Positions 1 to 64,000 of a DNA stretch of 64,000 nt are shown here, piece after piece. The DNA comes from Bordetella petrii (lineage in GTDB: Bacteria > Pseudomonadota > Gammaproteobacteria > Burkholderiales > Burkholderiaceae_B): assembly GCA_017745595.1 (NCBI GenBank), contig WMBV01000003.1, positions 124,001-188,000 of the forward strand. Direction: 5' to 3'. Made by a program: the position numbers and the translations under genes. Numbering within the stretch: position 1 is the stretch's first letter; each line of letters starts with the position of its first letter. The notes below the pieces were generated by a model. The model ran no database searches and had not been told where the DNA came from. It saw only the letters and a program-made list of their open reading frames with translations.

Positions 1-32
1 CGCGCCGCGCGGCTGAACGCCCGCGCCGCCGC

Positions 33-1019
33 TTATTGCGGCTGGATCTGCGCGGCGTTGACGATGTCGCGCCACTTCTTGCCTTCCGCTTCGGTGAAGC
101 GCGCGAAGGTCTGCGGGTCGGAGCCCACCGGCTTGGCGCCCAGGCCGGCGTATTGGGCCACCAGGTTCGGTTGCCGCAATGCGCGCGCGGCATGCTGCGA
201 GAGCTTGGCGACGATCTCGGGCGGCGTGCCGGCCGGCGCCCACAGGCCATACCAGGTGCTGATGTCGAAGCCCGGAAAGCCGGATTCGGCCATGGTGGGC
301 ACGTCGGCCAGTTCGCCGACGCGCTGCGGCGTGGTGACCGCCACGGCCCGCAGCTTGCCCGATTTGATGAAAGGCATGGCCGAGGGCATCGAGTCGAACA
401 TCAGCTGGATCTGCCCGCCCACCAGGTCGGTCAGCGCCGGCGCGCTGCCCTTGTAGGGCACGTGCTGCATTTTCAGGCCGCTGCGCACCTTGAACGACTC
501 GCCGGCCAGCTGCTGCGCCGATGCGGTGCCGGCCGAGCCGAAGTTCAGCGGGCGCGTCTTGCCCAGGGCCACCAGGTCCTGCACCGTATGCACGCTGGAA
601 CTCTCGGGCACCACCAGCACCAGCGGCACGTCGGCCAGCTGGGTGATGGGCGCGAAGTCCTTGAACGAGTCGTAGCGCATCGACTTGTACAGATACGGGT
701 TGATGACGTGCAGCGAGGCGTTGGCCAGGAAGGTGTAGCCGTCGGGCTTGGCGCGCGCCACCAGGTCGGCGCCGATCATGCCGCTGGCGCCGGGCTTGTT
801 CTCGACCACGACATTCTGGCCGATGGTCTTGGACATTTCGGCGGCCACCAGGCGCGACACGGTGTCGGTGGGCCCGCCCGGCGGGTAGGGCACCACCATG
901 GTGATGGGACGGTCGGGGAACTCGCCGGCGGCGAATGCCGCCAGCGGCGCGGCGGCCAGGCAGGCCGTAGCGGCCAGGGCGGCCGCGGCGCGGCGCAGGG
1001 GATGCAGCGGGGCAAACAT
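33..1019 (-). CDS. Bug-family (TctC-like) periplasmic solute-binding protein
   Basis: A 328-residue secreted receptor of the Bug family, which captures small carboxylates in the periplasm. The N-terminus is a signal peptide with Arg near the start, an Ala/Leu-rich core and cleavage expected near AAFAAG. The mature part opens with the family signature FPDRPITMVVPYPPGG (about residues 34-49), followed by VVENKPGASG near 75 and DGYTFL near 93. It is the last gene of a minus-strand run after the CoA-transferase and oxidoreductase genes, 10 bp beyond the latter, so its ligand is probably the acid those enzymes process. No TctA/TctB membrane genes lie nearby. The ligand cannot be read from sequence. 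Confidence 0.9.
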   Translation of the reverse strand: MFAPLHPLRRAAAALAATACLAAAPLAAFAAGEFPDRPITMVVPYPPGGPTDTVSRLVAAEMSKTIGQNVVVENKPGASGMIGADLVARAKPDGYTFLANASLHVINPYLYKSMRYDSFKDFAPITQLADVPLVLVVPESSSVHTVQDLVALGKTRPLNFGSAGTASAQQLAGESFKVRSGLKMQHVPYKGSAPALTDLVGGQIQLMFDSMPSAMPFIKSGKLRAVAVTTPQRVGELADVPTMAESGFPGFDISTWYGLWAPAGTPPEIVAKLSQHAARALRQPNLVAQYAGLGAKPVGSDPQTFARFTEAEGKKWRDIVNAAQIQPQ

Positions 1020-1029
1020 GGGACGTCTC

Positions 1030-2034
1030 CTATTCTATTTTTAGCGCCACCTTGCCGATGACGCGCCGGCTTTCCAGCGCGTCCAGGGCAGTGGCAAGAT
1101 CGGCGGCCGGATACACCGCCGTGACAGCGGGCCGGATCCGCTGTGCGCGGGCCCAGTCCAGCAAGGTGTGCATGGCGCGCTGCAATGCCGGTGCGTGCGC
1201 GATGCGTTCGTCGGCCGGGGTCCAGCCCAGGTAGCGGCCGTAGAAAAAGCCATGCAGGGTGATGTTCTTCACCAGCAACAGGTTCAGCGGCACGGCGGGT
1301 ACCTGCCCGCTGGCAAAGCCGATGGACAGCATGCGCGCGTTGGCGGCGGCCGCGCGCACGCTGCGCTCGAAGGCCGGGCCGCCCACCGCGTCGAAGACCA
1401 CGTCGGCCCCCAGGCCGCGCGTGCAGGCTTTCACGTGGCCGGCCAGGTCTTCGTCGGCCGCCAGCGCGTGGGCCGCGCCCGCGTCGCGAGCGGCCTGGCG
1501 CTTGGCTTCGGTGCTGGCGCAGGCGATTACGGTGGCGCCCAGCAGGGCGGCGATTTCCACCGCGGCCAGGCCTACCCCCGAGCCCGCGCCCAGCACCAGC
1601 ACCGTGTCGCCCGGCTGCAGGGCGGCGCGCCACAGCAGGGCGGTATACGCCGTGCCGTACGAGATGGGCACCGGCAGCGCCGCCAGGGGGGCCAGGCCGT
1701 CCGGCAGCGGATAAACGGTGTATTCGGGCAGCGTCAGGCGCTGTGCGTAGCAGCCCCAGCGCGACACGGCCACCACGCGGTCTCCCACCGCCAGCCGCGA
1801 GACGGCCGCGCCGCGGGCCAGCACGCGGCCCACGGCCTCGGTGCCGGGCACGAACGGCAGCGGCGGCCGGCTTTGGTAGCTGCCTTCGATCAGCAGCCGG
1901 GTGGCATGGCTGACGCTGGCATGGTCGATGGCGATGGTGACCTCGTGCGGGCCGGGGGCGGGAACGTCGTCGATCTCGCGCCACTTGACGTCCCGCACGG
2001 GACCGTGGCGTTCGCAGAGCAGGGCGCGCATCAT
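1030..2034 (-). CDS. Quinone oxidoreductase-like MDR protein (NADPH-dependent, zinc-free type)
   Basis: A 334-residue member of the medium-chain dehydrogenase/reductase superfamily. It has the N-terminal GroES-like fold (VPGTEAVGRV near residue 75) and a Rossmann domain with GAGSGVGLAAVE near 150 for NAD(P)H binding. The zinc-ligand pattern of classical alcohol dehydrogenases is not evident, which favours a quinone/enoyl reductase of the QOR type. The start is the first of two adjacent ATG codons and overlaps the stop of the upstream CoA-transferase gene (ATGATG over TGA), so the two are translationally coupled. The substrate is unknown. The operon suggests reduction of an unsaturated acyl or carbonyl intermediate. 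Confidence 0.85.
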   Translation of the reverse strand: MMRALLCERHGPVRDVKWREIDDVPAPGPHEVTIAIDHASVSHATRLLIEGSYQSRPPLPFVPGTEAVGRVLARGAAVSRLAVGDRVVAVSRWGCYAQRLTLPEYTVYPLPDGLAPLAALPVPISYGTAYTALLWRAALQPGDTVLVLGAGSGVGLAAVEIAALLGATVIACASTEAKRQAARDAGAAHALAADEDLAGHVKACTRGLGADVVFDAVGGPAFERSVRAAAANARMLSIGFASGQVPAVPLNLLLVKNITLHGFFYGRYLGWTPADERIAHAPALQRAMHTLLDWARAQRIRPAVTAVYPAADLATALDALESRRVIGKVALKIE

Positions 2035-3230
2035 GCCTGCAGCTCCGCCTGGCGCACCACGCCGGCCCGCAGCAGCGCGGCGGCCTCGGCCGCGTCCACG
2101 CCCCAGTCGGCCAATACCTGGGCCGAGTGCTCGCCGATGGCGGGCGCCGCGGCCAGCGGACGGGCGGCCGCCAGGCCCGGCGCGCGTGCGTAGGGCAGCG
2201 GCGCGCCGCCCGCCTGCGCCAGCGACTCGAACAATTCCAGGTGGTGCGCTTGCGGATGGGCGGCCAGGTCGTCGTAGTCGCGCACGCGCGCATGCAGCAC
2301 GTCTTCGCGCGCCAGCCGCTCGATCCAATACGCCGAGGGCTGCTGGCGCAATTGCGCGGCCAGCGCCCGGTGCAGGTCTTCGCGCCGCGCCATGCGGCCG
2401 GCGTTGTCGGCGTAGGCGGGGTCGGACAGCCATTGCGGACGGTCCAGCGCGCGGCACAGGCGGGCGAACTGGTCGTTGTTCAACGCCAGCACCGACAGGC
2501 GGCCGTCGGCGGTGTCGAAGACGCCGTTGGGCGCGCTGACGGGCCCGGCCACGCGCGCGCCGGCCATGGCGTGGGCCACGATGTCGTGCACCTGCAAGGC
2601 CGCGCAGGCCTGGAACAGGCTCAGTTCGACATGGCCGCCGCCGCCGCCGCGCGCCTGCCGGTACAGGGCGGCGCTGGTGGCCTGGGCCGCGTACAGGGCG
2701 GTGGCGATGTCGGCCATCAACAGGCCGATGCGGCGCGGCTCGCCGTCGGGCGACTGGTTGGCGGCCATCAGGCCGCTGTCGGCCTGCATGACCGAATCCG
2801 AGGCGGGGGCGTGGGCGTAGGGGCCGTCGGGCCCGTAGCCGCTGATCGACACATACACCAGTTCGGGCCGTTCGGCGGCCAGTTCGGCGTAGTCCACGCC
2901 GATGCGGGCCGCCACGCCGGGCCGGAAGTTCTGGATCAGCACGTCGGCCTGGCGCGCCAGCCGGCCCAGCAGCGCCTTGCCGCGCGGCGCGCGCGCGTCC
3001 AGGCACAGGCCGCGCTTGCCGGCGTTATAGGCAATGGACAGCGCGCTGTGCGCGCCACGCAACACGCCCACGTGCCGGCCCCAGTCGCCGTCGGGCGGCT
3101 CGACCTTGACCACGTCGGCGCCCTGCTGCCACAGAATCTGCGCGCAGTAGGGGCCGGCGATGCCCTGGCTGATGTCCAGGACTCGCAGGCCCTCGAAGGG
3201 CAGGGGCGGGGCGGCGGTGGTGGCGGGCAT
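2031..3230 (-). CDS. Family III (CaiB/BaiF) CoA-transferase
   Basis: A 399-residue family III CoA-transferase, which moves CoA from an acyl-CoA donor to a carboxylic acid. Visible signatures are GLRVLDISQGIAGPYCAQ (about 12-29), GADVVKVEPPDGDWGR (about 35-50), the loop DVLIQNFRPG near 93 and VYVSISGYG near 128. The start was placed at the ATG at 3230 because family alignment begins about ten residues before the first motif; in-frame upstream codons run into the LysR promoter region. It is the first gene of the operon with the oxidoreductase and Bug receptor and is divergent from the LysR gene at 3322. The acid substrate is unknown. Confidence 0.88.
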   Translation of the reverse strand: MPATTAAPPLPFEGLRVLDISQGIAGPYCAQILWQQGADVVKVEPPDGDWGRHVGVLRGAHSALSIAYNAGKRGLCLDARAPRGKALLGRLARQADVLIQNFRPGVAARIGVDYAELAAERPELVYVSISGYGPDGPYAHAPASDSVMQADSGLMAANQSPDGEPRRIGLLMADIATALYAAQATSAALYRQARGGGGGHVELSLFQACAALQVHDIVAHAMAGARVAGPVSAPNGVFDTADGRLSVLALNNDQFARLCRALDRPQWLSDPAYADNAGRMARREDLHRALAAQLRQQPSAYWIERLAREDVLHARVRDYDDLAAHPQAHHLELFESLAQAGGAPLPYARAPGLAAARPLAAAPAIGEHSAQVLADWGVDAAEAAALLRAGVVRQAELQA

Positions 3231-3256
3231 GAGCGTGGCGTCGTAGGGGAGGATAT

Positions 3257-3269
3257 CTACCGATGGTAG
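3257..3269. promoter_or_regulatory. Candidate LysR operator between divergent genes
   Basis: A short perfect palindrome, CTACC-GAT-GGTAG, lies in the 91-bp gap between the CoA-transferase gene and the LysR gene. A second small inverted repeat (GCAC at 3293, GTGC at 3303) lies nearer the LysR start. LysR proteins usually bind such sites between divergent promoters; the assignment is inference from position and symmetry. Confidence 0.35.
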
Positions 3270-3321
3270 GCAGTGCCGCCTCATTCGACAATGCACCAGT
3301 TTGTGCCCGTAATGGTGAATC

Positions 3322-4263
3322 ATGTTTGACAATATTCCCGACCTGAACCTGGTCAGGCTGTTCGTGGCCATGGTCGAGTCGCCCAATCTCAGCGCGGCCG
3401 CGCGGCGCTGCGGCATGACGCGCTCGAACATGTCGCACCGGCTGAAGCGGCTGGAATTGGCGCTGGGCGCGCAGTTGCTGCGCCGCACCACCCGCCACGT
3501 CGAACTGACGCAAGCGGGGCGCCTGCTGTACCAGCACGGCGTGCGCCTGCTCGACGAGCTGCGCGCCGCCCAGGCGTCGATCGACAGCCTGGGCGCGACC
3601 GTGCGCGGCGATGTGCGGGTGCGCCTGCCGACGGGGCTGGGGCATCTGTACCTGGCGCCGGTCCTGCTGGAATTCACGCGGCGCTATCCCGACATCGCCT
3701 TGCGGGTGCACATCAACGACAACATCGGCGACCTGGTGTCGGCCGAGGTCGACCTGGCCCTGAAGATCACGTCGGCGCCGCCGGAAGACCATGTCGCGCG
3801 CCGGCTGTGCGCCATCCAGTGGACGCTATGCGCGGCGCCGGCCTTCTTGCTGGACGGCCAGCCGGTACAGACGCTGGACCAGCTGGGCCGCTGCTCGATG
3901 ATCGCGCCGCAGTCGCTGGGGCGCCGCTTCGATCTGCGCCTGAAGCCCGTTCACGGCGATCCGCTGATCCTGCGGGTGGCGCCGCGCCTGCAATCGGGCG
4001 ACTATCCCTTCCTGCGCGAAGCCGTGCTGGCCGGGTTGGGCGTGGCGCTGCTGCCGCGCTATGCGGTGTGGACGCAGCTGCGCGACGGGCGACTGCGCGA
4101 GGTGCTGCCCGGGTTCGAGCCCGAAGGCGTGGGCAATGCGATCTACCTGCTGACCGCGCCCAACCGTTTTCCGTCGATGGCCACGCGCGCGCTGGCGGGG
4201 TTCGTGCAAGAGCACATCGAACAGCATCATCGCGATTGGCTGCGGCCGGCACCCGCGGCCTGA
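3322..4263 (+). CDS. LysR-family transcriptional regulator
   Basis: A 313-residue LysR-type regulator. The N-terminal winged helix-turn-helix covers about residues 7-66 (LNLVRLFVAMVESPNLSAAA, then SNMSHRLKRLELALGAQLL, RTTRHVELTQAG). The remainder is the periplasmic-binding-protein-like effector domain. The gene is divergent from the CoA-transferase/oxidoreductase/Bug operon with 91 bp between, the usual layout for a LysR protein that activates its neighbour in response to a pathway intermediate. The DNA-binding-domain assignment is firm and the target is inferred from position. Confidence 0.92.
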   Translation: MFDNIPDLNLVRLFVAMVESPNLSAAARRCGMTRSNMSHRLKRLELALGAQLLRRTTRHVELTQAGRLLYQHGVRLLDELRAAQASIDSLGATVRGDVRVRLPTGLGHLYLAPVLLEFTRRYPDIALRVHINDNIGDLVSAEVDLALKITSAPPEDHVARRLCAIQWTLCAAPAFLLDGQPVQTLDQLGRCSMIAPQSLGRRFDLRLKPVHGDPLILRVAPRLQSGDYPFLREAVLAGLGVALLPRYAVWTQLRDGRLREVLPGFEPEGVGNAIYLLTAPNRFPSMATRALAGFVQEHIEQHHRDWLRPAPAA

Positions 4264-4272
4264 ACACCGCGC

Positions 4273-4788
4273 TCAGCGCTGCAGCGTGTACAGCAGTTCG
4301 TCCAGCGGATACCCCTGCGCGCGGGCGGCCTCGAGGGCCTGCTGCAGCTGGTCGGCCGGCATTTGCGGCGTGCGGGCGAGAATCCACAGGGTCTTGCGGT
4401 CGGGGCCGCCGACGACGGCCCAGCGGTAGTCGCCGTCGAGCCCGATGATCCAGTATTGCGCGGCGGGCTGCAGGAAATCGGCCTGGTATTGCGCGCCGGT
4501 TGCGTCCTTGGCGGCCACGGCCAGGCCCGACATCGAGGCGATGCTGCCGTCTTTGGCGCGGCAGCGGTTGTTGATGTGCAGCGCGTTATCGGGGGCGGCG
4601 GTGTATTCCACGGTGGCGTCGCCCACGCAGCGCCGCTGCAGCGGCGTGGGCAGGCGGGCGATTTCGTACCACTTGCCGGCGTAGCGGGCCGGGTCGATGG
4701 CATCGACCGCGCGCGGCGGCGGCGCGGCCTGTGGCGCGCCCAGCAGGCCGAACGCGGCCAGCAGCGCAAGAACGATATGGCGTGGCAT
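4273..4788 (-). CDS. Lipocalin family protein (Blc-like)
   Basis: A 171-residue secreted lipocalin. An N-terminal signal sequence (LALLAAFGLLGAPQA) is followed by the lipocalin GxW motif in YAGKWYEIARLP near residue 36. TDRKTLWILARTPQMP near 130 corresponds to the conserved strand and C-terminal region of bacterial Blc proteins. E. coli Blc is an outer-membrane lipoprotein, but no lipobox Cys is present here, so it is probably soluble in the periplasm. The family binds lipids and lyso-phospholipids. It ends 10 bp from the LysR gene, converging with it, and appears to be a single-gene unit. Confidence 0.85.
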   Translation of the reverse strand: MPRHIVLALLAAFGLLGAPQAAPPPRAVDAIDPARYAGKWYEIARLPTPLQRRCVGDATVEYTAAPDNALHINNRCRAKDGSIASMSGLAVAAKDATGAQYQADFLQPAAQYWIIGLDGDYRWAVVGGPDRKTLWILARTPQMPADQLQQALEAARAQGYPLDELLYTLQR

Positions 4789-4882
4789 GGGCAGCCTCCC
4801 AGAGGGCGGCCCGTCGCGTGGCGCCGCGCGGCGGGCGAGAACCCTAACGATACGCCTTTACGCCGCGCGCGGGGACGCCGCT

Positions 4883-6463
4883 TCAGGATTGCCCGGGGGC
4901 TTTCAGCGCGGCCTGATAGCGCGCCACGTAGGTGTCGAAGTCGACGTCGTCGGTTTGTTCCAGGCGCGTTTGTTCGGCCAGCGACTGGCGCGCGGCTTCG
5001 GCGTAGGTGGCGGCCACGTCGGCCGGCAGCGCGGACGCGCGCAGCGTATCGGCGTGCTGGCGGCTGAGTTGCAGCGAGTAGTCGTGAAACGACAGGCCGC
5101 TGTCGCGCAGGTCGGCCAGCAGGCGCGCCGAGGGCGTGTCGTCGGCGCGCTCGAGCTTGGCGCGCTGGGCCTGCAGGGCGCGCGCGTAGGCATCGCCGCC
5201 CAGCGCCTGGTCGTACAGCGCGGCATAGGGGGCAAGCTGGTCGAGCAGTTCGTGGCCCCAGGCGGGCACGCTGACGGCCGTGCCTTCGCGGTCGAGCATC
5301 AGCCCCGGCTTGCGGCCTTCTTTGACGACCACCGAGAAGTTGTCGGCGCTGCGCTGGCAGTAGCCGTTCTGCGGAAAATAGGGGCTGTCGGAGGCCGCAC
5401 AGAACAGCAGGAAGGTGTCCATGAAGCGGGCGGTGTCGGCGGCGATGCCCACGGGCTGACGCGGGTCGATGTCGAGGCAGCGCACTTCCACGTATTGCAC
5501 GCCCCGCTCGGCCAGCGCCGTGACCGGACGTTCGCAGCGGCCGGTGGCGCGCTTGGGGCGGATGCTGGAGTAGTACTCGTTTTCGATCTGCAGGACGTTG
5601 GTATTGAGCTGGATCCATTCGCCGTCGCGGTGCGTGCCGATGGCCTGGTAGTCGGGCCATGGCTGCGTGACGGCGCCGTACAGGCGGGCCAGGAAGGTTT
5701 CCAGGTCGTTGTAGCAGAGCTTGAGCTGGGACTGGGCCTTGTTCTGGTAGCCCAGGTCGCTCATGCGCAGGCTGGTGGCGTAGGGCAGGTACAGGGTGTC
5801 GGGGCCCAGCGCCTGCAAGTCGTGCGTGTCGTCCGCCAGGAAGCCGCGCGACAGGGCGGGCGCGGCGCCGAACAGGTACATCAGCAGCCACGAGTAGCGC
5901 GTGAAGTTGCGGATCAGGCCGATGTAGCCGCGCGTGCGGCGTTCTTGCGCGTTGGCGGCGCCGGGGTCCAGGGCTTCCCACAGGGCGTCGGACAGCGAGA
6001 AGTTGTAGTGCACGCCGGCGATGCATTGCATGGCCTTGCCGTAGCGTTCGGCCAGGCCGCGCCGGTAGACGTGCTTGAGCATGCCGGTGTTCGACGTGCC
6101 GTACCAGGCGATGGGAATGTCGGCCTCGGCCGGCAGCGTGGCCGGCATGGATTGGTTCCAGATGTACTCGCCATCGAGCACGCTGTAGACGAATTGGTGG
6201 GTGTGCTCGAGTTCGGCCAGCAGGGATTCGACCCGGGAGTGCGTGCCGGTGATGAGTTCGAGCAGCGCTTCGGAATAATCGGTGGTGACGTGTTCGTTGG
6301 TAAGCGCGGCGCCCAGGCCGGCGGGATGCGGCGTGGCCGCCAGGCGGCCCCGGGCGTCGACCCGCAGGCCTTCTTTTTCGATGCCGCGCAGGGTCTGGGC
6401 AAGCAGGTCGGAATGGGCCTTCAGGCGGGCCATGCGGCTGGCAGCAGTGTCGGTCACGGTCAT
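4883..6463 (-). CDS. gshA: Glutamate--cysteine ligase (type 1)
   Basis: A 526-residue ATP-dependent ligase joining glutamate and cysteine, the first step of glutathione synthesis in the cytosol. The N-terminal block (GIEKEGLRVDARGRL, then HPAGLGAALT, TTDYSEALLELITG, about 27-73) follows the E. coli GshA pattern. YGTSNTG near 115, HYNFSLSD near 150 and the VEVRCLDIDP region near 330 also fit. Length agrees with the gammaproteobacterial-type enzyme (about 520). The start is the ATG at 6463; an alternative in-frame ATG lies further upstream but would give an atypical extension. The gene stands alone, facing away from the lipoprotein gene at 6623. Confidence 0.93.
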   Translation of the reverse strand: MTVTDTAASRMARLKAHSDLLAQTLRGIEKEGLRVDARGRLAATPHPAGLGAALTNEHVTTDYSEALLELITGTHSRVESLLAELEHTHQFVYSVLDGEYIWNQSMPATLPAEADIPIAWYGTSNTGMLKHVYRRGLAERYGKAMQCIAGVHYNFSLSDALWEALDPGAANAQERRTRGYIGLIRNFTRYSWLLMYLFGAAPALSRGFLADDTHDLQALGPDTLYLPYATSLRMSDLGYQNKAQSQLKLCYNDLETFLARLYGAVTQPWPDYQAIGTHRDGEWIQLNTNVLQIENEYYSSIRPKRATGRCERPVTALAERGVQYVEVRCLDIDPRQPVGIAADTARFMDTFLLFCAASDSPYFPQNGYCQRSADNFSVVVKEGRKPGLMLDREGTAVSVPAWGHELLDQLAPYAALYDQALGGDAYARALQAQRAKLERADDTPSARLLADLRDSGLSFHDYSLQLSRQHADTLRASALPADVAATYAEAARQSLAEQTRLEQTDDVDFDTYVARYQAALKAPGQS

Positions 6464-6622
6464 ATCGATATTCTGTGATTGAGCGCGGATTTTACGGGGT
6501 GTGGGCATTTCCTGCCGAGGGAGCCTGCACTGCCGCCAGGGACAATTGACCCAACGCAGGGTTGTGCCACGATCGGCGACAATCACAGGATATCCCTGCC
6601 GTCGAACGGAGCCCGCAACGCC

Positions 6623-7159
6623 ATGATTTCCCAGCTGTTTCGCCTGTTTTCCGGACGCTTGCCCCGATTGTTGGGCGTGGCCCTGCTGGTGGCCGCCTGC
6701 ACGCCCAGTTACAACTGGCGGGAAATGGACGTGGCCGACGGCCATGCGCACGCGGCGTTTCCGGCCAAGGTGCAGACCCAGACGCGCGAGATCGCGCTGG
6801 GCGGCCAGACCCTGCGTTTCACGCTTAGTATGGCCGAAGTAGACGGCGCCATGTTCGCCGTGGGCCACGCGCCGCTGCCGCCCGGCGTGGCCGGCGACCC
6901 GGCCGCGCGCGACGCGCTGGGCCAGGCGCTGACGCAGTCGCTGTACGCCAACCTGGGCGCGCAGTCTCCGCTGCCGCTGCCGGCCTTTGGCGACGAAATC
7001 GAAGTGCATGGCCAGGCGGGCCAGCAACCCGGCTGGCTGCTGGCCCGCGTATGGGTGACCGATACGATGCTGATCGACGCCGTGGCCGCCGGCACCGCGC
7101 AAAGCCTGCCCAAAGAGCGCGCGCAGGAATTCGTGCGCGGGGTGAAGCTCAATCGCTGA
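6623..7159 (+). CDS. Predicted lipoprotein of unknown function
   Basis: A 178-residue protein with a lipoprotein signal peptide: Arg residues at the start, a Leu/Val core and the lipobox VAAC at about residues 22-25, so it should be lipid-anchored after cleavage before Cys. The mature part begins TPSYNWREMDVADGHAHAAFP and contains a region reading VQTQTREIALGGQTLRFT. No enzyme motif is recognised. The ATG at 6623 was chosen because it places the signal peptide at the N-terminus; a longer in-frame version starting near 6479 would bury it. Its 3' end overlaps the convergent LuxR-type gene by 11 bp. Confidence 0.75.
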   Translation: MISQLFRLFSGRLPRLLGVALLVAACTPSYNWREMDVADGHAHAAFPAKVQTQTREIALGGQTLRFTLSMAEVDGAMFAVGHAPLPPGVAGDPAARDALGQALTQSLYANLGAQSPLPLPAFGDEIEVHGQAGQQPGWLLARVWVTDTMLIDAVAAGTAQSLPKERAQEFVRGVKLNR

Positions 7160-7364
7160 GCGGCGGCAGCAGATTCTGGCTGAGCGCCTGCGCCACCGCG
7201 GCGCGCCGGTTGTAGACCCCCAGCTTGCTGCAGGCATTGCCGATATGGAAATTGACCGTGCGTTCGGCTACGCCCAGGATGACGCCGGTTTCCCAGCTGG
7301 TCTTGCCCAGGGCCGACCAGTACAGGCAATCGCGCTCGCGGTTGGATAGGGGTTTTGCTTGCAT
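7149..7364 (-). CDS. LuxR-type helix-turn-helix protein, DNA-binding domain only (possible remnant)
   Basis: A 71-residue protein made up entirely of a LuxR/GerE C-terminal DNA-binding domain: LSNRERDCLYWSALGKTSWE, then VILGVAERTVNFHIGNACSK and LGVYNRRAAVAQAL. The WSALGKTSWE wording is typical of acyl-homoserine-lactone-type LuxR proteins, yet no sensory domain lies upstream. In-frame codons continue to about 7634 but read through an intergenic repeat and have no family resemblance. It may be a truncated quorum-sensing-type regulator or a functional single-domain regulator. The start ATG at 7364 precedes the domain by six residues. Its end overlaps the lipoprotein gene. Confidence 0.65.
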   Translation of the reverse strand: MQAKPLSNRERDCLYWSALGKTSWETGVILGVAERTVNFHIGNACSKLGVYNRRAAVAQALSQNLLPPLSD

Positions 7365-7506
7365 GGAAGCGCAATGCAGAGAATGGCGGGGGCCGGAACG
7401 GCGCCACGGATTATCCACGCCCGCGTGAGCGCCGGCCGCGCCTATATCGGCGGGCAGCGGGTTATCGGACCGATCCGAGCTTTCGGCGGCGGTCAGCCGG
7501 GTCAGC

Positions 7507-7648
7507 CAGGTGTCAGGCTCCCGCAGGGTGCCTGACACCGTCGCAGGTCGATGGCCGGTGGGTCGGGCGGTTTGGCGCTTCGGTGTCTGACACCCTGCGG
7601 GAGTCAGACACCTGGCCATGAGACACCTGGCCATGCCACCTGGCCATG
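7507..7648. repeat. Nested inverted-repeat element, copy 1
   Basis: Left arm 7507-7540 and right arm 7581-7614 are inverted copies of each other with a 40-bp spacer, longer than in the other copies. Each arm is itself a hairpin of the GTGTCNGNC...GNCNGACAC type. After the right arm, two shortened repeats of the arm end (around 7621-7635 and 7636-7648, ending CCTGGCCATG) form a small tandem array. The element fills much of the 322-bp gap between the LuxR-type fragment and the 3' end of the LysR gene at 7687. No gene is seen in the rest of the gap. Confidence 0.85.
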
Positions 7649-7686
7649 ATGTCCCGCGCAGGCCAGCCGCCCGCCTCGTCCTTTCG

Positions 7687-8568
7687 TCAAACGCCCGGCT
7701 CCGCGCTTTGCGCGAAGACGCCGCGCAGGGTTTGCGTGATCGCCTGCTTGCCGTGGCGGCGCCGTTCCAGCATGCCCACGCGCCGCAGGATGGCCGGCCC
7801 GGGCAGGGGCTTGACGGCCAGTTGCTTGCTGGCGCGCCAGTCGGCGTTGGCCAGCAGCGGCACCACCGCGACGCCGTAATCCTGGCGGACCAGTTCGGCG
7901 ATGGCCTCGATGGAGTTCAGTTCCAGGATGGTGGCGGGCGTGGCGCCCTGGCGCGCCAGGGCCTCGGTGATCAGGCGGCCGGTCCAGAGCGAGCGGTCGA
8001 ACTGCAGGAACGGTTCGGTGGCCAGCAGCGAGGCCACCGACTTGCGGCGCAGCCGCGCGGCCGCGATCAGCACCAGGGGCTCCTGGTATAGCGGTGTCCA
8101 CACCAGGGCCGGCTCGACGCCGTGCGGCGGCTCGGTGACCACGGCGGCATCGAGTTCGCCGCTGGCCACGCGGGCCGCGAAATCGGCCGATTGCCCGGCC
8201 AGCAGCGTGATGTGCAGGCCGGGGTAGTCGCGCTTGATGCGCGCCAGCACGGTGCCGAAGGTGCCCATCAGCGACGACACCAGCGTGCCCATGCGCAGGT
8301 TGCCGCGCAGGGTGTCGCCGCTTTGCGCCAGCAACTGTTCGTAGCGGGCCACCAGGTCTTCCAGTTCGGCCAGGATCTGGCGGCCATGCGGGGTGGGCAC
8401 CGCGGCCTGGGCGCGGCGTTCGAACAACTGCGTGTCCAGCTCGCTTTCCAGGTTCTTGATCTGCAGGCTGACGGCCGCCTGGGTCAGTCCCACGTGGCGG
8501 CCGGCCGCCACGAAGCTGCCCAGCTGGGCAGCCGCCAGGGCGGTGCGGAATTGGCGTATGGACGGCAT
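7687..8568 (-). CDS. LysR-family transcriptional regulator
   Basis: A 293-residue LysR-type regulator. Residues 1-60 form the winged helix-turn-helix (IRQFRTALAAAQLGSFVAAG, LTQAAVSLQIKNLESELDT, FERR). The rest is the effector-binding domain, with LRMGTLVSSLMGTFG near 93. It is divergent from the succinate dehydrogenase/fumarase-like operon starting at 8686, and the 117-bp gap between the starts carries a strong AT-rich inverted repeat, so it is the likely regulator of that operon. The inducer is unknown; a C4-dicarboxylate-like compound would fit. Confidence 0.92.
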   Translation of the reverse strand: MPSIRQFRTALAAAQLGSFVAAGRHVGLTQAAVSLQIKNLESELDTQLFERRAQAAVPTPHGRQILAELEDLVARYEQLLAQSGDTLRGNLRMGTLVSSLMGTFGTVLARIKRDYPGLHITLLAGQSADFAARVASGELDAAVVTEPPHGVEPALVWTPLYQEPLVLIAAARLRRKSVASLLATEPFLQFDRSLWTGRLITEALARQGATPATILELNSIEAIAELVRQDYGVAVVPLLANADWRASKQLAVKPLPGPAILRRVGMLERRRHGKQAITQTLRGVFAQSAEPGV

Positions 8569-8590
8569 GCGGGTACCTGCGCGGCTATAT

Positions 8591-8632
8591 AAGTAAAATT
8601 TGGTCTATGGAAAATAATTAATAGTTTTACTT
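8591..8632. promoter_or_regulatory. Candidate LysR operator with nested inverted repeats
   Basis: AAGTAAAA at 8591-8598 is matched by its exact reverse complement TTTTACTT at 8625-8632. Inside lies CTAT (8605-8608) paired with ATAG (8621-8624), close to the T-N11-A form of LysR boxes. The stretch is sharply AT-rich against a GC-rich background and sits between the LysR gene and the operon it faces. Operator function is inferred. Confidence 0.55.
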
Positions 8633-8685
8633 CTGTCAAAGCAGCCGTCACCATGGATGGCGTTGCTTTCTTGGCGGAACCAGGC

Positions 8686-9492
8686 ATGACTGAGCAAGAT
8701 TCCCCCTCGGCTGTGCTGCGGGTCAGCGTATGGCGCGGCGGCGCCGCGGGCGCCTTCCAGACCTTCGAGGTGCCGCGCCGCGACAACCAGACCGTGCTGG
8801 ACGTGGCCACGCACATCCAGCGGCACCTGGACCCCACCCTGTCGTATCGCTATGCCTGCCGCGTGGGCATGTGCGGGTCGTGCGCCATGACGGTCAACGG
8901 CGTGGCCCGCTGGACGTGCCGCACGCACGTGTCGCGGGTGGCGCGCGACGGCCGCATCGAACTGGCGCCGCTGTCGAACCTGCCCATCGTCAAAGACCTG
9001 GTTACCGACATGGCGCCGTTCTTCGACAAGTGGCAGCGCGCGCAAGGCCGTTTCGCCGGGCCGGCCGGCCGCCACGATCCGGTGGCGCGGGTCGATCCGG
9101 CCTCGCCGCAGCGGCGTGCCGCCGACGCGGGCATCGAATGCATCGGCTGCGGCGTCTGCTATGCGTCGTGCGACGTGGTGACCTGGAAACCCCGGTTCCT
9201 GGGCCCGGCCGCCTTGAACCGCGCCTGGACGCTGGTGAACGACGAGCGCGATACCGCCGGCGCGCGGCGCCTGGCGGCCGTGGCGGGCGATGCCGGTTGC
9301 CACGCCTGTCATACGCAGGGTTCCTGTACGGTGCGGTGCCCCAAGGGCATCGCGCCGACGGCGGCCATCGCGGGGCTCAAGCGCGTGACGGCGCGGGCGG
9401 CCCGGCGCGGCGAACTGCCCGATGCCGCCGAGGGCGAAGATGCCGAAGCCCAAGACAGCCATCCGGCCAGCCTGTCCGGAGTCGCGCCATGA
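8686..9492 (+). CDS. Succinate dehydrogenase/fumarate reductase-like iron-sulfur subunit
   Basis: A 268-residue electron-transfer subunit related to SdhB/FrdB. The N-terminal ferredoxin-like part has the [2Fe-2S] ligands in YACRVGMCGSCAM plus a Cys in WTCRTHV (about residues 65-90). The C-terminal part has CIGCGVCYASC for the [4Fe-4S] cluster near 150 and CHTQGSCTVRCPKG for the third cluster near 208, preceded by an extra Cys. The ATG at 8686 is preferred to the ATG at 8653 because family members start close to this point. The C-terminus extends about 30 residues beyond the last cluster. The stop overlaps the start of the membrane subunit gene (ATGA). Confidence 0.88.
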   Translation: MTEQDSPSAVLRVSVWRGGAAGAFQTFEVPRRDNQTVLDVATHIQRHLDPTLSYRYACRVGMCGSCAMTVNGVARWTCRTHVSRVARDGRIELAPLSNLPIVKDLVTDMAPFFDKWQRAQGRFAGPAGRHDPVARVDPASPQRRAADAGIECIGCGVCYASCDVVTWKPRFLGPAALNRAWTLVNDERDTAGARRLAAVAGDAGCHACHTQGSCTVRCPKGIAPTAAIAGLKRVTARAARRGELPDAAEGEDAEAQDSHPASLSGVAP

Positions 9493-9830
9493 GCGCGGCG
9501 CGCGCCGCGCGGCGCTGGTACTGGCAGCGGGTCAGCGCCATGGCCATGGCACTGTTCGTGCTGGCGCACCTGCTCGTCATCACGCTGGCCGTGCGCGGCG
9601 GCCTGAGCGCGGCCGAAATATTGGGGCGCACCCGCGGCAGCCTGGCGTGGATGGCGTTCTACGGAATCTTCGTCGCGCTGGTGGCGGTGCACGCCGCCAT
9701 CGGACTGCGCAACGTGCTGGACGAGTGCGCGCCCGTGCGCAAAGCGGCCGGGCCGCTGGGCCTGGTGGCCGGCGTGCTGTTGCTGGCGCTGGGCTGGCGC
9801 GCCGTGGCCGCCGTGACTTTCGGAGGCTGA
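9489..9830 (+). CDS. SdhC-like cytochrome b membrane subunit
   Basis: A 113-residue integral membrane protein with three hydrophobic segments at about residues 15-36, 50-70 and 86-108. His residues inside segments (VLAHLLVI and VAVHAAIGLRN) could ligate heme b. Size and position between an SdhB-like and a second small membrane gene match the membrane anchor of a type with two small subunits. It would pass electrons between the iron-sulfur subunit and the quinone pool. Its ATG overlaps the previous stop codon and the next gene begins 1 bp after its stop. Confidence 0.82.
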   Translation: MSAARAARRWYWQRVSAMAMALFVLAHLLVITLAVRGGLSAAEILGRTRGSLAWMAFYGIFVALVAVHAAIGLRNVLDECAPVRKAAGPLGLVAGVLLLALGWRAVAAVTFGG

Positions 9831-9831
9831 C

Positions 9832-10185
9832 ATGCGTAAAAACGATTTACGCGCCCGAGCGCATGCCAGCTGGCTGGCGTTCGCGGTGCATCGCATTTCC
9901 GGCCTGCTGTTGCTGGCTTTCCTGCCGGTGCATTTCTGGACGCTGGGGCTGGCGCTGCGGGGCGAGGCCGCGCTGGACGGCGCGCTGCGCTGGTACGAGG
10001 CGCCGGTGTTCAAGTTCGGCGAATGGGCGCTGGTGCTGTGCCTGGCGGTGCACCTGGCCGGCGGCCTGCGCCTGCTGTGGATCGAGTTCGCGCCGTGGCG
10101 GGGCCTGCGGCGGGGCTGGATCGCCGCCGGCACGGCGGCTTCGCTGGCCGTGTCTTTGCTGTTCGTTGCCAACATGCTGGGTTGA
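9832..10185 (+). CDS. SdhD/SdhC-like second membrane anchor subunit
   Basis: A 117-residue membrane protein with three hydrophobic segments (about 15-38, 60-83 and 92-114). The sequence FAVHRISGLLLLAFLPVHFW near residues 17-36 resembles the succinate dehydrogenase cytochrome b signature, where the His-Arg-x-Ser group lies near the quinone site. A further His lies in LAVHLAGG near 72. Together with the preceding protein it would form the heme-containing anchor of the complex. The next gene starts 3 bp after its stop, so the operon is tightly packed. Confidence 0.83.
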   Translation: MRKNDLRARAHASWLAFAVHRISGLLLLAFLPVHFWTLGLALRGEAALDGALRWYEAPVFKFGEWALVLCLAVHLAGGLRLLWIEFAPWRGLRRGWIAAGTAASLAVSLLFVANMLG

Positions 10186-10188
10186 ATC

Positions 10189-11067
10189 ATGTCCGAAATC
10201 GATTATGCGCAGGTAGAAGATGCCGCGCGCGAACTGTACATACGGGCGCTCAAGCGCCTGCCCGACGACATCAAGCAGGGCTTCGAGCGCCTGCGCGAGG
10301 CCGAATCGTCCGAGCGGGCGCGGTCCATCCTGGACACCATGACCACCAATATCGCGGTGGCCGAAGACCGCGACAACCTGCTGTGCCAGGACACCGGCAT
10401 TCCCATCTACAACGTGCTGGTGGGCCGCCGCGTGCCGCTGGACGGCTGGCGCCTGAAGCAGGCCATCCGCGCCGGCTGCGAACGCGCCACGCGCGAGCAT
10501 CCGCTGCGCTCGAGCGTGGTGCACCCCATCAGCCGCAAGAACGCGCATACGTCCTGCGGACCGGGCGTGCCGGTCATCCACGTCGACTTCTGCGAAGACG
10601 ACGAGCGGTTCGAGATCGAGATGATCCCCAAGGGCAGCGGGTCCGAGAACAACTCGTTCCTGCGCATGGCGATCCCGGCCGAGGGGCTGGATGCGGTCAA
10701 GACCTTCGTGATCGACTGCGTCATGCAGGCCGGCGGCAAGACCTGTCCGCCCACCATCGTGGGCGTGGGCGTGGGCGGGACGTCGGACTTGTGCGTGCAC
10801 TTGGCGAAGCAGGCCGCCACGCGGCCGCTGGGGTCGCGCTGCGGCGATGCGCTGGGGGCGCAGCTGGAAGAGCAACTGTCGGCGGCCGTCAACCAGCTGG
10901 GGGTGGGGCCGCAGGGCCTGGGCGGCGACGCCACGGCCTTCGCGGTGCACGTCGAGCTGGCGGCCACCCACATCACCATGAATCCGGTGGCCGTGAACAT
11001 GCAGTGCCATTCGGCGCGCCGCGCGCGGGCCACGTTCACGCCCCAGGGCGTGCAGTACGGATTCTGA
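10189..11067 (+). CDS. Class I fumarate hydratase/L-tartrate dehydratase-like alpha subunit
   Basis: A 292-residue alpha subunit of the two-subunit [4Fe-4S] hydro-lyases (TtdA and two-chain class I fumarases). The three cluster Cys are visible in LLCQDTG near residue 67, GKTCPPTIVGVGVGG near 186 and VNMQCHSARRA near 272. HPISRKNAHTSCGPGVPV near 107 is a conserved block. It lies within the dehydrogenase-like operon, which implies that the hydratase acts on the product or substrate of the flavoprotein complex. Fumarate/malate is the plainest guess; tartrate, mesaconate or another 2-substituted acid cannot be excluded. Confidence 0.87.
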   Translation: MSEIDYAQVEDAARELYIRALKRLPDDIKQGFERLREAESSERARSILDTMTTNIAVAEDRDNLLCQDTGIPIYNVLVGRRVPLDGWRLKQAIRAGCERATREHPLRSSVVHPISRKNAHTSCGPGVPVIHVDFCEDDERFEIEMIPKGSGSENNSFLRMAIPAEGLDAVKTFVIDCVMQAGGKTCPPTIVGVGVGGTSDLCVHLAKQAATRPLGSRCGDALGAQLEEQLSAAVNQLGVGPQGLGGDATAFAVHVELAATHITMNPVAVNMQCHSARRARATFTPQGVQYGF

Positions 11068-11087
11068 GCGCACCGGGAATCGCAGCC

Positions 11088-11699
11088 ATGACTCATCACG
11101 ACCTGACTATGCCTATCACCGAAGCGCAGGCGCGCGCGCTGCGCGTGGGCGACACCGTGACCCTGCAGCGCACCTTGTTCGGCATCCGCGATGCCAGCTA
11201 TATCGCGCTGTTCGACCACGGGCGCGCCACCCGCTTCGACATGGACGGCCACGCGGTCATCCATACCGCGCCCAATGTGCGCAAGGTGGCGGCCTCGCCG
11301 CAGAACCCGGCTGGCTACGAATCGGTGTGCATCGGCACCACCACCTCGGCGCGCATGGAGCGTTTCACCGCCCAGTTGATGCGGCAATGCGGCGTGCGCC
11401 TGATCGTGGGCAAGGGCGGCATGCAGCAGGGGTCCAGCCAGGCATTCCAGGAGCAGGGCGGCGCCTACCTGGCCATCGTGGGCGGCACCGCCGCCCTGGA
11501 AACCACCTGGATCGAATGCATCGAAGACGTCGACCTGGACGATCTCAACCCCGAATCGCTGTGGAAATTCCGCATCCGCGATTTCGGGCCCTTGCTGGTG
11601 GCCATGGACAGCCATGGCGGGTCGCTGTACGACCAGGTATCGGATGAGGTGGCGGCGCGGCGCCAGGCCGTGCTGGCCGGGCTGGGGGTGGCGCGATGA
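11088..11699 (+). CDS. Class I fumarate hydratase/L-tartrate dehydratase-like beta subunit
   Basis: A 203-residue beta subunit partnering the alpha subunit encoded 20 bp upstream. Characteristic stretches are LRVGDTVTLQRTLFGIRDAS near residues 20-39, TSARMERF near 85 and LIVGKGGMQQGSSQAFQE near 103-120, the last matching the GKGG block of TtdB-like subunits. The ATG at 11088 was chosen because it follows the alpha gene directly; an open frame extends far upstream but only as an overlap with that gene. Its stop overlaps the ATG of the flavoprotein gene, so all six genes should be co-translated. Confidence 0.86.
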   Translation: MTHHDLTMPITEAQARALRVGDTVTLQRTLFGIRDASYIALFDHGRATRFDMDGHAVIHTAPNVRKVAASPQNPAGYESVCIGTTTSARMERFTAQLMRQCGVRLIVGKGGMQQGSSQAFQEQGGAYLAIVGGTAALETTWIECIEDVDLDDLNPESLWKFRIRDFGPLLVAMDSHGGSLYDQVSDEVAARRQAVLAGLGVAR

Positions 11700-13426
11700 A
11701 GGCCGGCGATCTGCGGGTCAGCCAGACCGACGTGCTGATCCTGGGTTCGGGCGGCGCGGGCTTGTTCGCGGCCCTGCACGCGCACGATACCGCGCCCGGC
11801 CTGGACATCACCGTGGCGGTCAAGGGGCTGCTGGGCAAGTGCGGCTGCACGCGCATGGTGCAGGGGGGATACAACGTGGCCCTGGCCGAAGGCGATTCGG
11901 CCGAGCGGCACTTCATGGACACCATCGAGGGCGGCAAGTGGCTGCCCGACCAGGAGCTGGCCTGGACGCTGGTGAACAAGGCGGTCGAGCGCGTCCACGA
12001 ACTGGAAAACGAGCTGGGCTGCTTCTTCGACCGCAACGCCGACGGCACGCTGCACCAGAAGGCCTTTGCCGGCCAGACCTTCGACCGCACCGTGCACAAG
12101 GGCGACCTGACCGGCATCGAGATCATCAACCGGCTGGCCGAGCAGGTGTGGGCGCGCCGCATCCATCGCCTGGAAGAGCACCGCGCGGTCGAACTCATTC
12201 CCGCGCGCGACGGGCAGCGCATCGCCGGCGTGCTGATGATCGACATCCGCAGCGGCGAATTCGTGCTGGTGCGCGCCAAGGCCGTCTTGCTGGCCACCGG
12301 CGGCGGGCCGACCATGTACCGCTTTCACACGCCGTCGGGCGACAAGAGCTGCGACGGCCTGTCGATGGCCCTGCGCGCCGGGCTGGGCCTGCGCGACATG
12401 GAAATGGTGCAGTTCCACCCCACCGGCCTGCTGGCGGGCGCCGATACCCGCATGACGGGCACCGTGCTGGAAGAAGGCCTGCGCGGCGCGGGCGGATACC
12501 TGCTCAACGGCGCGGGCGACCGCTTCATGCAGGCGGTGGACCCGCGCGGCGAGCGCGCCACCCGCGACATCGTGTCGCGCGGCATTTATGCCGAAATGCG
12601 CGCCGGCCGCACGTCGCCCAATGGCGGCGTGTATATCGAGATGGCCCACCTGGGACCCGACCAGGTGCGCCGGCAGTTCAAGGGCATGGTGGAACGCTGC
12701 GCGGACTGCGGTTTCGACCTGGCGGGGGGGCGCGTCGAGGTCGTGCCGACCGCGCATTACATGATGGGCGGCGTGCTGTTCGAGCCCGACTGCCGCACGG
12801 CCCTGGCGGGCCTGTACGCGGCGGGCGAAGACACCGGCGGCGTGCACGGCGCGAACCGCCTGGGCGGCAATGGCGTGGCCAATTCCACCGTGTTCGGCGG
12901 CATCGCGGGCGATGCCATGGGCCGCTGGACGCCCGGCCAGGACTGGGCCGAGCCGGACGACGCGCGCGTGCAGGCCGCGCTGGACCGCGCGCAGGCCCCG
13001 CTGGCGCGGCGCGGCGGCGATTTGCATGCCCTGCGCGAACAGCTGTCCAGCGTGATGTGGGACGACGCGGGCATCGTGCGCGATGCGGCCGGCCTGAACC
13101 GCGCGCTCGAGGCGCTGGCGCAACTGCGCGGCGAACTCGACCGCGTGGGCGTCACGGAATCCACGCGGGCCTACAACATGACGTGGCACGACTGGCTGAA
13201 CCTGGACAGCCTGGTGCACGTCAGCGAAGCCATCGTGCGCGCCGCGCTGGCGCGCGAAGACTCGCGCGGCGCGCATTTCCGCGCCGACTTTCCCGACGTG
13301 CGCGACCTGGAACACTCGTGGTTCTCGGTGGTGACGCAGCAGGATGGCGCCATGCAGGTCCACCGCCGGCCGGTGCAGTTCACGCGCGTGCGGCCGGGGC
13401 AGTCGCTGCTGCAGCAGGCGGCGTGA
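11696..13426 (+). CDS. Succinate dehydrogenase/fumarate reductase-like flavoprotein subunit lacking the FAD-linking His
   Basis: A 576-residue flavoprotein of the SdhA/FrdA/aspartate oxidase superfamily. It has the FAD-binding LILGSGGAGLFAALHAHD near residue 14, the active-site blocks QFHPTG near 240, LEEGLRGAGGYLLN near 258, RATRDIVSRG near 285, TAHYMMGGV near 355 and NRLGGNGVANSTVFGG near 386. These carry the expected substrate-binding His and Arg. In SdhA and FrdA the FAD is bound to a His in a block like SHTVSAQGG; here the block reads GCTRMVQGG, so FAD is probably not covalently bound. The reaction could be fumarate reduction or oxidation of another dicarboxylate. Confidence 0.85.
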   Translation: MKAGDLRVSQTDVLILGSGGAGLFAALHAHDTAPGLDITVAVKGLLGKCGCTRMVQGGYNVALAEGDSAERHFMDTIEGGKWLPDQELAWTLVNKAVERVHELENELGCFFDRNADGTLHQKAFAGQTFDRTVHKGDLTGIEIINRLAEQVWARRIHRLEEHRAVELIPARDGQRIAGVLMIDIRSGEFVLVRAKAVLLATGGGPTMYRFHTPSGDKSCDGLSMALRAGLGLRDMEMVQFHPTGLLAGADTRMTGTVLEEGLRGAGGYLLNGAGDRFMQAVDPRGERATRDIVSRGIYAEMRAGRTSPNGGVYIEMAHLGPDQVRRQFKGMVERCADCGFDLAGGRVEVVPTAHYMMGGVLFEPDCRTALAGLYAAGEDTGGVHGANRLGGNGVANSTVFGGIAGDAMGRWTPGQDWAEPDDARVQAALDRAQAPLARRGGDLHALREQLSSVMWDDAGIVRDAAGLNRALEALAQLRGELDRVGVTESTRAYNMTWHDWLNLDSLVHVSEAIVRAALAREDSRGAHFRADFPDVRDLEHSWFSVVTQQDGAMQVHRRPVQFTRVRPGQSLLQQAA

Positions 13427-13437
13427 TGCGCGGCTGG

Positions 13438-13530
13438 CAGGTGTCCGGCTCCCGCAGGGTGTCGGACACCGAGGTGTGCCGGAAGTCTTTCATAGACCGG
13501 TGTCTGACACCTGGCGGAGTCAGACACCTG
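13438..13530. repeat. Nested inverted-repeat element, copy 2
   Basis: Left arm 13438-13471 and right arm 13498-13530 are inverted copies around a 26-bp spacer. The left hairpin uses GTCCGGC...GTCGGAC and the right GTCTGAC...GTCAGAC. The element begins 12 bp after the flavoprotein stop codon and precedes the Bug gene at 13597. Confidence 0.88.
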
Positions 13531-13596
13531 GCAAGAGATGCATCCTGACAAAACCCGACAAGCGTTGAACGTGGCGCGGCATCCGAGGAGACGGCA

Positions 13597-14595
13597 ATGG
13601 CGATAAGGGCAACGATGTGGCGCCTGCTGGGCGCGATGGCATGGCTGACGGCCAGCCTGGCACTGGTGGGCAATAGCGCGGCGCAGCCGTATCCGCAGCG
13701 GCCGGTGACGCTGGTGACGCCGTTCAGCGTGGGGGGCGACGCGGACCTGGCGGCCCGCAATCTGGCGGCCGTGGCGCAGCGGTATCTGGGCCAGCCGCTG
13801 GTCGTGCTGAACCGGGCCGGGGCCAACGGCGCCATCGGTTCGCAGTACGTCCGGGAAGCCGAGCCCGACGGCTACACGCTGCTGATGGCGCGGGTCGGGT
13901 CGCAGGCGATCCTGCCGGCCCTGCAGGCCAGCCTGTCGTACCGCTGGGACGACTTCACGTTTCTGGGCCTGCTGGAATTGAACCCCTATGTGTGCGCGGT
14001 GCCGAAGGATTCGCCGTACCGGACGCTGGATGACCTGGTGGCCGATATCAAGGCCAGGCCCGGCGTGCTGAACTACGCCACCACCGGGCCGGCCACCGTG
14101 CTGAACCTGGGGCCGCAGCTGCTGTTCAGCGTGCTGGGGCTGCCGTCCGGCGCGGCCATGCCCATCACCTACAAGGGTTCGGGCGAGGCCGTCGTGGCCG
14201 CGCTGTCGGGCCAGGTGCATTTCGTCTGTACCAACTACGCGCCGATTGCCGGGCCGCTGCAGGACGGCCGCCTGCGCGCGCTGGTAACAACCACGCCGGC
14301 GCGCCTGCAGACGCTGCCCGACGTGCCCACCGCGCGCGAGGCGGGCGTTGCGCAGCTCGAGGCGATCACCGGCTGGAGCGCGCTGTACGGCCCGCCCGGC
14401 ATGGATGCGGCGGCCGTGCGCAAGTGGGGCGCCGTGCTGCGCGATATCGCGGCGGATTCGACCTGGAGCGACGGCACCCGCAGGCTGGGCAGCGTGCCGG
14501 ACGTGCGCGAGGCCGCGGCAACGCGCGAGTTCGTGCAGGCGCAGGTGCGGGTCTATCAGGAACTGGGGCGCGCCACGGGCATTTCGCTGAAATAG
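13597..14595 (+). CDS. Bug-family (TctC-like) periplasmic solute-binding protein
   Basis: A 332-residue secreted Bug receptor. The N-terminus has a signal peptide (Arg at 3 and 8, hydrophobic core to about 25, AQPYPQRPVTLVTPF following). The usual PGG of the ligand loop is replaced by VGGDADLAARN near residue 47, so the ligand pocket may differ from its paralogues in the window. VLNRAGANGAIGSQYV near 70 corresponds to the ENKPG loop and DGYTLLMAR near 90 is conserved. It lies 64 bp upstream of the ThDP enzyme gene with a hairpin between, and may share its transcript. No TctA/TctB genes are adjacent. Confidence 0.85.
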   Translation: MAIRATMWRLLGAMAWLTASLALVGNSAAQPYPQRPVTLVTPFSVGGDADLAARNLAAVAQRYLGQPLVVLNRAGANGAIGSQYVREAEPDGYTLLMARVGSQAILPALQASLSYRWDDFTFLGLLELNPYVCAVPKDSPYRTLDDLVADIKARPGVLNYATTGPATVLNLGPQLLFSVLGLPSGAAMPITYKGSGEAVVAALSGQVHFVCTNYAPIAGPLQDGRLRALVTTTPARLQTLPDVPTAREAGVAQLEAITGWSALYGPPGMDAAAVRKWGAVLRDIAADSTWSDGTRRLGSVPDVREAAATREFVQAQVRVYQELGRATGISLK

Positions 14596-14614
14596 CACGG
14601 GCGGCATAATCACA

Positions 14615-14637
14615 GCGCCGCGCGGCCCGCGCGGCGC
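14615..14637. other. GC hairpin between Bug and ThDP-enzyme genes
   Basis: An 11-bp perfect inverted repeat, GCGCCGCGCGG and CCGCGCGGCGC, separated by a single base. There is no T-run after it, so it is not a classical rho-independent terminator. It could protect the 3' end of the Bug message or set the relative expression of the two genes. Confidence 0.5.
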
Positions 14638-14659
14638 AGCAGGACAAGGAGTCTCATCG

Positions 14660-16273
14660 ATGGCAGTTTCCGTTCGCGGCGCCGACAGGCTGGCCCGCTC
14701 GATCAAGGCGGCGGGCATCACCCGCCTGTTCACGCTGTCCGGCAATCACATCATGCCCGTCTTCGATGCCGCGTTGTCGGCCGGCATCGAGCTGGTGCAC
14801 GTGCGCCACGAGGCCAGTGCCGTGCACATGGCCGACGCCTGGGCGCGCCTGACGGGCGAACCCGGCGTGGCCCTGGTGACGGGCGGGCCGGGGCATGCCA
14901 ACGCGGTCTCGGCGCTGTACACGGCGCTGATGTCGGAATCGCCGGTGGTGCTGCTGTCGGGCCACGCGCCCAACCGCCAGGCCGGCTGGGGCGCCTTCCA
15001 GGAAATGGACCAGGCCGCCATGGCGGCGCCGGTGACCAAGGCCTCGTGGGCCTGCGCTTCGCCGGACGCGCTGGCGGCCGATTTCGCGCGCGCCTGCCGG
15101 GTGGCGCGCAGCGGCCGGCCCGGGCCGGTGCACCTGAGCCTGCCCACCGATGTGCTGGAGCAGCCCGCCGACGGCCCGACGCCCGCCGCGCGCGATTACG
15201 CGCCGCTGCCGATGCCGCTGGATGCCGCTTCCGCCGCCGCGCTGGCGGCCCGCCTGGCGCGCGCCGAACGGCCGCTGGTACTGGTGGGCCCGCGCGGCCT
15301 GACCGACGCGGGCCGCGCGCGCGTGGCCGCCTTGCAGCAGGCCTGGGGCGTGCCGGTAGTGGCCACCGAAAGCCCGCGCGGCGCCAACGATCCCGCCCTG
15401 GGCGCCTTCGCGCCCGTGCTGGCGCGCGCCGATTGCGTATTGCTGGTGGGCAAGCGCATGGACTTCACCCTGCAATTCGGCCAGGCGTTCGACGCGGCCT
15501 GTGCCTTCATGCAGATCGATGCCGACGAACGCGAATGGGCGCGCACGCGCCGCGCGCTGGGCGAGCGCCTGCACGAAACCGTGCTGGCCGAAACGCATGC
15601 GGCCCTGGACGCCCTGGCGCGGCTGCCGGTGCGCGGCGCGTCCGCATGGCTGGCGCACGCCGAGCAGGCCCTGGCCTATCGGCCGCCGGACTGGCGCGAG
15701 GCCCGTGGCCAGGGCGCGGGCCTGCATCCCGCCGAGCTGTGCCGGGCGGTGCAGCAGGTGCTGGATTCGCATGCCGACGCGGTACTGGTGTGCGACGGCG
15801 GCGAATTCGGCCAATGGGCCCAGGCATGTCTGCGCGCGCCGCACCGGGTCATCAACGGCGCGGCGGGCGCCATCGGCAGCGCGCTGCCGATGGCCCTGGC
15901 GGGGCGGCTGGCCCACCCCGGGGCGCCGGTGGTGGCGATGATGGGCGACGGCACCTTCGGCTTTCATTGCGCCGAAATCGATACGGCCGTGCGCTATGGC
16001 CTGCCTTTCATTTGCGTGGTGGGCAACGACGCGCGCTGGAATGCCGAATACCAGATCCAGCTCAACCACTACGGCGCCGAGCGCCTGGTGGGCTGCGAAC
16101 TGCTGCCCACCCGCTACGACCGCGTCGCCGCGGGCTTTGGCGCGCGCGGCGAATGGGTCGACCAGGCCCTCGCGCTGGGTCCGGCGCTGCGCGCCGCGCA
16201 GGATGCCGGTGTCCCGACTTGCGTGAACGTGGCGCTGGCGGGCTTGCCCGCGCCCGTGGTGCGCCAGGGCTGA
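14660..16273 (+). CDS. Thiamine-diphosphate-dependent enzyme, acetolactate synthase-like
   Basis: A 537-residue ThDP enzyme with the acetolactate synthase/benzoylformate decarboxylase layout. The N-terminal Pyr domain has HEASAVHMADAWARLTG near residues 51-67, including the activating Glu, and GGPGHANAVSALYTA near 75. The middle domain follows, and the C-terminal PP domain has the cofactor motif MMGDGTFGFHCAEIDTA near 427 ending in VVGNDARW. The exact reaction (carboligation or decarboxylation of a 2-oxo acid) cannot be decided. It is followed after 13 bp by a TauE/SafE exporter gene. The nearby sulfolactate locus makes sulfopyruvate or sulfoacetaldehyde conceivable substrates, as a hypothesis only. 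Confidence 0.85.
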   Translation: MAVSVRGADRLARSIKAAGITRLFTLSGNHIMPVFDAALSAGIELVHVRHEASAVHMADAWARLTGEPGVALVTGGPGHANAVSALYTALMSESPVVLLSGHAPNRQAGWGAFQEMDQAAMAAPVTKASWACASPDALAADFARACRVARSGRPGPVHLSLPTDVLEQPADGPTPAARDYAPLPMPLDAASAAALAARLARAERPLVLVGPRGLTDAGRARVAALQQAWGVPVVATESPRGANDPALGAFAPVLARADCVLLVGKRMDFTLQFGQAFDAACAFMQIDADEREWARTRRALGERLHETVLAETHAALDALARLPVRGASAWLAHAEQALAYRPPDWREARGQGAGLHPAELCRAVQQVLDSHADAVLVCDGGEFGQWAQACLRAPHRVINGAAGAIGSALPMALAGRLAHPGAPVVAMMGDGTFGFHCAEIDTAVRYGLPFICVVGNDARWNAEYQIQLNHYGAERLVGCELLPTRYDRVAAGFGARGEWVDQALALGPALRAAQDAGVPTCVNVALAGLPAPVVRQG

Positions 16274-16286
16274 CGCGGGCCGGCGC

Positions 16287-17027
16287 ATGGACACTTGGCT
16301 GTTGCTGGCCGTGGGGGCCTTTGCCGCTGCCTTCGTGCAGGGCCTGGCCGGTTTCGGATTCGGGCTGGTCTCGATGGCGTTCTGGTCCTGGACCCTGCCG
16401 CCGGCGGTGGCGGCGCCGGCCGTGGTGTTCGGCTCGCTGATCGGCCAGTTGCTGGCGGTGCGTTCGGTGCGCCACGGCTTCGACTGGCGCCGGCTGATGC
16501 CCTTTCTGCTGGGCGGGCTGGCCGGCGTGCCGGTGGGCGTGGCCCTGCTGCGCTATGTGGATCCGGCCGCCTTCAGGCTGGGGGTGGGCGTGGTGCTGCT
16601 GGTGTATTGCCCCGCCATGTTGCTGGCGGCCGAACTGCCCCGCATTACGCATGGCGGCCGCGCGGCCGATGCGGCCGTGGGCTGGCTGGGCGGCGCCATG
16701 GGCGGCTTCGGCGGGCTGCCCGGTCCCGCGCCCACGCTATGGTGCGTGCTGCGCGGCTGGCCGCGCGACCAGCAGCGCGCCGTGTTCCAGAGTTTCAACC
16801 TGGCCATGCACGCCATTACCCTGGGCGGCTATGCCGCCGCCGGCCTGCTGACCGCGCAGAGCCTGCCGGTGTTCGGCATCGTGGGCGCGGCCGTGCTGGT
16901 GCCGGCCCTGGTGGGCGTGCACCTGTACCGGCGCTTCAGCGATGCGATGTTCCGCCGGCTGGTGCTGGCGCTGCTGACGCTGTCGGGCGCGGCGCTGGCC
17001 GTGGCCGGCGCGCGCGGCTTCGGGTAA
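16287..17027 (+). CDS. TauE/SafE-family membrane exporter (candidate sulfite exporter)
   Basis: A 246-residue polytopic membrane protein of the TauE/SafE (DUF81) family, with about eight hydrophobic segments. The two family repeats appear as FVQGLAGFGFGLVSMAF near residues 12-28 and AAVGWLGGAMGGFGGLPGPA near 130-149. Family members export sulfite, sulfoacetate or related anions, although many have no proven substrate. It follows the ThDP gene by 13 bp and converges on the comC-like gene 19 bp away. The sulfolactate sulfo-lyase encoded in this window releases sulfite, so sulfite export is an attractive role. Confidence 0.82.
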   Translation: MDTWLLLAVGAFAAAFVQGLAGFGFGLVSMAFWSWTLPPAVAAPAVVFGSLIGQLLAVRSVRHGFDWRRLMPFLLGGLAGVPVGVALLRYVDPAAFRLGVGVVLLVYCPAMLLAAELPRITHGGRAADAAVGWLGGAMGGFGGLPGPAPTLWCVLRGWPRDQQRAVFQSFNLAMHAITLGGYAAAGLLTAQSLPVFGIVGAAVLVPALVGVHLYRRFSDAMFRRLVLALLTLSGAALAVAGARGFG

Positions 17028-17046
17028 GCCGCGCCGGGGCCATGCC

Positions 17047-18054
17047 CTAGGCTTGTGCCGCCAGGTCGCGCAACTGCGCGAGCAGGGCATCGGGAATTTC
17101 CACCCCCTGTTCCTGGGCCCGCTGCCGCAGGCCGGCGCGCCGCGCGCCGGGCAGGCGCACGTCGCTGTCGGCCAGCATGGCGGCGATCAGGGTTTCGACG
17201 CGCTCCAGGTAGACCTCGCGCCCGGCCAGGGCGCCGGGGTCGATGGCCAGGAAGGCCTGCCCGATGCGCGCCTGGTTGCCGGTTTCGGTAAAGAAAGAAT
17301 CGGCCTCGAAGCCGAAGCGCGCGCCCGTCAGCGCGCAGGCCAGCAATTCGACGATCAATGCCAGCATGGCGCCCTTGACCCCGCCCATGGGCAGCATGCT
17401 GCCGGCCAGCCCCGCCTTGGGATCGGTGGTGGGATTGCCATCGGCGTCCAGGGCCCAGCCCAGCGGGATATCGCGGCCCTCGCGGGCGGCCACCATCAGT
17501 TTGCCGCGCGCCACTTCCGATAGCGACAGGTCGATGACCAGCGGGGCCCCGTCGCGGCGCGGAAACGCCGCCGCGATGGGGTTGGTGCCGAACAGCGCGC
17601 GCTTGCCGCCCCACGCCGGCATGGCGGCCGGCGAATTGCCCAGCGCCAGGCCGACCAGGCCCTGCCGCGCCAGGGCATCCAGGTGATAGGCCGCCACGCC
17701 GAAGTGATGGCTGTTGGTCACGCCGGCGAACGCCACGCCGTGCCGCAGCGCGCGCATGGCGGCCTCGCGCACGGCCAGGGCGCAGGCCGGAAACGCCAGG
17801 CCCGCGCCGGCATCGACCAGCACGGCGCCGCCGTGCTGCTGGGCAATGCGCGGCACGGCATCGCCCAGCGCGCGCCCGTTGCGCACATGGGCGGCATACG
17901 AAGGCACGCGCGATACGCCGTGCGACGCCAGGCCCTGCGCGTCGGCATAGACCAGCGCGCGCGCCGTGCTGTCGGCCATGTCGGTGCTGGCCCCGGCGCC
18001 GCGCAACGCGGCGGCGGCCCATTCATGCAAAGACTTCAGGTCTACGGTTGCCAT
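17047..18054 (-). CDS. comC: Ldh-family (MDH/LDH type 2) oxidoreductase, candidate (R)-sulfolactate dehydrogenase
   Basis: A 335-residue member of the type 2 malate/L-lactate/ureidoglycolate/sulfolactate dehydrogenase family, which has its own NAD(P) fold without a Rossmann GxGxxG. Family features are HGVSRVPSYAAHVRNG near residues 45-60, GVTNSHHFGVAAYHLD near 111-126, KRALFGTNPIAAAFPR near 150-165 and PMGGVKGAMLALIVELL near 222-238. ComC reduces sulfopyruvate to (R)-sulfolactate. The suyAB and slcC-like genes in the same minus-strand cluster support that substrate over malate or lactate. The family call is firm; the substrate is inferred from neighbours. Confidence 0.82.
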   Translation of the reverse strand: MATVDLKSLHEWAAAALRGAGASTDMADSTARALVYADAQGLASHGVSRVPSYAAHVRNGRALGDAVPRIAQQHGGAVLVDAGAGLAFPACALAVREAAMRALRHGVAFAGVTNSHHFGVAAYHLDALARQGLVGLALGNSPAAMPAWGGKRALFGTNPIAAAFPRRDGAPLVIDLSLSEVARGKLMVAAREGRDIPLGWALDADGNPTTDPKAGLAGSMLPMGGVKGAMLALIVELLACALTGARFGFEADSFFTETGNQARIGQAFLAIDPGALAGREVYLERVETLIAAMLADSDVRLPGARRAGLRQRAQEQGVEIPDALLAQLRDLAAQA

Positions 18055-18084
18055 GGAAAGACTCGGAAGAAGGGAAGATGATTT

Positions 18085-18199
18085 CAGGTGTCTGACTCCC
18101 GAAGGGTGTCAGGCACCGCGGTATGCAGGCGGTCTGGCCATCGGTGTCTGACACCCTTCGGGAGTCAGACACCTGTACTTAGTCGGTGTCAGACACCTG
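18085..18199. repeat. Nested inverted-repeat element, copy 3, running into the slcC stop codon
   Basis: Left arm 18085-18118 and right arm 18142-18175 flank a 23-bp spacer. A further half element, 18184-18199, supplies the last codons (Thr-Gly-Val) and TGA stop of the slcC-like gene. The element lies between two genes of the same operon and could alter expression of the downstream comC-like gene. The left hairpin has GTCTGAC opposed to GTCAGGC, which would need one G-U pair as RNA. Confidence 0.85.
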
Positions 18200-19124
18200 T
18201 GCTCTGCAGTGCCTGCGCAACGCGCTGCGCCACCATGCTGGATACGCGCGTGTTGGCTTCTTGGGTCAGCCCGGCGATGTGCGGCGTCAGCACCAGGTTG
18301 GGCGCATCGGCCAGCGGGCTGCCGGCGGCCAGCGGTTCGTCGTGGAATACGTCGATGGCCGCGCCGCGCAGATGGCCGCTGCGCAGCGCCCCGGCCAGCG
18401 CGGCTTCGTCGACGATGCCGCCGCGCGCGGTGTTGATCAGCACCGCGCCGCGTTTCATGGCGGCCAGCCGGCCGGCATCCAGCAGATTGCGCGTGGCGTC
18501 GGTCAGCGGAATATGCAGGGTCAGCACATCGGCGCGCGCCAGCAAGGCGTCCAGCGGCAGGGGCTGCACCCCCGCGTCGCGCCAGGCGGGATCGTCGTCG
18601 CGCAGCAGCGGATCGTGGGCGGCGACCCGCATGCCCAGGCCCTGCGCCAGGCCGGCGGCAAGGCGGCCGATGCCGCCGAAGCCGACGATGCCCAGCGTGC
18701 GCGCCTCGGCCTCGAGTCCGTTCGACAGCTCGGTGCGGGGCCACGCGCCGGCGGCGACCCGCACGCTGCTGTGATAGGCGCCCCGCAGCAGCATCAGCGC
18801 CGCGGCGATCACGTATTCGGCTACCGCGCGCGCATTGGCCCCGGTGGCGGGCAGCACCGCGATGCCGCCCGCCTGGCAGGCGGGCACGTCGATGTTGTCC
18901 AGCCCCACGCCCAGGCGGCCCACCGCCTTCAGGCGCGGGCCGGCCGCCAGCAGGGCCGCGTCGACCCGCGTGCGGTTGCGCACGATCAGCGCGTCGGCCT
19001 CGGGCAGGGCGGCCAGCAGCGCGTCGCGCCGGTCGACCAGGTCGGGCTCGTAGCGGACGTCGAAGTCGGCGCGCAGCGCGGCGACCGCGGCTTCATCCAT
19101 GAATTCGGAAATAACGATGTGCAT
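18189..19124 (-). CDS. slcC: D-isomer-specific 2-hydroxyacid dehydrogenase, candidate (S)-sulfolactate dehydrogenase
   Basis: A 311-residue NAD-dependent dehydrogenase of the phosphoglycerate dehydrogenase family. The cofactor motif is GIVGFGGIGRLAAGLAQGLG near residues 145-164. Catalytic residues are seen as Arg in LINTARGGIVDEAAL near 230, Glu in VFHDEPL near 258 and His in LTPHIAGLT near 280. The opening MHIVISEFMDEAAVAALRAD resembles SlcC as I remember it. SlcC oxidises (S)-sulfolactate to sulfopyruvate; with ComC it inverts the enantiomer. The ATG at 19124 fits the family length, and in-frame codons upstream lack resemblance. Its last three codons and stop lie inside an intergenic repeat. 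Confidence 0.84.
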   Translation of the reverse strand: MHIVISEFMDEAAVAALRADFDVRYEPDLVDRRDALLAALPEADALIVRNRTRVDAALLAAGPRLKAVGRLGVGLDNIDVPACQAGGIAVLPATGANARAVAEYVIAAALMLLRGAYHSSVRVAAGAWPRTELSNGLEAEARTLGIVGFGGIGRLAAGLAQGLGMRVAAHDPLLRDDDPAWRDAGVQPLPLDALLARADVLTLHIPLTDATRNLLDAGRLAAMKRGAVLINTARGGIVDEAALAGALRSGHLRGAAIDVFHDEPLAAGSPLADAPNLVLTPHIAGLTQEANTRVSSMVAQRVAQALQSTGV

Positions 19125-19186
19125 CGGGTGTCTTCTGTGGCAATGGTGCGGGCCGGCCCATGCCGGCCCGGAAGGGTTGGGCCGGA

Positions 19187-20194
19187 TCAGCCGACCTGGA
19201 TCTTCGCTTCGCGGATGATTTTGCCCCAACGGTCGACTTCGCTGTCCAGGTATTGCCGGAATGCCACCGGGCCGCGCGGCCGCGGCATGAAGCCCAGGCG
19301 CTGCAGCGATTGCTGCATGGCGGGCTGCGACACTTCTTTTTCGATCGCGCCGCCGATGCGCTGCACCAGCTCGTCGGACATGCCGGCCGGGCCCAGCACG
19401 CCGGTGAAGTTCTCGACGATCAGGTCCGGCAGGCCCGCCTCCGCCACCGTGGGCACGTCGGGCAGGTCGGGGCTGCGCTCCTCGGTGCTGATCGCCAGGG
19501 CGCGCAGGGCGCCGCTCTTGACGTGCGGCAGCGACTCCGGGTAGTTGGAGAAAATCACATCCAGCTGCCCGCCGATCAGGTCGGTCAGCGACGGCGCGCC
19601 GCCCTTGTACGGCACGTGCAGCAGCGACGTGCCGGTCAGCTTCTGGTACAGCGCCAGCGTCAGGTGGGGCGGCGTGCCGTTGCCGCTGGAGCCCGCCGAC
19701 AGCGACTTGGCCCTGGCCGTGGCGGTCAGCTGGTCCAGGCTGCGCACCGGGCTCTTGGCGTTGACCACGATCATCATGGCCGACGAGGCCAGGCCGGCCA
19801 GCGGCACCAGGTCTTTCTTCAGGTCGTAGCCCGCCTTGCCGGCGAACAGCGTGGCATTGGCGGCGTGCGTCATGGTGATGGCCAGCCAGCTATAGCCGTC
19901 GGCGTCGGCGCGGGCCACCTGCGAGGCGCCGATGTTGGCGCTGCCGCCGGGCTTGTTCTCGACCACCACGTTCCATCCTTCCCCCGTGGCCAGGGCCTGG
20001 CCGACCTGCCGGGCCGCCACGTCGGTCAGCCCGCCGGGCGGGAAGGGCACGACGTAGCTGATCGGGCGCTGCGGCCAGGCCTGCGGGGCAGCCAGGCCGC
20101 GCGTCCAGGGGCCCATTGCCAGGGCGCCCGCGCCGAGCAGGCCCAGCGCCTTGCGCCGCTGAGGGTCGGAACAGGCGTGACGGTCGTTGCGCAT
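19187..20194 (-). CDS. Bug-family (TctC-like) periplasmic solute-binding protein in the sulfolactate locus
   Basis: A 335-residue secreted receptor. RRKALGLLGAGALAMGPW near residues 13-30 resembles a twin-arginine-like signal, although only two Arg and a Lys are seen. Signatures are RPISYVVPFPPGGLTDVAAR near 43-62, VVVENKPGGSANIG near 76-89 and DADGYSWLAI near 97. It sits in the same orientation between the slcC-like gene and the ABC permease gene, so it probably binds sulfolactate or a similar C3 sulfonate. No TctA/TctB partner is encoded nearby, leaving open which membrane protein it serves. Confidence 0.87.
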   Translation of the reverse strand: MRNDRHACSDPQRRKALGLLGAGALAMGPWTRGLAAPQAWPQRPISYVVPFPPGGLTDVAARQVGQALATGEGWNVVVENKPGGSANIGASQVARADADGYSWLAITMTHAANATLFAGKAGYDLKKDLVPLAGLASSAMMIVVNAKSPVRSLDQLTATARAKSLSAGSSGNGTPPHLTLALYQKLTGTSLLHVPYKGGAPSLTDLIGGQLDVIFSNYPESLPHVKSGALRALAISTEERSPDLPDVPTVAEAGLPDLIVENFTGVLGPAGMSDELVQRIGGAIEKEVSQPAMQQSLQRLGFMPRPRGPVAFRQYLDSEVDRWGKIIREAKIQVG

Positions 20195-20239
20195 TGCAAG
20201 TTCTCCTTTGGTCTCGGGTTGCCGCGAAGGCGCGGCCGG

Positions 20240-21121
20240 TCAGTGCTGCATTCCCCACTTGCGTATGGTGTGGATCTCCAGCGTGCGGAAAATCACGTTC
20301 TCGACCAGCAGGCCGATCAGGATCACGGTGAACAGGCCGGCGAAGACATTGGGAATCTCGAGCAGGTTCTTGTTCTCGTAAATGAACCAGCCCAGCCCGC
20401 CCGAGCCCGAGCTCACGCCGAACACCAGCTCGGCCGCGATCAGCGTGCGCCAGGCAAAGGCCCAGCCGATCTTCAGGCCCGTGAGAATGCTGGGAAACGC
20501 CGCGGGAATCAGGATGCGCCGCACGTAGCCGAAGCCCGACAGGCCGTAGTTGCGGCCCACCATGCGCAAGGTCATCGAGACCGACAGGAAGCCCGAATGC
20601 GTGTTCAGCGCCACGGCCCACAGCACCGAATGGATCAGCACGAAGACCACGCTGCCCTCGCCCAGGCCGAACCAGATCAGCGCCAGCGGCAGCAGCGCGA
20701 TGGCGGGCAGCGGGTTGAACATCGAGGTCAGCGTCTCGAGCAGGTCGGTGCCCAGCCGGGTGGTGATCGCCAGCACGGTCAGCAGCGCGGCCAGCGTGAT
20801 GCCGGCCGCATAGCCCACCAGCAGCACGCGGATCGAGGTCCAGGCCTTGAGCAGCAGCGCGCCGTGCACCAGCCCGTCGTACAGGGCGCTGACGGTGGCG
20901 CCGAAGGTGGGAAACAGCAGCGGGTTGTTGATGCTGCGCGCGTAGATTTCCCAGATCAGCGCCAGCACCGCCAGCAAGAACAGTTTGCGCAGCGCGCCGA
21001 TGTTGTACAGCCGTTCCCAGGCCGACAGCGGTTTCTGCACCACGCCGAAAGAGTCGTCGGCCACCGGTTCCAGGTAGCGTTCGGCGCGCATGGCGGCGGG
21101 GCGGGCATCCAGGTCAGCCAT
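20240..21121 (-). CDS. ABC transporter permease (SsuC/TauC-like)
   Basis: A 293-residue permease of the nitrate/sulfonate/taurine ABC family. Hydrophobic segments begin at about residue 46 (LFLLAVLALIWEIYA), and the EAA-type loop lies near residues 200-220 (YVRRILIPAAFPSILTGLKI). The start ATG at 21121 overlaps the ATPase gene by 8 bp, a sign of coupled translation; longer in-frame starts would extend deep into that gene. With the ATPase and binding-protein genes directly upstream it makes a complete importer, probably for sulfolactate given its place between suyB and slcC. Confidence 0.88.
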   Translation of the reverse strand: MADLDARPAAMRAERYLEPVADDSFGVVQKPLSAWERLYNIGALRKLFLLAVLALIWEIYARSINNPLLFPTFGATVSALYDGLVHGALLLKAWTSIRVLLVGYAAGITLAALLTVLAITTRLGTDLLETLTSMFNPLPAIALLPLALIWFGLGEGSVVFVLIHSVLWAVALNTHSGFLSVSMTLRMVGRNYGLSGFGYVRRILIPAAFPSILTGLKIGWAFAWRTLIAAELVFGVSSGSGGLGWFIYENKNLLEIPNVFAGLFTVILIGLLVENVIFRTLEIHTIRKWGMQH

Positions 21122-21911
21122 GGTGTTGTCCCTCTTCTTCGACGCGGTCCGCGAACAGCATCGCGTTGATCTTCTCTTCCAGTTCCTGGTGGCGGCCGGC
21201 ATCGTGGTCGCCGCGCGGCACGCTGTTGATCTCGGCTTTGACCTGGCCGGGGTGCGGCGACAGCAGCAGGATGCGGTTGCCGATCTTGATCGCTTCCGGA
21301 ATCGAGTGGGTCACGAACAGCACCGTGAAGCGCGTGTCGTCCCACAGCTGCAGCAGCTCGTCCTGCATCTTGCGGCGGGTCAGGGCGTCCAGCGCGGCAA
21401 AGGGCTCGTCCATCAGCAGGATGTCGGGCTCCATGGCCATGCCGCGCGCAATGGCCACGCGCTGCTTCATGCCGCCGGACAGCATGTGCGGATAACTGTC
21501 GGCGAACTTGGCCAGGTTCACTTTCTGGATGTAATGCATGGCGCGCTCGTCGGCTTCGCGCGAGCCCAGGCGGCCGCTGGCCACCAGCGCGAAGGCCACG
21601 TTCTGGCGCACGGTCTTCCAGGGCAGCAACTGGTCGAATTCCTGGAACACCATCATGCGGTCGGGCCCGGGCCGCGTGACGACTTCCGACTTCAGCCGGA
21701 TCTCGCCTTCCACCGGCGGCAAGTAGCCGCCCACGGCCTTGAGCAGGGTCGACTTGCCGCAGCCCGAAGGCCCCAGCAAGATGAAACGATCGCCCTGCAG
21801 CACCTGGAAATCCACCCGGTACGTGGCGGTGATCAGGTATTCGGGCGTCTTGTACTGCAGGGTCACGCCGCGTACGTCGAGCAGCGGCGCGGCGGTTCTT
21901 GCATCGGTCAT
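21114..21911 (-). CDS. ABC transporter ATP-binding protein (SsuB/TauB-like)
   Basis: A 265-residue cytoplasmic ATPase. Walker A is LGPSGCGKSTLLKAV near residues 47-61, the Q-loop is MVFQEFDQLLPW near 88, the signature is LSGGMKQRVAIARGMAM near 142-158, Walker B is ILLMDEPFAALD near 163-174 and the switch His lies in FVTHSIPEAI near 200. It resembles the SsuB/TauB group that energises sulfonate and nitrate importers. It lies 61 bp downstream of the binding-protein gene and overlaps the permease gene. Confidence 0.92.
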   Translation of the reverse strand: MTDARTAAPLLDVRGVTLQYKTPEYLITATYRVDFQVLQGDRFILLGPSGCGKSTLLKAVGGYLPPVEGEIRLKSEVVTRPGPDRMMVFQEFDQLLPWKTVRQNVAFALVASGRLGSREADERAMHYIQKVNLAKFADSYPHMLSGGMKQRVAIARGMAMEPDILLMDEPFAALDALTRRKMQDELLQLWDDTRFTVLFVTHSIPEAIKIGNRILLLSPHPGQVKAEINSVPRGDHDAGRHQELEEKINAMLFADRVEEEGQHHG

Positions 21912-21972
21912 GCCTGCCCTCCTGGGGTGCGGCCCCGGCCCGTCGGGCCAGGGGCCGGGTTCGACACGGTGT

Positions 21973-22986
21973 TCAGCTGCCCTGCAACTGCTGGGCGTTG
22001 GGGAAGAACAGATCTTTCCAGGACTCGGGCATGACCTTGATCGAGCCCACCTTGTGCATGAAATCCACGTATTTCATGATGTTCTTGGGGGTCAGCGTGT
22101 ACGAGATGTCGGGGTTGTTCAGGATCTCGACCACGTCTTCCAGCTTGGTGCGCTTGTCCTGCGCCAGGCGCAGGTACTCTTTGGCGGCCCAGGTCTTGTC
22201 ATGGTTGATTTTGTCGGTGGCCTCTTGCAGCGCGGCCACGAACGCGGCATAGACCTTGGGATTCTCTTTGTGGAATTTCTCGGTGGTCCACACCAGGTTG
22301 AACGTGGCGGGCCCGCCCAGCACCTCGTAAGAACTCAGGATGCGATGAATGCCCGGCTGCTTCAGCTCGAAATCCTGGAAGGGCGGCGAGGTGAAGTGCG
22401 CGGTGATTTCACTGGACCCGGACAGCAGCGCGGTCATGCCGTCGGGGTGCGACAGCGAGACGGTCAGCTTGTCCAGGCGGTTCTGCTGGCCCTTGCCGAA
22501 GGCCTGCTCGGCCGCCATCTGCAGGGTCACGGCCTGGATCGACACCCGCACGGCGGGCAGGGCGATGCGGTCTTTGTCGGTGAGGTCCTTGATGGACTTC
22601 ACCTGCGGGTTGCGCGAATTCAAATACAGCGGCATGGCGTTGATGGCCGATACCGCTTTCACGTTCAAGTTGCCGCGCGTGCGCGCCCACATGGTCACCA
22701 GCGGCCCGACGCCGCCCGAGGCGAAGTGCAGGCTGCCCGACAGCACGGCCTCGTTCATGACGTTGCCGCCGGCAAAGCGCGACCATTTCACCGTCAAGTC
22801 GTCGACGCCGGCTTCTTTCGCGTGCTTCTCGATCAGCTTTTCGTCCTGCATGATCATCAGCGACAAATAGCTGATGCCGGGCTGCACGGCGACCGTCAGT
22901 TCCGAGACCTCGGCACGGGCCGGCGAGCCCAGCAGCAGGCCTGCCGACAGACAGGCGGCCGATGCAATATACGTGAATCGCTTCAT
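21973..22986 (-). CDS. ABC transporter substrate-binding protein (SsuA/TauA/NMT1-like)
   Basis: A 337-residue secreted binding protein with signal peptide (MKRFTYIASAACLSAGLLLG, cleavage expected after SPARA). The mature protein begins with ELTVAVQPGISYLSLMIMQD and has FAGGNVMNEAVLSGSLHFAS near residues 70-89, the layout of the NMT1/SsuA-like family. It is separated from suyB by 159 bp, leaving room for a promoter or processing site, and is followed by the ATPase and permease genes. Sulfolactate is the likely ligand from context; no motif proves it. Confidence 0.88.
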   Translation of the reverse strand: MKRFTYIASAACLSAGLLLGSPARAEVSELTVAVQPGISYLSLMIMQDEKLIEKHAKEAGVDDLTVKWSRFAGGNVMNEAVLSGSLHFASGGVGPLVTMWARTRGNLNVKAVSAINAMPLYLNSRNPQVKSIKDLTDKDRIALPAVRVSIQAVTLQMAAEQAFGKGQQNRLDKLTVSLSHPDGMTALLSGSSEITAHFTSPPFQDFELKQPGIHRILSSYEVLGGPATFNLVWTTEKFHKENPKVYAAFVAALQEATDKINHDKTWAAKEYLRLAQDKRTKLEDVVEILNNPDISYTLTPKNIMKYVDFMHKVGSIKVMPESWKDLFFPNAQQLQGS

Positions 22987-23145
22987 GTCTTCCTCCTTGG
23001 GGATGGCGCCTGGACAGGCGTATGGCGGGTACGCGCCCGGCATTCTGCGCGCCGGTGCGGCGTACCCCGCGTCTCGCTTCAGGGCCCGGCGGTCAGCCGG
23101 GCCGGATGGGGGATGCCTGCGTGCATGGTCAATCGCCTCGCGGGA

Positions 23146-24321
23146 TCAGGCGCTTTCGTACAGGCGCGTCAGCACGAATTCGCGGTGGCCCAGCGCCTCG
23201 GCGGAAGTCCAGCGCCCGTTGGCGGTGGCCAGCATGCAATCCAGCAACTTGTCGCCGGCCTGGTCCAGGTCGATCTCGCGCTGCAGCAGCGCCGACGTGT
23301 CGACGTCCACGTGTTCGCTCATGGTGCGCACCGTGCGCGGATTGGCGCAGATCTTGATGACCGGCAGGATGGGGTTGCCGATGACGTTGCCCTGCCCGGT
23401 GGGGAAGAAGTGCACGGCGTAGCCCGAGGCGGCGCACAGCGTCACCATCTCGGCCGCCGCCGACGACGAATCCATGAACCACAGCCCCTTGCCGGTGGGC
23501 ACCTCGGCCTTGTCCAGCACCCCGTCGATGCGGCACTTCTTGCCGATCTTCTGGATGTTGCCCAGCGCTTTTTCCTCGATGGTGGTCAGCCCGCCGGCGA
23601 TGTTGCCCTTGGTGGGCTGCGACTCGGACAGGTCGCTGGTTTTCCAGCGGTCGATCACTTCCTGGTAGCGGTTGAACATGAACATGAAGCGTTCGCGCAC
23701 AGCGTCGTTGGCGCAGCGCTCGGCCACGATGTGCTCGCCGCCGGTCAACTCGGTGGTTTCGCCGAACACCAGGGTGCTGCCCAGCGCGTACAGCTTGTCG
23801 AAAGCGTTGCCCACGGTGGGGTTCGAGCCGCAGCCCGAGGTCGTGTCCGACTCGCCGCATTTGGTCGAGACCCACAGATCCGAAATCGGACAGTCGGTGC
23901 GCTGCAGGGCCGTGGCGTAATGCACGAATTCCTTGGCCTGGCGCGAGGCGCGCATGATGGTGTCGTGGTCGCCGTGCAGTTCGATGCTGAAGCCGGCCAC
24001 GGGCTTGCCGGTGGCGGCAATGCCGTCGACCACGCGCTTCGTCCAGCCTTCTTCGATGCCGATGACGATCACCGCGGCCACGTTGGGGTTGCTGCCCGTG
24101 CCGATCAGGGTACGGAAGTGCAGTTCCAGGTCTTCGCCGAACTGCAGGCGGCCGTAGGGATGAGGCAGGGCTAGGGTGCCCTTGATGTTGTTGGCGACGG
24201 CTTCGGCGGCGGCATTCGAGATGTCGTCCACGGGCAGGACGATGACGTGGTTGCGCACGCCGACACGTCCGTTGTCGCGGCGGTATCCCCGGAAAGTGGT
24301 CGAAGCATTGACGATGGCCAT
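23146..24321 (-). CDS. suyB: (R)-3-sulfolactate sulfo-lyase, large (beta) subunit
   Basis: A 391-residue protein of the altronate dehydratase/UxaA family. With SuyA it splits (R)-3-sulfolactate into pyruvate and sulfite in the cytosol. The sequence opens [20 protein letters not shown] (about residues 9-28), with [20 protein letters not shown] near 50-69, [20 protein letters not shown] near 150-169 including conserved Cys, and [20 protein letters not shown] near 315. These match SuyB as I remember it from Paracoccus. The small SAF-domain partner gene lies 43 bp upstream, as in known suyAB pairs. Sugar-acid dehydratases of the family carry the SAF domain on the same chain, arguing against altronate dehydratase. 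Confidence 0.9.
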
Positions 24322-24364
24322 GGCGGTTCCTATGTATGTGATCGGTGGGGTAAAGCGCGGCCGC

Positions 24365-24646
24365 TTACCAGCGCTTGGTCTTGACGTTGTGGACGTGGGC
24401 ATGCTGGCCCGCCTTGATGGGCTCGACCACCTTGCCGATGTCGGTGCCGTACTTGAACACCGTGTCGCCGACCGCCATGTCTTTCAGGGCCACCTTGTGG
24501 CCGATGGGAATGTCCTGCAGCGCCTTCAGGTGAATGATCTTGTCTTCATCCATGATCCAGGCATTCAGTTCGGTGCCCGCTTTCAGGCCTTCCACGACGG
24601 CGACCGCCACCGTGTCTTTCGCATCGTGCAATACGGCGTGAATCAT
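24365..24646 (-). CDS. suyA: (R)-3-sulfolactate sulfo-lyase, small (alpha) subunit
   Basis: A 93-residue SAF-domain protein, the small subunit of sulfolactate sulfo-lyase. It begins [20 protein letters not shown] and contains [20 protein letters not shown] near residues 36-55, the SAF-type core, then [20 protein letters not shown] near 67-86, the conserved end of the UxaA/SuyA N-terminal domain. It is the first gene of the minus-strand sulfolactate cluster, immediately followed by suyB, and faces the GntR regulator across a 171-bp gap with palindromic sequence. Confidence 0.9.
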
Positions 24647-24732
24647 TGTTGTCCTCTCTGGTGTGATGGCCGCCCAGGTTGCTCGGTCCGGGGCCGGTTG
24701 GTTTGCATCTTAGGCGCGGCATACGCCGAAGT

Positions 24733-24763
24733 CAACTAAATCATATATATGAGTTGTATGATT
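24733..24763. promoter_or_regulatory. Candidate GntR operator between suyA and the regulator gene
   Basis: Overlapping palindromes lie between divergent genes. The 12-bp self-complementary TCATATATATGA is at 24741-24752, CAACT (24733-24737) is matched by AGTTG (24752-24756), and AATCATA (24739-24745) by TATGATT (24757-24763). The segment is AT-rich in a GC-rich surround and is about 55 bp from the regulator start and 87 bp from suyA. It is the natural binding site for the GntR protein and may include the -10 regions of both promoters. Confidence 0.5.
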
Positions 24764-24817
24764 ATATCCGCGACGGCCCGCACCGCTACAATTCGGCCTC
24801 CTCAACCCGGTTTCGCC

Positions 24818-25576
24818 ATGAAAAACCTTTCGACGACCACAGTTCCTCTCGGCAGTCCCCTGTACGCCCAGGTCAAGCAGGCGGTGCTCGCGGCGCTGGC
24901 GCGCGGCGAATGGAAGCAGGGCGACGCCGTGCCCCCCGAGAGAACCCTGGCCGAGCGGTTCGGCGTGTCGATCGGCACGCTGCGCAAGGCCATCGACGAA
25001 CTGGCCGCCGAAAACATCCTGGTGCGGCATCAGGGGCGCGGCACCTATGTGGCGGTGCACACCCGCAACCACCACTTCTTCAAGTTCTTCCGCATCCTGC
25101 GGCAAGACGGCCACAAGTCGTATCCCGCGACCCGGCTGCTGCGCTTTCGCCGCGTGCGCGCCAACGCCGCGACGCGCGAACAGCTGGGCATGCCGGGCGG
25201 CGCCTATGTGTACGAGTTCACCAACGTGCTGTCGCTCAATGGCGACGTGGTCATGGTGGACGACATCTGCCTGCCCGAGTCGCGCTTTCCCGGCATGACC
25301 GAGCAGCACCTGCGCGAGCGGCCCAGTACGCTGTATGCGCTGTACCAGGATGTGTTCGGCGTGAATGTCATCGCCACCGACGAGCGCCTGCGCGCCTGCC
25401 TGGCCGACGCCGCGCACGCCGAATGGCTGGGCGTGCCCGAGCACACCCCCTTGTTGGAAATCCGCCGCGTGGCCTATTCGTACAACCGGCAGCCGGTGGA
25501 ATGGCGGGTGTCGCGGGTGAACACCGAGGCGTACGAGTACATGGGGCAAGAGCCGGGAGCCGCCCTGGCCAGCTGA
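24818..25576 (+). CDS. GntR-family (HutC/UTRA type) regulator of the sulfolactate locus
   Basis: A 252-residue regulator. The N-terminal winged helix-turn-helix covers about residues 12-78 (PLYAQVKQAVLAALARGEWK, VPPERTLAERFGVSIGTLRK, HQGRGTYVAVH). The C-terminal UTRA domain binds the effector (YVYEFTNVLSLNGDVVMVDD near 130-149, PLLEIRRVAYSYNRQPVEWR near 211-230). The ATG at 24818 puts the DNA-binding domain at the N-terminus; an in-frame ATG at 24749 lies within the palindromic operator and is unlikely. It is divergent from suyAB and is the obvious candidate repressor, released by sulfolactate or a related compound. That role is inferred. Confidence 0.87.
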   Translation: MKNLSTTTVPLGSPLYAQVKQAVLAALARGEWKQGDAVPPERTLAERFGVSIGTLRKAIDELAAENILVRHQGRGTYVAVHTRNHHFFKFFRILRQDGHKSYPATRLLRFRRVRANAATREQLGMPGGAYVYEFTNVLSLNGDVVMVDDICLPESRFPGMTEQHLRERPSTLYALYQDVFGVNVIATDERLRACLADAAHAEWLGVPEHTPLLEIRRVAYSYNRQPVEWRVSRVNTEAYEYMGQEPGAALAS

Positions 25577-25591
25577 ATCGCGCCAGGTCGC

Positions 25592-25717
25592 CAGGTGTCT
25601 GACTCCCGCAGGGTGTCAGACACCGAGGCATGCGAAAGCCCCTTCACACAGCGGTGTCTGACACCCTGCGGGAGTCAGACACCTGGCAGCGACACCCTTC
25701 GGGAGTCGGACACCTGG
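25592..25717. repeat. Nested inverted-repeat element, copy 4 (clearest copy)
   Basis: Left arm 25592-25625 and right arm 25652-25685 are perfect inverted copies of 34 bp around a 26-bp spacer, and each arm is an internal hairpin with GTCTGAC opposed to GTCAGAC. A third half unit follows at 25691-25716, with CTTCGGG in the loop and GTCGGAC. It begins 16 bp after the GntR stop and lies between convergent genes. Confidence 0.92.
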
Positions 25718-25743
25718 TGCATCTGGCACCCGCGCGCGGGGCG

Positions 25744-26700
25744 CTATTGCACGGTAATGCCCTGGCTTTTGATGACGCCGCCCCAGCGCTTGCCTTCTTC
25801 GGCATTGAACTGCGCAAATTCGTCGGCGCTCTGGTATGCGGGAACCAGGCCCATGCCGCTGATTTTTTCGCGGACCTCGCCGGCCTCGCTGACGGCCTTC
25901 AAGTCGTTCTCGATTTTCTGGCGCACGGCCTCGGGTACTCCGGCCGGCAAATAGAAGCCGAACCAGCTGCTGGAAATGATGTCCGTCAGGCCGCCGGCCT
26001 CGTTGACGGTGGGCAGGTCGGGCCGGTCGGGCAGGCGCTGGCTGGTGGCGACCCCCAGCGCGCGGATCTTGCCGGCGTCGGCGTAGGTCATGGACTGCAT
26101 GGTGTCGAAGTATGCGTTGACCTGGCCGCCCAGAAAATCGGCGATGGCCGCGCCGGTGCCCTTGTAGGGCACCTGAAGCACGTCGATCTTCGCGCGATTG
26201 GCAAAGAGTTCCGCCGCCAGGTGCGGGCTGGAACCGATGCCGGACGACGCGAAGCTGACCTTGCCCGGGTTGGCGCGGGCATACGCGATGAGCTCGCCCA
26301 CCGTCTTGACCGGCAGGGAAGGATGTACATAGAGCACATTGGGCGCCAGTGCGATCCGGCCCAGGGGCGCGAGCGTCTTCGGATCGTAGGGCATGGTTTT
26401 CAACATATACGGGTTGGTGACCATGCCGACGCTGCCCACCAGCAGGGTGTAGCCGTCGGGGTCTGACCGCGACACGTACGCCGCCCCGAGCGAGGCGCCC
26501 GCCCCGGGTTTGTTCTCGACCACCACGGGCTGTTGCCAGCGGGCGGCCAGGCGTTCGGCATAAAGGCGGGCGATGTTGTCGGTCAGGCCGCCGGGTGAAT
26601 ACGGAACGACGATCTGGACGGGCTTGCCGGGAAATTCCGCGGCGGTGGCGCCCGCCTGGACCGCCAGGGCGATGCACAGGGTGCTGAGGATGCGACGCAT
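25744..26700 (-). CDS. Bug-family (TctC-like) periplasmic solute-binding protein
   Basis: A 318-residue secreted receptor. The signal peptide (MRRILSTLCIALAVQAGATA) is followed by FPGKPVQIVVPYSPGGLTDN near residues 23-42, VVVENKPGAGASLGAAYVSR near 58-77 and DPDGYTLLVGS near 79. It is the last gene of a minus-strand unit after a family III CoA-transferase and an enoyl-CoA hydratase, 69 bp beyond the latter. It probably supplies the carboxylate that the transferase activates. No permease genes lie beside it. Confidence 0.88.
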   Translation of the reverse strand: MRRILSTLCIALAVQAGATAAEFPGKPVQIVVPYSPGGLTDNIARLYAERLAARWQQPVVVENKPGAGASLGAAYVSRSDPDGYTLLVGSVGMVTNPYMLKTMPYDPKTLAPLGRIALAPNVLYVHPSLPVKTVGELIAYARANPGKVSFASSGIGSSPHLAAELFANRAKIDVLQVPYKGTGAAIADFLGGQVNAYFDTMQSMTYADAGKIRALGVATSQRLPDRPDLPTVNEAGGLTDIISSSWFGFYLPAGVPEAVRQKIENDLKAVSEAGEVREKISGMGLVPAYQSADEFAQFNAEEGKRWGGVIKSQGITVQ

Positions 26701-26769
26701 AGATGTAGTCTCCTGTTGTAGAGTGGTTCGGATTCGTTGCCCCGATACCCGTCGTGGCCGGCCAGGGGC

Positions 26770-27570
26770 TCAACGGCCTTTGAATACCGGCGCGCGCTTT
26801 TCGCGAAAGGCTTGCTGCGCTTCTTTGGCATCGTCGGTCTGGGCGATGGCCGCCGTCATGTCCTGCTCGTAGCGATAGCCGTCGCGCAGGCTCATTTCTT
26901 CGATGGCGTTGAGGGTCTGCTTGGCCAGGCGGGTACCCAGCGGACTCTTGGACGCGATTCTCTGCGCGATTTCCAGCCCGGCCTCGCGGATTTTCTCGAC
27001 GGGGACGCTGGCTTCGACGATGCCCAGCCGATACAGTTCATCGCCGTCGATGCGCATGCCGGTCAGCATCATGTGCCGCAGGCGGGAATGGCTGAACAGG
27101 CGCATGCCGTGCCGGCCGCCCCCCAGCAGGCCGACGTCGATTTCCGGCAGCCCCACCTTGGCGTCGGATGCCGCCACCAGCACATCGCACGAAGCCATGA
27201 TGGCCAGGCCCGCCCCGAGCGCCGCGCCGTTGATGGCGCCCACTACCGGCTTGGCGCATTCGCGTATCGCGTGGAAGCACTCGCGCGTGTTGCGCGAGTG
27301 CAGGGGCAGGTCGCCCGGCCCCTTGATGATGTCGCCGCGGCCTTTCAGGTCGGCGCCGGCGCAGAAAATTTTCCCTTCGCCCGACAGCAGGACGGCGCGC
27401 ACGCTGTCGGTTTCGGAGATGACATCCATGACGCGGGCCAGCTCCAGCATCATGGTGCGGCTCAGCGCATTGACCGGTGCGTTGTTCATCAGCACGATGG
27501 CGACGTGGCCATCGAGCTGGACAGTCAGTTGTTCATACTTGCCAAGCGTAGAGACGATGTTGTCGTTCAT
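26770..27570 (-). CDS. Enoyl-CoA hydratase/isomerase (crotonase family)
   Basis: A 266-residue crotonase. The oxyanion-hole regions are visible as GEGKIFCAGADLKGRG near residues 63-78 and AINGAALGAGLAIMASCD near 110-127. A Glu at the usual catalytic position lies in VGLPEIDVGLLGGGRHG near 139-155. It would add water to an unsaturated acyl-CoA made by the acyl-CoA dehydrogenase encoded divergently. The ATG at 27570 was chosen because the crotonase fold begins here; the open frame continues upstream without family resemblance. It lies 56 bp downstream of the CoA-transferase gene. Confidence 0.88.
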   Translation of the reverse strand: MNDNIVSTLGKYEQLTVQLDGHVAIVLMNNAPVNALSRTMMLELARVMDVISETDSVRAVLLSGEGKIFCAGADLKGRGDIIKGPGDLPLHSRNTRECFHAIRECAKPVVGAINGAALGAGLAIMASCDVLVAASDAKVGLPEIDVGLLGGGRHGMRLFSHSRLRHMMLTGMRIDGDELYRLGIVEASVPVEKIREAGLEIAQRIASKSPLGTRLAKQTLNAIEEMSLRDGYRYEQDMTAAIAQTDDAKEAQQAFREKRAPVFKGR

Positions 27571-27626
27571 GCGGTTTCCTTTTCGAGAGAGGGCGTGGGA
27601 AGGGGCGGCGCGATCGATCGGCCGGG

Positions 27627-28847
27627 CTATAGCACGGCGCGCTCGCGCAGCGCGTCGATGTCCGTTTTCGAATAGCCCAGTTCCTGCAGAATTTCGTCTG
27701 TATGCTGGCCCAGCAGCGGCGGAGCCATGGAACTGTTGGAGGGCGCGTCCGAAAACCGCAGCGGCGACGCGATCTGCGGGACTTGTCCCGCCAGAGGGTG
27801 GGGCAGGTGGCGCAGCATTTCGCGGTGGCGCACCTGTTCTTCCGCGAATACCTCGGGAACGGAATTGATGGAGCCCGCGGGCACGCCGGCCTTGCCAAGC
27901 GCTTGCAGCCAATGCGAGCGGTCGCGCTGGATCAGGATGTCGTCCAGGATGGGATCGAGCGCCGCCTGGTGCACCACCCGTTGGCCATTGGTCTGGAAAC
28001 GCGGGTCCGCGGCCAGGTCGGGGCGGCCCAGCACTTTGCACAAGGCCGCGAATTGCCCGTCGTTGCCCACCACCAGGACGATCTGGCCGTCTTTGCAGGT
28101 AAAAGTGCGTTGCGGCTGGATATTGGGATGGGCGGTACCGGTTCGGCGCGGCACTTTGCCCGCCAGCAGGTAATTCATGCCCTGGTTGCAGAGCAGGCCG
28201 ACCTGCACGTCGAGCATGGCCAGGTCGATGTGCTGGCCCCGCCCGGTCTGGGTACGGCCGGCCAGCGCCGCCAGTATGCCCACGGCGGCATACACGCCGG
28301 TGACCATGTCGACGATGGGCACGCCCACCTTTTGCGGGCCGCCGCCGGGAAGATCGTCGCGTTCGCCGGTAACGCTCATGAGCCCGCCCATGGCCTGTAC
28401 CAGGAAGTCGTACGCGGGTTCGGCGCGGCGCGGGCCGGTCTGGCCGAAGCCCGTTACCGAACAGTAGATCAGGCCGGGGTTGAGGGCGGCCAGTTGTTCG
28501 TAACCCAGGCCCAGGCGCTCGAGCGTACCGACCTTGTAGTTCTCGATGAGCACATCGGCTTCGGACGCCATTTTCTTGACGATGGCCTGGCCTTCGGGCG
28601 TTTTCAAGTCCAGCGTCATGGACCGCTTGCCTCGATTCGCCGCCAGGAAATACCCGCCTTCGCGCGTTTCCGCCCCGTTGCTGTCCTTGAGAAACGGCGG
28701 CCCCCAGGCCCGGGTGTCGTCGCCGCCGCCGGGGCGTTCGACCTTGATCACGTTTGCGCCCAGGTCGGCCAGTATCTGGCTCGACCAGGGGCCGGCCAGG
28801 ACCCGGCTCAGGTCCAGGACTTTGATGTGCTTAAGCATAGCGGTCAA
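27627..28847 (-). CDS. Family III (CaiB/BaiF) CoA-transferase
   Basis: A 406-residue CoA-transferase. It begins LKHIKVLDLSRVLAGPWSSQ near residues 5-24, with LGANVIKVERPGGGDDTRAW near 29-48, DVLIENYKVGTLERLGLGYE near 98-117 and IYCSVTGFGQTGPR near 127-140. It presumably activates the acid brought in by the Bug receptor encoded two genes downstream. Two starts are possible, 28847 (MTAMLK) and 28838. The gene is divergent from the fused acyl-CoA dehydrogenase with 275 bp between; no regulator gene lies in that gap and nothing distinctive is seen in it. Confidence 0.88.
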   Translation of the reverse strand: MTAMLKHIKVLDLSRVLAGPWSSQILADLGANVIKVERPGGGDDTRAWGPPFLKDSNGAETREGGYFLAANRGKRSMTLDLKTPEGQAIVKKMASEADVLIENYKVGTLERLGLGYEQLAALNPGLIYCSVTGFGQTGPRRAEPAYDFLVQAMGGLMSVTGERDDLPGGGPQKVGVPIVDMVTGVYAAVGILAALAGRTQTGRGQHIDLAMLDVQVGLLCNQGMNYLLAGKVPRRTGTAHPNIQPQRTFTCKDGQIVLVVGNDGQFAALCKVLGRPDLAADPRFQTNGQRVVHQAALDPILDDILIQRDRSHWLQALGKAGVPAGSINSVPEVFAEEQVRHREMLRHLPHPLAGQVPQIASPLRFSDAPSNSSMAPPLLGQHTDEILQELGYSKTDIDALRERAVL

Positions 28848-29122
28848 CGCGGACTCCTACTGTGTTCGCCGCCGCGGCGGCGCGCCATTCCGAATGGCCT
28901 TCAAGTCTAGAGAACCGCAATGCCCGGCGCTATGGGCGGCGGTGTAATCCAGATATGCCAAACGTACATGTCGACGGACGGACGCCGCGCGGCCGGCATT
29001 TTCCGCGCACGCCGCCTTTTCCCAGCGGCATACCTGGATTGCGGCTCGGGACATGGTGTTGGCAAGGGCGTTCTCGTAGACTCGTCGCCAGAATGAGTCT
29101 CTTTGAAGAAGGAATTCCGACC

Positions 29123-31513
29123 ATGAATACCGTGGCCATGACCGACGTCGATCCCGCCGAAACTGCGCGGGCGTTTCAGGACAGCGCGGGCGCCTTTCTG
29201 GCTGCCGCCAGCCCCATGAGCCGCTTGCGCGCGCTGCGCGGCACGCGGCCGGGATACGAACGCGCAGTCTGGACCCAACTGGCGGAGTCCGGCTGGACCG
29301 GTCTGCGCATTCCGGAATCGCTGGGCGGCCTGGGCATGGGCATGCGAGAGGTCTTCGCCATTGTGGGGGAAATCGGCCGGCATCCGTTGCCCGAACCGTT
29401 TCTGGCAGGCGGCTTCATGGCCGCCGCCGCCTTGTTGCCGCTGCCGTCCGCGCCCCGCCGTAACGCCTTGCTGAGCGACCTGGCCAGCGGCGCCGCCGTG
29501 CTCGGCCTGGCCTGGCAAGACGAAACAGGCCAGGCGCGGCCCGGGCAATCGGCGCTACCAGCCGAAAAAGACGGCGCCGATGTGCTCTTGACCGGGCAGA
29601 AGCAATGGGTGTACCCCGACGGCGCCGACGGGTGGCTGGTGGCCGCGGCCGAGGGCGACACGGCCCTGCTCTGCCTGGTGCCGGCCGGCAGCGCCGGGCT
29701 CCGGGTCGAGGCGTGCGAACGGGCCGATGGCGGCATGGTGCTCACGCTTGGCTTCGATCGCGTGCGCGTGCCCGCCGAAAACATTCTTGCCCGCGGCGAG
29801 GCCGCCCGGGCGGCCGTCGCGCGCGCCATTGAAGACACGCGCGCGGCGCAGGCCGCCGAGCTGCTGGGCATTGCCCAGAAAACGTATGAGGAAACGCTGG
29901 CCTACCTGAAAACGCGCGTCCAGTTCAACAAGCCCATCGGCGCGAACCAGGCGCTGCAGCATCGCATGGTAGACGCACTGCTGCAGATCGAACTGGCGCG
30001 CGCGGCGCTGGACGAGTTCGTGGCCGAGTTCGGCGGCGCGTCAGAGGGCGCGACGGCGCCTGGCGCCGAGGCGTCGTACGGCGCGCGCTGCGCGCGGGTC
30101 AAGGCGCGCTGTGGTCATGCCGCGCTGCACATGGCCCGGCTGGCCATCCAGTTCCACGGGGCCATCGGCTATACCGACGAACTGGACATAGGCCTGTACC
30201 TGAAGCGGGCCCTGCATCTGGCGGCATGGCTGGGCGGCGTGCGCGAAAACCGCCTGCTGGCGGCGCCGTTGTCGCTCGCGCCGCCGCAAGCGGCCCATGA
30301 CGAGCCGCAAGCCGCGGTGGCCATCGCGCCGCCGGAAACCGACTGGAACGCCATGCCCGAGGCCGAGTTCCGCCGGCAGGTCCGCCAGTTCGTGCGCCTC
30401 AATTATCCGGAACGGCTGCGCAATCCCGCAAAGCGCCTGCACTGGCACGACATGCGCGACTGGTATCTGACCCTCTCGCGGCAGGGCTGGATCGCGCCCG
30501 CGTGGCCGCGCGAACACGGCGGCATGGCGCTCGAGCCCGACAAGCTCATCGCCTTCATCGAAGAAATGGAAGCCTACGGGGTGGCGCGCGCGCCCGATCA
30601 GGGCATCATCAACATCGGGCCGGTGCTCATCAAGCATGGCACCGCCGAACAGCGGGCCTATTATCTGCCGCGCATCCTGTCCGGCGAGCACGTGTGGTGC
30701 CAGGGCTATTCCGAGCCCAATGCGGGCTCGGACCTGGCGTCGCTGCGCACCGAAGCGGTCATCGACGGCGACGATTTCGTGGTGACCGGCCAGAAAATCT
30801 GGACGACGCTGGCCCAGGACGCCAACCACATTTTCATGCTGGTGCGCACCGACAAAACCGCCAAGAAGCAGGCCGGCATCAGTTTCCTGCTGACCGAGCT
30901 CGACCGGCCGGGCATTACGGTCAGGCCGATCAAGAACATAGGCGGCGAAGAAGAATTCTGCGAAGTGTTCTTCGACCGCGTGCGCGTGCCGCGCAAGAAC
31001 CTGGTCGGCGACATGAACCAGGGATGGACCATCGCCAAAGCCCTGCTCGACTTCGAGCGGTTGTTCGTGGGCAGCCCGAACCAGGCGCGCTACGCGCTGA
31101 ACCAGCTGCGATTGCTGGGCGACATGAACGGGGCGTTCGGGGCGGCGCCGGAAGAAAGATCCGCCTGGCGGGACCCGGCGTTCGTCGAGCGCTACAACGA
31201 GGCGGCGCTGGACGTCAGCGACCTGCAGGCGCTCTTCGCCAACTACGCGGCCATCGTGAAGCATGGCGGCACGCTGCCGCCCAGCGTGTCCCTGTTGAAG
31301 ATATGGGCGTCGGAAACTTACTCGCGGCTTGCCATGATGTGCGTGGAAGCCGCCAACGAGCCGGGCGGCAATGCCGGCTCGATACCGTGGCAGGGCGTCA
31401 TGATTTCGCCGGCCGGCCGGCTTTATAACTCGTCGATCACCACCATTTATGGCGGCAGCAACGAAATCCAGCGCAATATCCTGGCCAAGGCCGTACTCGG
31501 GCTGCCCGGCTAG
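29123..31513 (+). CDS. Fused double acyl-CoA dehydrogenase
   Basis: A 796-residue protein with two complete acyl-CoA dehydrogenase domains in tandem (about 1-390 and 410-796). The first has LGIAQKTYEETLAYLKTRVQ with FNKPIG and FHGAIGYTDELDIGLYLKRA. The second has the flavin/substrate region GYSEPNAGSDLASL, GQKIWTTLAQDANHIFMLVR and TTIYGGSNEIQRN. In the second half Glu occurs in LLDFERLFVG, the position of the catalytic base in isovaleryl-CoA dehydrogenase-type enzymes; the first half has no Glu there. The start ATG at 29123 has AAGAAGGA about 10 bp before it. The likely substrate is the CoA ester made by the neighbouring transferase. Confidence 0.87.
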   Translation: MNTVAMTDVDPAETARAFQDSAGAFLAAASPMSRLRALRGTRPGYERAVWTQLAESGWTGLRIPESLGGLGMGMREVFAIVGEIGRHPLPEPFLAGGFMAAAALLPLPSAPRRNALLSDLASGAAVLGLAWQDETGQARPGQSALPAEKDGADVLLTGQKQWVYPDGADGWLVAAAEGDTALLCLVPAGSAGLRVEACERADGGMVLTLGFDRVRVPAENILARGEAARAAVARAIEDTRAAQAAELLGIAQKTYEETLAYLKTRVQFNKPIGANQALQHRMVDALLQIELARAALDEFVAEFGGASEGATAPGAEASYGARCARVKARCGHAALHMARLAIQFHGAIGYTDELDIGLYLKRALHLAAWLGGVRENRLLAAPLSLAPPQAAHDEPQAAVAIAPPETDWNAMPEAEFRRQVRQFVRLNYPERLRNPAKRLHWHDMRDWYLTLSRQGWIAPAWPREHGGMALEPDKLIAFIEEMEAYGVARAPDQGIINIGPVLIKHGTAEQRAYYLPRILSGEHVWCQGYSEPNAGSDLASLRTEAVIDGDDFVVTGQKIWTTLAQDANHIFMLVRTDKTAKKQAGISFLLTELDRPGITVRPIKNIGGEEEFCEVFFDRVRVPRKNLVGDMNQGWTIAKALLDFERLFVGSPNQARYALNQLRLLGDMNGAFGAAPEERSAWRDPAFVERYNEAALDVSDLQALFANYAAIVKHGGTLPPSVSLLKIWASETYSRLAMMCVEAANEPGGNAGSIPWQGVMISPAGRLYNSSITTIYGGSNEIQRNILAKAVLGLPG

Positions 31514-31552
31514 CGCGGATTCGAAAGGCGCCCGGCCCAGCCGGCCCCGCGT

Positions 31553-32512
31553 TCACGGGGCCGGCGCGTCGGCATCGGCCTGCATCGCGCGCTGGACGGC
31601 TTCGCTGAGATACAGGCCGCGGGCCGCCGCGGCAACGGTGCGTACGGCCAGCGACGACGGGCGCACGGCGGTCATTGCCAGTACGACGCGCCGCTCGATG
31701 ACGGGGTCGACCAGCGTTGCGGCCTGCAGCCGGCCGGTTTTCAGCTCGGCCGCCACCGGATGGCGCGGCAGCACGGTGTAGGCTTCGCCGGTTTCCACGA
31801 TGGCCTTTTGCAGCTGCGTCGAATCGGCCTCGACGATGACGTTGAGCGCGATGTTGGCGCGTTTGGCCAGCTGGTCGAGCAGCATGCGCACGCCGCTGGG
31901 CGCGCTGGGCAACACCAGCGGCAGGCGATCGAGCCTGGCAAAGGGCAGTTCGCCGGCCTGCGTCAGGGTATCGCCCGCCGGGCCGATCAGGCATGAGCCC
32001 AGCGTGATCAAGGTGTCGGCGTCGCTGGGGCTGGGCTTGCCGTAGCGGTAGGGCATTCCGATGTCGAGATGGCCCGACACCAGCCACTGGTCTATTTGTC
32101 CGCCCGAACCTTCGAAAATGTGCAGCTTGATGCCGGGATAGCTGCGCCGCATTTGCAGCACCAGCGGCACGATGATGGTCAGGTAGTGCGAGGGCAGCGC
32201 GCCGATGCGCACGTCGCCGAAGGGAATGCCGGCCGATTCCGCGACTTCTTGCGACAGGGCGCCGGCGTCGGCCAGCAGGGTTTCCACCCTGGGAAACACG
32301 CGCGTGCCGAGCTCGGTCAGCGTCATGCCGCGCCCCGTGCGCCCGAACAGCCGGCCATTGCACTGGGCTTCGAGCTTGGCGATATGGCGGCTGATGGCGG
32401 GCTGGGGAATGCCCAGCACCGACGAGGCGGACTTCAGGCTGCCGGTACGGGCGACCGTTACAAAAGACAGCAGGTGGGCCATATCCCACGCGGTGGAGGC
32501 GGTGATCGACAT
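31553..32512 (-). CDS. LysR-family transcriptional regulator
   Basis: A 319-residue LysR-type regulator. The helix-turn-helix occupies about residues 8-66 (AHLLSFVTVARTGSLKSASS, GIPQPAISRHIAKLEAQ, RTGRGMTLTELG). The effector domain begins near 90 with VRIGALPSHYLTIIVPL. The start was set at 32512; an in-frame start at 32530 is also possible. It converges with the fused dehydrogenase gene and lies 60 bp downstream of the SDR gene on the same strand. Its targets are probably in this acyl-CoA locus. Confidence 0.9.
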   Translation of the reverse strand: MSITASTAWDMAHLLSFVTVARTGSLKSASSVLGIPQPAISRHIAKLEAQCNGRLFGRTGRGMTLTELGTRVFPRVETLLADAGALSQEVAESAGIPFGDVRIGALPSHYLTIIVPLVLQMRRSYPGIKLHIFEGSGGQIDQWLVSGHLDIGMPYRYGKPSPSDADTLITLGSCLIGPAGDTLTQAGELPFARLDRLPLVLPSAPSGVRMLLDQLAKRANIALNVIVEADSTQLQKAIVETGEAYTVLPRHPVAAELKTGRLQAATLVDPVIERRVVLAMTAVRPSSLAVRTVAAAARGLYLSEAVQRAMQADADAPAP

Positions 32513-32572
32513 GAGCTGGCGGGCGCGCACGATAAAGAGCGCTCAGTCTATATCAACCCGCCCGCTCCGGGC

Positions 32573-33304
32573 TCAGAGCGCAACGCCTCCGTCGACGGCG
32601 ATTTCGGCGCCGGTCATGTAGGCGCTGTCGTCGGAAAGCAGGAACAGCACCATGGCGGCCACTTCACCCGGCGTGCCCATGCGCCCGAGCGGGACGCGCT
32701 TCAGGCGTTCGGCCAGCTGCTCGGCGCTGCGCACCTTGAGCATGTCCGTGGCGATGGGGCCTGGATACACCGCGTTGACGCGTATGCCCTGCGCGGCGAG
32801 GCTTGCCGCCGCCGACAGCGTCATGCCGCGAACCCCCCATTTGGTGGCGCAATAGGCGAAAGAGCCGGGCGAAGCCCGCAGCCCGGCCGACGAAGAAATA
32901 TTGACGATCGATCCGCCGCCATGGCGCGCCATGGCCTGGGCGCCGTATTTCATGCCCAGGAAGCAGCCGCGCAGATTGATCTGCACATGCTGGTCGAATG
33001 ATTCGACGGTGGTTTCGAGCAGGGGTTGCGGCCGGTAGATTGCCGCGTTGTTGACGAGCCCGTGCAGCGGACCCCAGGCGGTTACCGCCGCCATGGCCTT
33101 GATCCAGTCGTCTTCGTTGGCGACGTCCAGGTGCAGGTACGCGGCGTTGGCGCCCAGGGCCGCGGCATGCCGCTGGCCCGCGGCATCGTCGACGTCGGCG
33201 ATGAACGCGAACCCGCCGTCGTCGACCCAGCGCCGGGCTTCTTCGGCGCCCTGGCCGTGCGCGGCCCCGGTGATCAGCGCGACCTTGTTCTCGAAACGCT
33301 TCAT
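32573..33304 (-). CDS. Short-chain dehydrogenase/reductase
   Basis: A 243-residue SDR. The cofactor loop is ALITGAAHGQGAEEARRW near residues 9-26, where the usual GIG is GQG. VNNAAIY near 88, the catalytic Ser in IVNISSSAG near 136 and YCATKWG near 150 (YxxxK) follow, and VYPGPIATDML is near 180. In this setting it may act as a 3-hydroxyacyl-CoA dehydrogenase, but SDR substrates cannot be read from sequence. The ATG at 33304 gives the normal family length. It faces the tandem Bug genes across 220 bp. Confidence 0.87.
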   Translation of the reverse strand: MKRFENKVALITGAAHGQGAEEARRWVDDGGFAFIADVDDAAGQRHAAALGANAAYLHLDVANEDDWIKAMAAVTAWGPLHGLVNNAAIYRPQPLLETTVESFDQHVQINLRGCFLGMKYGAQAMARHGGGSIVNISSSAGLRASPGSFAYCATKWGVRGMTLSAAASLAAQGIRVNAVYPGPIATDMLKVRSAEQLAERLKRVPLGRMGTPGEVAAMVLFLLSDDSAYMTGAEIAVDGGVAL

Positions 33305-33524
33305 CGCTCGTCCTTCCCGCCGGCACGGCATGGTGATTGGAAACTTCAGGGCAAAAGTTTAGCGTGGCAACGCGGGCCGCACGCCGATTCAGGCATGCCG
33401 GAAAAGCAATCCAGGTATACGTTTCGGGGCCTCCGACGGCGCGCGGCCCTTGGATAAGATATGCCCACATAAATCAATGATGGCCCGTGCGTTCGTCACG
33501 CCATCCCCAACAGGAGACAACGCT

Positions 33525-34508
33525 ATGAACTCGCGACGCAGGTTTTGTGTCTGGCTGGGCGCTAGCGGCGCGCTTGCGCATCTGGGCCTTCCGGCCCTGG
33601 CCCGTGCCGCCGAAGCATGGCGCGCCGAGCGGCCGGTTCGATTCATCGTGCCCTTTGCGGCGGGCGGCGCCTCGGACATGTTTGCGCGGCTGATCAGCGA
33701 GCCGGCCACGCAGCGGCTCGGCCAGACGTTCATCGTCGAGAACAAGCCGGGCGGCGGCGGCGTCGTGGCGGCCGACTTCGTCAGCAAGGCGGTGCCCGAT
33801 GGCTACACCCTGCTCATGGCCACGCCGGGCACGCAGCTTACCAACCCATACCTGTTCAAGTCGCTTCCCTACGATCCCGATGCCTTCCTGGCCGTGGCGC
33901 CGCTGTTCGAGGCGCCCAATGTGCTGGTCGTCCATCCAAGCGTTCCGGCCACCACGGTCGCCGAACTTATCGCGCTGGCCAAGCAAAACCCGCAGCAACT
34001 GAATTTTTCGAGTTCGGGGCAGGGATCGAGCTCGCACCTGTCCGGAGAAATGTTCAAACTGATGGCGGGCGTGCAGATGACGCACGTGCCCTATCGGGGC
34101 AGCGCTCCCGCCATGACCGATCTCGTCGCGGGCCGGGTGCAATTGACCATCGATACGATTTCCACGGTGCTGCCGTATATCCGTTCCGGCGCGCTGCGCG
34201 TCCTGGGAACGGGCAGCGCGGCTCCCCACCCCGCGTTGCCGGGCGTTCCCACCATTGCCGAATCGCTGCCCGGGTTCGAATCCGGCGCCATCAACTATGT
34301 GCTGGCGCCCGCCGGTACGCCCCCCGAAACCATCGCGGGCCTGTCCGAGGTATTCGGCGCGGCCATGGCGGTGCCCGCCACCCGGCAGCGCATCGCGGAA
34401 ATGGGCTACACCGTGCTCACCGATACGCCCGACGAACTGCGCGCGCGCATCGCGCGCGAGCAAAAAAAATGGAAGCACGTCATTGAAACGGCGGGCGTCA
34501 CCCTGTGA
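33525..34508 (+). CDS. Bug-family (TctC-like) periplasmic solute-binding protein
   Basis: A 327-residue secreted receptor. NSRRRFCVWLGASGALAHLG at residues 2-21 is a twin-arginine-type signal (RRRF), with cleavage expected after ARAAEA. Signatures are RFIVPFAAGGASDMFARLIS near 39-58, FIVENKPGGGGVVAADFVSK near 70-89 and DGYTLLMATPGTQL near 92. The start ATG at 33525 has AGGAGA upstream. The next Bug gene begins where this one ends, so two related receptors are made from one transcript. Confidence 0.88.
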   Translation: MNSRRRFCVWLGASGALAHLGLPALARAAEAWRAERPVRFIVPFAAGGASDMFARLISEPATQRLGQTFIVENKPGGGGVVAADFVSKAVPDGYTLLMATPGTQLTNPYLFKSLPYDPDAFLAVAPLFEAPNVLVVHPSVPATTVAELIALAKQNPQQLNFSSSGQGSSSHLSGEMFKLMAGVQMTHVPYRGSAPAMTDLVAGRVQLTIDTISTVLPYIRSGALRVLGTGSAAPHPALPGVPTIAESLPGFESGAINYVLAPAGTPPETIAGLSEVFGAAMAVPATRQRIAEMGYTVLTDTPDELRARIAREQKKWKHVIETAGVTL

Positions 34509-34534
34509 ACCCTCGACAGACCAAAGAACACATC

Positions 34535-35542
34535 ATGCGCGGCAGTTTCCGGAAAGCGGGGCGCCGGGCCCCATCCTGGCGCGGCTTGCTTGCCGCGGCG
34601 GCCACGCTGGTGCTCGCCGCCTGGGTCCTGCCCGCGCAGGCCGCCGACGCCTATCCGAGCCGGCCCATCCGCCTGCTGGTGGGCTATGCCGCCGGCGGCC
34701 CCACCGATATTGCCGCCCGGCGGCTGGGTTCGCTGCTAAGCGGGCAACTGGGCCAGCCGGTCGTGGTCGAGAACAAGCCCGGCGTATCGGGCATGATCGC
34801 CATGAACCAGCTGGCCAAGGCGCCCGCCGATGGCTACACCGTCGCGCTTGCCACCACGCCGGTCATGGCGATTTCTCCCGTCCTGAACACCGACCAGGCT
34901 TTCGACCCCATCGACGATTTCACGCCCGTGGCGCGGTTCGTCGAGTACGGGCTGGTTTTGCTGGTGCCCCGGGATTCGCCCTTTACCAGCCTCGACGCGC
35001 TGATCAGCCATGCCCGCGCGCATCCGGGCGCCCTGTCTTATTCGTCGTCGGGGGTCGGCGGCACGGCGCACGTGTCGGCTGAACTGTTCGCGCAGCGCAG
35101 CGGGGCGCAGTTTCTGCATGTCCCGTACAAGGGGTCCGCTCCCGCGCTGGCAGACCTGATGGCCGGCGTGGTGGACTTCACGTTCGAAGTGGCCAGCACC
35201 GCCGAGCCCGCGGTCAAGAGCGGCAAGCTGCGCGCCCTGGCCGTGACGTCGCTGCACCGCAATCCCGCCTTCGAGGGCGTGCCCACCCTGGCCGAATCCA
35301 ATATGCCGGGTCTTGAAGTCACCGGCTGGTTCGGCATTTTCGCACCCCGGAACCTGCCGGCGGCGGTGCGCGATCGCCTGGCGGACGCCATCGACAACGC
35401 CGTCCGGCAGCCCGACTTCCAGCAGTACGCGAGCACGGGCGGCATTTCGGCGGCCTACGAGGCCCCTGCGCCGTTCAGCGACCGTCTGGCCAAAGACGTG
35501 GCCTTCTGGAAAGACATACTCGACAAGGCCGGCATCCAATAG
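34535..35542 (+). CDS. Bug-family (TctC-like) periplasmic solute-binding protein
   Basis: A 335-residue secreted receptor and the second of a tandem pair. The signal peptide has several Arg, then a Leu/Ala core ending near ALPAQAADAYP-like sequence (about 38-44). SRPIRLLVGYAAGGPTDIAA and VVVENKPGVSGMIAMNQLAK follow, with DGYTVALATTPV near 100. A GTG at 34505 that overlaps the previous stop is an alternative start adding ten residues; the ATG at 34535 gives a more normal signal peptide. The pair is not close enough in sequence to look like a recent duplication. Confidence 0.86.
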   Translation: MRGSFRKAGRRAPSWRGLLAAAATLVLAAWVLPAQAADAYPSRPIRLLVGYAAGGPTDIAARRLGSLLSGQLGQPVVVENKPGVSGMIAMNQLAKAPADGYTVALATTPVMAISPVLNTDQAFDPIDDFTPVARFVEYGLVLLVPRDSPFTSLDALISHARAHPGALSYSSSGVGGTAHVSAELFAQRSGAQFLHVPYKGSAPALADLMAGVVDFTFEVASTAEPAVKSGKLRALAVTSLHRNPAFEGVPTLAESNMPGLEVTGWFGIFAPRNLPAAVRDRLADAIDNAVRQPDFQQYASTGGISAAYEAPAPFSDRLAKDVAFWKDILDKAGIQ

Positions 35543-35559
35543 GGGCTACAAGGGCTACC

Positions 35560-35678
35560 CGGGTGTCCGACTCCCGCAAGGGTGTCGGACACCGAAGCGC
35601 GCGCGGGCTCTTTCACACGGCGGTGTCCGACACCCTGCGGGAGTCGGACACCTGGCAGAAGGAAGTCGGACACCTGGT
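35560..35678. repeat. Nested inverted-repeat element, copy 5
   Basis: Left arm 35560-35594 and right arm 35621-35654 flank a 26-bp spacer. All four half-sites have changed together to GTCCGAC/GTCGGAC, unlike the GTCTGAC/GTCAGAC of copy 4. A further half unit ends at 35678. It starts 18 bp after the Bug stop and ends about 50 bp before the riboswitch of metX. Confidence 0.92.
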
Positions 35679-35726
35679 AGGTCCGACCTCATCCCCCGGC
35701 AGTGCTAAACTCTTGAACATTCAACC

Positions 35727-35784
35727 GGCGCCGATTTGCCTGATCCGCTTGCGGGCGCCTCTATAAATCCAGCTAAAGAGGTCC
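35727..35784 (+). promoter_or_regulatory. SAM-II type riboswitch upstream of metX
   Basis: A 5' leader element matching the SAM-II consensus as I recall it. P1 is GGCGCC (35727-35732) paired with GGCGCC (35754-35759), with GATTT after the first strand and GCTTGC before the second. The 3' part reads ATAAATCCAGCTAAAGAGG. CCT at 35739-35741 can pair with AGG at 35779-35781, which is the Shine-Dalgarno of metX, so S-adenosylmethionine binding would hide the ribosome site. SAM-II controls methionine genes, which fits its neighbour. Confidence 0.82.
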
Positions 35785-35786
35785 GT

Positions 35787-37049
35787 ATGACCGCTCCCGT
35801 GCTTGCTCCGGCCGGGGGGCTTGCCCCCGGCGCCGTCACTGCCCCTGCCGAACCCGGTTCGGTGGGCATCGTCACCCCCCAGCTCATCCGCTTCGACGAA
35901 CCCCTGCAATTGGCCAGCGGCCAGGTGCTGCAGTCGTACGAACTCGCGGTCGAGACCTACGGCACCCTGAACGCCCGGCGCAACAATGCCGTGCTGGTGT
36001 GCCATGCCCTGAACGCCTCACACCACGTGGCCGGCGCGGCCGCCGACGATCCGAAGGATATCGGCTGGTGGGACAACATGGTGGGCCCCGGCAAGCCGCT
36101 GGATACCGATCGCTTCTTCGTGATCGGGGTCAACAACCTGGGATCGTGCTTCGGATCCACCGGGCCGGCCAGCATCAACCCGGCCACCGGGCATCCCTGG
36201 GGCGCCGCCTTTCCGGTGCTGACGGTCGAAGACTGGGTGCACGCGCAAGCGCGCCTGGCCGACCATTTCGGCATCGAACGCTTCGCCGCGGTCATGGGCG
36301 GTTCATTGGGCGGCATGCAGGCCCTGAGCTGGGCCATTACCTGCCCCGAGCGCGTCGCCCACTGCATCGTCATCGCCAGCACGCCGCGCCTGTCGGCGCA
36401 GAACATCGGCTTCAACGAAGTGGCGCGGCGCGCCATCATCACCGACCCGGACTTCCACGGCGGCGACTATTACGCGCACAACACCGTGCCGCGCCACGGC
36501 CTGTCGGTGGCGCGCATGATCGGCCACATCACGTATTTGTCCGACGACGACATGGCCGAAAAATTCGGCCGCACCCAGCGCGAGCCCGCCGAGGGCGGGG
36601 CGTACCGCTACGGCTACGACGTCGAGTTCGAAGTCGAATCGTACCTGCGCTACCAGGGCGAGAAATTCTCGCGCTACTTCGACGCCAACACGTATTTGCT
36701 GATCACCCGCGCGCTCGATTATTTCGATCCGGCGCGCGGCACCGGCGGCGACCTGGCGCGCGCCCTGCAGCCGGCGCGGGCGGATTTCCTGCTGGTGTCG
36801 TTTTCCACCGATTGGCGTTTCCCGCCCGAGCGCTCGCGCGAGATCGTGCGCGCGCTGCTGAAAAACGGCAGTCCGGTGACGTATGCCGAAATCGACGCGC
36901 CGCACGGCCACGATGCCTTCCTGCTCGACGACGCGCGCTATCACGCCGTGATGCGCGGCTATTACGAACGTATCGCGCGCGAACTCGGCCTGGACGGCCA
37001 GGAAGCTGCGGCCGCCGCGCCGGCCCGCGCCGAAGGATGCCCCGCATGA
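35787..37049 (+). CDS. metX: Homoserine O-acyltransferase
   Basis: A 420-residue alpha/beta-hydrolase-fold acyltransferase that activates homoserine for methionine synthesis. The nucleophile elbow is [14 protein letters not shown] near residues 170-183, with Asp in [10 protein letters not shown] near 350 and His in [13 protein letters not shown] near 382 completing the triad. The N-terminal 30 residues are Ala/Pro-rich. Betaproteobacterial MetX proteins may use succinyl-CoA instead of acetyl-CoA, and the acyl donor was not decided here. The ATG at 35787 follows AAAGAGG directly, which is also part of the riboswitch. Its stop overlaps the metW start. Confidence 0.93.
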
Positions 37050-37666
37050 ACCCTGTATCCGCCCACCCCGGCCGCGCGGCCGATATGCGTCCCGACCTGG
37101 TCCGCATCGCCAGCTGGGTCGAGCCCGGCAGCCGGGTGCTCGACCTGGGTTGCGGCGACGGAGCGCTGCTGGCGCATTTGCGCGACCAGCGGCAGGTCAG
37201 CGGCGCCGGCGTCGAGATCGACGACAACCACGTCATCGCCTGCGTGCGGCGCGGCGTCGAGGTCATCCAGCAGAACCTGGAAGACGGGCTGGCGCTGTTC
37301 GACAGTAAGCAGTTCGACACCGTGGTGCTGTCGCAGACGCTGCAGTCCATGCACCGCACCGAACACATCCTGCGCGAGATGGCGCGGGTGGCGCGCTACG
37401 GCATCGTGTCGTTTCCCAACTTCGGCTACTGGCCGCACGGCTGGTCGATCCTGCGCGGACGCATGCCGGTAACGGGCCAGATGCCGTACCAGTGGTACAA
37501 CACGCCCAATATCCACCTGTGCACCTTGCGCGATTTCGAGCGCCTGGCCGCCGATCTGGGCCTGCGCATCCTCGAGCGCGCCACCTTCCACGAAGGCCGC
37601 GAAATCACGGTGCTGCCGGGCTGGCGCAGCACCCTGGCGGTGTACCGCTACGCCGCCGGGCGATGA
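37046..37666 (+). CDS. metW: Methionine biosynthesis protein MetW
   Basis: A 206-residue methyltransferase-fold protein. The SAM-binding motif is [16 protein letters not shown] near residues 31-46, followed by [20 protein letters not shown] near 56-75. [20 protein letters not shown] near 127-146 is typical of MetW. MetW is required with MetX for homoserine acylation in many proteobacteria. The start overlaps the metX stop (ATGA), so the two are co-translated and both lie under SAM-riboswitch control. Confidence 0.93.
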
Positions 37667-37680
37667 TCGGGTTGGTTGAT

Positions 37681-37766
37681 CGGGTGTCAGGCTCCGCAGG
37701 TGCCTGACACCGTACGATTGAAACAGCCAAGGCACACAGCGGTGTCAGGCACCTGCGGAGCCTGAA
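37681..37766. repeat. Nested inverted-repeat element, copy 6, right arm truncated
   Basis: Left arm 37681-37712 and right arm 37740-37766 flank a 27-bp spacer. The half-sites are GTCAGGC/GCCTGAC and the loops are shortened to TCCGCAG-like sequence. The right arm stops before its last CACCTG, and a different repeat begins within 2 bp. It starts 15 bp after the metW stop. Confidence 0.88.
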
Positions 37767-37767
37767 G

Positions 37768-37858
37768 TGAAAGTCCCACCCCCGAAGCGCTGCGCGCTTC
37801 CCCCTCAAGGGGGCGACGCTGGCGGACCGGCAAAGCCGGATCCACGGCGTCCCCGATC
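37768..37858. repeat. Triple-hairpin intergenic repeat
   Basis: Three hairpins follow in series: GAAGCGC-TGC-GCGCTTC (37784-37800), CCCCCTCAAGGGGG (about 37800-37813) and CCGG-CAAA-GCCGG (near 37828-37840). I recall this composition as a common dispersed repeat in Bordetella, Achromobacter and related genomes, but this was not checked. It lies between metW and the AmpG-like gene, directly against the truncated arm of repeat copy 6. Confidence 0.65.
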
Positions 37859-37875
37859 GGCGGCCATTGGTTAAT

Positions 37876-39162
37876 ATGCCGTGTCCGGCGCGGCCCGCGC
37901 CGCCATTGCAGGAGCTGTCTATTTCCGCCGCATCCCATGTCTATTTCAGCCGCCGGGTCGCGCCCCTGCTGGTGCTGGGGTTCGCCAGCGGGCTGCCGCT
38001 GGCCCTGACCGGCGGCACGCTGCAGGCCTGGGCCACGGTCGATGGCGTATCGCTCGAACAAATCGGCTTTCTTACCCTGGTGGGGTCGGCCTATACGCTG
38101 AAGTTCCTGTGGGCGCCGCTGGTCGACCGCTATGTGCCGCCGCTGCTGGGGCGCCGGCGCGGCTGGATGCTGGTGACGCAGTTGTTGCTGGCGGCCGCCA
38201 TCATGGCCATGGGCGCGCTGTCGCCGGCCTCGGCGCTGCTGCCGCTGGCCTTGCTGGCCGTGGCGGTGGCGTTCTTTTCCGCTACCCAGGACATCGCTTT
38301 CGACGCCTATTGCACCGACGTGCTGCGCCGCGAAGAGCGCGGCGCGGGCGCGGCCATCAAGGTACTGGGCTATCGGCTGGCCATGGTGGTGTCGGGCGGG
38401 CTGGCGCTGATCATTGCCGACCAGTGGCTGGGCTGGGGCGCCACCTATGTATTGATGGGCGTGCTGATGCTGGCCTGCGCGCTGGCGACCCTATGGGCGC
38501 CCGAGCCCGAACAGCCCGCCAGCGCGCCGCGCAGCCTGGGCCTGGCGGTGGTCGAGCCGTTCCGCGAATTCTTCAGCCGGCGCGGCGCCTACACGGTGCT
38601 GGCCCTGATCGTGCTGTACAAGCTGGGCGATGCCTTCGCGGGAGCGCTGTCCACGACCTTCCTGATCCGCGGCGCCGGCTTCGACCCCACCCAGGTCGGC
38701 ACGGTAAACAAGGTGCTGGGGCTGGCGGCCACCATCGTCGGCGCGTTGGCCGGCGGCTCGCTGATGGCCCGCTGGGGCCTGTACCGCTCGCTGATGGCGT
38801 TCGGCATTCTGCAGGCCATTTCCAACCTGGGCTACTGGGTGCTGGCCGTCAGCCCCAAGAGCATCTGGCTGATGGCGGCCGCGGTGGGCATCGAGAACCT
38901 GTGCGGCGGGCTGGGCACCGCGTCGTTCGTGGCCTTGCTGATGGCGCTATGCCAGCACCGCTTTTCGGCCACGCAATTCGCCTTGCTGTCGGCCCTGTCG
39001 GCGGTCGGCCGCATCTATCTGGCGGGGCCCCTGACGCCGCCGCTGGTGCACAGCCTGGGCTGGCCCGGTTTCTTCATGCTGACGGTGGTCATCGCGGTGC
39101 CGGGCCTGCTGCTGCTCTGGAGCCAGCGCCGCACCATCGACGCGCTGGAGCCGCCGGCCTGA
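37876..39162 (+). CDS. MFS transporter, AmpG-like (muropeptide permease family)
   Basis: A 428-residue major facilitator with about twelve hydrophobic segments. The first begins near residue 28 (APLLVLGFASGLPLALTGGT, the AmpG-type opening), followed by YTLKFLWAPLVDRY near 75-88 and FFSATQDIAFDAYCTDVLRR near 133-152. These match AmpG proteins, which import anhydromuropeptides for wall recycling. The start is uncertain: ATG 37876 gives an N-terminal stretch with little similarity, and a good AGGAG near 37910 suggests a later, non-ATG start. A related sugar or siderophore permease role is possible. Confidence 0.8.
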   Translation: MPCPARPAPPLQELSISAASHVYFSRRVAPLLVLGFASGLPLALTGGTLQAWATVDGVSLEQIGFLTLVGSAYTLKFLWAPLVDRYVPPLLGRRRGWMLVTQLLLAAAIMAMGALSPASALLPLALLAVAVAFFSATQDIAFDAYCTDVLRREERGAGAAIKVLGYRLAMVVSGGLALIIADQWLGWGATYVLMGVLMLACALATLWAPEPEQPASAPRSLGLAVVEPFREFFSRRGAYTVLALIVLYKLGDAFAGALSTTFLIRGAGFDPTQVGTVNKVLGLAATIVGALAGGSLMARWGLYRSLMAFGILQAISNLGYWVLAVSPKSIWLMAAAVGIENLCGGLGTASFVALLMALCQHRFSATQFALLSALSAVGRIYLAGPLTPPLVHSLGWPGFFMLTVVIAVPGLLLLWSQRRTIDALEPPA

Positions 39163-39192
39163 CGGCCCGCGCGCGTTGTCCGCGAGATTGCC

Positions 39193-39831
39193 ATGCATGC
39201 TGAAACGTCCACCTTATTGCTGCACGCGCTGTACCTGGTCGCCATCGTGGCCGAGGCGATGACGGCCGCGCTGGCGGCGGGCCGCCGCGACATGGACTGG
39301 ATGGGGGTGTGCATCATCGCCTGCGTCACCGCGCTGGGCGGCGGGTCGCTGCGCGATGTGCTGCTGGGCCACTATCCGCTGACCTGGGTGGCGCACCCCG
39401 AATACCTGGGCATGACGGCCGGCGCGGCGCTGCTGACCGCGCTGGGGGCGCCGCTGATGCGGCGCCTGCGCAGCCTGTTCTTGCTGCTGGACGCGGTGGG
39501 GCTGGTGGCTTTCACGGTCATCGGCTGCAAGGTCGCCCAGCAGATGCAACTGCCGGTCAGTATCGTACTGATCAGCGGCATGATCACCGGCTGCGCCGGC
39601 GGGGTGCTGCGCGACGTGCTGTGCAACGACGTGCCGTTGCTGTTCCGCAAAGAACTCTACGCCAGCGTGTCCCTGGTGACGGGCGGCCTGTACATGGGGT
39701 TGCTGGCGGCGGGCCTGTCGCCCAACGCGGCGGTGCCGGTGGCGCTGGCCGTAGGCCTGGCCTTCCGCCTGCTGGCGCTGCGCTTCAATTGGCAGATGCC
39801 GCGCTTCGTGTACCGCGACGACTGGCATTAG
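39193..39831 (+). CDS. TRIC-family membrane channel (UPF0126)
   Basis: A 212-residue protein of the UPF0126/bacterial TRIC family, with seven hydrophobic segments arranged as two three-helix repeats plus one. Each repeat carries the family motif: ALGGGSLRDVLLG near residues 47-59 and GCAGGVLRDVLCND near 134-147. Characterised relatives are trimeric cation channels; the physiological role in bacteria is unclear. It follows the AmpG-like gene by 30 bp in the same direction and may share its transcript. It ends 22 bp before an intergenic repeat. Confidence 0.87.
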   Translation: MHAETSTLLLHALYLVAIVAEAMTAALAAGRRDMDWMGVCIIACVTALGGGSLRDVLLGHYPLTWVAHPEYLGMTAGAALLTALGAPLMRRLRSLFLLLDAVGLVAFTVIGCKVAQQMQLPVSIVLISGMITGCAGGVLRDVLCNDVPLLFRKELYASVSLVTGGLYMGLLAAGLSPNAAVPVALAVGLAFRLLALRFNWQMPRFVYRDDWH

Positions 39832-39852
39832 CGAGCGGTAAGGCGGGCAGAT

Positions 39853-39945
39853 CAGGTGTCTGACTCCGAAGGTGTCAGACACCGAAGTGTGCACCAGCCA
39901 TTCAGATCCAACGGTGTCTGACACCCTGCGGGAGTCAGACACCTG
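39853..39945. repeat. Nested inverted-repeat element, copy 7
   Basis: Left arm 39853-39884 (short loop TCCGAAG) and right arm 39912-39945 (full loop) flank a 27-bp spacer. Both hairpins have GTCTGAC/GTCAGAC stems. A decayed fragment follows to about 39974. It lies between the convergent TRIC and gdhA genes, 22 and 38 bp from their stops. Confidence 0.9.
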
Positions 39946-39982
39946 GCCAGGCCGGGTGTCCCCCACCTGGCCGGGCACTGCC

Positions 39983-41326
39983 TCAATACAAGCCTTGCTG
40001 GCGCATCGCGTCGGCCACCTTGACGAAGCCGGCGATGTTGGCGCCGTCGAGGTAGTTGACGGCGGTGCCGCGGCCCTGGCCGTGGCGCACGCAGTTTTCG
40101 TGGATGTCGCGCATGATGGCGTGCAGGCGCTGGTCGACTTCGTCGCGGGTCCAGGCCAGGCGGATGGCGTTCTGGCTCATTTCCAGGCCCGAGACGGCCA
40201 CGCCGCCGGCGTTGCTGGCCTTGCCCGGGGCATACAGTACGCCCGCGTCGATGAAGGCCGTGGCGGCTTCCAGGGTGGACGGCATGTTGGCGCCTTCGGC
40301 CACGCACTTCACGCCATTGGCGATCAGGGCGCGGGCATCGTCGATTTCCAGCTCGTTCTGCGTGGCGCAGGGCAGGGCCACGTCGACCGGCACGTGCCAC
40401 GGGCGCTTGCCGGCGGCGTAGGTCAGCTTGAACTGGCCGGCGTATTCGGCCAGGCGGCCGCGCAGGTCGTTCTTCAGGTGCATCAGCGCGGCCAGTTTTT
40501 CGTGCGTGAAGCCGGCCTCGTCGATGACCGTGCCTTCCGAGTCGGACACCGTGACCACGCGCGCGCCCAGCGTCATGGCCTTTTCGATGGCGTACTGGGC
40601 CACGTTGCCCGAGCCCGACACCGACACGCGCAGGCCGTCGAACGACAGGCCTTCGCGCTTGAGCATTTCTTCGGCGAAGTACACCGTGCCGTAGCCGGTG
40701 GCTTCGGGGCGGATCAGGCTGCCGCCGAAGGTCAGGCCCTTGCCGGTGAACACGCTGGCGGCCGAGTTGGACAGCTTTTTCATCATGCCGGCCATGAAAC
40801 CGACTTCGCGCGCGCCCACGCCCATGTCGCCGGCGGGCACGTCGGTGTCCGGGCCCAGGTGGCGGTGCAGCTCGATCATCAGCGCCTGGCAGAAGCGCAT
40901 GACTTCGGCGTCGGACTTGCCCTTGGGGTCGAAATCGGAACCGCCCTTGCCGCCGCCCATGGGCAGCGTGGTCAGGGCGTTTTTCAGGGTCTGCTCGAAG
41001 GCCAGGAACTTCAGCACCGACAGGTTCACCGACGGGTGGAAGCGCATGCCGCCCTTGAACGGCCCGATGGCCGAACTGTGCTGCACGCGGAAGGCGCGGT
41101 TGACGCGGGACTGGCCCTGGTCGTCGGTCCAGCACACGCGGAACTGGATCACGCGCTCGGGTTCGACCAGCCGCTCGAGCAGGGCGTACTCGGCGTAATG
41201 CGGGTGCTGCTGTAAAAAGGGCCACAAGCTGGACATGACTTCGTGTACAGCTTGCATGAATTCGGGTTGCTGCGGGTCGCGCGCGGCGACCTGGCGCAGA
41301 AAGTCATCTAGACTCTGCAGTTTCAA
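39983..41326 (-). CDS. gdhA: NADP-type glutamate dehydrogenase
   Basis: A 447-residue glutamate dehydrogenase, which reductively aminates 2-oxoglutarate. The substrate site is IGPFKGGMRFHPSVN near residues 86-100 and LPMGGGKGGSDFDPKGKSDA near 120-139, with the catalytic Lys. The dinucleotide domain has VSVSGSGNVAQYAIEKAM near 236-253. The start is a TTG: the codon at 41326 lies 5 bp after AGGAGA, gives the normal family length, and no ATG occurs nearby in frame. Upstream is a 419-bp gap holding its promoter. No regulator is adjacent. Confidence 0.92.
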   Translation of the reverse strand: MKLQSLDDFLRQVAARDPQQPEFMQAVHEVMSSLWPFLQQHPHYAEYALLERLVEPERVIQFRVCWTDDQGQSRVNRAFRVQHSSAIGPFKGGMRFHPSVNLSVLKFLAFEQTLKNALTTLPMGGGKGGSDFDPKGKSDAEVMRFCQALMIELHRHLGPDTDVPAGDMGVGAREVGFMAGMMKKLSNSAASVFTGKGLTFGGSLIRPEATGYGTVYFAEEMLKREGLSFDGLRVSVSGSGNVAQYAIEKAMTLGARVVTVSDSEGTVIDEAGFTHEKLAALMHLKNDLRGRLAEYAGQFKLTYAAGKRPWHVPVDVALPCATQNELEIDDARALIANGVKCVAEGANMPSTLEAATAFIDAGVLYAPGKASNAGGVAVSGLEMSQNAIRLAWTRDEVDQRLHAIMRDIHENCVRHGQGRGTAVNYLDGANIAGFVKVADAMRQQGLY

Positions 41327-41745
41327 GGGGGTCTCCTGGGAACGCCGCAAGCCGGTGCGGGACTGCCCGGATGTGGTGCGAATGAGGTCCAAGTCAGTGC
41401 GAAACGGCACTGGTTCGGTGCGCAATTGTAGGGCCAACATCCGGCCCGCGCAAAATCGCCATCGGCCGCAAACCCGCATGGATATTGGGCTTACGGAATC
41501 CTGTAATTGGGGACACTACATGCCTGGAAAAGCCGGATAAACCGTATTCCGGACCTGCCGGCGGCCCGGAATGCCCGGTTTCTCTGGGGAAATTATTCTG
41601 TCCCTATTATTTGACGCCGGACACCATGCGGCGGCCGGGGCGGGGCACCCCTAGGACCGGTCCGATTCGCAGGGGGCGGCGCGGCACATCCCGGCAGTTG
41701 GGGCCAATAATACGACCCCATTTTTAGGCGGCCCCGCTGGGCAGC
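41327..41745. other. Intergenic region upstream of gdhA
   Basis: A 419-bp gap between the gdhA start and the xth stop, with no convincing gene. It contains an inverted repeat ATTCCGG (41546-41552) and CCGGAAT (41566-41572), an AT-rich patch GGGGAAATTATTCTG followed by TCCCTATTATTTG (41587-41614), and an AATTGGGGACA motif near 41505. These may belong to the gdhA control region or to decayed repeats. No site could be assigned with confidence. Confidence 0.4.
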
Positions 41746-42534
41746 TTACAGGTCGGCTTCGTAGTCGATGGTCAGCGGCGCGTGGTCGCTGAAACGCTCG
41801 TCTTTGTAGATGGCGACGCCGCGGGCGCGCGCCGCGATGCCCGGCGTGGCGATCTGGTAATCGATGCGCCACCCTACGTTCTTGGCCCAGGCCTGGCCGC
41901 GGTTGCTCCACCAGGTGTATTGGTCGGGCCGTTCGTCCAGGGTGCGGAATACGTCGACGAAACCGCGCCGGTCGAATACCTCGGTCAGCCAGGCGCGCTC
42001 TTCCGGCAGGAAGCCCGAGTTTTTCTGGTTGCCCTTCCAGTTTTTCAGGTCGATTTCCTTGTGCGCGATGTTCCAGTCGCCGCAGATCACGAATTCCCGG
42101 CCGGTTTTCCGGTGCTCGTGCATCAGTTCGTCGAGCCAGGGGCCGAACACGTCCAGGAAGCGGTACTTGGCCTGCTGGCGCTCGTCGCCGCTGGAGCCCG
42201 AGGGCAGGTAGGCGCTGATCACCGACAGGTTCTGCCAGTCGGCGCGGATGATGCGGCCTTCGGCATCGAATTCTTCGCAGTTCAGGCCGGTTTGCACGCG
42301 CTCGGCCGCGTTGCGCAGGTACAGGCCCACCCCGCTGTAGCCTTTCTTGAGGGCATGGCAGAAGTGGCCGGTATAGCCGGGCGGGTGCCGCAGGTCGTCG
42401 GTGAGATCGTCGTGGGCGATCTTGATTTCCTGCAGGCACAGCACATCGGCGCTGTGGGTCTGCATCCAGGGCTGCAGGCCTTTGCGGAAGGCGGATCGGA
42501 TGCCGTTGAGGTTGATCGAGGTAATGCGCAGCAC
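41746..42534 (-). CDS. xth: Exodeoxyribonuclease III
   Basis: A 262-residue AP endonuclease/3'-5' exonuclease for DNA repair. The N-terminus is LRITSINLNGIRSAFRKG, followed by the metal-binding Glu in VLCLQEIKIAHDD near residue 34 and the active-site CGDWNIAHKEIDLKN near 150. YQIAT and SDHAPLTIDYEADL at the end hold the Asp-His pair. The start is GTG at 42534, 8 bp after AGGAG, since the ExoIII fold begins directly with it; the longer frame gives a non-homologous Arg-rich leader. It is divergent from pyrE. Confidence 0.92.
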   Translation of the reverse strand: MLRITSINLNGIRSAFRKGLQPWMQTHSADVLCLQEIKIAHDDLTDDLRHPPGYTGHFCHALKKGYSGVGLYLRNAAERVQTGLNCEEFDAEGRIIRADWQNLSVISAYLPSGSSGDERQQAKYRFLDVFGPWLDELMHEHRKTGREFVICGDWNIAHKEIDLKNWKGNQKNSGFLPEERAWLTEVFDRRGFVDVFRTLDERPDQYTWWSNRGQAWAKNVGWRIDYQIATPGIAARARGVAIYKDERFSDHAPLTIDYEADL

Positions 42535-42688
42535 GACGGAACTCCTGAAAAAAGCGGCCGGCCGGCGCCGGTCCAAGGGCCGACTTTAACCGACACGCGT
42601 ACCGCCCGCGCAAGCTCCGGCCGCCGGGCGCCGCGATGAAGAAAGCTAAAATGCCGGACCATCATCGTCTTTTCGGAACCCGCCCCGC

Positions 42689-43366
42689 ATGGCCGCCGCT
42701 ACCGCCACCTCTACCGACTTCGTCCGTTTCGCCCTCGATGAGGGCGTGCTGCGCTTTGGCAGCTTCAAGGTCAAGTCCGGCCGCATCAGCCCTTATTTCT
42801 TCAATGCGGGCCTGTTCAACGGCGGCGCCTCGGTGGGCCGGCTGGCGCAGTTTTACGCGCAGACGCTGCTCGATTCGGGCATCGCCTTCGATATGCTGTT
42901 CGGGCCGGCCTACAAGGGCATTCCGCTGGCCACGGCCACGGCCGTGGCCCTGGCGGGCCATCCGGGCATGGCCGGGCGCGACGTGCCTTTCGCCTTCAAC
43001 CGCAAAGAAGCCAAAGACCACGGCGAAGGCGGCACCCTGGTGGGCGCCCCGCTGCAAGGCAAGGTGGTCATCATCGACGACGTGATCACCGCCGGCACTT
43101 CGGTGCGCGAGTCGGTCGACATCATCCGCGCCGCGGGCGCCGAGCCGGCCGCCGTGCTGATCGCCCTGGACCGCCAGGAACGCGCCGGCCCCGACGACGC
43201 CCTGTCGCCCCATTCAGCCGTGCAGGACGTGGCCCAGACCTACGGGATGCCGGTGATCAGCATTGCCTCGCTGGCGGATATCCTGGATTTGCTGCGGGAC
43301 GATGCCCAGTTCGCGGGAAACCGCGAGGCGGTGCTGGCCTACCGGGCCAAATACGGGGTGGTTTGA
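42689..43366 (+). CDS. pyrE: Orotate phosphoribosyltransferase
   Basis: A 225-residue enzyme joining orotate and PRPP in pyrimidine synthesis. The N-terminal block [20 protein letters not shown] near residues 21-40 holds orotate contacts. [11 protein letters not shown] near 71 and [13 protein letters not shown] near 102-114 form the flexible catalytic loop, and the PRPP motif is [17 protein letters not shown] near 126-142. The gene is monocistronic as far as can be seen, divergent from xth by 154 bp. It ends 91 bp before a repeat element. Confidence 0.94.
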
Positions 43367-43456
43367 ATCCTCTGCTGTTCCGAGGGCATTCTTTTGGGGT
43401 GTTGTGCGGCCGACACCGCGTCGTCAGCCTGCGGCTTTCTTCGGTTTACACATTGC

Positions 43457-43550
43457 CAGGTGTCAGGCTCCGCAGGTGCCTGACACCGCTGCGTGCCGAG
43501 GCTGTTTCGGTTGAGCGGTGTCTGGCACCCTGGCGGGAGCCAGACACCTG
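43457..43550. repeat. Nested inverted-repeat element, copy 8
   Basis: Left arm 43457-43488 and right arm 43516-43550 flank a 27-bp spacer. The left hairpin uses GTCAGGC/GCCTGAC and the right GTCTGGC/GCCAGAC. The two arms therefore differ from each other, but each remains internally paired. It lies between the convergent pyrE and gatB genes. Confidence 0.9.
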
Positions 43551-43563
43551 ACAACCAAGCCTA

Positions 43564-43721
43564 GTCGTGGGAGGTGGCCGTGGGCGGGCGGGGCGCCTCG
43601 GGGCCGAGCGAGGGAAACCGAAGGAAGCCGCAGGCTGACGAGGTTGACGACGCGGTGTCGGACGCGAAGGCGGCCGACCGGCCCCGTGAAGCCTCGCCCG
43701 CCCACGGCCACCTCCCACGAC
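43564..43721 (+). repeat. 158-bp structured repeat, copy A
   Basis: A long imperfect palindrome. The outer arms of about 30 bp (43564-43593 and 43692-43721) are complementary with one mismatch. The core contains GCCTCGGGGCC, GCGAGGGAAACCGAAGGA, CGACGAGGTTGACGA-like sequence and an inner hairpin GTCGG...CCGAC. A second copy of identical length is at 53183-53340 on the other strand, with a conserved core but different arms. It fills the gap between repeat copy 8 and gatB; no coding frame is believable. Confidence 0.85.
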
Positions 43722-43761
43722 GTCAATAGAACCGAGAGCCCCAGCAACCGAGGTCGTCAAT

Positions 43762-45219
43762 TCACCCGTCGAGCTTCTGCTTCAACACCTCATTAACCTG
43801 CTGCGGATTCGCCTTCCCCTTGGCCGCCTTCATGATCTGGCCCACCAGCGAATTGAAGGCCTTCTGCTTGCCCGCCCGGTATTCGGCGACGATGGCGGGG
43901 TTGGCCGCCAGCACCTCGTCGATCATGGCGCCGATCGCGCCGGTGTCGCTGATCTGCTTCAGGCCGCGCGCCTCGATGATGGCATCGGGCTGGCCGCCTT
44001 GTTCGCCCGCCCACATGGCCGCGAACACATCGCGGGCGATCTTGTTCGAAATCGTGCCGTCGGCGATGCGGCCGATCAGGGCCGCCAGGGCGGGCGCCTG
44101 CACCGGGGCGTCGGCGATGTCTTTTTCTTCGCGGTTCAGGGCCGCGGCGAGCTCGCCCATGATCCAGTTGGCGGCCTGCTTGGCCTGGGCCGCCGGCAGG
44201 GCGCCCGCCACCGCTTCGAAATAGCTCGCCAGGCCGCGGCCGGCCGACAACTGGGCCGCATCGTAGGCGGACAGGCCGTAGTCGCGCTCGAAGCGGGCGC
44301 GCAGGGCGGCCGGCAGCTCGGGCATTCCGGCGCGCACCTGTTCGACCCATTCGGGCGAAATCACCAGCGGCGGCAGGTCGGGATCGGGAAAGTAGCGGTA
44401 ATCGTGCGCGTCTTCCTTGCTGCGCATGCTGCGGGTTTCGTCGCGGTCGGCGTCGTACAGGCGGGTTTCCTGCACCACCGTGCCGCCGTCCTCGATCAGT
44501 TCGATCTGGCGGCGCGCCTCGAACAGAATGGCGCGCTCGAGAAAACGGAACGAATTGACATTCTTGATTTCGGTGCGCGTGCCGAATTCCTTTTGCCCGA
44601 CCGGGCGCACCGACACGTTGGCATCGCAGCGGAACGAGCCTTCTTGCATGTTGCCGTCGCAGATGCCCAGCCACACCACCAGGCTGTGCAGCGCGCGCGC
44701 GTAGGCCACGGCCTCGGCGGCCGAGCGCATTTCGGGCTCGGTCACGATTTCCAGCAGCGGCGTGCCGGCGCGGTTCAGGTCGATGCCGCTGGCCGGGTTG
44801 CCGTTGGCCAGGGCGTAGTCGTCGTGCAGCGATTTGCCGGCGTCTTCTTCCAGGTGGGCGCGCGTCAGGTTGACGGTTTTTTCTTCTTCGCCCACGAAGA
44901 AGGACAGCGATCCGCCCGACACGACCGGCAGCTCGTACTGGCTGATCTGGTAGCCCTTGGGCAGGTCGGGGTAGAAGTAGTTCTTGCGCGCGAACACCGA
45001 GCGTGGCGCCACGGTGCCGCCCACCGCCAGACCGAAGCGGATGGCGCGCTCGGCCGCGCCGCGGTTCATGACCGGCAGGCTGCCGGGCAGCGCCAGGTCG
45101 ACCACGTTGGCCTGCGTATTGGGCGCGGCGCCGAAGCGGGTGCTGCTGCCCGAAAAGATCTTGGCGTCGGTGGAAAGCTGGGTGTGCGTTTCCAGGCCGA
45201 TGACGATTTCCCAGTTCAT
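43762..45219 (-). CDS. gatB: Asp-tRNA(Asn)/Glu-tRNA(Gln) amidotransferase subunit B
   Basis: A 485-residue subunit that binds the misacylated tRNA and activates its side chain before amidation. The opening is [20 protein letters not shown] near residues 3-22. [13 protein letters not shown] near 41, [19 protein letters not shown] near 76-94 and [20 protein letters not shown] near 138-157 are conserved GatB blocks. The C-terminal YqeY-like tail ends at the stop. The ATG overlaps the gatA stop (ATGA). Order is gatC-gatA-gatB on the minus strand. Confidence 0.95.
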
Positions 45220-46754
45220 TGCTTGGTGCCTTGCTGGCCGGGCACGCGGCGGTGCCAGTCGGTGACTTGTTGATAACGGTCGGCGATGGCCAGCAGGCGG
45301 CCTTCGTCGAAGTAGTTGCCGATGATCTGCAGGCCGACGGGGCGGCGGCCGGCGCCGAACCCGGCCGGGATGGACATCGCCGGCAGGCCCGCCAGGCTGA
45401 CGCCCAGCGTGTACACGTCGGCCAGCCAGTCGGCGGTGGGGTCGTCGCGGTTGTCGCCCAGGTTCTTGGCCACGGTGGGCGCCACCGGCCCCATGATGAC
45501 GTCGCACTGGCCGGCATAGGCCTGCTGGAAGTCTTGCGCGATCAGGCGGCGCACGCGCTGGGCCTGCAGGTAGTAGGCGTCGTAGTAGCCATGAGACAGC
45601 ACATAGGTGCCGATCAGGATGCGGCGCTTGACCTCGTCGCCGAAGCCTTCGGCGCGCGAACGCGCGATCATCTGGTTCAGGTCGGCGTATTCGGCCGCGC
45701 GGTGGCCGTAGCGCACGCCGTCGTAGCGGGCCAGGTTGCTCGAGGCCTCGGCCGGCGCGATCACGTAGTAGGCGGGAATGGCCAGTTCGGTGCGCGGCAG
45801 CGACACCGCCACGCGCTGGGCGCCCAGGGCCTCGAACTGCGCCAGCGCGGCCTCGACCGCCGCGGCCACGTCGGGCGCCAGGCCGGCGCCGAAATATTCT
45901 TGCGGCACGCCGATGCGCAGGCCCTTCAGCGGCTGGCTGCCGGCCGCGTCGTAGCCCGCCTGGGCGGTTTCGTAGGCGGCGCGGATGCGGCCCGGCGCGT
46001 TGGGCACGCCGTCGCAGGCTTCCAGGCTGGTGGCGTCGTGGGGGTCGAAACCGCTCATGGGGTCGAGCAGCTCGAGCAGGTCGCGGCTGCTGGGGGCCAG
46101 CGGGCCGGCCTGGTCGAGGCTGGAGCCGAAGGCCACGATGCCGAAGCGCGATACGGTGCCGTAGGTGGGCTTGATGCCGCTGACGCCGCACAGGGAAGCC
46201 GGCTGGCGCACCGAGCCGCCGGTGTCGGTGCCGGTGGCGGCCGCCACCAGGCGCGCGGCCACCGCGGCGGCCGAGCCGCCCGACGAGCCGCCGGGCACGG
46301 CCTGGGGGTCCCAGGGGTTGCGCACCGGGCCGTAGGCCGAGTTTTCGTTGGCCGAGCCCATGGCGAACTCGTCGCAGTTGAGCTTGCCCACCGAGACGGC
46401 GCCCGCGGCCTGCAGGCGCTGCACCACGGTGGCGTCGAAGGGGCTGGCGTACCCTTCGAGCATCTTGCTGCCGGCGGTCGTGCGCCAGCCCCGGGTGACG
46501 AAGGCGTCTTTGTGGGCGATGGGCACGCCGGCCAGCGGGCCGGCCGTGCCGGCGGCCAGGGCGGCATCGGCCGCGTCGGCCTGCGCCAGGGTCTGGGCGG
46601 GGTCGATGTGCAGGAAGGTATTCAGGGCGCTGGCGGCCAGGGCGGCGTCCAGCGCGCTTTGCGCCAGTTCGCGGGCGCTGACCTGGCGCCGGGCGAGCGC
46701 GGCGCGCAGTTCGGCGATGCCGCCGAATTGGGTGTGCAGGGCGGAAGTCGTCAT
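45216..46754 (-). CDS. gatA: Asp-tRNA(Asn)/Glu-tRNA(Gln) amidotransferase subunit A
   Basis: A 512-residue glutaminase subunit of the amidase-signature family, supplying ammonia to GatB. The Ser-Ser-Lys triad lies in [13 protein letters not shown] near residue 80, [16 protein letters not shown] near 155-170 and [16 protein letters not shown] near 174-189. It lies 3 bp after gatC and overlaps gatB by 4 bp. The three genes form one operon divergent from mreB. Confidence 0.95.
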
Positions 46755-46757
46755 GGC

Positions 46758-47066
46758 TTACTCGATGACCTTGGGTACCAGGAACAGGCCGTCGCGGGCG
46801 TCCGGCGCATTGGCCAGCAGCTCGTCGCGGCGCGCCTCGGAGGCCGTCTCGGTGACGGCGTCGGGGCGCAGGCGCAAGGCGATGTCCTGGTGGGCCGACA
46901 GGGGGTGGGCCAGCGGCTCGACGCCCTGGGTGTCGGCGGCCTGCAGCCGCTCGATAAGGTGCAGGATGCCGTTGAGTTCGTCCTGGGCGCGGCTGCGCTG
47001 GTCGGAAGTCAGTTCAATTCTGGCCAGCCGGGCGATGCGGGCCACGTCTTGTTCATTGAGCGCCAT
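46758..47066 (-). CDS. gatC: Asp-tRNA(Asn)/Glu-tRNA(Gln) amidotransferase subunit C
   Basis: A 102-residue small subunit that stabilises the GatA-GatB complex. [19 protein letters not shown] at residues 2-20 and [20 protein letters not shown] near 31-50 are characteristic, and LRPDAVTE near 68 is typical of the extended loop. It is the first gene of the gatCAB operon and is divergent from mreB across 226 bp, a gap that includes AT-rich sequence likely to hold both promoters. Confidence 0.93.
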
Positions 47067-47286
47067 GAGGGGGAAGCTGAGAAAAATCGAAGGAGGGCGG
47101 GCTGCCGCCGCAAGACCCGGGTTTTACACCGCCCGGCCCTGTGACAAAGCATGAATAGCCCGCATTTATGCGCTATTTCCGGGGAAATTATAAGTTATCA
47201 TTCACGGTTTAATCGCTGCACTCGATCGGCGGGCTGGGCTTGTGGCCCGCCGCCGCAGTCCGGCCCTCATTCCTGTATCTCGCTGA

Positions 47287-48336
<1,050 letters not shown>

Positions 48337-48412
48337 GTCCGTCCCGCCGGGGGCCGCCTTGCCGGCGGTGCCCGGCACAGCGGTTGCGGGCTGATGCCCG
48401 GGTTCGGTATTC

Positions 48413-49297
48413 ATGCAACGTCAAGGGACTCCACCGCTGTTCAGGCGCGGCCCGCCCGCAGAAGTCCGGCTGGCCGTCATGGTCGCCCTGTCGCTGGCGC
48501 TGCTGGTCCTCGATTCCCAACTGCACGTGCTCGAACCCCTGCGCCGCGCGGTCGCCGTGGGCCTGTATCCGTTCCAGCGCGCCGTCATGGCGCCGCGCGA
48601 CCTGGTGCAGCAGGTCAACGAATGGGTCAACGCCGCCAACCGCATCCGCACCGAAAACGAAGCCCTGCAGCGCCAGCGCATCGAACTGTCGCAGGTGGCC
48701 ACCCATGCCGCGCAACTGGCCGCCGAAAACGCCCAGCTGCGCCGCCTGCTGGGGGTGACCGACACCGTCGAGCAGGCGGCCGTGGTGGTCGAAGTCCTGT
48801 ATGAACCGGCCAACGGCTTCCAGCAGCGGCTGGTGTTCAACAAGGGCAGCCAGGCGGGCCTGGCGCCGGGCATGCCGGTCATCGACGAAGGCGGCGTGGT
48901 CGGGCAGATCGTGCGCGTCACGCCCATGGCGGCCGAAGCCGCGCTGGTCACCGACGAACGCGTGTCGGTGCCGGTGCAGGTGCTGCGCAACGGGCTGCGC
49001 CTGATCGCCTTCGGCTCGAATGCGCCGGGCCGCATCGAAGTGCGCTACCTGGCCGCCAATGCCGACATCGTCGAAGGCGATGTCATCGTCACCAGCGGCG
49101 TCGGCGGCCTGTTCCCGGCCGGCCTGCCCGTGGCCAAGGTGCTGACGGTCGAACGCGACACCGCGTCGGGCTTTGCGCGCGCCATCTGCGAGCCGCTGGC
49201 CCATCCCGAGCGCTACCGCCACTTCCTGGTGCTGCAGGTCGACGTGGCCCGTGCGCAATCCGATCTTCAAGAGGCCGATACCGGTGGATCACAATAA
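48413..49297 (+). CDS. mreC: Rod-shape-determining protein MreC
   Basis: A 294-residue bitopic inner-membrane protein linking MreB to the wall synthases. A single membrane segment lies at about residues 19-38 (LAVMVALSLALLVLDSQL). A coiled coil follows at roughly 70-110, rich in Glu, Gln and Leu heptads (TENEALQRQRIELSQVATHA), and then the beta-rich periplasmic domain with NKGSQAGLAPGMPVIDEGGV near 142-161. It overlaps mreD by 14 bp. Confidence 0.94.
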   Translation: MQRQGTPPLFRRGPPAEVRLAVMVALSLALLVLDSQLHVLEPLRRAVAVGLYPFQRAVMAPRDLVQQVNEWVNAANRIRTENEALQRQRIELSQVATHAAQLAAENAQLRRLLGVTDTVEQAAVVVEVLYEPANGFQQRLVFNKGSQAGLAPGMPVIDEGGVVGQIVRVTPMAAEAALVTDERVSVPVQVLRNGLRLIAFGSNAPGRIEVRYLAANADIVEGDVIVTSGVGGLFPAGLPVAKVLTVERDTASGFARAICEPLAHPERYRHFLVLQVDVARAQSDLQEADTGGSQ

Positions 49298-49850
49298 CCA
49301 GACGGTACGGCAGCCGGCGCGCCGCTTGCGCATGCCCGGCAATGTGCGCCCCGAAAGCCTGGCGCGGCCGGCGCACGGCGCGTTCGTCTGGGGCACGCTG
49401 CTGCTGGCCTGGCTGTTGTCGCTGCTGCCCTGGCGCGTATGGGAAAGCGCGCCCGACATCCTGGTGCTGGTGCTGGCCTTCTGGTGCGTGCACGAGCCCC
49501 GCCGCGTCGGCCTGGTGGCCGCGTTCTGCTTCGGCTTGCTGATGGACGTGCACGACGCCAGCGTGCTGGGCGGCCATGCGCTGTCGTACACGCTGGTCGC
49601 CTACGGCGCCGTCGCGCTGCATCGCCGCCTGCAGCGCTTCGACCTCTGGAGCCAGGCCATGCACATGTTGCCGGTGTTCTTCCTGGCCCGGCTGGTGCAG
49701 CAGGTGCTGCTGGCGTGGCTGGCGGGCAAGTGGCCGGGCTGGGGCTGGACCCTGGGCGTGCTGCTTACCGTGGCCATCTGGCCGCTGGTGGGCTGGGTGC
49801 TGCACCTGCCGCAGCGGGGCGCCGACGACGCCGAATCTTCGTCCGTCTAA
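49284..49850 (+). CDS. mreD: Rod-shape-determining protein MreD
   Basis: A 188-residue integral membrane protein of the elongasome. Four to six hydrophobic segments are visible, starting with AFVWGTLLLAWLLSLLPW near residues 33-50, with FCFGLLMDVHDASVLGGHAL near 80-99 as the MreD signature. The chosen start is GTG at 49284, within the end of mreC and 8 bp after AAGAGG; an ATG at 49335 is the alternative and would remove the cytoplasmic leader. It precedes mrdA by 24 bp. Confidence 0.88.
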   Translation: MDHNNQTVRQPARRLRMPGNVRPESLARPAHGAFVWGTLLLAWLLSLLPWRVWESAPDILVLVLAFWCVHEPRRVGLVAAFCFGLLMDVHDASVLGGHALSYTLVAYGAVALHRRLQRFDLWSQAMHMLPVFFLARLVQQVLLAWLAGKWPGWGWTLGVLLTVAIWPLVGWVLHLPQRGADDAESSSV

Positions 49851-49874
49851 AGCCGGGTTTTCCACGCGCCCGCC

Positions 49875-51965
49875 ATGTTCGAGTTCAAGAAAACCGGCCA
49901 GCAGCAGAAGCAGCGGTTCAGATTGCGCGCCTGGGTGGGCGGCCTGTTCGCGCTGGTGTGCTTCGGCGTGCTGGTGGGCCGCTTCTGGTACCTGCAGGTC
50001 GACCGCTACGAGGGGCTGTCCGAGCGCGCCGACCGCAACCGCATCGCGGTGGTGCCCATCGCGCCGCGCCGCGGCGAGATCCTCGACCGCAACGGCCAGG
50101 TGCTGGCTCGCAATTACCGCACCTATACGCTCGAAGTGGTGCCCGCGCAGGCCGGCGACATCAACACGCTGCTCGACCGCCTGACGCCGCTGGTGTATGT
50201 CAGCCCCGGCGACCTGCGCCGCTTCAAGCGCCGCGTGGTCGAGTCCAGCCGCTATGCCAGCCTGGTGCTGCGCAATAACCTCAACGAAACCGAAGCCGCC
50301 TGGTTCGCGGCGCACGCGTACGAGTTCCCGGGCGTCGAGCTGCGGGCCCGCTGGGTGCGCGAATATCCCCAGGGCGCCACGGCCGGCCACGTGGTGGGCT
50401 ATATCGGGCGCATCGCCGAAAGCGACGTCGAGGCCCTGGAAAACGCCGGCCAGCTGGGCAACTACCGCGGCACCGACGTCATCGGCAAGAAGGGCATCGA
50501 GAAAAGCTGGGAAGAGCAGTTGCACGGCCAGACCGGCGTCGAAGAAGTCGAGGTCACCGCCAGCGGGCGCCCGGTGCGCACGCTGCGCCGGGCCGATCCG
50601 GTGCCCGGCTCCGACATCATGCTGTCCATCGACCTCGACCTGCAGCGCATCGCCGAAGAAGCATTCGGCGACCAGCGCGGCGCGCTGGTGGCGCTGGACC
50701 CCACCACCGGCGAAGTGCTGGCCTTCGTGTCGCAGCCCTCGTTCGACCCCAATCTGTTCATCGACGGCATCGATGTCGAAAACTGGCGGCTGCTGAACGA
50801 ATCGCCCGACCACCCCCTGATCAACCGGCCGCTGTACGGCACGTATCCCATCGGCTCGACCTATAAGCCCTTCGTGGCGCTGGCCGCGCTGGAACTCGGC
50901 GTGCGCGGCGCGACCGAGCGCATTTCCGACCCGGGCTATTACGAGTTCGGCGGCCAGCGCTTTCGCAATGCCGGCGGCGCCGCTTATGGCATGACCGACA
51001 TGCACCGCGCCATCGTGGTGTCGTCGGATACCTATTTTTATTCGCTGGGCCCGGAAATCGGCGTGAATGCGCTGCACGATTTTTCCAAGCAGTTCGGCTT
51101 CGGCCAGATCACCGGCATCGACCTCGACGGCGAACGCGCCGGCGTCCTGCCTTCCACCGAATGGAAGCGCAAGGCCTACAAGGGCCGCGAGCGGCAGCGC
51201 TGGTATGCCGGCGAGACGATTTCGGTGGCGGTGGGGCAGGGCTACAACTCGTTTACGCTGTTGCAGCTGGCGCAGGCCACCTCTACCCTGGCCAATAACG
51301 GCGCCTTCCGGCGTCCGCACCTGGTGCACGCGGTGCGTGACACGCGCACCGGCGATGTCACCAAGACGCCCTCGACGCCTGAATACCGCATTCCGCTCAA
51401 GCAGCAGAACGTCGACGTGATCAAATCGGCCATGGCCGACGTGGTGCGCATGGGCACGGCGCGGCGCGCCTTCGCCGGCGCCCCGTACCAGGCCGCCGGC
51501 AAGACCGGCACCGCGCAGGTGTTCAGCCTGCGCGGCTCGCAATACCGGGCCAGCGAACTCGACGAGCGCCTGCGCGACCACGCCTTGTTCATGGGCTTCG
51601 CGCCGGCCGACCAGCCGCGCATCGCGGTGGCGCTGCTGGTCGAGAACGCCGGCTGGGGCGCCAGCGTGGCCGCGCCCATTGCCCGCAAGGTGTTCGATTT
51701 CTGGCTGGCCAAGACTGCGCCCATTGCGCCGGTGGCGCCCGCGCTCGCGCCGCCCGGCGGCCCCGCCGCGCCCGCGGCCGTGCCGGCACGCGAGCCGGCA
51801 CCCGAGCCGGCACCCGAGCCGGCCCCGCGGCCGCGCCCGGCGCCCAAGGCCACGGCCGCGCCCAAGCCGCCGCCCGTGCCGTCGCGGCGCGGTCCGTCCA
51901 TGGCGCCGGCCCTGTCCGACCTCGACGACCTGTTCCAGTCGTCTCCCAATGGAGGCCAGCCATGA
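49875..51965 (+). CDS. mrdA: Penicillin-binding protein 2 with a Pro-rich C-terminal tail
   Basis: A 696-residue class B transpeptidase for rod-shape wall synthesis. A membrane anchor lies near residues 18-37, then the pedestal domain (IAPRRGEILDRNGQVLARNY near 58-77). The active-site motifs are STYK with Ser at about 328, SSD in VVSSDTYFYSLG near 380 and KTG near 543. After the catalytic domain an unusual tail of about 90 residues is rich in Pro and Ala and includes REPAPEPAPEPAPRPRPAP, encoded by short tandem repeats near 51790-51830; E. coli PBP2 is about 60 residues shorter. The stop overlaps the rodA start. Confidence 0.94.
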   Translation: MFEFKKTGQQQKQRFRLRAWVGGLFALVCFGVLVGRFWYLQVDRYEGLSERADRNRIAVVPIAPRRGEILDRNGQVLARNYRTYTLEVVPAQAGDINTLLDRLTPLVYVSPGDLRRFKRRVVESSRYASLVLRNNLNETEAAWFAAHAYEFPGVELRARWVREYPQGATAGHVVGYIGRIAESDVEALENAGQLGNYRGTDVIGKKGIEKSWEEQLHGQTGVEEVEVTASGRPVRTLRRADPVPGSDIMLSIDLDLQRIAEEAFGDQRGALVALDPTTGEVLAFVSQPSFDPNLFIDGIDVENWRLLNESPDHPLINRPLYGTYPIGSTYKPFVALAALELGVRGATERISDPGYYEFGGQRFRNAGGAAYGMTDMHRAIVVSSDTYFYSLGPEIGVNALHDFSKQFGFGQITGIDLDGERAGVLPSTEWKRKAYKGRERQRWYAGETISVAVGQGYNSFTLLQLAQATSTLANNGAFRRPHLVHAVRDTRTGDVTKTPSTPEYRIPLKQQNVDVIKSAMADVVRMGTARRAFAGAPYQAAGKTGTAQVFSLRGSQYRASELDERLRDHALFMGFAPADQPRIAVALLVENAGWGASVAAPIARKVFDFWLAKTAPIAPVAPALAPPGGPAAPAAVPAREPAPEPAPEPAPRPRPAPKATAAPKPPPVPSRRGPSMAPALSDLDDLFQSSPNGGQP

Positions 51966-53098
51966 AACGCCTGGGCGCCCTGCTGGCTCGCGTATTCCTC
52001 GCCTTCGACTGGCCGCTGCTGGCCATCCTGGTAATGTTTGCCGGGCTGGGCCTGACGGTGATGCACTCGGCCGTGGGCAGCACCGACTGGCGCTTTGCCG
52101 AGCAGTCGCGCAATTTCCTGATCGCGTTCTGCGCGATGTGGGCCGTGGCCCTGGTACCGCCCAAGATGCTGATGCGGCTGGCCTTGCCGTTTTACGTGCT
52201 GGGCGTGGCGTTGTTGCTGGGCGTGGAATTTTTCGGCGAAACCAGCAAGGGCGCGACGCGCTGGCTCGACCTGGGCATTACGCGCATCCAGCCGTCCGAA
52301 ATGCTGAAGATCGCGGTGCCGCTGATGCTGGCCTGGTATTTCCAACGCCACGAAGGCGAGGTGCGCATCCGCGATTTCCTGGTGGCGGCGGCCATGCTGG
52401 CCGCCCCGTTCGGCCTGATCGTGCTGCAGCCCGACCTGGGCACGGCGCTGCTGGTGTTCGGCGCCGGCTTCTTCGTCATTTACTTCGCGGGCCTGTCGTT
52501 CAAGCTGCTGGTGCCCCTGACCGTGGTCGGCGTACTGGCCATCGGCACGTTGATCTACTACGAAGACACGCTGTGCCAGGCGGGGGTCGACTGGGTGGTG
52601 TTGCACGAATACCAGAAGCAGCGCGTGTGCACGCTGCTCAATCCCAGTTCCGATCCGCTGGGCAAGGGCTTCCACACGATCCAGTCGATGATCGCCGTGG
52701 GGTCGGGCGGGCTGTATGGCAAGGGCTATATGCGGGGCACGCAGACGCACCTGGACTTCATCCCCGAGCGCACCACCGATTTCATTTTCGCGGTGTATGC
52801 CGAGGAATTCGGCCTGTACGGCGGCGTGGCCATGCTGGTGCTGTATGCGCTGCTGATCGCGCGCGGCCTGACCATCGCCATGCGGGCGTCGACCCAGTTC
52901 GGCCGCCTGCTGGCCGGCGCGCTGACGATGATGGTGTTCATCTATGTCTTCGTCAACGTGGGCATGGTGACCGGCGTCCTACCGGTGGTGGGCGTGCCGC
53001 TGCCCTTCATGAGCTACGGGGGGACGGCGCTGTTCACCATGGGGATCGCGTGCGGGATACTGATGAGCATCTCGCGGTATCGGGGGGAGCAGGCGTAG
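51962..53098 (+). CDS. rodA: Peptidoglycan glycosyltransferase RodA
   Basis: A 378-residue SEDS-family glycan polymerase with about ten membrane segments, partner of PBP2. LQPDLGTALLVFGAGFFVIY near residues 158-177 holds the conserved Asp region, and FIPERTTDFIFAVYAEEFGL near 263-282 and PLPFMSYGGTALFTMGIACG near 343-362 are SEDS signatures. The ATG overlaps the mrdA stop. It is the last gene of the cluster, and a repeat begins 10 bp after its stop. Confidence 0.95.
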   Translation: MKRLGALLARVFLAFDWPLLAILVMFAGLGLTVMHSAVGSTDWRFAEQSRNFLIAFCAMWAVALVPPKMLMRLALPFYVLGVALLLGVEFFGETSKGATRWLDLGITRIQPSEMLKIAVPLMLAWYFQRHEGEVRIRDFLVAAAMLAAPFGLIVLQPDLGTALLVFGAGFFVIYFAGLSFKLLVPLTVVGVLAIGTLIYYEDTLCQAGVDWVVLHEYQKQRVCTLLNPSSDPLGKGFHTIQSMIAVGSGGLYGKGYMRGTQTHLDFIPERTTDFIFAVYAEEFGLYGGVAMLVLYALLIARGLTIAMRASTQFGRLLAGALTMMVFIYVFVNVGMVTGVLPVVGVPLPFMSYGGTALFTMGIACGILMSISRYRGEQA

Positions 53099-53107
53099 GC
53101 GCCGTGG

Positions 53108-53143
53108 CAGGTGTCTGACTCCCCGCAGGGGTGTCGGACACCG
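53108..53143. repeat. Single-arm repeat hairpin, copy 9
   Basis: One arm of the nested inverted-repeat family, with a slightly longer loop (CTCCCCGCAGGGG). It starts 10 bp after the rodA stop and is followed by GAGGCATG, as in the spacer of copy 4, but there is no right arm. The stem GTCTGAC/GTCGGAC would need one G-U pair. Confidence 0.82.
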
Positions 53144-53182
53144 AGGCATGACTTGAGCGCGAGAGGTTGATAGCCCTGGGGC

Positions 53183-53340
53183 GTCGGCGGCCGGTGGGCG
53201 GTGCGGAGGGGGCTTCACGGGGCCAGCCTGGCGCCGTCGCGCCAGGCACCGTTTCGTCAACCTCGTCGGCCTGCGGCCTCCTTCGGTTTCCCTCGCTTGG
53301 CCCCGAGGCGCCCCCTCCGCACCGCCCACCGGCCGCCGAC
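53183..53340 (-). repeat. 158-bp structured repeat, copy B
   Basis: Same length as copy A and inverted relative to it. The outer arms (53183-53212 and 53311-53340) are complementary to each other but largely unlike those of copy A. Read on the minus strand the core again shows GCCTCGGGGCC, GCGAGGGAAACCGAAGGA, GACGAGGTTGACGA and CCCCGTGAAGCC. The inner hairpin here is CCTGGCGC-GACG-GCGCCAGG, a different pairing sequence from copy A. It lies between rodA and slmA. Confidence 0.85.
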
Positions 53341-53434
53341 TCGCATTGGCCTTAACGCCGGGGCATAGCTGGGCCGGCCGGCGTTCTTGCGTGCTTGGCG
53401 TACGCCTTTCAACAAGAAAAAAGTGCAGGGGGCC

Positions 53435-53469
53435 GCGATTTCCGGCCGCCCAGCGCGGCCGGAAATCGC
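53435..53469. other. Perfect 14-bp stem hairpin in the rodA-slmA gap
   Basis: GCGATTTCCGGCCG (53435-53448) is followed after seven bases by its exact reverse complement (53456-53469). No T-run follows, so termination is uncertain. The gap 53099-53726 (628 bp) holds no believable gene: its contents are two single-arm repeats, the 158-bp copy B, this hairpin and a fragment of the 158-bp core near 53632. Confidence 0.55.
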
Positions 53470-53527
53470 ATTCAGGGGTGTTATGCGTTCGGATGCGTGC
53501 CGTTGCAGGTGCCGTGGCAGGTCGTGG

Positions 53528-53563
53528 CAGGTGTCTGACTCCCCGCAGGGGTGTCAGACACCG
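53528..53563. repeat. Single-arm repeat hairpin, copy 10
   Basis: A second isolated arm of the nested inverted-repeat family, nearly identical to copy 9 (loop CTCCCCGCAGGGG) but with the fully paired stem GTCTGAC/GTCAGAC. It is preceded by GTGGCAGGTCGTGGCAG, an 8-bp tandem duplication of the arm edge. No right arm is present. Confidence 0.82.
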
Positions 53564-53631
53564 AATACACCCAGGGCGCTATCCGTTCGAATGCCTGTGC
53601 AAGCCGCCCGGCAAGATCTTCTTCTTTTCAA

Positions 53632-53673
53632 CGGCGCGACGCGCGAAGGCGCCAGGCTGGCTCCGTGAAGCCC
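53632..53673 (+). repeat. Fragment of the 158-bp repeat core
   Basis: About 40 bp matching the last third of the 158-bp element core, including GGCGCCAGGCTGGC and CCGTGAAGCCC. It lacks the first two-thirds of the core and has no clearly paired outer arm. It appears to be a decayed or truncated third copy just upstream of the slmA 3' end. Confidence 0.6.
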
Positions 53674-53726
53674 ATGCCCCTTCCCCCGCCCCGCCCCGGC
53701 GCCAGAAGAAAAACCCCCAAAGACCT

Positions 53727-54299
53727 TTAAAGCACCATCCGCAGGTGCTCGTCCAGATGCGCCGTGGGTATCACCCGCCATCCGCTTTGCGCGTAGCGCA
53801 GCCAGCGTCCCAGCACCAGGTGCGTCAGCAGGCTGGCGTGGGCGGTGATGTTGGCGTCGGGCGCCAGGTCGCCGTCGTTGACCGCCACGCGCAGCGATTG
53901 CTTCAGCGTGGCTTCGATGCGGTCGTTGATGTGGTTGATGCGGTCTTGCAGGCGGTTGTCTTCGGTGACCAGCGCGTCGCCGGTCAGCACGCGCGTCATG
54001 CCCTTGTTGCGTTCGGAAAACGCCAGCAGCATCGATACCGTCTTGCGGGCCTGGCCCAGGCCGTGGGGCTCGGCGGCGGCGATCTGGTTGACCAGCGTGA
54101 ACAGGCTGACCTCGATGAATTCGATCAGGCCCTCGAACATCTGCGCCTTGCTGGCGAAATGCCGGTATAGCGCGGCTTCGGACACCTGCATGCGCGCGGC
54201 GAGCGCGGCCGTGGTGATGCGCGCCGCGTGCGGCTGTTCGAGCATTTCCGCCAGGGTTTGCAGGATTTGGGTCTTGCGTTCGCCGGGTTTGCTTGCCAT
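53727..54299 (-). CDS. slmA: TetR-family nucleoid occlusion factor SlmA
   Basis: A 190-residue TetR-type protein. The helix-turn-helix lies at about residues 26-54 (ARITTAALAARMQVSEAALY, RHFASKAQMFEGLIEFIE), worded as in SlmA. SlmA blocks FtsZ ring assembly over the nucleoid. The ATG at 54299 gives the family length; a longer open frame upstream overlaps the nucleotidase gene and has no similarity. It lies 35 bp downstream of that gene in the argB operon order usual for Bordetella-type genomes. A plain TetR repressor is the alternative. Confidence 0.85.
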   Translation of the reverse strand: MASKPGERKTQILQTLAEMLEQPHAARITTAALAARMQVSEAALYRHFASKAQMFEGLIEFIEVSLFTLVNQIAAAEPHGLGQARKTVSMLLAFSERNKGMTRVLTGDALVTEDNRLQDRINHINDRIEATLKQSLRVAVNDGDLAPDANITAHASLLTHLVLGRWLRYAQSGWRVIPTAHLDEHLRMVL

Positions 54300-54334
54300 G
54301 GGCCGACAATGGGTGAATGAAAAGTGGGCGGCTG

Positions 54335-55080
54335 CTAGCCGCGCAGCGGACGGCGGCGCAGCAGCAGGTCGCTGACCGAGTTTACCCGCAAGTCGACGTA
54401 GCCCGGCCGGTGGCTGGCGCCGCGAGCAAACGGCGTGCCCGGGTGGTACACGTGCACCGTGCGCATGCCTACCTTGCGGGCGCCGCGCAGGTTCAGCAGC
54501 GTGTCTTCGACCAGCACCGCGCGGGCCGCGGGCACGCCTTCGCGCGCCAGTACGTAGCGCAGCAGGGCCGCCGAGGGCTTGGGGCGGAACTCGCCGTGCA
54601 GGCGCATGTGCTCGATGGCCCACAGGCTGTCGAAATGGCGCAGGATGCCCAGGCGCCGCAGCACGGCGCGCGCGTAGTGGAACGGCGCGTTGGTCAGCAG
54701 CACCTTGCGGCCGGGCAGCCGGCGCAGTTTCGCCGCCAGGGCCGTTTCCGAGCGTACCAGCGGATTCACGTCGAAGTCGTGGCTGCGGTGCAGAAAGGCG
54801 TGGGCGTCGATGCCGTGGTGGCGCACCATGCCGATCACCGTGGCGCCGTAGCGGCGCCAGTACTGGGCGCGCAGTTGGTTGGCGGTGTCGACGTCCACGC
54901 CCAGCGATTCGGCCACCGCCGCGGTCATGCCCTGGTCGATGCGCGGGAAAATGGCGTGCGAGGTGTCGTGCAGCGTGTTGTCGAGGTCGAACAGCCACAC
55001 GCGCTCGGCCACGCCGGTGGCCGCGCGGCGCGCGCGGCGCTGGCGCGCCGCCGGCCGCAGCAGGTGCCGGTGCACCTGCA

Positions 55081-55081
<1 letters not shown>
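54335..55081 (-). CDS. HAD-family pyrimidine 5'-nucleotidase
   Basis: A 248-residue haloacid dehalogenase-type phosphatase. Motif I is VWLFDLDNTLHD near residues 28-39 with the nucleophilic Asp pair, motif II is VLLTNAPFHYARAV near 126-139, the Lys is in FRPKPSAALL near 166, and motif III is AVLVEDTLLNLRGARKVGMR near 189-208. This layout matches the SSM1/pyrimidine 5'-nucleotidase subgroup. The first 25 residues are Arg/Ala-rich and the start may be later. Its ATG overlaps the argB stop by one base. Confidence 0.87.
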
Positions 55082-56220
<1,139 letters not shown>

Positions 56221-56222
56221 CT

Positions 56223-57008
56223 ATGCGCTTCCTTCTTGCCCGGACGGCCCTGCTGGCGTCCGCCTTCTTCCTGGCCGGCGCGGCCCACGCCGAAAAGCTC
56301 GTCGTGGGGGCCACGCAGGTGCCGCACGCCGAGATCCTGGAAGTGGTCAAGCCCATGCTGGCCAAAGAAGGCGTCGAACTGGACATCAAGGTGTTCAGCG
56401 ACTACGTGCAGCCCAACCTGCAGCTGGCCGACAAGGAACTGGACGCGAATTTCTTCCAGCACCAGCCGTACCTGGATACCTTCAACAAAGACCGCGGCAC
56501 CCAGCTGGTGTCGGTGGGCCTGGTGCACGTCGAGCCCTTCGGCGGCTATTCGCGCAAGATCAAGTCGGTGGCCGAGCTGCCGGCGGGCGCCACCGTGGCC
56601 ATTCCCAACGACCCCTCCAATAGCGGCCGCGCCCTGTTGCTGCTGCAGAAGCAGGGCCTGATCAAGCTGAAAGATCCCGCCAATATCGTGGCCACGCCGC
56701 TCGATATCGTGGAAAACCCCAAGCAGCTGAAGTTCCGTGAACTCGAGGCCGCCATGCTGCCCCGCGCGCTCGACGACGTGGCGCTGGCACTCATCAACAC
56801 CAACTATGCGCTGGAAGCCGGCCTGGTGCCCACCAAAGACGCGCTGTTCATCGAAGGCGCCGACTCGCCCTACGCCAACCTGGTGGCCGCGCGTCCCGAC
56901 AACAAAGACGCGCCCGCCATCAAAAAGCTGGTGCAGGCCCTGCACAGCCCCCAGGTGAAGCAGTTCATCCTGGACAAGTACAAGGGCGCGGTAGTGCCGG
57001 CTTTCTGA
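56223..57008 (+). CDS. metQ: MetQ/NlpA-family methionine-binding protein
   Basis: A 261-residue periplasmic binding protein of the methionine ABC uptake family. The signal peptide is RFLLARTALLASAFFLAGAA with cleavage expected after HA; no lipobox Cys is seen. LVVGATQVPHAEILEVVKPM near residues 25-44, DYVQPNLQLADKELDANFFQ near 61-80 and the HQPYLDTFN stretch are MetQ hallmarks. No metN or metI genes are adjacent. The last 15 bp with the stop codon are duplicated in tandem just after it. The start ATG follows GAGGT with normal spacing. Confidence 0.9.
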   Translation: MRFLLARTALLASAFFLAGAAHAEKLVVGATQVPHAEILEVVKPMLAKEGVELDIKVFSDYVQPNLQLADKELDANFFQHQPYLDTFNKDRGTQLVSVGLVHVEPFGGYSRKIKSVAELPAGATVAIPNDPSNSGRALLLLQKQGLIKLKDPANIVATPLDIVENPKQLKFRELEAAMLPRALDDVALALINTNYALEAGLVPTKDALFIEGADSPYANLVAARPDNKDAPAIKKLVQALHSPQVKQFILDKYKGAVVPAF

Positions 57009-57032
57009 GTGCCGGCTTTCTAAGCGGGCGGC

Positions 57033-57053
57033 GGCGCCCCGCAAGGGGGCGCC
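57033..57053 (+). terminator. Candidate hairpin terminator after metQ
   Basis: GGCGCCCC (57033-57040) pairs with GGGGCGCC (57046-57053) around the loop GCAAG, 25 bp after the metQ stop. No T-run follows, so it may be a weak terminator or an mRNA 3'-end stabiliser. Confidence 0.45.
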
Positions 57054-57076
57054 ACGCCGGCCGGCCCTGAACGTTT

Positions 57077-57134
57077 TTGCCAATGGCGCTGACCGCGGGC
57101 GCCATTGCCCGGCGGCGGGGCCCGCCCATAGACT
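57077..57134 (+). promoter_or_regulatory. Palindromic activator site and promoter of the CoA-transferase-araC unit
   Basis: CAATGGCG (57081-57088) and its inverse CGCCATTG (57100-57107) lie with 19 bp between corresponding positions, inside a 31-bp block beginning TTGCCAATGGC at 57077. The block matches one at 59537-59567 in 25 of 31 bases. The right half overlaps a -35-like TTGCCC (57105-57110), with a -10-like TAGACT at 57129-57134 (18-bp spacing). The AraC protein encoded downstream is the likely binder. Confidence 0.6.
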
Positions 57135-57167
57135 ACGTCACGCATCCAACTTCCCTATGTTGCACGC

Positions 57168-58400
57168 ATGACGCCACAGCAAGCGCCGGCCGCCGGCCCG
57201 GCGCGCGGAAATGCCAGCCGCCCGCCCCTGACAGGCATTACTGTCCTGGACCTGACCCGCCTGCTGCCCGGCCCCGTGGCCGGCATGCATCTGGCCGACC
57301 TGGGCGCCGACGTGATCAAGATCGAAGACACCGGCCTGGGCGATTACGCCGCCGCGCCGGTGCGAACCCTGGTGAACCGGAACAAGCGCGGCATCCGGCT
57401 CAACCTGAAGACGCCCGAGGGCGTGCGGGCGCTGCTCGATCTTTGCGCTACCGCCGACGTCCTGATCGAGGGCTTCCGGCCCGGCGTGATGGCGCGGCTT
57501 GGGGTGGACTACGCCGCCGTGCGTGCCCGCAATCCGGCCATGGTGTACTGCAGCATCAGCGGCTACGGCCAAACCGGCGCCTTGTCGCAAGAGCCGGGCC
57601 ACGACCTGAACTATTGCAGCCTGACGGGCGTGGCCGACCAGATCGGAACACCCGGCGCGGCCCCCGCGCTGTCGAACCTGCCGCTGGCGGACCTGCTGGG
57701 CGGCTCGATGGTGGCCATCATGGGCATCTTGTCGGCCTTGTTCGACGCGGCCCGCACGGGGCAGGGGCGCCATGTGGACATTGCCATCGCCGACGGCGTC
57801 CTGGCGCACGCCATGCTGCCGCTGGCGGCGGTAAACGAGCAAGGCAGGGCGCCGGCAACCGGCGACGCCAAGCTGACCGGCGCCTTGCCCTGCTATGCGC
57901 TCTATCCAACGCGCGACGGGCGCTACCTGGCGGTGGCGGCGCTGGAACACAAATTCTGGGCGGCGTTCTGCCGGGCGGTCGACCGCCACGACCTGATCGA
58001 ACTGCACCGTACGCGGCACGACCCGTGCAATGCGTGGGTGCGGCAGCAGCTGGAACAACTGATTGCCGCGCACGACCTGGCCTGGTGGCGCGACAGGCTG
58101 GCGGGCGCCCAATGTTGCGTGACGCCCGTGCTGCGCTTGCACGAGGTGCTGGACGACCCGCATTTCGTGGCGCGCGGCATGTTGCGGCCGGCCGGGGCGC
58201 CTGGCGGCGACCTGCCGCCCGGCGAGCCGGCCTTGCGCAACGCCGCGCAATTGGGCTGCCCCGTCCAGATGACCGGCTTTTGCTTCGATATCCGCCGTCC
58301 GGCGCCGGCTCCCGGAGAGCATACCGACGAAGTGCTGGGCCGCCTGGGCTACGGGCCGGAACGGCTCGACGCATTGCGCAAGGCAGGCGCGGTGGCCTGA
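57168..58400 (+). CDS. Family III (CaiB/BaiF) CoA-transferase
   Basis: A 410-residue CoA-transferase. GITVLDLTRLLPGPVAGMHL near residues 22-41, LGADVIKIEDTGLGDYAAAP near 45-64, DVLIEGFRPGVMARLGVDYA near 98-117 and VYCSISGYGQTGALSQEPGH near 126-145 are family blocks. The PGPVAGMHLADLGADVIKIED wording is close to the alpha-methylacyl-CoA racemase branch, so racemase activity is an alternative. It is the first gene after the palindromic activator site, is followed by araC 77 bp on, and probably provides the CoA ester used by the thiolase module. Confidence 0.86.
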   Translation: MTPQQAPAAGPARGNASRPPLTGITVLDLTRLLPGPVAGMHLADLGADVIKIEDTGLGDYAAAPVRTLVNRNKRGIRLNLKTPEGVRALLDLCATADVLIEGFRPGVMARLGVDYAAVRARNPAMVYCSISGYGQTGALSQEPGHDLNYCSLTGVADQIGTPGAAPALSNLPLADLLGGSMVAIMGILSALFDAARTGQGRHVDIAIADGVLAHAMLPLAAVNEQGRAPATGDAKLTGALPCYALYPTRDGRYLAVAALEHKFWAAFCRAVDRHDLIELHRTRHDPCNAWVRQQLEQLIAAHDLAWWRDRLAGAQCCVTPVLRLHEVLDDPHFVARGMLRPAGAPGGDLPPGEPALRNAAQLGCPVQMTGFCFDIRRPAPAPGEHTDEVLGRLGYGPERLDALRKAGAVA

Positions 58401-58477
58401 ACGGGCGCAGGCAGGCCGACGGTATACTGGGCACGCCCGCACGTTGCCCGCCGGCTCGCCACCGCAACGCCCTACCG

Positions 58478-59530
58478 ATGCCTGCCTCCATCGATACCTA
58501 CGGCCCCATCGCGCAGCACACTGTCGCCACCACCCAGGTCATACAAATCATTCAGGGTGCGCGCAAGCAGGGGCTCGATGTCAATGCCATCTTGTGGCGG
58601 GCGGGCATTTCGCCGGCGCTGCTCGAATCGCCGCTGTCGCGCGTGACGCAGTCCCAGTATGCGCGGCTGATGCGGGCGCTGGCCCGGGTAATGCGCGATG
58701 AACTGTGGGGGCTGACGTCCCGGCCGGTGCGCCCGGGCAGCTTCATCCGCATCTGCAGCCAGCTGATCCATTGCCGCACGCTGGGCGAGGCCATACGCGC
58801 CGGCCTGGGCCTGTATCGGCTGCTGCTGTCGGCTTTTACTCCCCGGCTGGTGGTCTTGGACGGCGTCGCGCGGATACAGGTCGATCATCGCGGCGGCCCG
58901 GTCGACACGCTGGAAAGCTATGCCATGCGTACGTTCTGCTTCATGTCGTACGGGGTGATGTCCTGGCTTACCGCCAGGCGGATTCCCGTGCTGTGCGTCA
59001 GCATACCCAGCACGCGGGGCTATCGCAGCGAGGCCGAGCGCCTGATGCATACGCGCATTCGCTACACGGCGAAATGCGCATCGCTGGAATTCGACGCGCG
59101 CTGGCTGGACCTGCCCGTGGTGCAAACCGCCGAAAGCCTGCAGGTCTTCATACGCGAGGTGCCGGGCAACCTGGTCATCAAGTACCGCGACCGCAGCCGG
59201 CTGGCCGAGCGCATCCGCCGCGTGCTGCGGCAGCACGCCATGGCGGAAGGCATGACGCTGGTAGAGGTCAGCCGGCACCTGGGCATGACGCCGCAAACCG
59301 TGCGCAGGCACCTGAAGGCGGAAGGCAAGAGCTTCCAGCGCATCAAAGACGACCTGCGCCGCGACACGGCCATTCAGTTGCTGGCGCGGCCCAGCCTGAC
59401 CCTGGCCGATGTCGCCGCGCACCTGGGGTATTCCGAGGCCAGCACGTTCCATCGCGCATTCAAATCCTGGACCGGGCTGGCTCCCGGCCTGTACCGGGAA
59501 GCCAAGCTGCAGCCGCCCGCCTCGGATTGA
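58478..59530 (+). CDS. AraC-family regulator with OruR/ArcD-type N-terminal domain
   Basis: A 350-residue regulator. The N-terminal half is the Arabinose_bd-like domain of the OruR group (GLDVNAILWRAGISPALLES near residues 32-51). The C-terminal AraC helix-turn-helix pair lies at about 255-345 (LVEVSRHLGMTPQTVRRHLK, LLARPSLTLADVAAHLGYSE, ASTFHRAFKSWTGLAPGLYR). The ATG at 58478 was chosen because the domain starts about 15 residues later. It stands between the CoA-transferase and Bug genes, each of which has the same palindromic site in its promoter, so it probably activates both units. Confidence 0.9.
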   Translation: MPASIDTYGPIAQHTVATTQVIQIIQGARKQGLDVNAILWRAGISPALLESPLSRVTQSQYARLMRALARVMRDELWGLTSRPVRPGSFIRICSQLIHCRTLGEAIRAGLGLYRLLLSAFTPRLVVLDGVARIQVDHRGGPVDTLESYAMRTFCFMSYGVMSWLTARRIPVLCVSIPSTRGYRSEAERLMHTRIRYTAKCASLEFDARWLDLPVVQTAESLQVFIREVPGNLVIKYRDRSRLAERIRRVLRQHAMAEGMTLVEVSRHLGMTPQTVRRHLKAEGKSFQRIKDDLRRDTAIQLLARPSLTLADVAAHLGYSEASTFHRAFKSWTGLAPGLYREAKLQPPASD

Positions 59531-59536
59531 GCATTC

Positions 59537-59593
59537 TTGCCAATGGCATTGGCCGTTGCCGCCATTGTTGCTGTCTGTCGCCCTGCCTACACT
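59537..59593 (+). promoter_or_regulatory. Palindromic activator site and promoter of the Bug-thiolase-SDR-dehydrogenase unit
   Basis: CAATGGCA (59541-59548) and CGCCATTG (59560-59567) keep the same 19-bp register as the site at 57077. The right half overlaps a -35-like TTGTTG (59565-59570), and a -10-like TACACT follows at 59588-59593 (17-bp spacing). The site is 108 bp upstream of the Bug start. Activation by the AraC protein encoded just upstream is inferred. Confidence 0.6.
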
Positions 59594-59675
59594 GCCTCTC
59601 GCAGTCGATCGTTTCGATCCATTCCTACATAAGCAGCCGCCGGCATCGCCGGACGGACGGCAAGGAGACAAAGAC

Positions 59676-60665
59676 ATGAATATTGCACGCCGCACCTTCA
59701 TGGCGTTGCTGGGCGGACTTGCCTGGTTCGGCGGTACCGCCGCGGCGGCCGCACCGGATGCGCCGCCCGCCTATCCAACCCGGCCCATCACGCTGGTCGT
59801 GCCGTATCCGGCCGGCGGCGGCACCGACATCATCGCGCGCCTGGTGGGCAAGCAATTGGGCGACCGTCTGGGCGTGCCCGTCATTGTCGAGAACAAGCCG
59901 GGCGCCAGCGGCATCGTCGGCAACGACCAGGTGGCCAAGGCCGCGCCCGACGGCCATACCCTGCTGCTGGCCATCACGGCGCTCATCCAGACGCCGGCCC
60001 TGTACAAGAACATTCCCTATGACGCGCGCAAAGACCTGGCGCCGGTCAGCGAGGTGGCGCGCTCGTCCGACCTGTTCGTCGTGCACAAGGACATCCCGGC
60101 CGACACCTTGCAGCAGTTCGTCGAACTCGCCAGGCAGCATCCGGGCAAGTACAGCTATGGCAACTACGGCAACGGGACGTCGTCGCACATGCACGGCGAG
60201 CTGTTCAAGCTGACGACCGGCGCCGAAATCACCGCCGTGCCGTTCAAGGGGGCCGCGCCGCTCACCACCAACATCCTGGGCGGGCAGATCGCCTCGGCGT
60301 TCGTCGACGTGTCGTCCTTCAATGCCAATCTGGCTTCGGACAAGATCAAGATCCTGGCCATCACGGGCACCAAGCGCCATCCCAAGCTGCCGTCGGTGCC
60401 GACGTTCCAGGAAGCCGGCATGGACGGCTTCGAGCCCAATGGCTGGTTCGGCGTGCTGGCGCCGGCGGCCACGCCTCGGCCCATCATCGAGAAACTGTCG
60501 GCGGAAATCCAGCAGATCGTTCACACACAGGAAGTCAGCGGCCGCCTGGAAAGCATGGGGCTGACGCCGGTAGGCAATTCCCCTGAATCGTTCGCCAAAG
60601 TCATAGACACCGACATGCCGTACTGGGCCGGCATCGTGCGGGACGCGCACATCGTACTGGATTGA
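59676..60665 (+). CDS. Bug-family (TctC-like) periplasmic solute-binding protein
   Basis: A 329-residue secreted receptor. The signal peptide is NIARRTFMALLGGLAWFGGT with a twin-Arg pair at residues 5-6, and cleavage is expected near AAAAAP. Signatures are RPITLVVPYPAGGGTDIIAR near 38-57, VIVENKPGASGIVGNDQVAK near 70-89 and PDGHTLLLAI near 92. The ATG at 59676 has AAGGAGA about 8 bp upstream. It is the first gene of the second AraC-linked unit, 45 bp before the thiolase gene, and should bind the acid that this module degrades. Confidence 0.9.
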   Translation: MNIARRTFMALLGGLAWFGGTAAAAAPDAPPAYPTRPITLVVPYPAGGGTDIIARLVGKQLGDRLGVPVIVENKPGASGIVGNDQVAKAAPDGHTLLLAITALIQTPALYKNIPYDARKDLAPVSEVARSSDLFVVHKDIPADTLQQFVELARQHPGKYSYGNYGNGTSSHMHGELFKLTTGAEITAVPFKGAAPLTTNILGGQIASAFVDVSSFNANLASDKIKILAITGTKRHPKLPSVPTFQEAGMDGFEPNGWFGVLAPAATPRPIIEKLSAEIQQIVHTQEVSGRLESMGLTPVGNSPESFAKVIDTDMPYWAGIVRDAHIVLD

Positions 60666-60710
60666 TGCGGCCCGGCACCTGACGCATCGCCCTCGAAACA
60701 AGGAAACAAG

Positions 60711-61904
60711 ATGGCTCGACAGCAACGGCCGGTATACGTGATCGGCGTGGGCATGATCCCCTTCACCAAGCCTGGCGCCAGCGACCCCTACGACGTGATG
60801 GGCGCGGGGGCGGCGGGGCTGGCGCTGCAAGACGCCGGCATTGCGTATGCGCAGGTCGAGCAAGCCTATGCGGGCTACGTATACGGCGACTCCACCGCGG
60901 GGCAGGCGGCCGTGTACGGCATCGGGCTGACCGGCATCCCCGTGTTCAACGTCAACAACAATTGCGCCACGGGCTCCAGCGCCTTGTACCTGGCCAGGCA
61001 GGCGGTGGAAAGCGGCGCCGTCGAGTGCGCGCTGGCGCTGGGGTTCGAGCAGATGACGCCCGGCGCGCTCAAAGGGAAATACGAAGACCGTCCTTCGCCG
61101 GTCGCCCGGTTCGCCGGCGCCATGACCGGCCTGCAAGGCTACGACGACAACGCGCCGCGGGCCGCCCAGTTTTTCGGCGGGGCGGGCCGCGCCTATATGG
61201 CCGAACACGGCATCCGCGCCGATACCTTCGGGCGTATTTCGGTCAAGGCGCGCCAGCACGCCGCGCGCAATCCGCTGGCCGTGTTCCGCAATGTGCTGTC
61301 GCTGCAAGAGGTCATGTCTTCACCCACGGTCTTCGACCCGCTCACGCGATACCAGTGCTGCCCGCCCACCTGCGGCGCCGCCGCGGCGGTGGTGTGCTCG
61401 GACGACTTCGCGCGCCGCAACAAGCTGGCGCACCGCGTGCGAATCGCGGCCCAGGCCATGACTACCGACACCGCCAGTACCTTCGACGGCGGCGATATGC
61501 GCAAGCTGGTGGGCTACGACATGAGCGCGGCAGCGGCCCGCCAGGTCTACGAGCAGGCGGGCATCGGGCCCGGCGACGTCGACGTGGTCGAGCTGCACGA
61601 CTGCTTCACCGCCAACGAACTGATCTCGTACGAGGCCCTGGGCCTGACGCCCGAGGGCACGGCCGAGCGTTTCATCCTGGAAGGCGACAACACCTACGGC
61701 GGGCGCGTGGTCACCAATCCGTCGGGCGGCCTGTTGTCGAAAGGGCACCCGCTGGGCGCCACCGGCCTGGCGCAATGCGCGGAACTGTACTGGCAATTGA
61801 CGGGCCGCGCCGAGCAGCGCCAGGTAGAAGGGGCCCGCATCGCCCTGCAGCACAACCTGGGCCTGGGCGGCGCCTGCGTCGTCACGCTGTATCAGGCCGG
61901 CTGA
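60711..61904 (+). CDS. Thiolase (SCP2/lipid-transfer type acetyl-CoA acyltransferase)
   Basis: A 397-residue thiolase of the SCP-x-like branch. The nucleophilic Cys is in FNVNNNCATGSSALYLARQA near residues 79-98. The second active-site block is VVELHDCFTANELISYEALG near 286-305 and the third is LLSKGHPLGATGLAQCAELY near 342-361. It cleaves or forms a 3-ketoacyl-CoA bond, the last step of a beta-oxidation-like sequence. It is followed 27 bp on by the SDR gene and then the dehydrogenase gene. Chain-length preference cannot be read from sequence. Confidence 0.88.
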   Translation: MARQQRPVYVIGVGMIPFTKPGASDPYDVMGAGAAGLALQDAGIAYAQVEQAYAGYVYGDSTAGQAAVYGIGLTGIPVFNVNNNCATGSSALYLARQAVESGAVECALALGFEQMTPGALKGKYEDRPSPVARFAGAMTGLQGYDDNAPRAAQFFGGAGRAYMAEHGIRADTFGRISVKARQHAARNPLAVFRNVLSLQEVMSSPTVFDPLTRYQCCPPTCGAAAAVVCSDDFARRNKLAHRVRIAAQAMTTDTASTFDGGDMRKLVGYDMSAAAARQVYEQAGIGPGDVDVVELHDCFTANELISYEALGLTPEGTAERFILEGDNTYGGRVVTNPSGGLLSKGHPLGATGLAQCAELYWQLTGRAEQRQVEGARIALQHNLGLGGACVVTLYQAG

Positions 61905-61931
61905 AGGGCGGCATACACAGAGGTGGAAAAC

Positions 61932-62759
61932 ATGCAGAACAAGTTGGAAGGAAAAGTGGCGCTGGTGTCCGGCTCGGGGCGCGGAATCGGGCGCGAGATC
62001 GCGCTGAAACTGGCGGCCGAAGGCGCCCGCGTGGTGATCAACGACCTGGACGCCGGGCCGGCCGAAGAAACCGCCGCCGAGGTGCGGGCCGCGGGCGGCC
62101 AGGCTTGCGTATGCGCCGGCAGCGTGGCCGAAGCCGGTTTCGCCGACCGCTACATCGCCCGGGCCCTGGAGCAGTTCGGCGGCCTGGACATCATCGTCAA
62201 CAACGCCGGCTATACCTGGGACAACGTCATCCAGAAAATGAGCGACGAGCAATGGGACGCGATGCTGGCCGTGCACCTGACCGCGCCGTTCCGGATACTG
62301 CGGGCCGCGTCGGGCTACTTGCGCGAGGCCGCCAAGCGCGAAAAGGCCGCGGGCCTGCGCAATCATCGCAAGATAGTGAACATTTCTTCCACCTCGGGCG
62401 TCTACGGAAACGCCGGCCAGGCGAACTACGCGGCGGCCAAGGCGGGGATTACCGGGCTGACCAAGGCCCTGGCCAAGGAATGGGGCCGCTACAACGTCAA
62501 CGTCAACAGCGTGGCGTTCGGCCTGATCAAGACGCGCCTGACCGAGGCGCCCGCCGACGCCGATGCCAGCATCGATGTAGAGGGCCGCAAGATCCATGTG
62601 GGCGTGGCGCCGGAAAACCTGCGCAATGCCGAGGCGACCATCCCGCTGGGGCGCGCCGGCACGCCGGCCGAAGCGGCGGGCGCGGTGTATCTGTTCTGCA
62701 TTCCGGAGTCCGACTACATCAGCGGCCAGGTACTGGTATGCGGCGGAGGGCGGCCATGA
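61932..62759 (+). CDS. Short-chain dehydrogenase, probable 3-hydroxyacyl-CoA dehydrogenase
   Basis: A 275-residue SDR. The cofactor loop is ALVSGSGRGIGREIALKLAA near residues 9-28, DIIVNNAGYTWDNV is near 88-101, the catalytic Ser is in IVNISSTSGVYGN near 150-162 and the YxxxK is in NYAAAKAGITGLTKALAKEW near 166-185. An insert after the Asn-Asn-Ala block (REAAKREKAAGLRNHRK) and its position between thiolase and acyl-CoA dehydrogenase genes suggest a 3-hydroxyacyl-CoA dehydrogenase. ATG 61932 follows GAGGTGG; a GTG nine bases earlier is less likely. Its stop overlaps the next start. Confidence 0.87.
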   Translation: MQNKLEGKVALVSGSGRGIGREIALKLAAEGARVVINDLDAGPAEETAAEVRAAGGQACVCAGSVAEAGFADRYIARALEQFGGLDIIVNNAGYTWDNVIQKMSDEQWDAMLAVHLTAPFRILRAASGYLREAAKREKAAGLRNHRKIVNISSTSGVYGNAGQANYAAAKAGITGLTKALAKEWGRYNVNVNSVAFGLIKTRLTEAPADADASIDVEGRKIHVGVAPENLRNAEATIPLGRAGTPAEAAGAVYLFCIPESDYISGQVLVCGGGRP

Positions 62760-63913
62760 TGGCCCGGCGGCCGTGGGTGGACGCGGAAATCGAGCAGGTG
62801 CGCGATACCGCCGTGCGCTTCTTCGAGCGCGAATGCCTGCCCCACGAAGAAAGATGGGCGGCGCAGCGCCACGCGGATCGCGACATCTGGGCGCGGGCGG
62901 GGCGGGCCGGCCTGCTGTGCGCCAGCATTCCGCAGGCCTACGGCGGCGGCGGCGGCACCTTCCTGCACGATGCCGCCATCTGCGAAGCCCAGGCCGCCAC
63001 CCTGGCCGGAGGGCTGAGCATCAACGTCCACAGCGGCATCGTGGCGCATTACATTCTGGCGTACGGTTCGGAACCGCAGAAGCAGCGCTGGCTGCCCCGC
63101 CTGGCAACGGGCGAATGGGTGGGCGCCATCGCCATGAGCGAGCCGAATGCCGGCACCGACCTGCAGCGCATCCGCACGACGGCCACCCGCCAGGGCGGCG
63201 ACTATCTCATCCACGGCAATAAAACCTTCATCACCAATGGCTATCACGCCGACCTGATCATTGTCGCCGTCAAGACCGACCAGGCTGCGGGCGCCAAAGG
63301 CATGTCGCTGGTGGTGGTGGAAACGCCGGGCCTGGCGGGCTTCCGGCGCGGACAGCCGCTGGCCAAGCTGGGGCAGAAAACCATCGACGCCGTCGAACTT
63401 TTTTTCGACGGCGCGCGCGTTCCGCGCGCCAATTTGCTGGGCGAGGCCGAAGGCCAGGGGTTTGCCCAGCTGATGCGGCAATTGCCGCAAGAGCGGCTGC
63501 TGATCGCCGTGGCGGCCGTGGCCGGCATGCACCGGGCCATTGCCGACACGCGCAGCTATGTGCAGCAACGCCAAGTGTTCGGCGACCGCCTGATGGGCCT
63601 GCAGAACACGCGGTTCACGCTGGCCCAGTGCTGGACGCAGGCCACGGTCGCGCGCAGCTTCGTGGACGATTGCATCATGCGGCTGCAGCGCGGCGAACTG
63701 GATGTGCCGACCGCCGCGATGGCCAAATGGTGGGCCACGGAAACCCATTGCCGGATCATCGACGATTGCCTGCAGCTGCATGGCGGCTACGGCTACATGA
63801 CGGAATACCCGATTGCCCGGATGTACGCCGACGCGCGCGTCGGAAAAATATACGGCGGCGCCAACGAGATCATGAAGGAGATCATCGCCCGATCCCTCGA
63901 TGTGCCCGGCTGA
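62756..63913 (+). CDS. Acyl-CoA dehydrogenase
   Basis: A 385-residue flavoenzyme. IAMSEPNAGTDLQRIRTT near residues 123-140 and LIHGNKTFITNGYHADLIIV near 150-169 form the FAD/substrate region, and DCLQLHGGYGYMTEYPIARM near 338-357 the C-terminal region. A Glu in LPQERLLIAVAAVAG near 242-256 occupies the catalytic position of isovaleryl-CoA dehydrogenase-type enzymes, in keeping with Gly at the IYGGANEIM position. The first of two adjacent ATG codons overlaps the SDR stop. It would introduce the double bond in the acid processed by the module. Confidence 0.9.
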   Translation: MMARRPWVDAEIEQVRDTAVRFFERECLPHEERWAAQRHADRDIWARAGRAGLLCASIPQAYGGGGGTFLHDAAICEAQAATLAGGLSINVHSGIVAHYILAYGSEPQKQRWLPRLATGEWVGAIAMSEPNAGTDLQRIRTTATRQGGDYLIHGNKTFITNGYHADLIIVAVKTDQAAGAKGMSLVVVETPGLAGFRRGQPLAKLGQKTIDAVELFFDGARVPRANLLGEAEGQGFAQLMRQLPQERLLIAVAAVAGMHRAIADTRSYVQQRQVFGDRLMGLQNTRFTLAQCWTQATVARSFVDDCIMRLQRGELDVPTAAMAKWWATETHCRIIDDCLQLHGGYGYMTEYPIARMYADARVGKIYGGANEIMKEIIARSLDVPG

Positions 63914-63986
63914 CGCGGTTACCGTACAGCGCCGCCGGCTGGCCGGATGCTGTGCCTGTTCATACCTATAAACAAGGAGACAAGGC

Positions 63987-64000
63987 ATGTCCCGATTGAA
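63987..64000 (+). CDS. Start of a further gene, cut by the window end
   Basis: An ATG at 63987 (Met-Ser-Arg-Leu) is preceded by AAGGAGA at about 63974-63980, an excellent ribosome site with spacing of six bases, and lies 73 bp after the dehydrogenase stop. Only four codons and two bases are present, so the product cannot be identified. It is probably the next gene of the same unit. Confidence 0.6.

Follow-up and report, generated by a model that had tools for sequence, protein, structure and literature searches.

Predicted tandem operators of an AraC-family activator at two adjacent gene units for organic-acid breakdown in Bordetella petrii

Two similar DNA blocks in Bordetella petrii, one in front of a CoA-transferase gene and the other in front of a gene unit that opens with a Bug-type receptor, probably serve as operators for an AraC-family activator whose gene lies between them; each is predicted to consist of tandem half-sites through which its unit would be subject to class II activation. 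The regulator, in other words, probably turns on two adjacent gene sets for organic-acid breakdown. This supplies a clade of AraC activators with a predicted operator and a predicted regulon, so that their targets become readable from genome sequence and their inducer can be sought. It also illustrates that what looks like a palindrome in one genome may prove, on comparison and with the help of rearranged loci, to be a tandem repeat; ideas about how such regulators work are left unchanged by this operator pair. Among the matches listed in a search of the open-access literature, neither the regulon nor the motif is named in the title or at the start of the abstract.

Two sites and the genes beside them

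The window (the whole stretch of DNA analysed, 64,000 nucleotides long) has these genes next to the two sites:

57168..58400, + strand: family III CoA-transferase (Pfam CoA_transf_3, 6.2e-95)
58478..59530, + strand: AraC-family regulator (Arabinose_bd N-terminal domain and HTH_18; best solved relative 5chh, 1.9e-13)
59676..60665, + strand: Bug/TctC periplasmic receptor (PF03401, 8.6e-66)
60711..61904, + strand: thiolase of the lipid-transfer (SCP2-like) type (NCBIfam PRK08256, above its cut-off)
61932..62759, + strand: short-chain dehydrogenase (SDR; domain search)
62759..63913, + strand: acyl-CoA dehydrogenase (domain search)

Past the end of the window the strand continues with a second Bug gene, a second CoA-transferase gene and a gene for an AMP-binding CoA ligase (seen in L100); between the second Bug and the second CoA-transferase (9030-9926 of L100), the one frame tested has no Pfam match. 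The gene set is beta-oxidation-like, for a carboxylic acid, and in one relative (L108) it is enlarged by two MaoC-like hydratases and a ligase. Only domain-level pathway names are justified; the acyl-CoA dehydrogenase, the SDR and the CoA-transferase all fall below every NCBIfam cut-off among the matches listed.

The original prediction gave two 31-bp blocks, at 57077-57107 and 59537-59567, as agreeing in 25 of 31 bases, each with CAATGGC opposite GCCATTG and 13 bp between them, the one 5' of the CoA-transferase gene and the other 5' of the Bug/thiolase unit; all of this is borne out. The likeness extends further upstream (57068-57107 against 59528-59567, 40 nt at 78%), and the two sites, A and B, together with their promoter elements, can be laid out as follows:

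57068..57084, + strand: site A, upstream half-site TGA-N8-GCCAAT (from the sequence and the alignment of relatives' sites)
57090..57107, + strand: site A, downstream half-site TGA-N8-GCCATTG, set 22 bp from the first half, at the presumed -35 position
57129..57134, + strand: -10-like TAGACT of the CoA-transferase promoter, 18 bp after TTGCCC (57105-57110)
59528..59544, + strand: site B, upstream half-site (from the sequence and the alignment of relatives' sites)
59550..59567, + strand: site B, downstream half-site TGG-N8-GCCATTG (from the same sources)
59588..59593, + strand: -10-like TACACT, 17 bp after TTGTTG (59565-59570)

The TGA of the upstream half of site B is the stop codon of araC. 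The right half of each block had been described as overlapping a -35-like hexamer that is followed at 17-18 bp by a -10-like one. The -10-like hexamers are present at that spacing, but the '-35' hexamers are weak, TTGCCC matching TTGACA at 4 of 6 positions and TTGTTG at 3 of 6. A sigma-70 consensus scan of 56990-59700 yields no promoter scoring at least 9/12, which says little because shuffles give only 0.3.

Two features of the DNA just upstream of site A may be recorded here. A 15-bp tandem duplication (14/15 identical; window 56993-57022) lies at the stop codon (57006-57008) of a lipoprotein-like gene, which we take to be MetQ-like, so that the last codons of that gene are repeated just past its stop. 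Directly 5' of site A there is a G+C-rich hairpin (57005-57066; -40.5 kcal/mol, z -2.4, with 4 of 200 shuffles as stable), which is not followed by a run of T and may mark the end of transcription for the upstream gene.

Occurrence of sites and regulator in relatives

Relatives of the regulator in named genomes comprise 42 loci, and site mapping took in the 19 with 51-83% identity (L031-L049), omitting L050-L072 (23 loci at 24-41% identity, one of them at 53% over 32 residues). Of 268 genomes of the family, 27 (counting the own one) also have the regulator at E≤1e-80. The own locus, the 19 loci just named and 18 family loci refetched with wider flanks make up the 38 that were mapped; the window's genus is represented among the family loci by L100, L031 and L032. 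At 37 of these 38 araC loci a target gene, belonging to a CoA-transferase or ligase unit and/or to a thiolase/Bug/ligase unit, is preceded by a site that has no more than 2 mismatches in its 13-base core. The exception is a Curvibacter metagenome-assembled genome (L033), whose regulator is 57% identical and in which no site was found in the locus, nor in the genome at E≤0.05. Six loci (L088, L089, L094, L096, L097 and L098) were scanned with a palindrome-type pattern alone and have two sites each at up to 4 mismatches. Conservation of the core is partly circular, since the sites were picked by the core pattern; the flanking TGA and T and the -10 element stand outside that circularity.

In B. 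genomosp. 2 (L031) and B. petrii (L032) both sites and both -10 hexamers are kept, with spacing within 1 bp. The arrangement originally proposed, two promoter-proximal sites with one regulator, is thus retained in these two, and it is rearranged in more distant genera. The claim that the AraC protein controls both units, a prediction still, is well supported by this comparison.

The mapped loci supplied 59 sites (21 of type A and 38 of type B), which thinning at 80% identity reduces to 20. The motif TANNNT starts at offset 49-51 in 33 of the 59 (13 of the 20), and only once elsewhere within offsets 29-67, and these positions had no part in the choice of sites. A TANNNT at 49-51 would put the right half-site at the -35 position; many site-B promoters of one genus, g2, have a poor -10 (GAAGCT-like). 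The same layout is on record for XylS, which binds two direct repeats, the second of them overlapping the -35 box of the Pm promoter by two bases, an overlap that is essential (PMC4225500). It is from this resemblance to XylS at Pm that we infer class II activation here. A site that covers the -35 position would also suit a regulator that represses by steric hindrance from these same sites; this we consider unlikely, given that the weak -35 hexamers suit dependence on an activator and that XylS, with the same layout, activates (PMC4225500).

The question of which regulator acts at these sites was approached by a model search of the 268 family genomes (strict filters, with the best 23 candidates per genome scored). 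Each of the 27 genomes that have the regulator (E≤1e-80, the own one included) has a match at E≤1.2e-4, as does 1 of the 241 that are without it. Twelve of the 27 supplied training sites and most of the others share a genus with some of these, so that the 27 are not independent, and more weight falls on the near-absence of the site from the 241, which under these filters is not exhaustive; when the limit is relaxed to E≤0.1, some match is found in 145 of 268 genomes, as expected of a short motif. The single genome with a site and no such regulator (G225) has two regulators at 40-43% identity, and its site, accompanied by a -10-like TAGATT, lies 5' of a Bug gene. That its AraC relatives are on other contigs than the site might be taken to mean that an unlinked regulator, or a paralogous AraC protein, uses these sites and that the adjoining araC is incidental, and one relative (L148) indeed has a site beside a second araC. 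Such a reading is nevertheless improbable, more so than repression, in the face of the 27/27 against 1/241 distribution and of the fact that the sites flank araC.

Direct repeat and palindrome

Tandem repeats are the usual operator design for the AraC family. The original prediction had made the two sites palindromic, and with both of them carrying perfect 7-bp arms the operator could have been CAATGGC-N13-GCCATTG, bound by a dimer in inverted orientation. What is conserved over the 20 thinned sites, on which shape was tested, is TGA at -11, TT at -5/-4, GCCAAT at 0-5, TTG at 10-12 and GCCATTG at 22-28. A direct-repeat period of 22 bp accounts for 192 of 360 column matches, compared with 133 for a period of 21 and at most 108 for the rest of the periods 14-30; the inverted reading reaches 139 of 360, above the other inverted centres tried (at most 112), and its CAAT/ATTG part persists in relatives. 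With the window's genus taken out (17 sites), the corresponding counts are 160 for the 22-bp period, 116 for period 21 and 119 for the inverted reading. The left GGC (positions 6-8) varies in relatives (GCCAATCC, GCCAATCG, GCCAAGCG), and the conserved TGA and TTG flanks suit a 22-bp direct repeat alone. A palindromic operator as the conserved form was rejected, the two arms not both being kept in orthologous promoters. Judged by the aligned sites, what is conserved is TGA-N8-GCCAWT repeated head to tail with a 22-bp period, that is, a tandem operator whose halves are about two helical turns apart, and the apparent palindrome is local.

Rearranged loci bear on the same issue. Site A is turned with the CoA-transferase gene at all 14 loci of genus g2 in which that gene is divergent from araC (these 14 probably go back to one event, all of them being of one genus). 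At all six Cupriavidus loci in which Bug is divergent from araC (L036-L041) the site faces Bug, and at the six other loci with a CoA-transferase-proximal site A it faces the CoA-transferase. The strand of a site was taken as the one with the better core match, and where both strands have 2 mismatches (L113) the choice was made by the neighbouring gene. Polarity kept in this way speaks against symmetry, since a symmetric operator would not need it; with polarity tracking the gene in two rearranged lineages, a true palindrome is marginally less probable even than control by an unlinked regulator.

The bare pair of blocks is only moderately alike, for when stretches of the same lengths were paired at random within the window, 2 of 1975 pairs also reached a 25/31 match; it is therefore conservation in relatives that secures the observation. 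The core pattern at up to 3 mismatches has three matches in the window (shuffled mean, 0.06), all of them at the two sites, one being site A read on the reverse strand. Across the 6.1-Mb genome the only exact matches are the two sites, and the next non-overlapping match has 2 mismatches; matches at up to 3 mismatches number 65 (30 forward and 35 reverse, against 20 for the pattern reversed), so that loose matches are common and mean little. A sequence-only model (R1) made from 29 sites, none from the window's genus, finds the two sites in the own genome at E values of 1.2e-7 and 2.2e-4, with site A, at 23.6 bits, well below site B, at 33.8 bits; among the best 150 of 2668 first-look candidates that were scored, there is no third site below E 0.28. 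That the blocks are a mobile repeat or a chance likeness with no regulatory role, for which the 2 random pairs in 1975 might be quoted, can practically be dismissed, as there are just two copies in 6.1 Mb, both 5' of genes, and they are kept at equivalent positions over genera.

The regulator, its possible self-control and a putative wider regulon

The regulator has the double helix-turn-helix of the AraC/XylS family (PF12833, 1.7e-18, residues 265-341) behind an N-terminal effector/dimerisation domain (PF12625 Arabinose_bd, 3.4e-35). Its best NCBIfam models are GliR (PA3027; NF050186), where it scores 140.8 against a cut-off of 570 bits, and QhpR (NF049968), where it scores 139.3 against 250 bits; it thus falls short of both equivalogs, the likeness being full-length for QhpR and C-terminal for GliR. 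Among solved structures, CdpR of Pseudomonas aeruginosa (5chh) comes closest to the DNA-binding domain. A comparison of 23 rows, read by eye and leaving out the two G225 regulators (L130 and L131), has both helices kept, as (T/A/G)PQT(L/V)RR and (S/T)E.(S/P)TF(H/N)RAF; the Curvibacter regulator, whose locus is without a site, has GPQT where most have TPQT.

Published consensus sequences are GGATSNNNTYGGCCA for VqsM and RGWYNNNWNCGGCCA for CdpR (PMC8151288). Against the two half-sites the VqsM consensus scores means of 8.0 and 7.7 of 12 (window background, 3.9) and the CdpR consensus 8.1 and 7.7 of 11 (background, 3.8) in a register set by aligning GCCA, shifts of 1-4 bp giving at most 6.1; the best reverse-strand 15-mers reach 6.05 and 6.75, so that the comparison does not wholly separate the orientations. 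Both motifs are 15 bp long and close with GGCCA; their GGA/RGW element starts 8 bp before GCCA, and they are in register with the two half-sites. In contrast to the tandem pair at a promoter here, they are reported as single sites, the VqsM site being judged to be without dyad symmetry and a monomer being suggested (PMC4176358), and the targets of CdpR and VqsM include quorum sensing and virulence genes. With XylS and BenR, whose repeats are given as a BenR consensus of TGCA-N6-GGNTA (PMC6449761), there is a shared pattern of direct repeats of composite half-sites and of catabolic genes for organic acids; the present system differs in its half-site, TGA-N8-GCCAWT, in the Arabinose_bd (PF12625) N-terminal domain of its regulator and in its CoA-ester, beta-oxidation-like targets. 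For GliR, an activator of metabolic genes, the motif lies over the -35, and the reported motif differs from the half-sites here (PMC8151288).

How the predicted activator would work can be sketched from these elements. Within each 17-bp half-site the contacts would be made by both helix-turn-helix motifs of a single monomer, and the 22-bp spacing would let a dimer bind in tandem along one face of the DNA. Of the two halves, the one nearer the promoter would cover the weak -35, and the bound regulator would recruit RNA polymerase to a -10 element starting 20-21 bp past the site. With a carboxylate or its CoA ester as the putative inducer, the induced regulator would switch on the CoA-transferase unit, with possible read-through into araC, and the Bug-thiolase-SDR-acyl-CoA dehydrogenase unit.

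Whether the regulator governs its own expression through site A, as had been proposed, is uncertain, because araC has a -10-like element of its own:

58423..58428, + strand: TATACT, candidate -10 of an araC promoter (by sequence comparison, kept in L031, B. genomosp. 2, and L032, B. petrii)

The CoA-transferase-araC gap contains GGTATACTGGGC in the own genome and in these two relatives; a match to TATACTGGGC is no rarer than chance in the window, where one is expected. Upstream of araC in 11 other loci there is, by eye, a -10-like TACCAT or TACAAT, and the 14 loci in which araC is divergent from the CoA-transferase gene bear on its control as well. The gene may have its own promoter, to which read-through from site A would be added.

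The module had also been called self-contained. This holds for the own genome, with its two sites, but not for some relatives, which have unlinked ones. The genomes of 7 named loci contain additional, mostly weaker matches on other contigs, and these candidate sites lie, for example, before Peripla_BP_6 genes in Pseudorhodoferax (L139, L145), before a TctC gene in Cupriavidus (L142) and before a distant CoA-transferase gene in another Cupriavidus (L141); a TctA-side site in Alloalcanivorax (L137) lies inside the araC locus. A more general proposition, on which our own judgement is evenly divided, is that two tandem copies of TGA-N8-GCCAWT at 22 bp are the shared code of a PF12625-containing AraC clade, mostly of Burkholderiales, that governs acyl-CoA catabolic units with Bug uptake, that paralogues use nearly the same code, and that the regulon has spread to unlinked uptake genes (Peripla_BP_6 in Pseudorhodoferax, TctC in Cupriavidus).

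Pseudorhodoferax provides some further observations. In two of its genomes (L146 and L150), at about position 1500, there is a related site, alike in both, whose GCCA halves are seemingly 21 rather than 22 bp apart; further downstream of it L146 has a weak, truncated AMP-binding match. Away from the main locus, L148 has a site with a perfect core that precedes a Bug gene (46%), and part of a second AraC relative (56% over 140 aa) runs convergent to it, so that this is perhaps a paralogous copy of the module.
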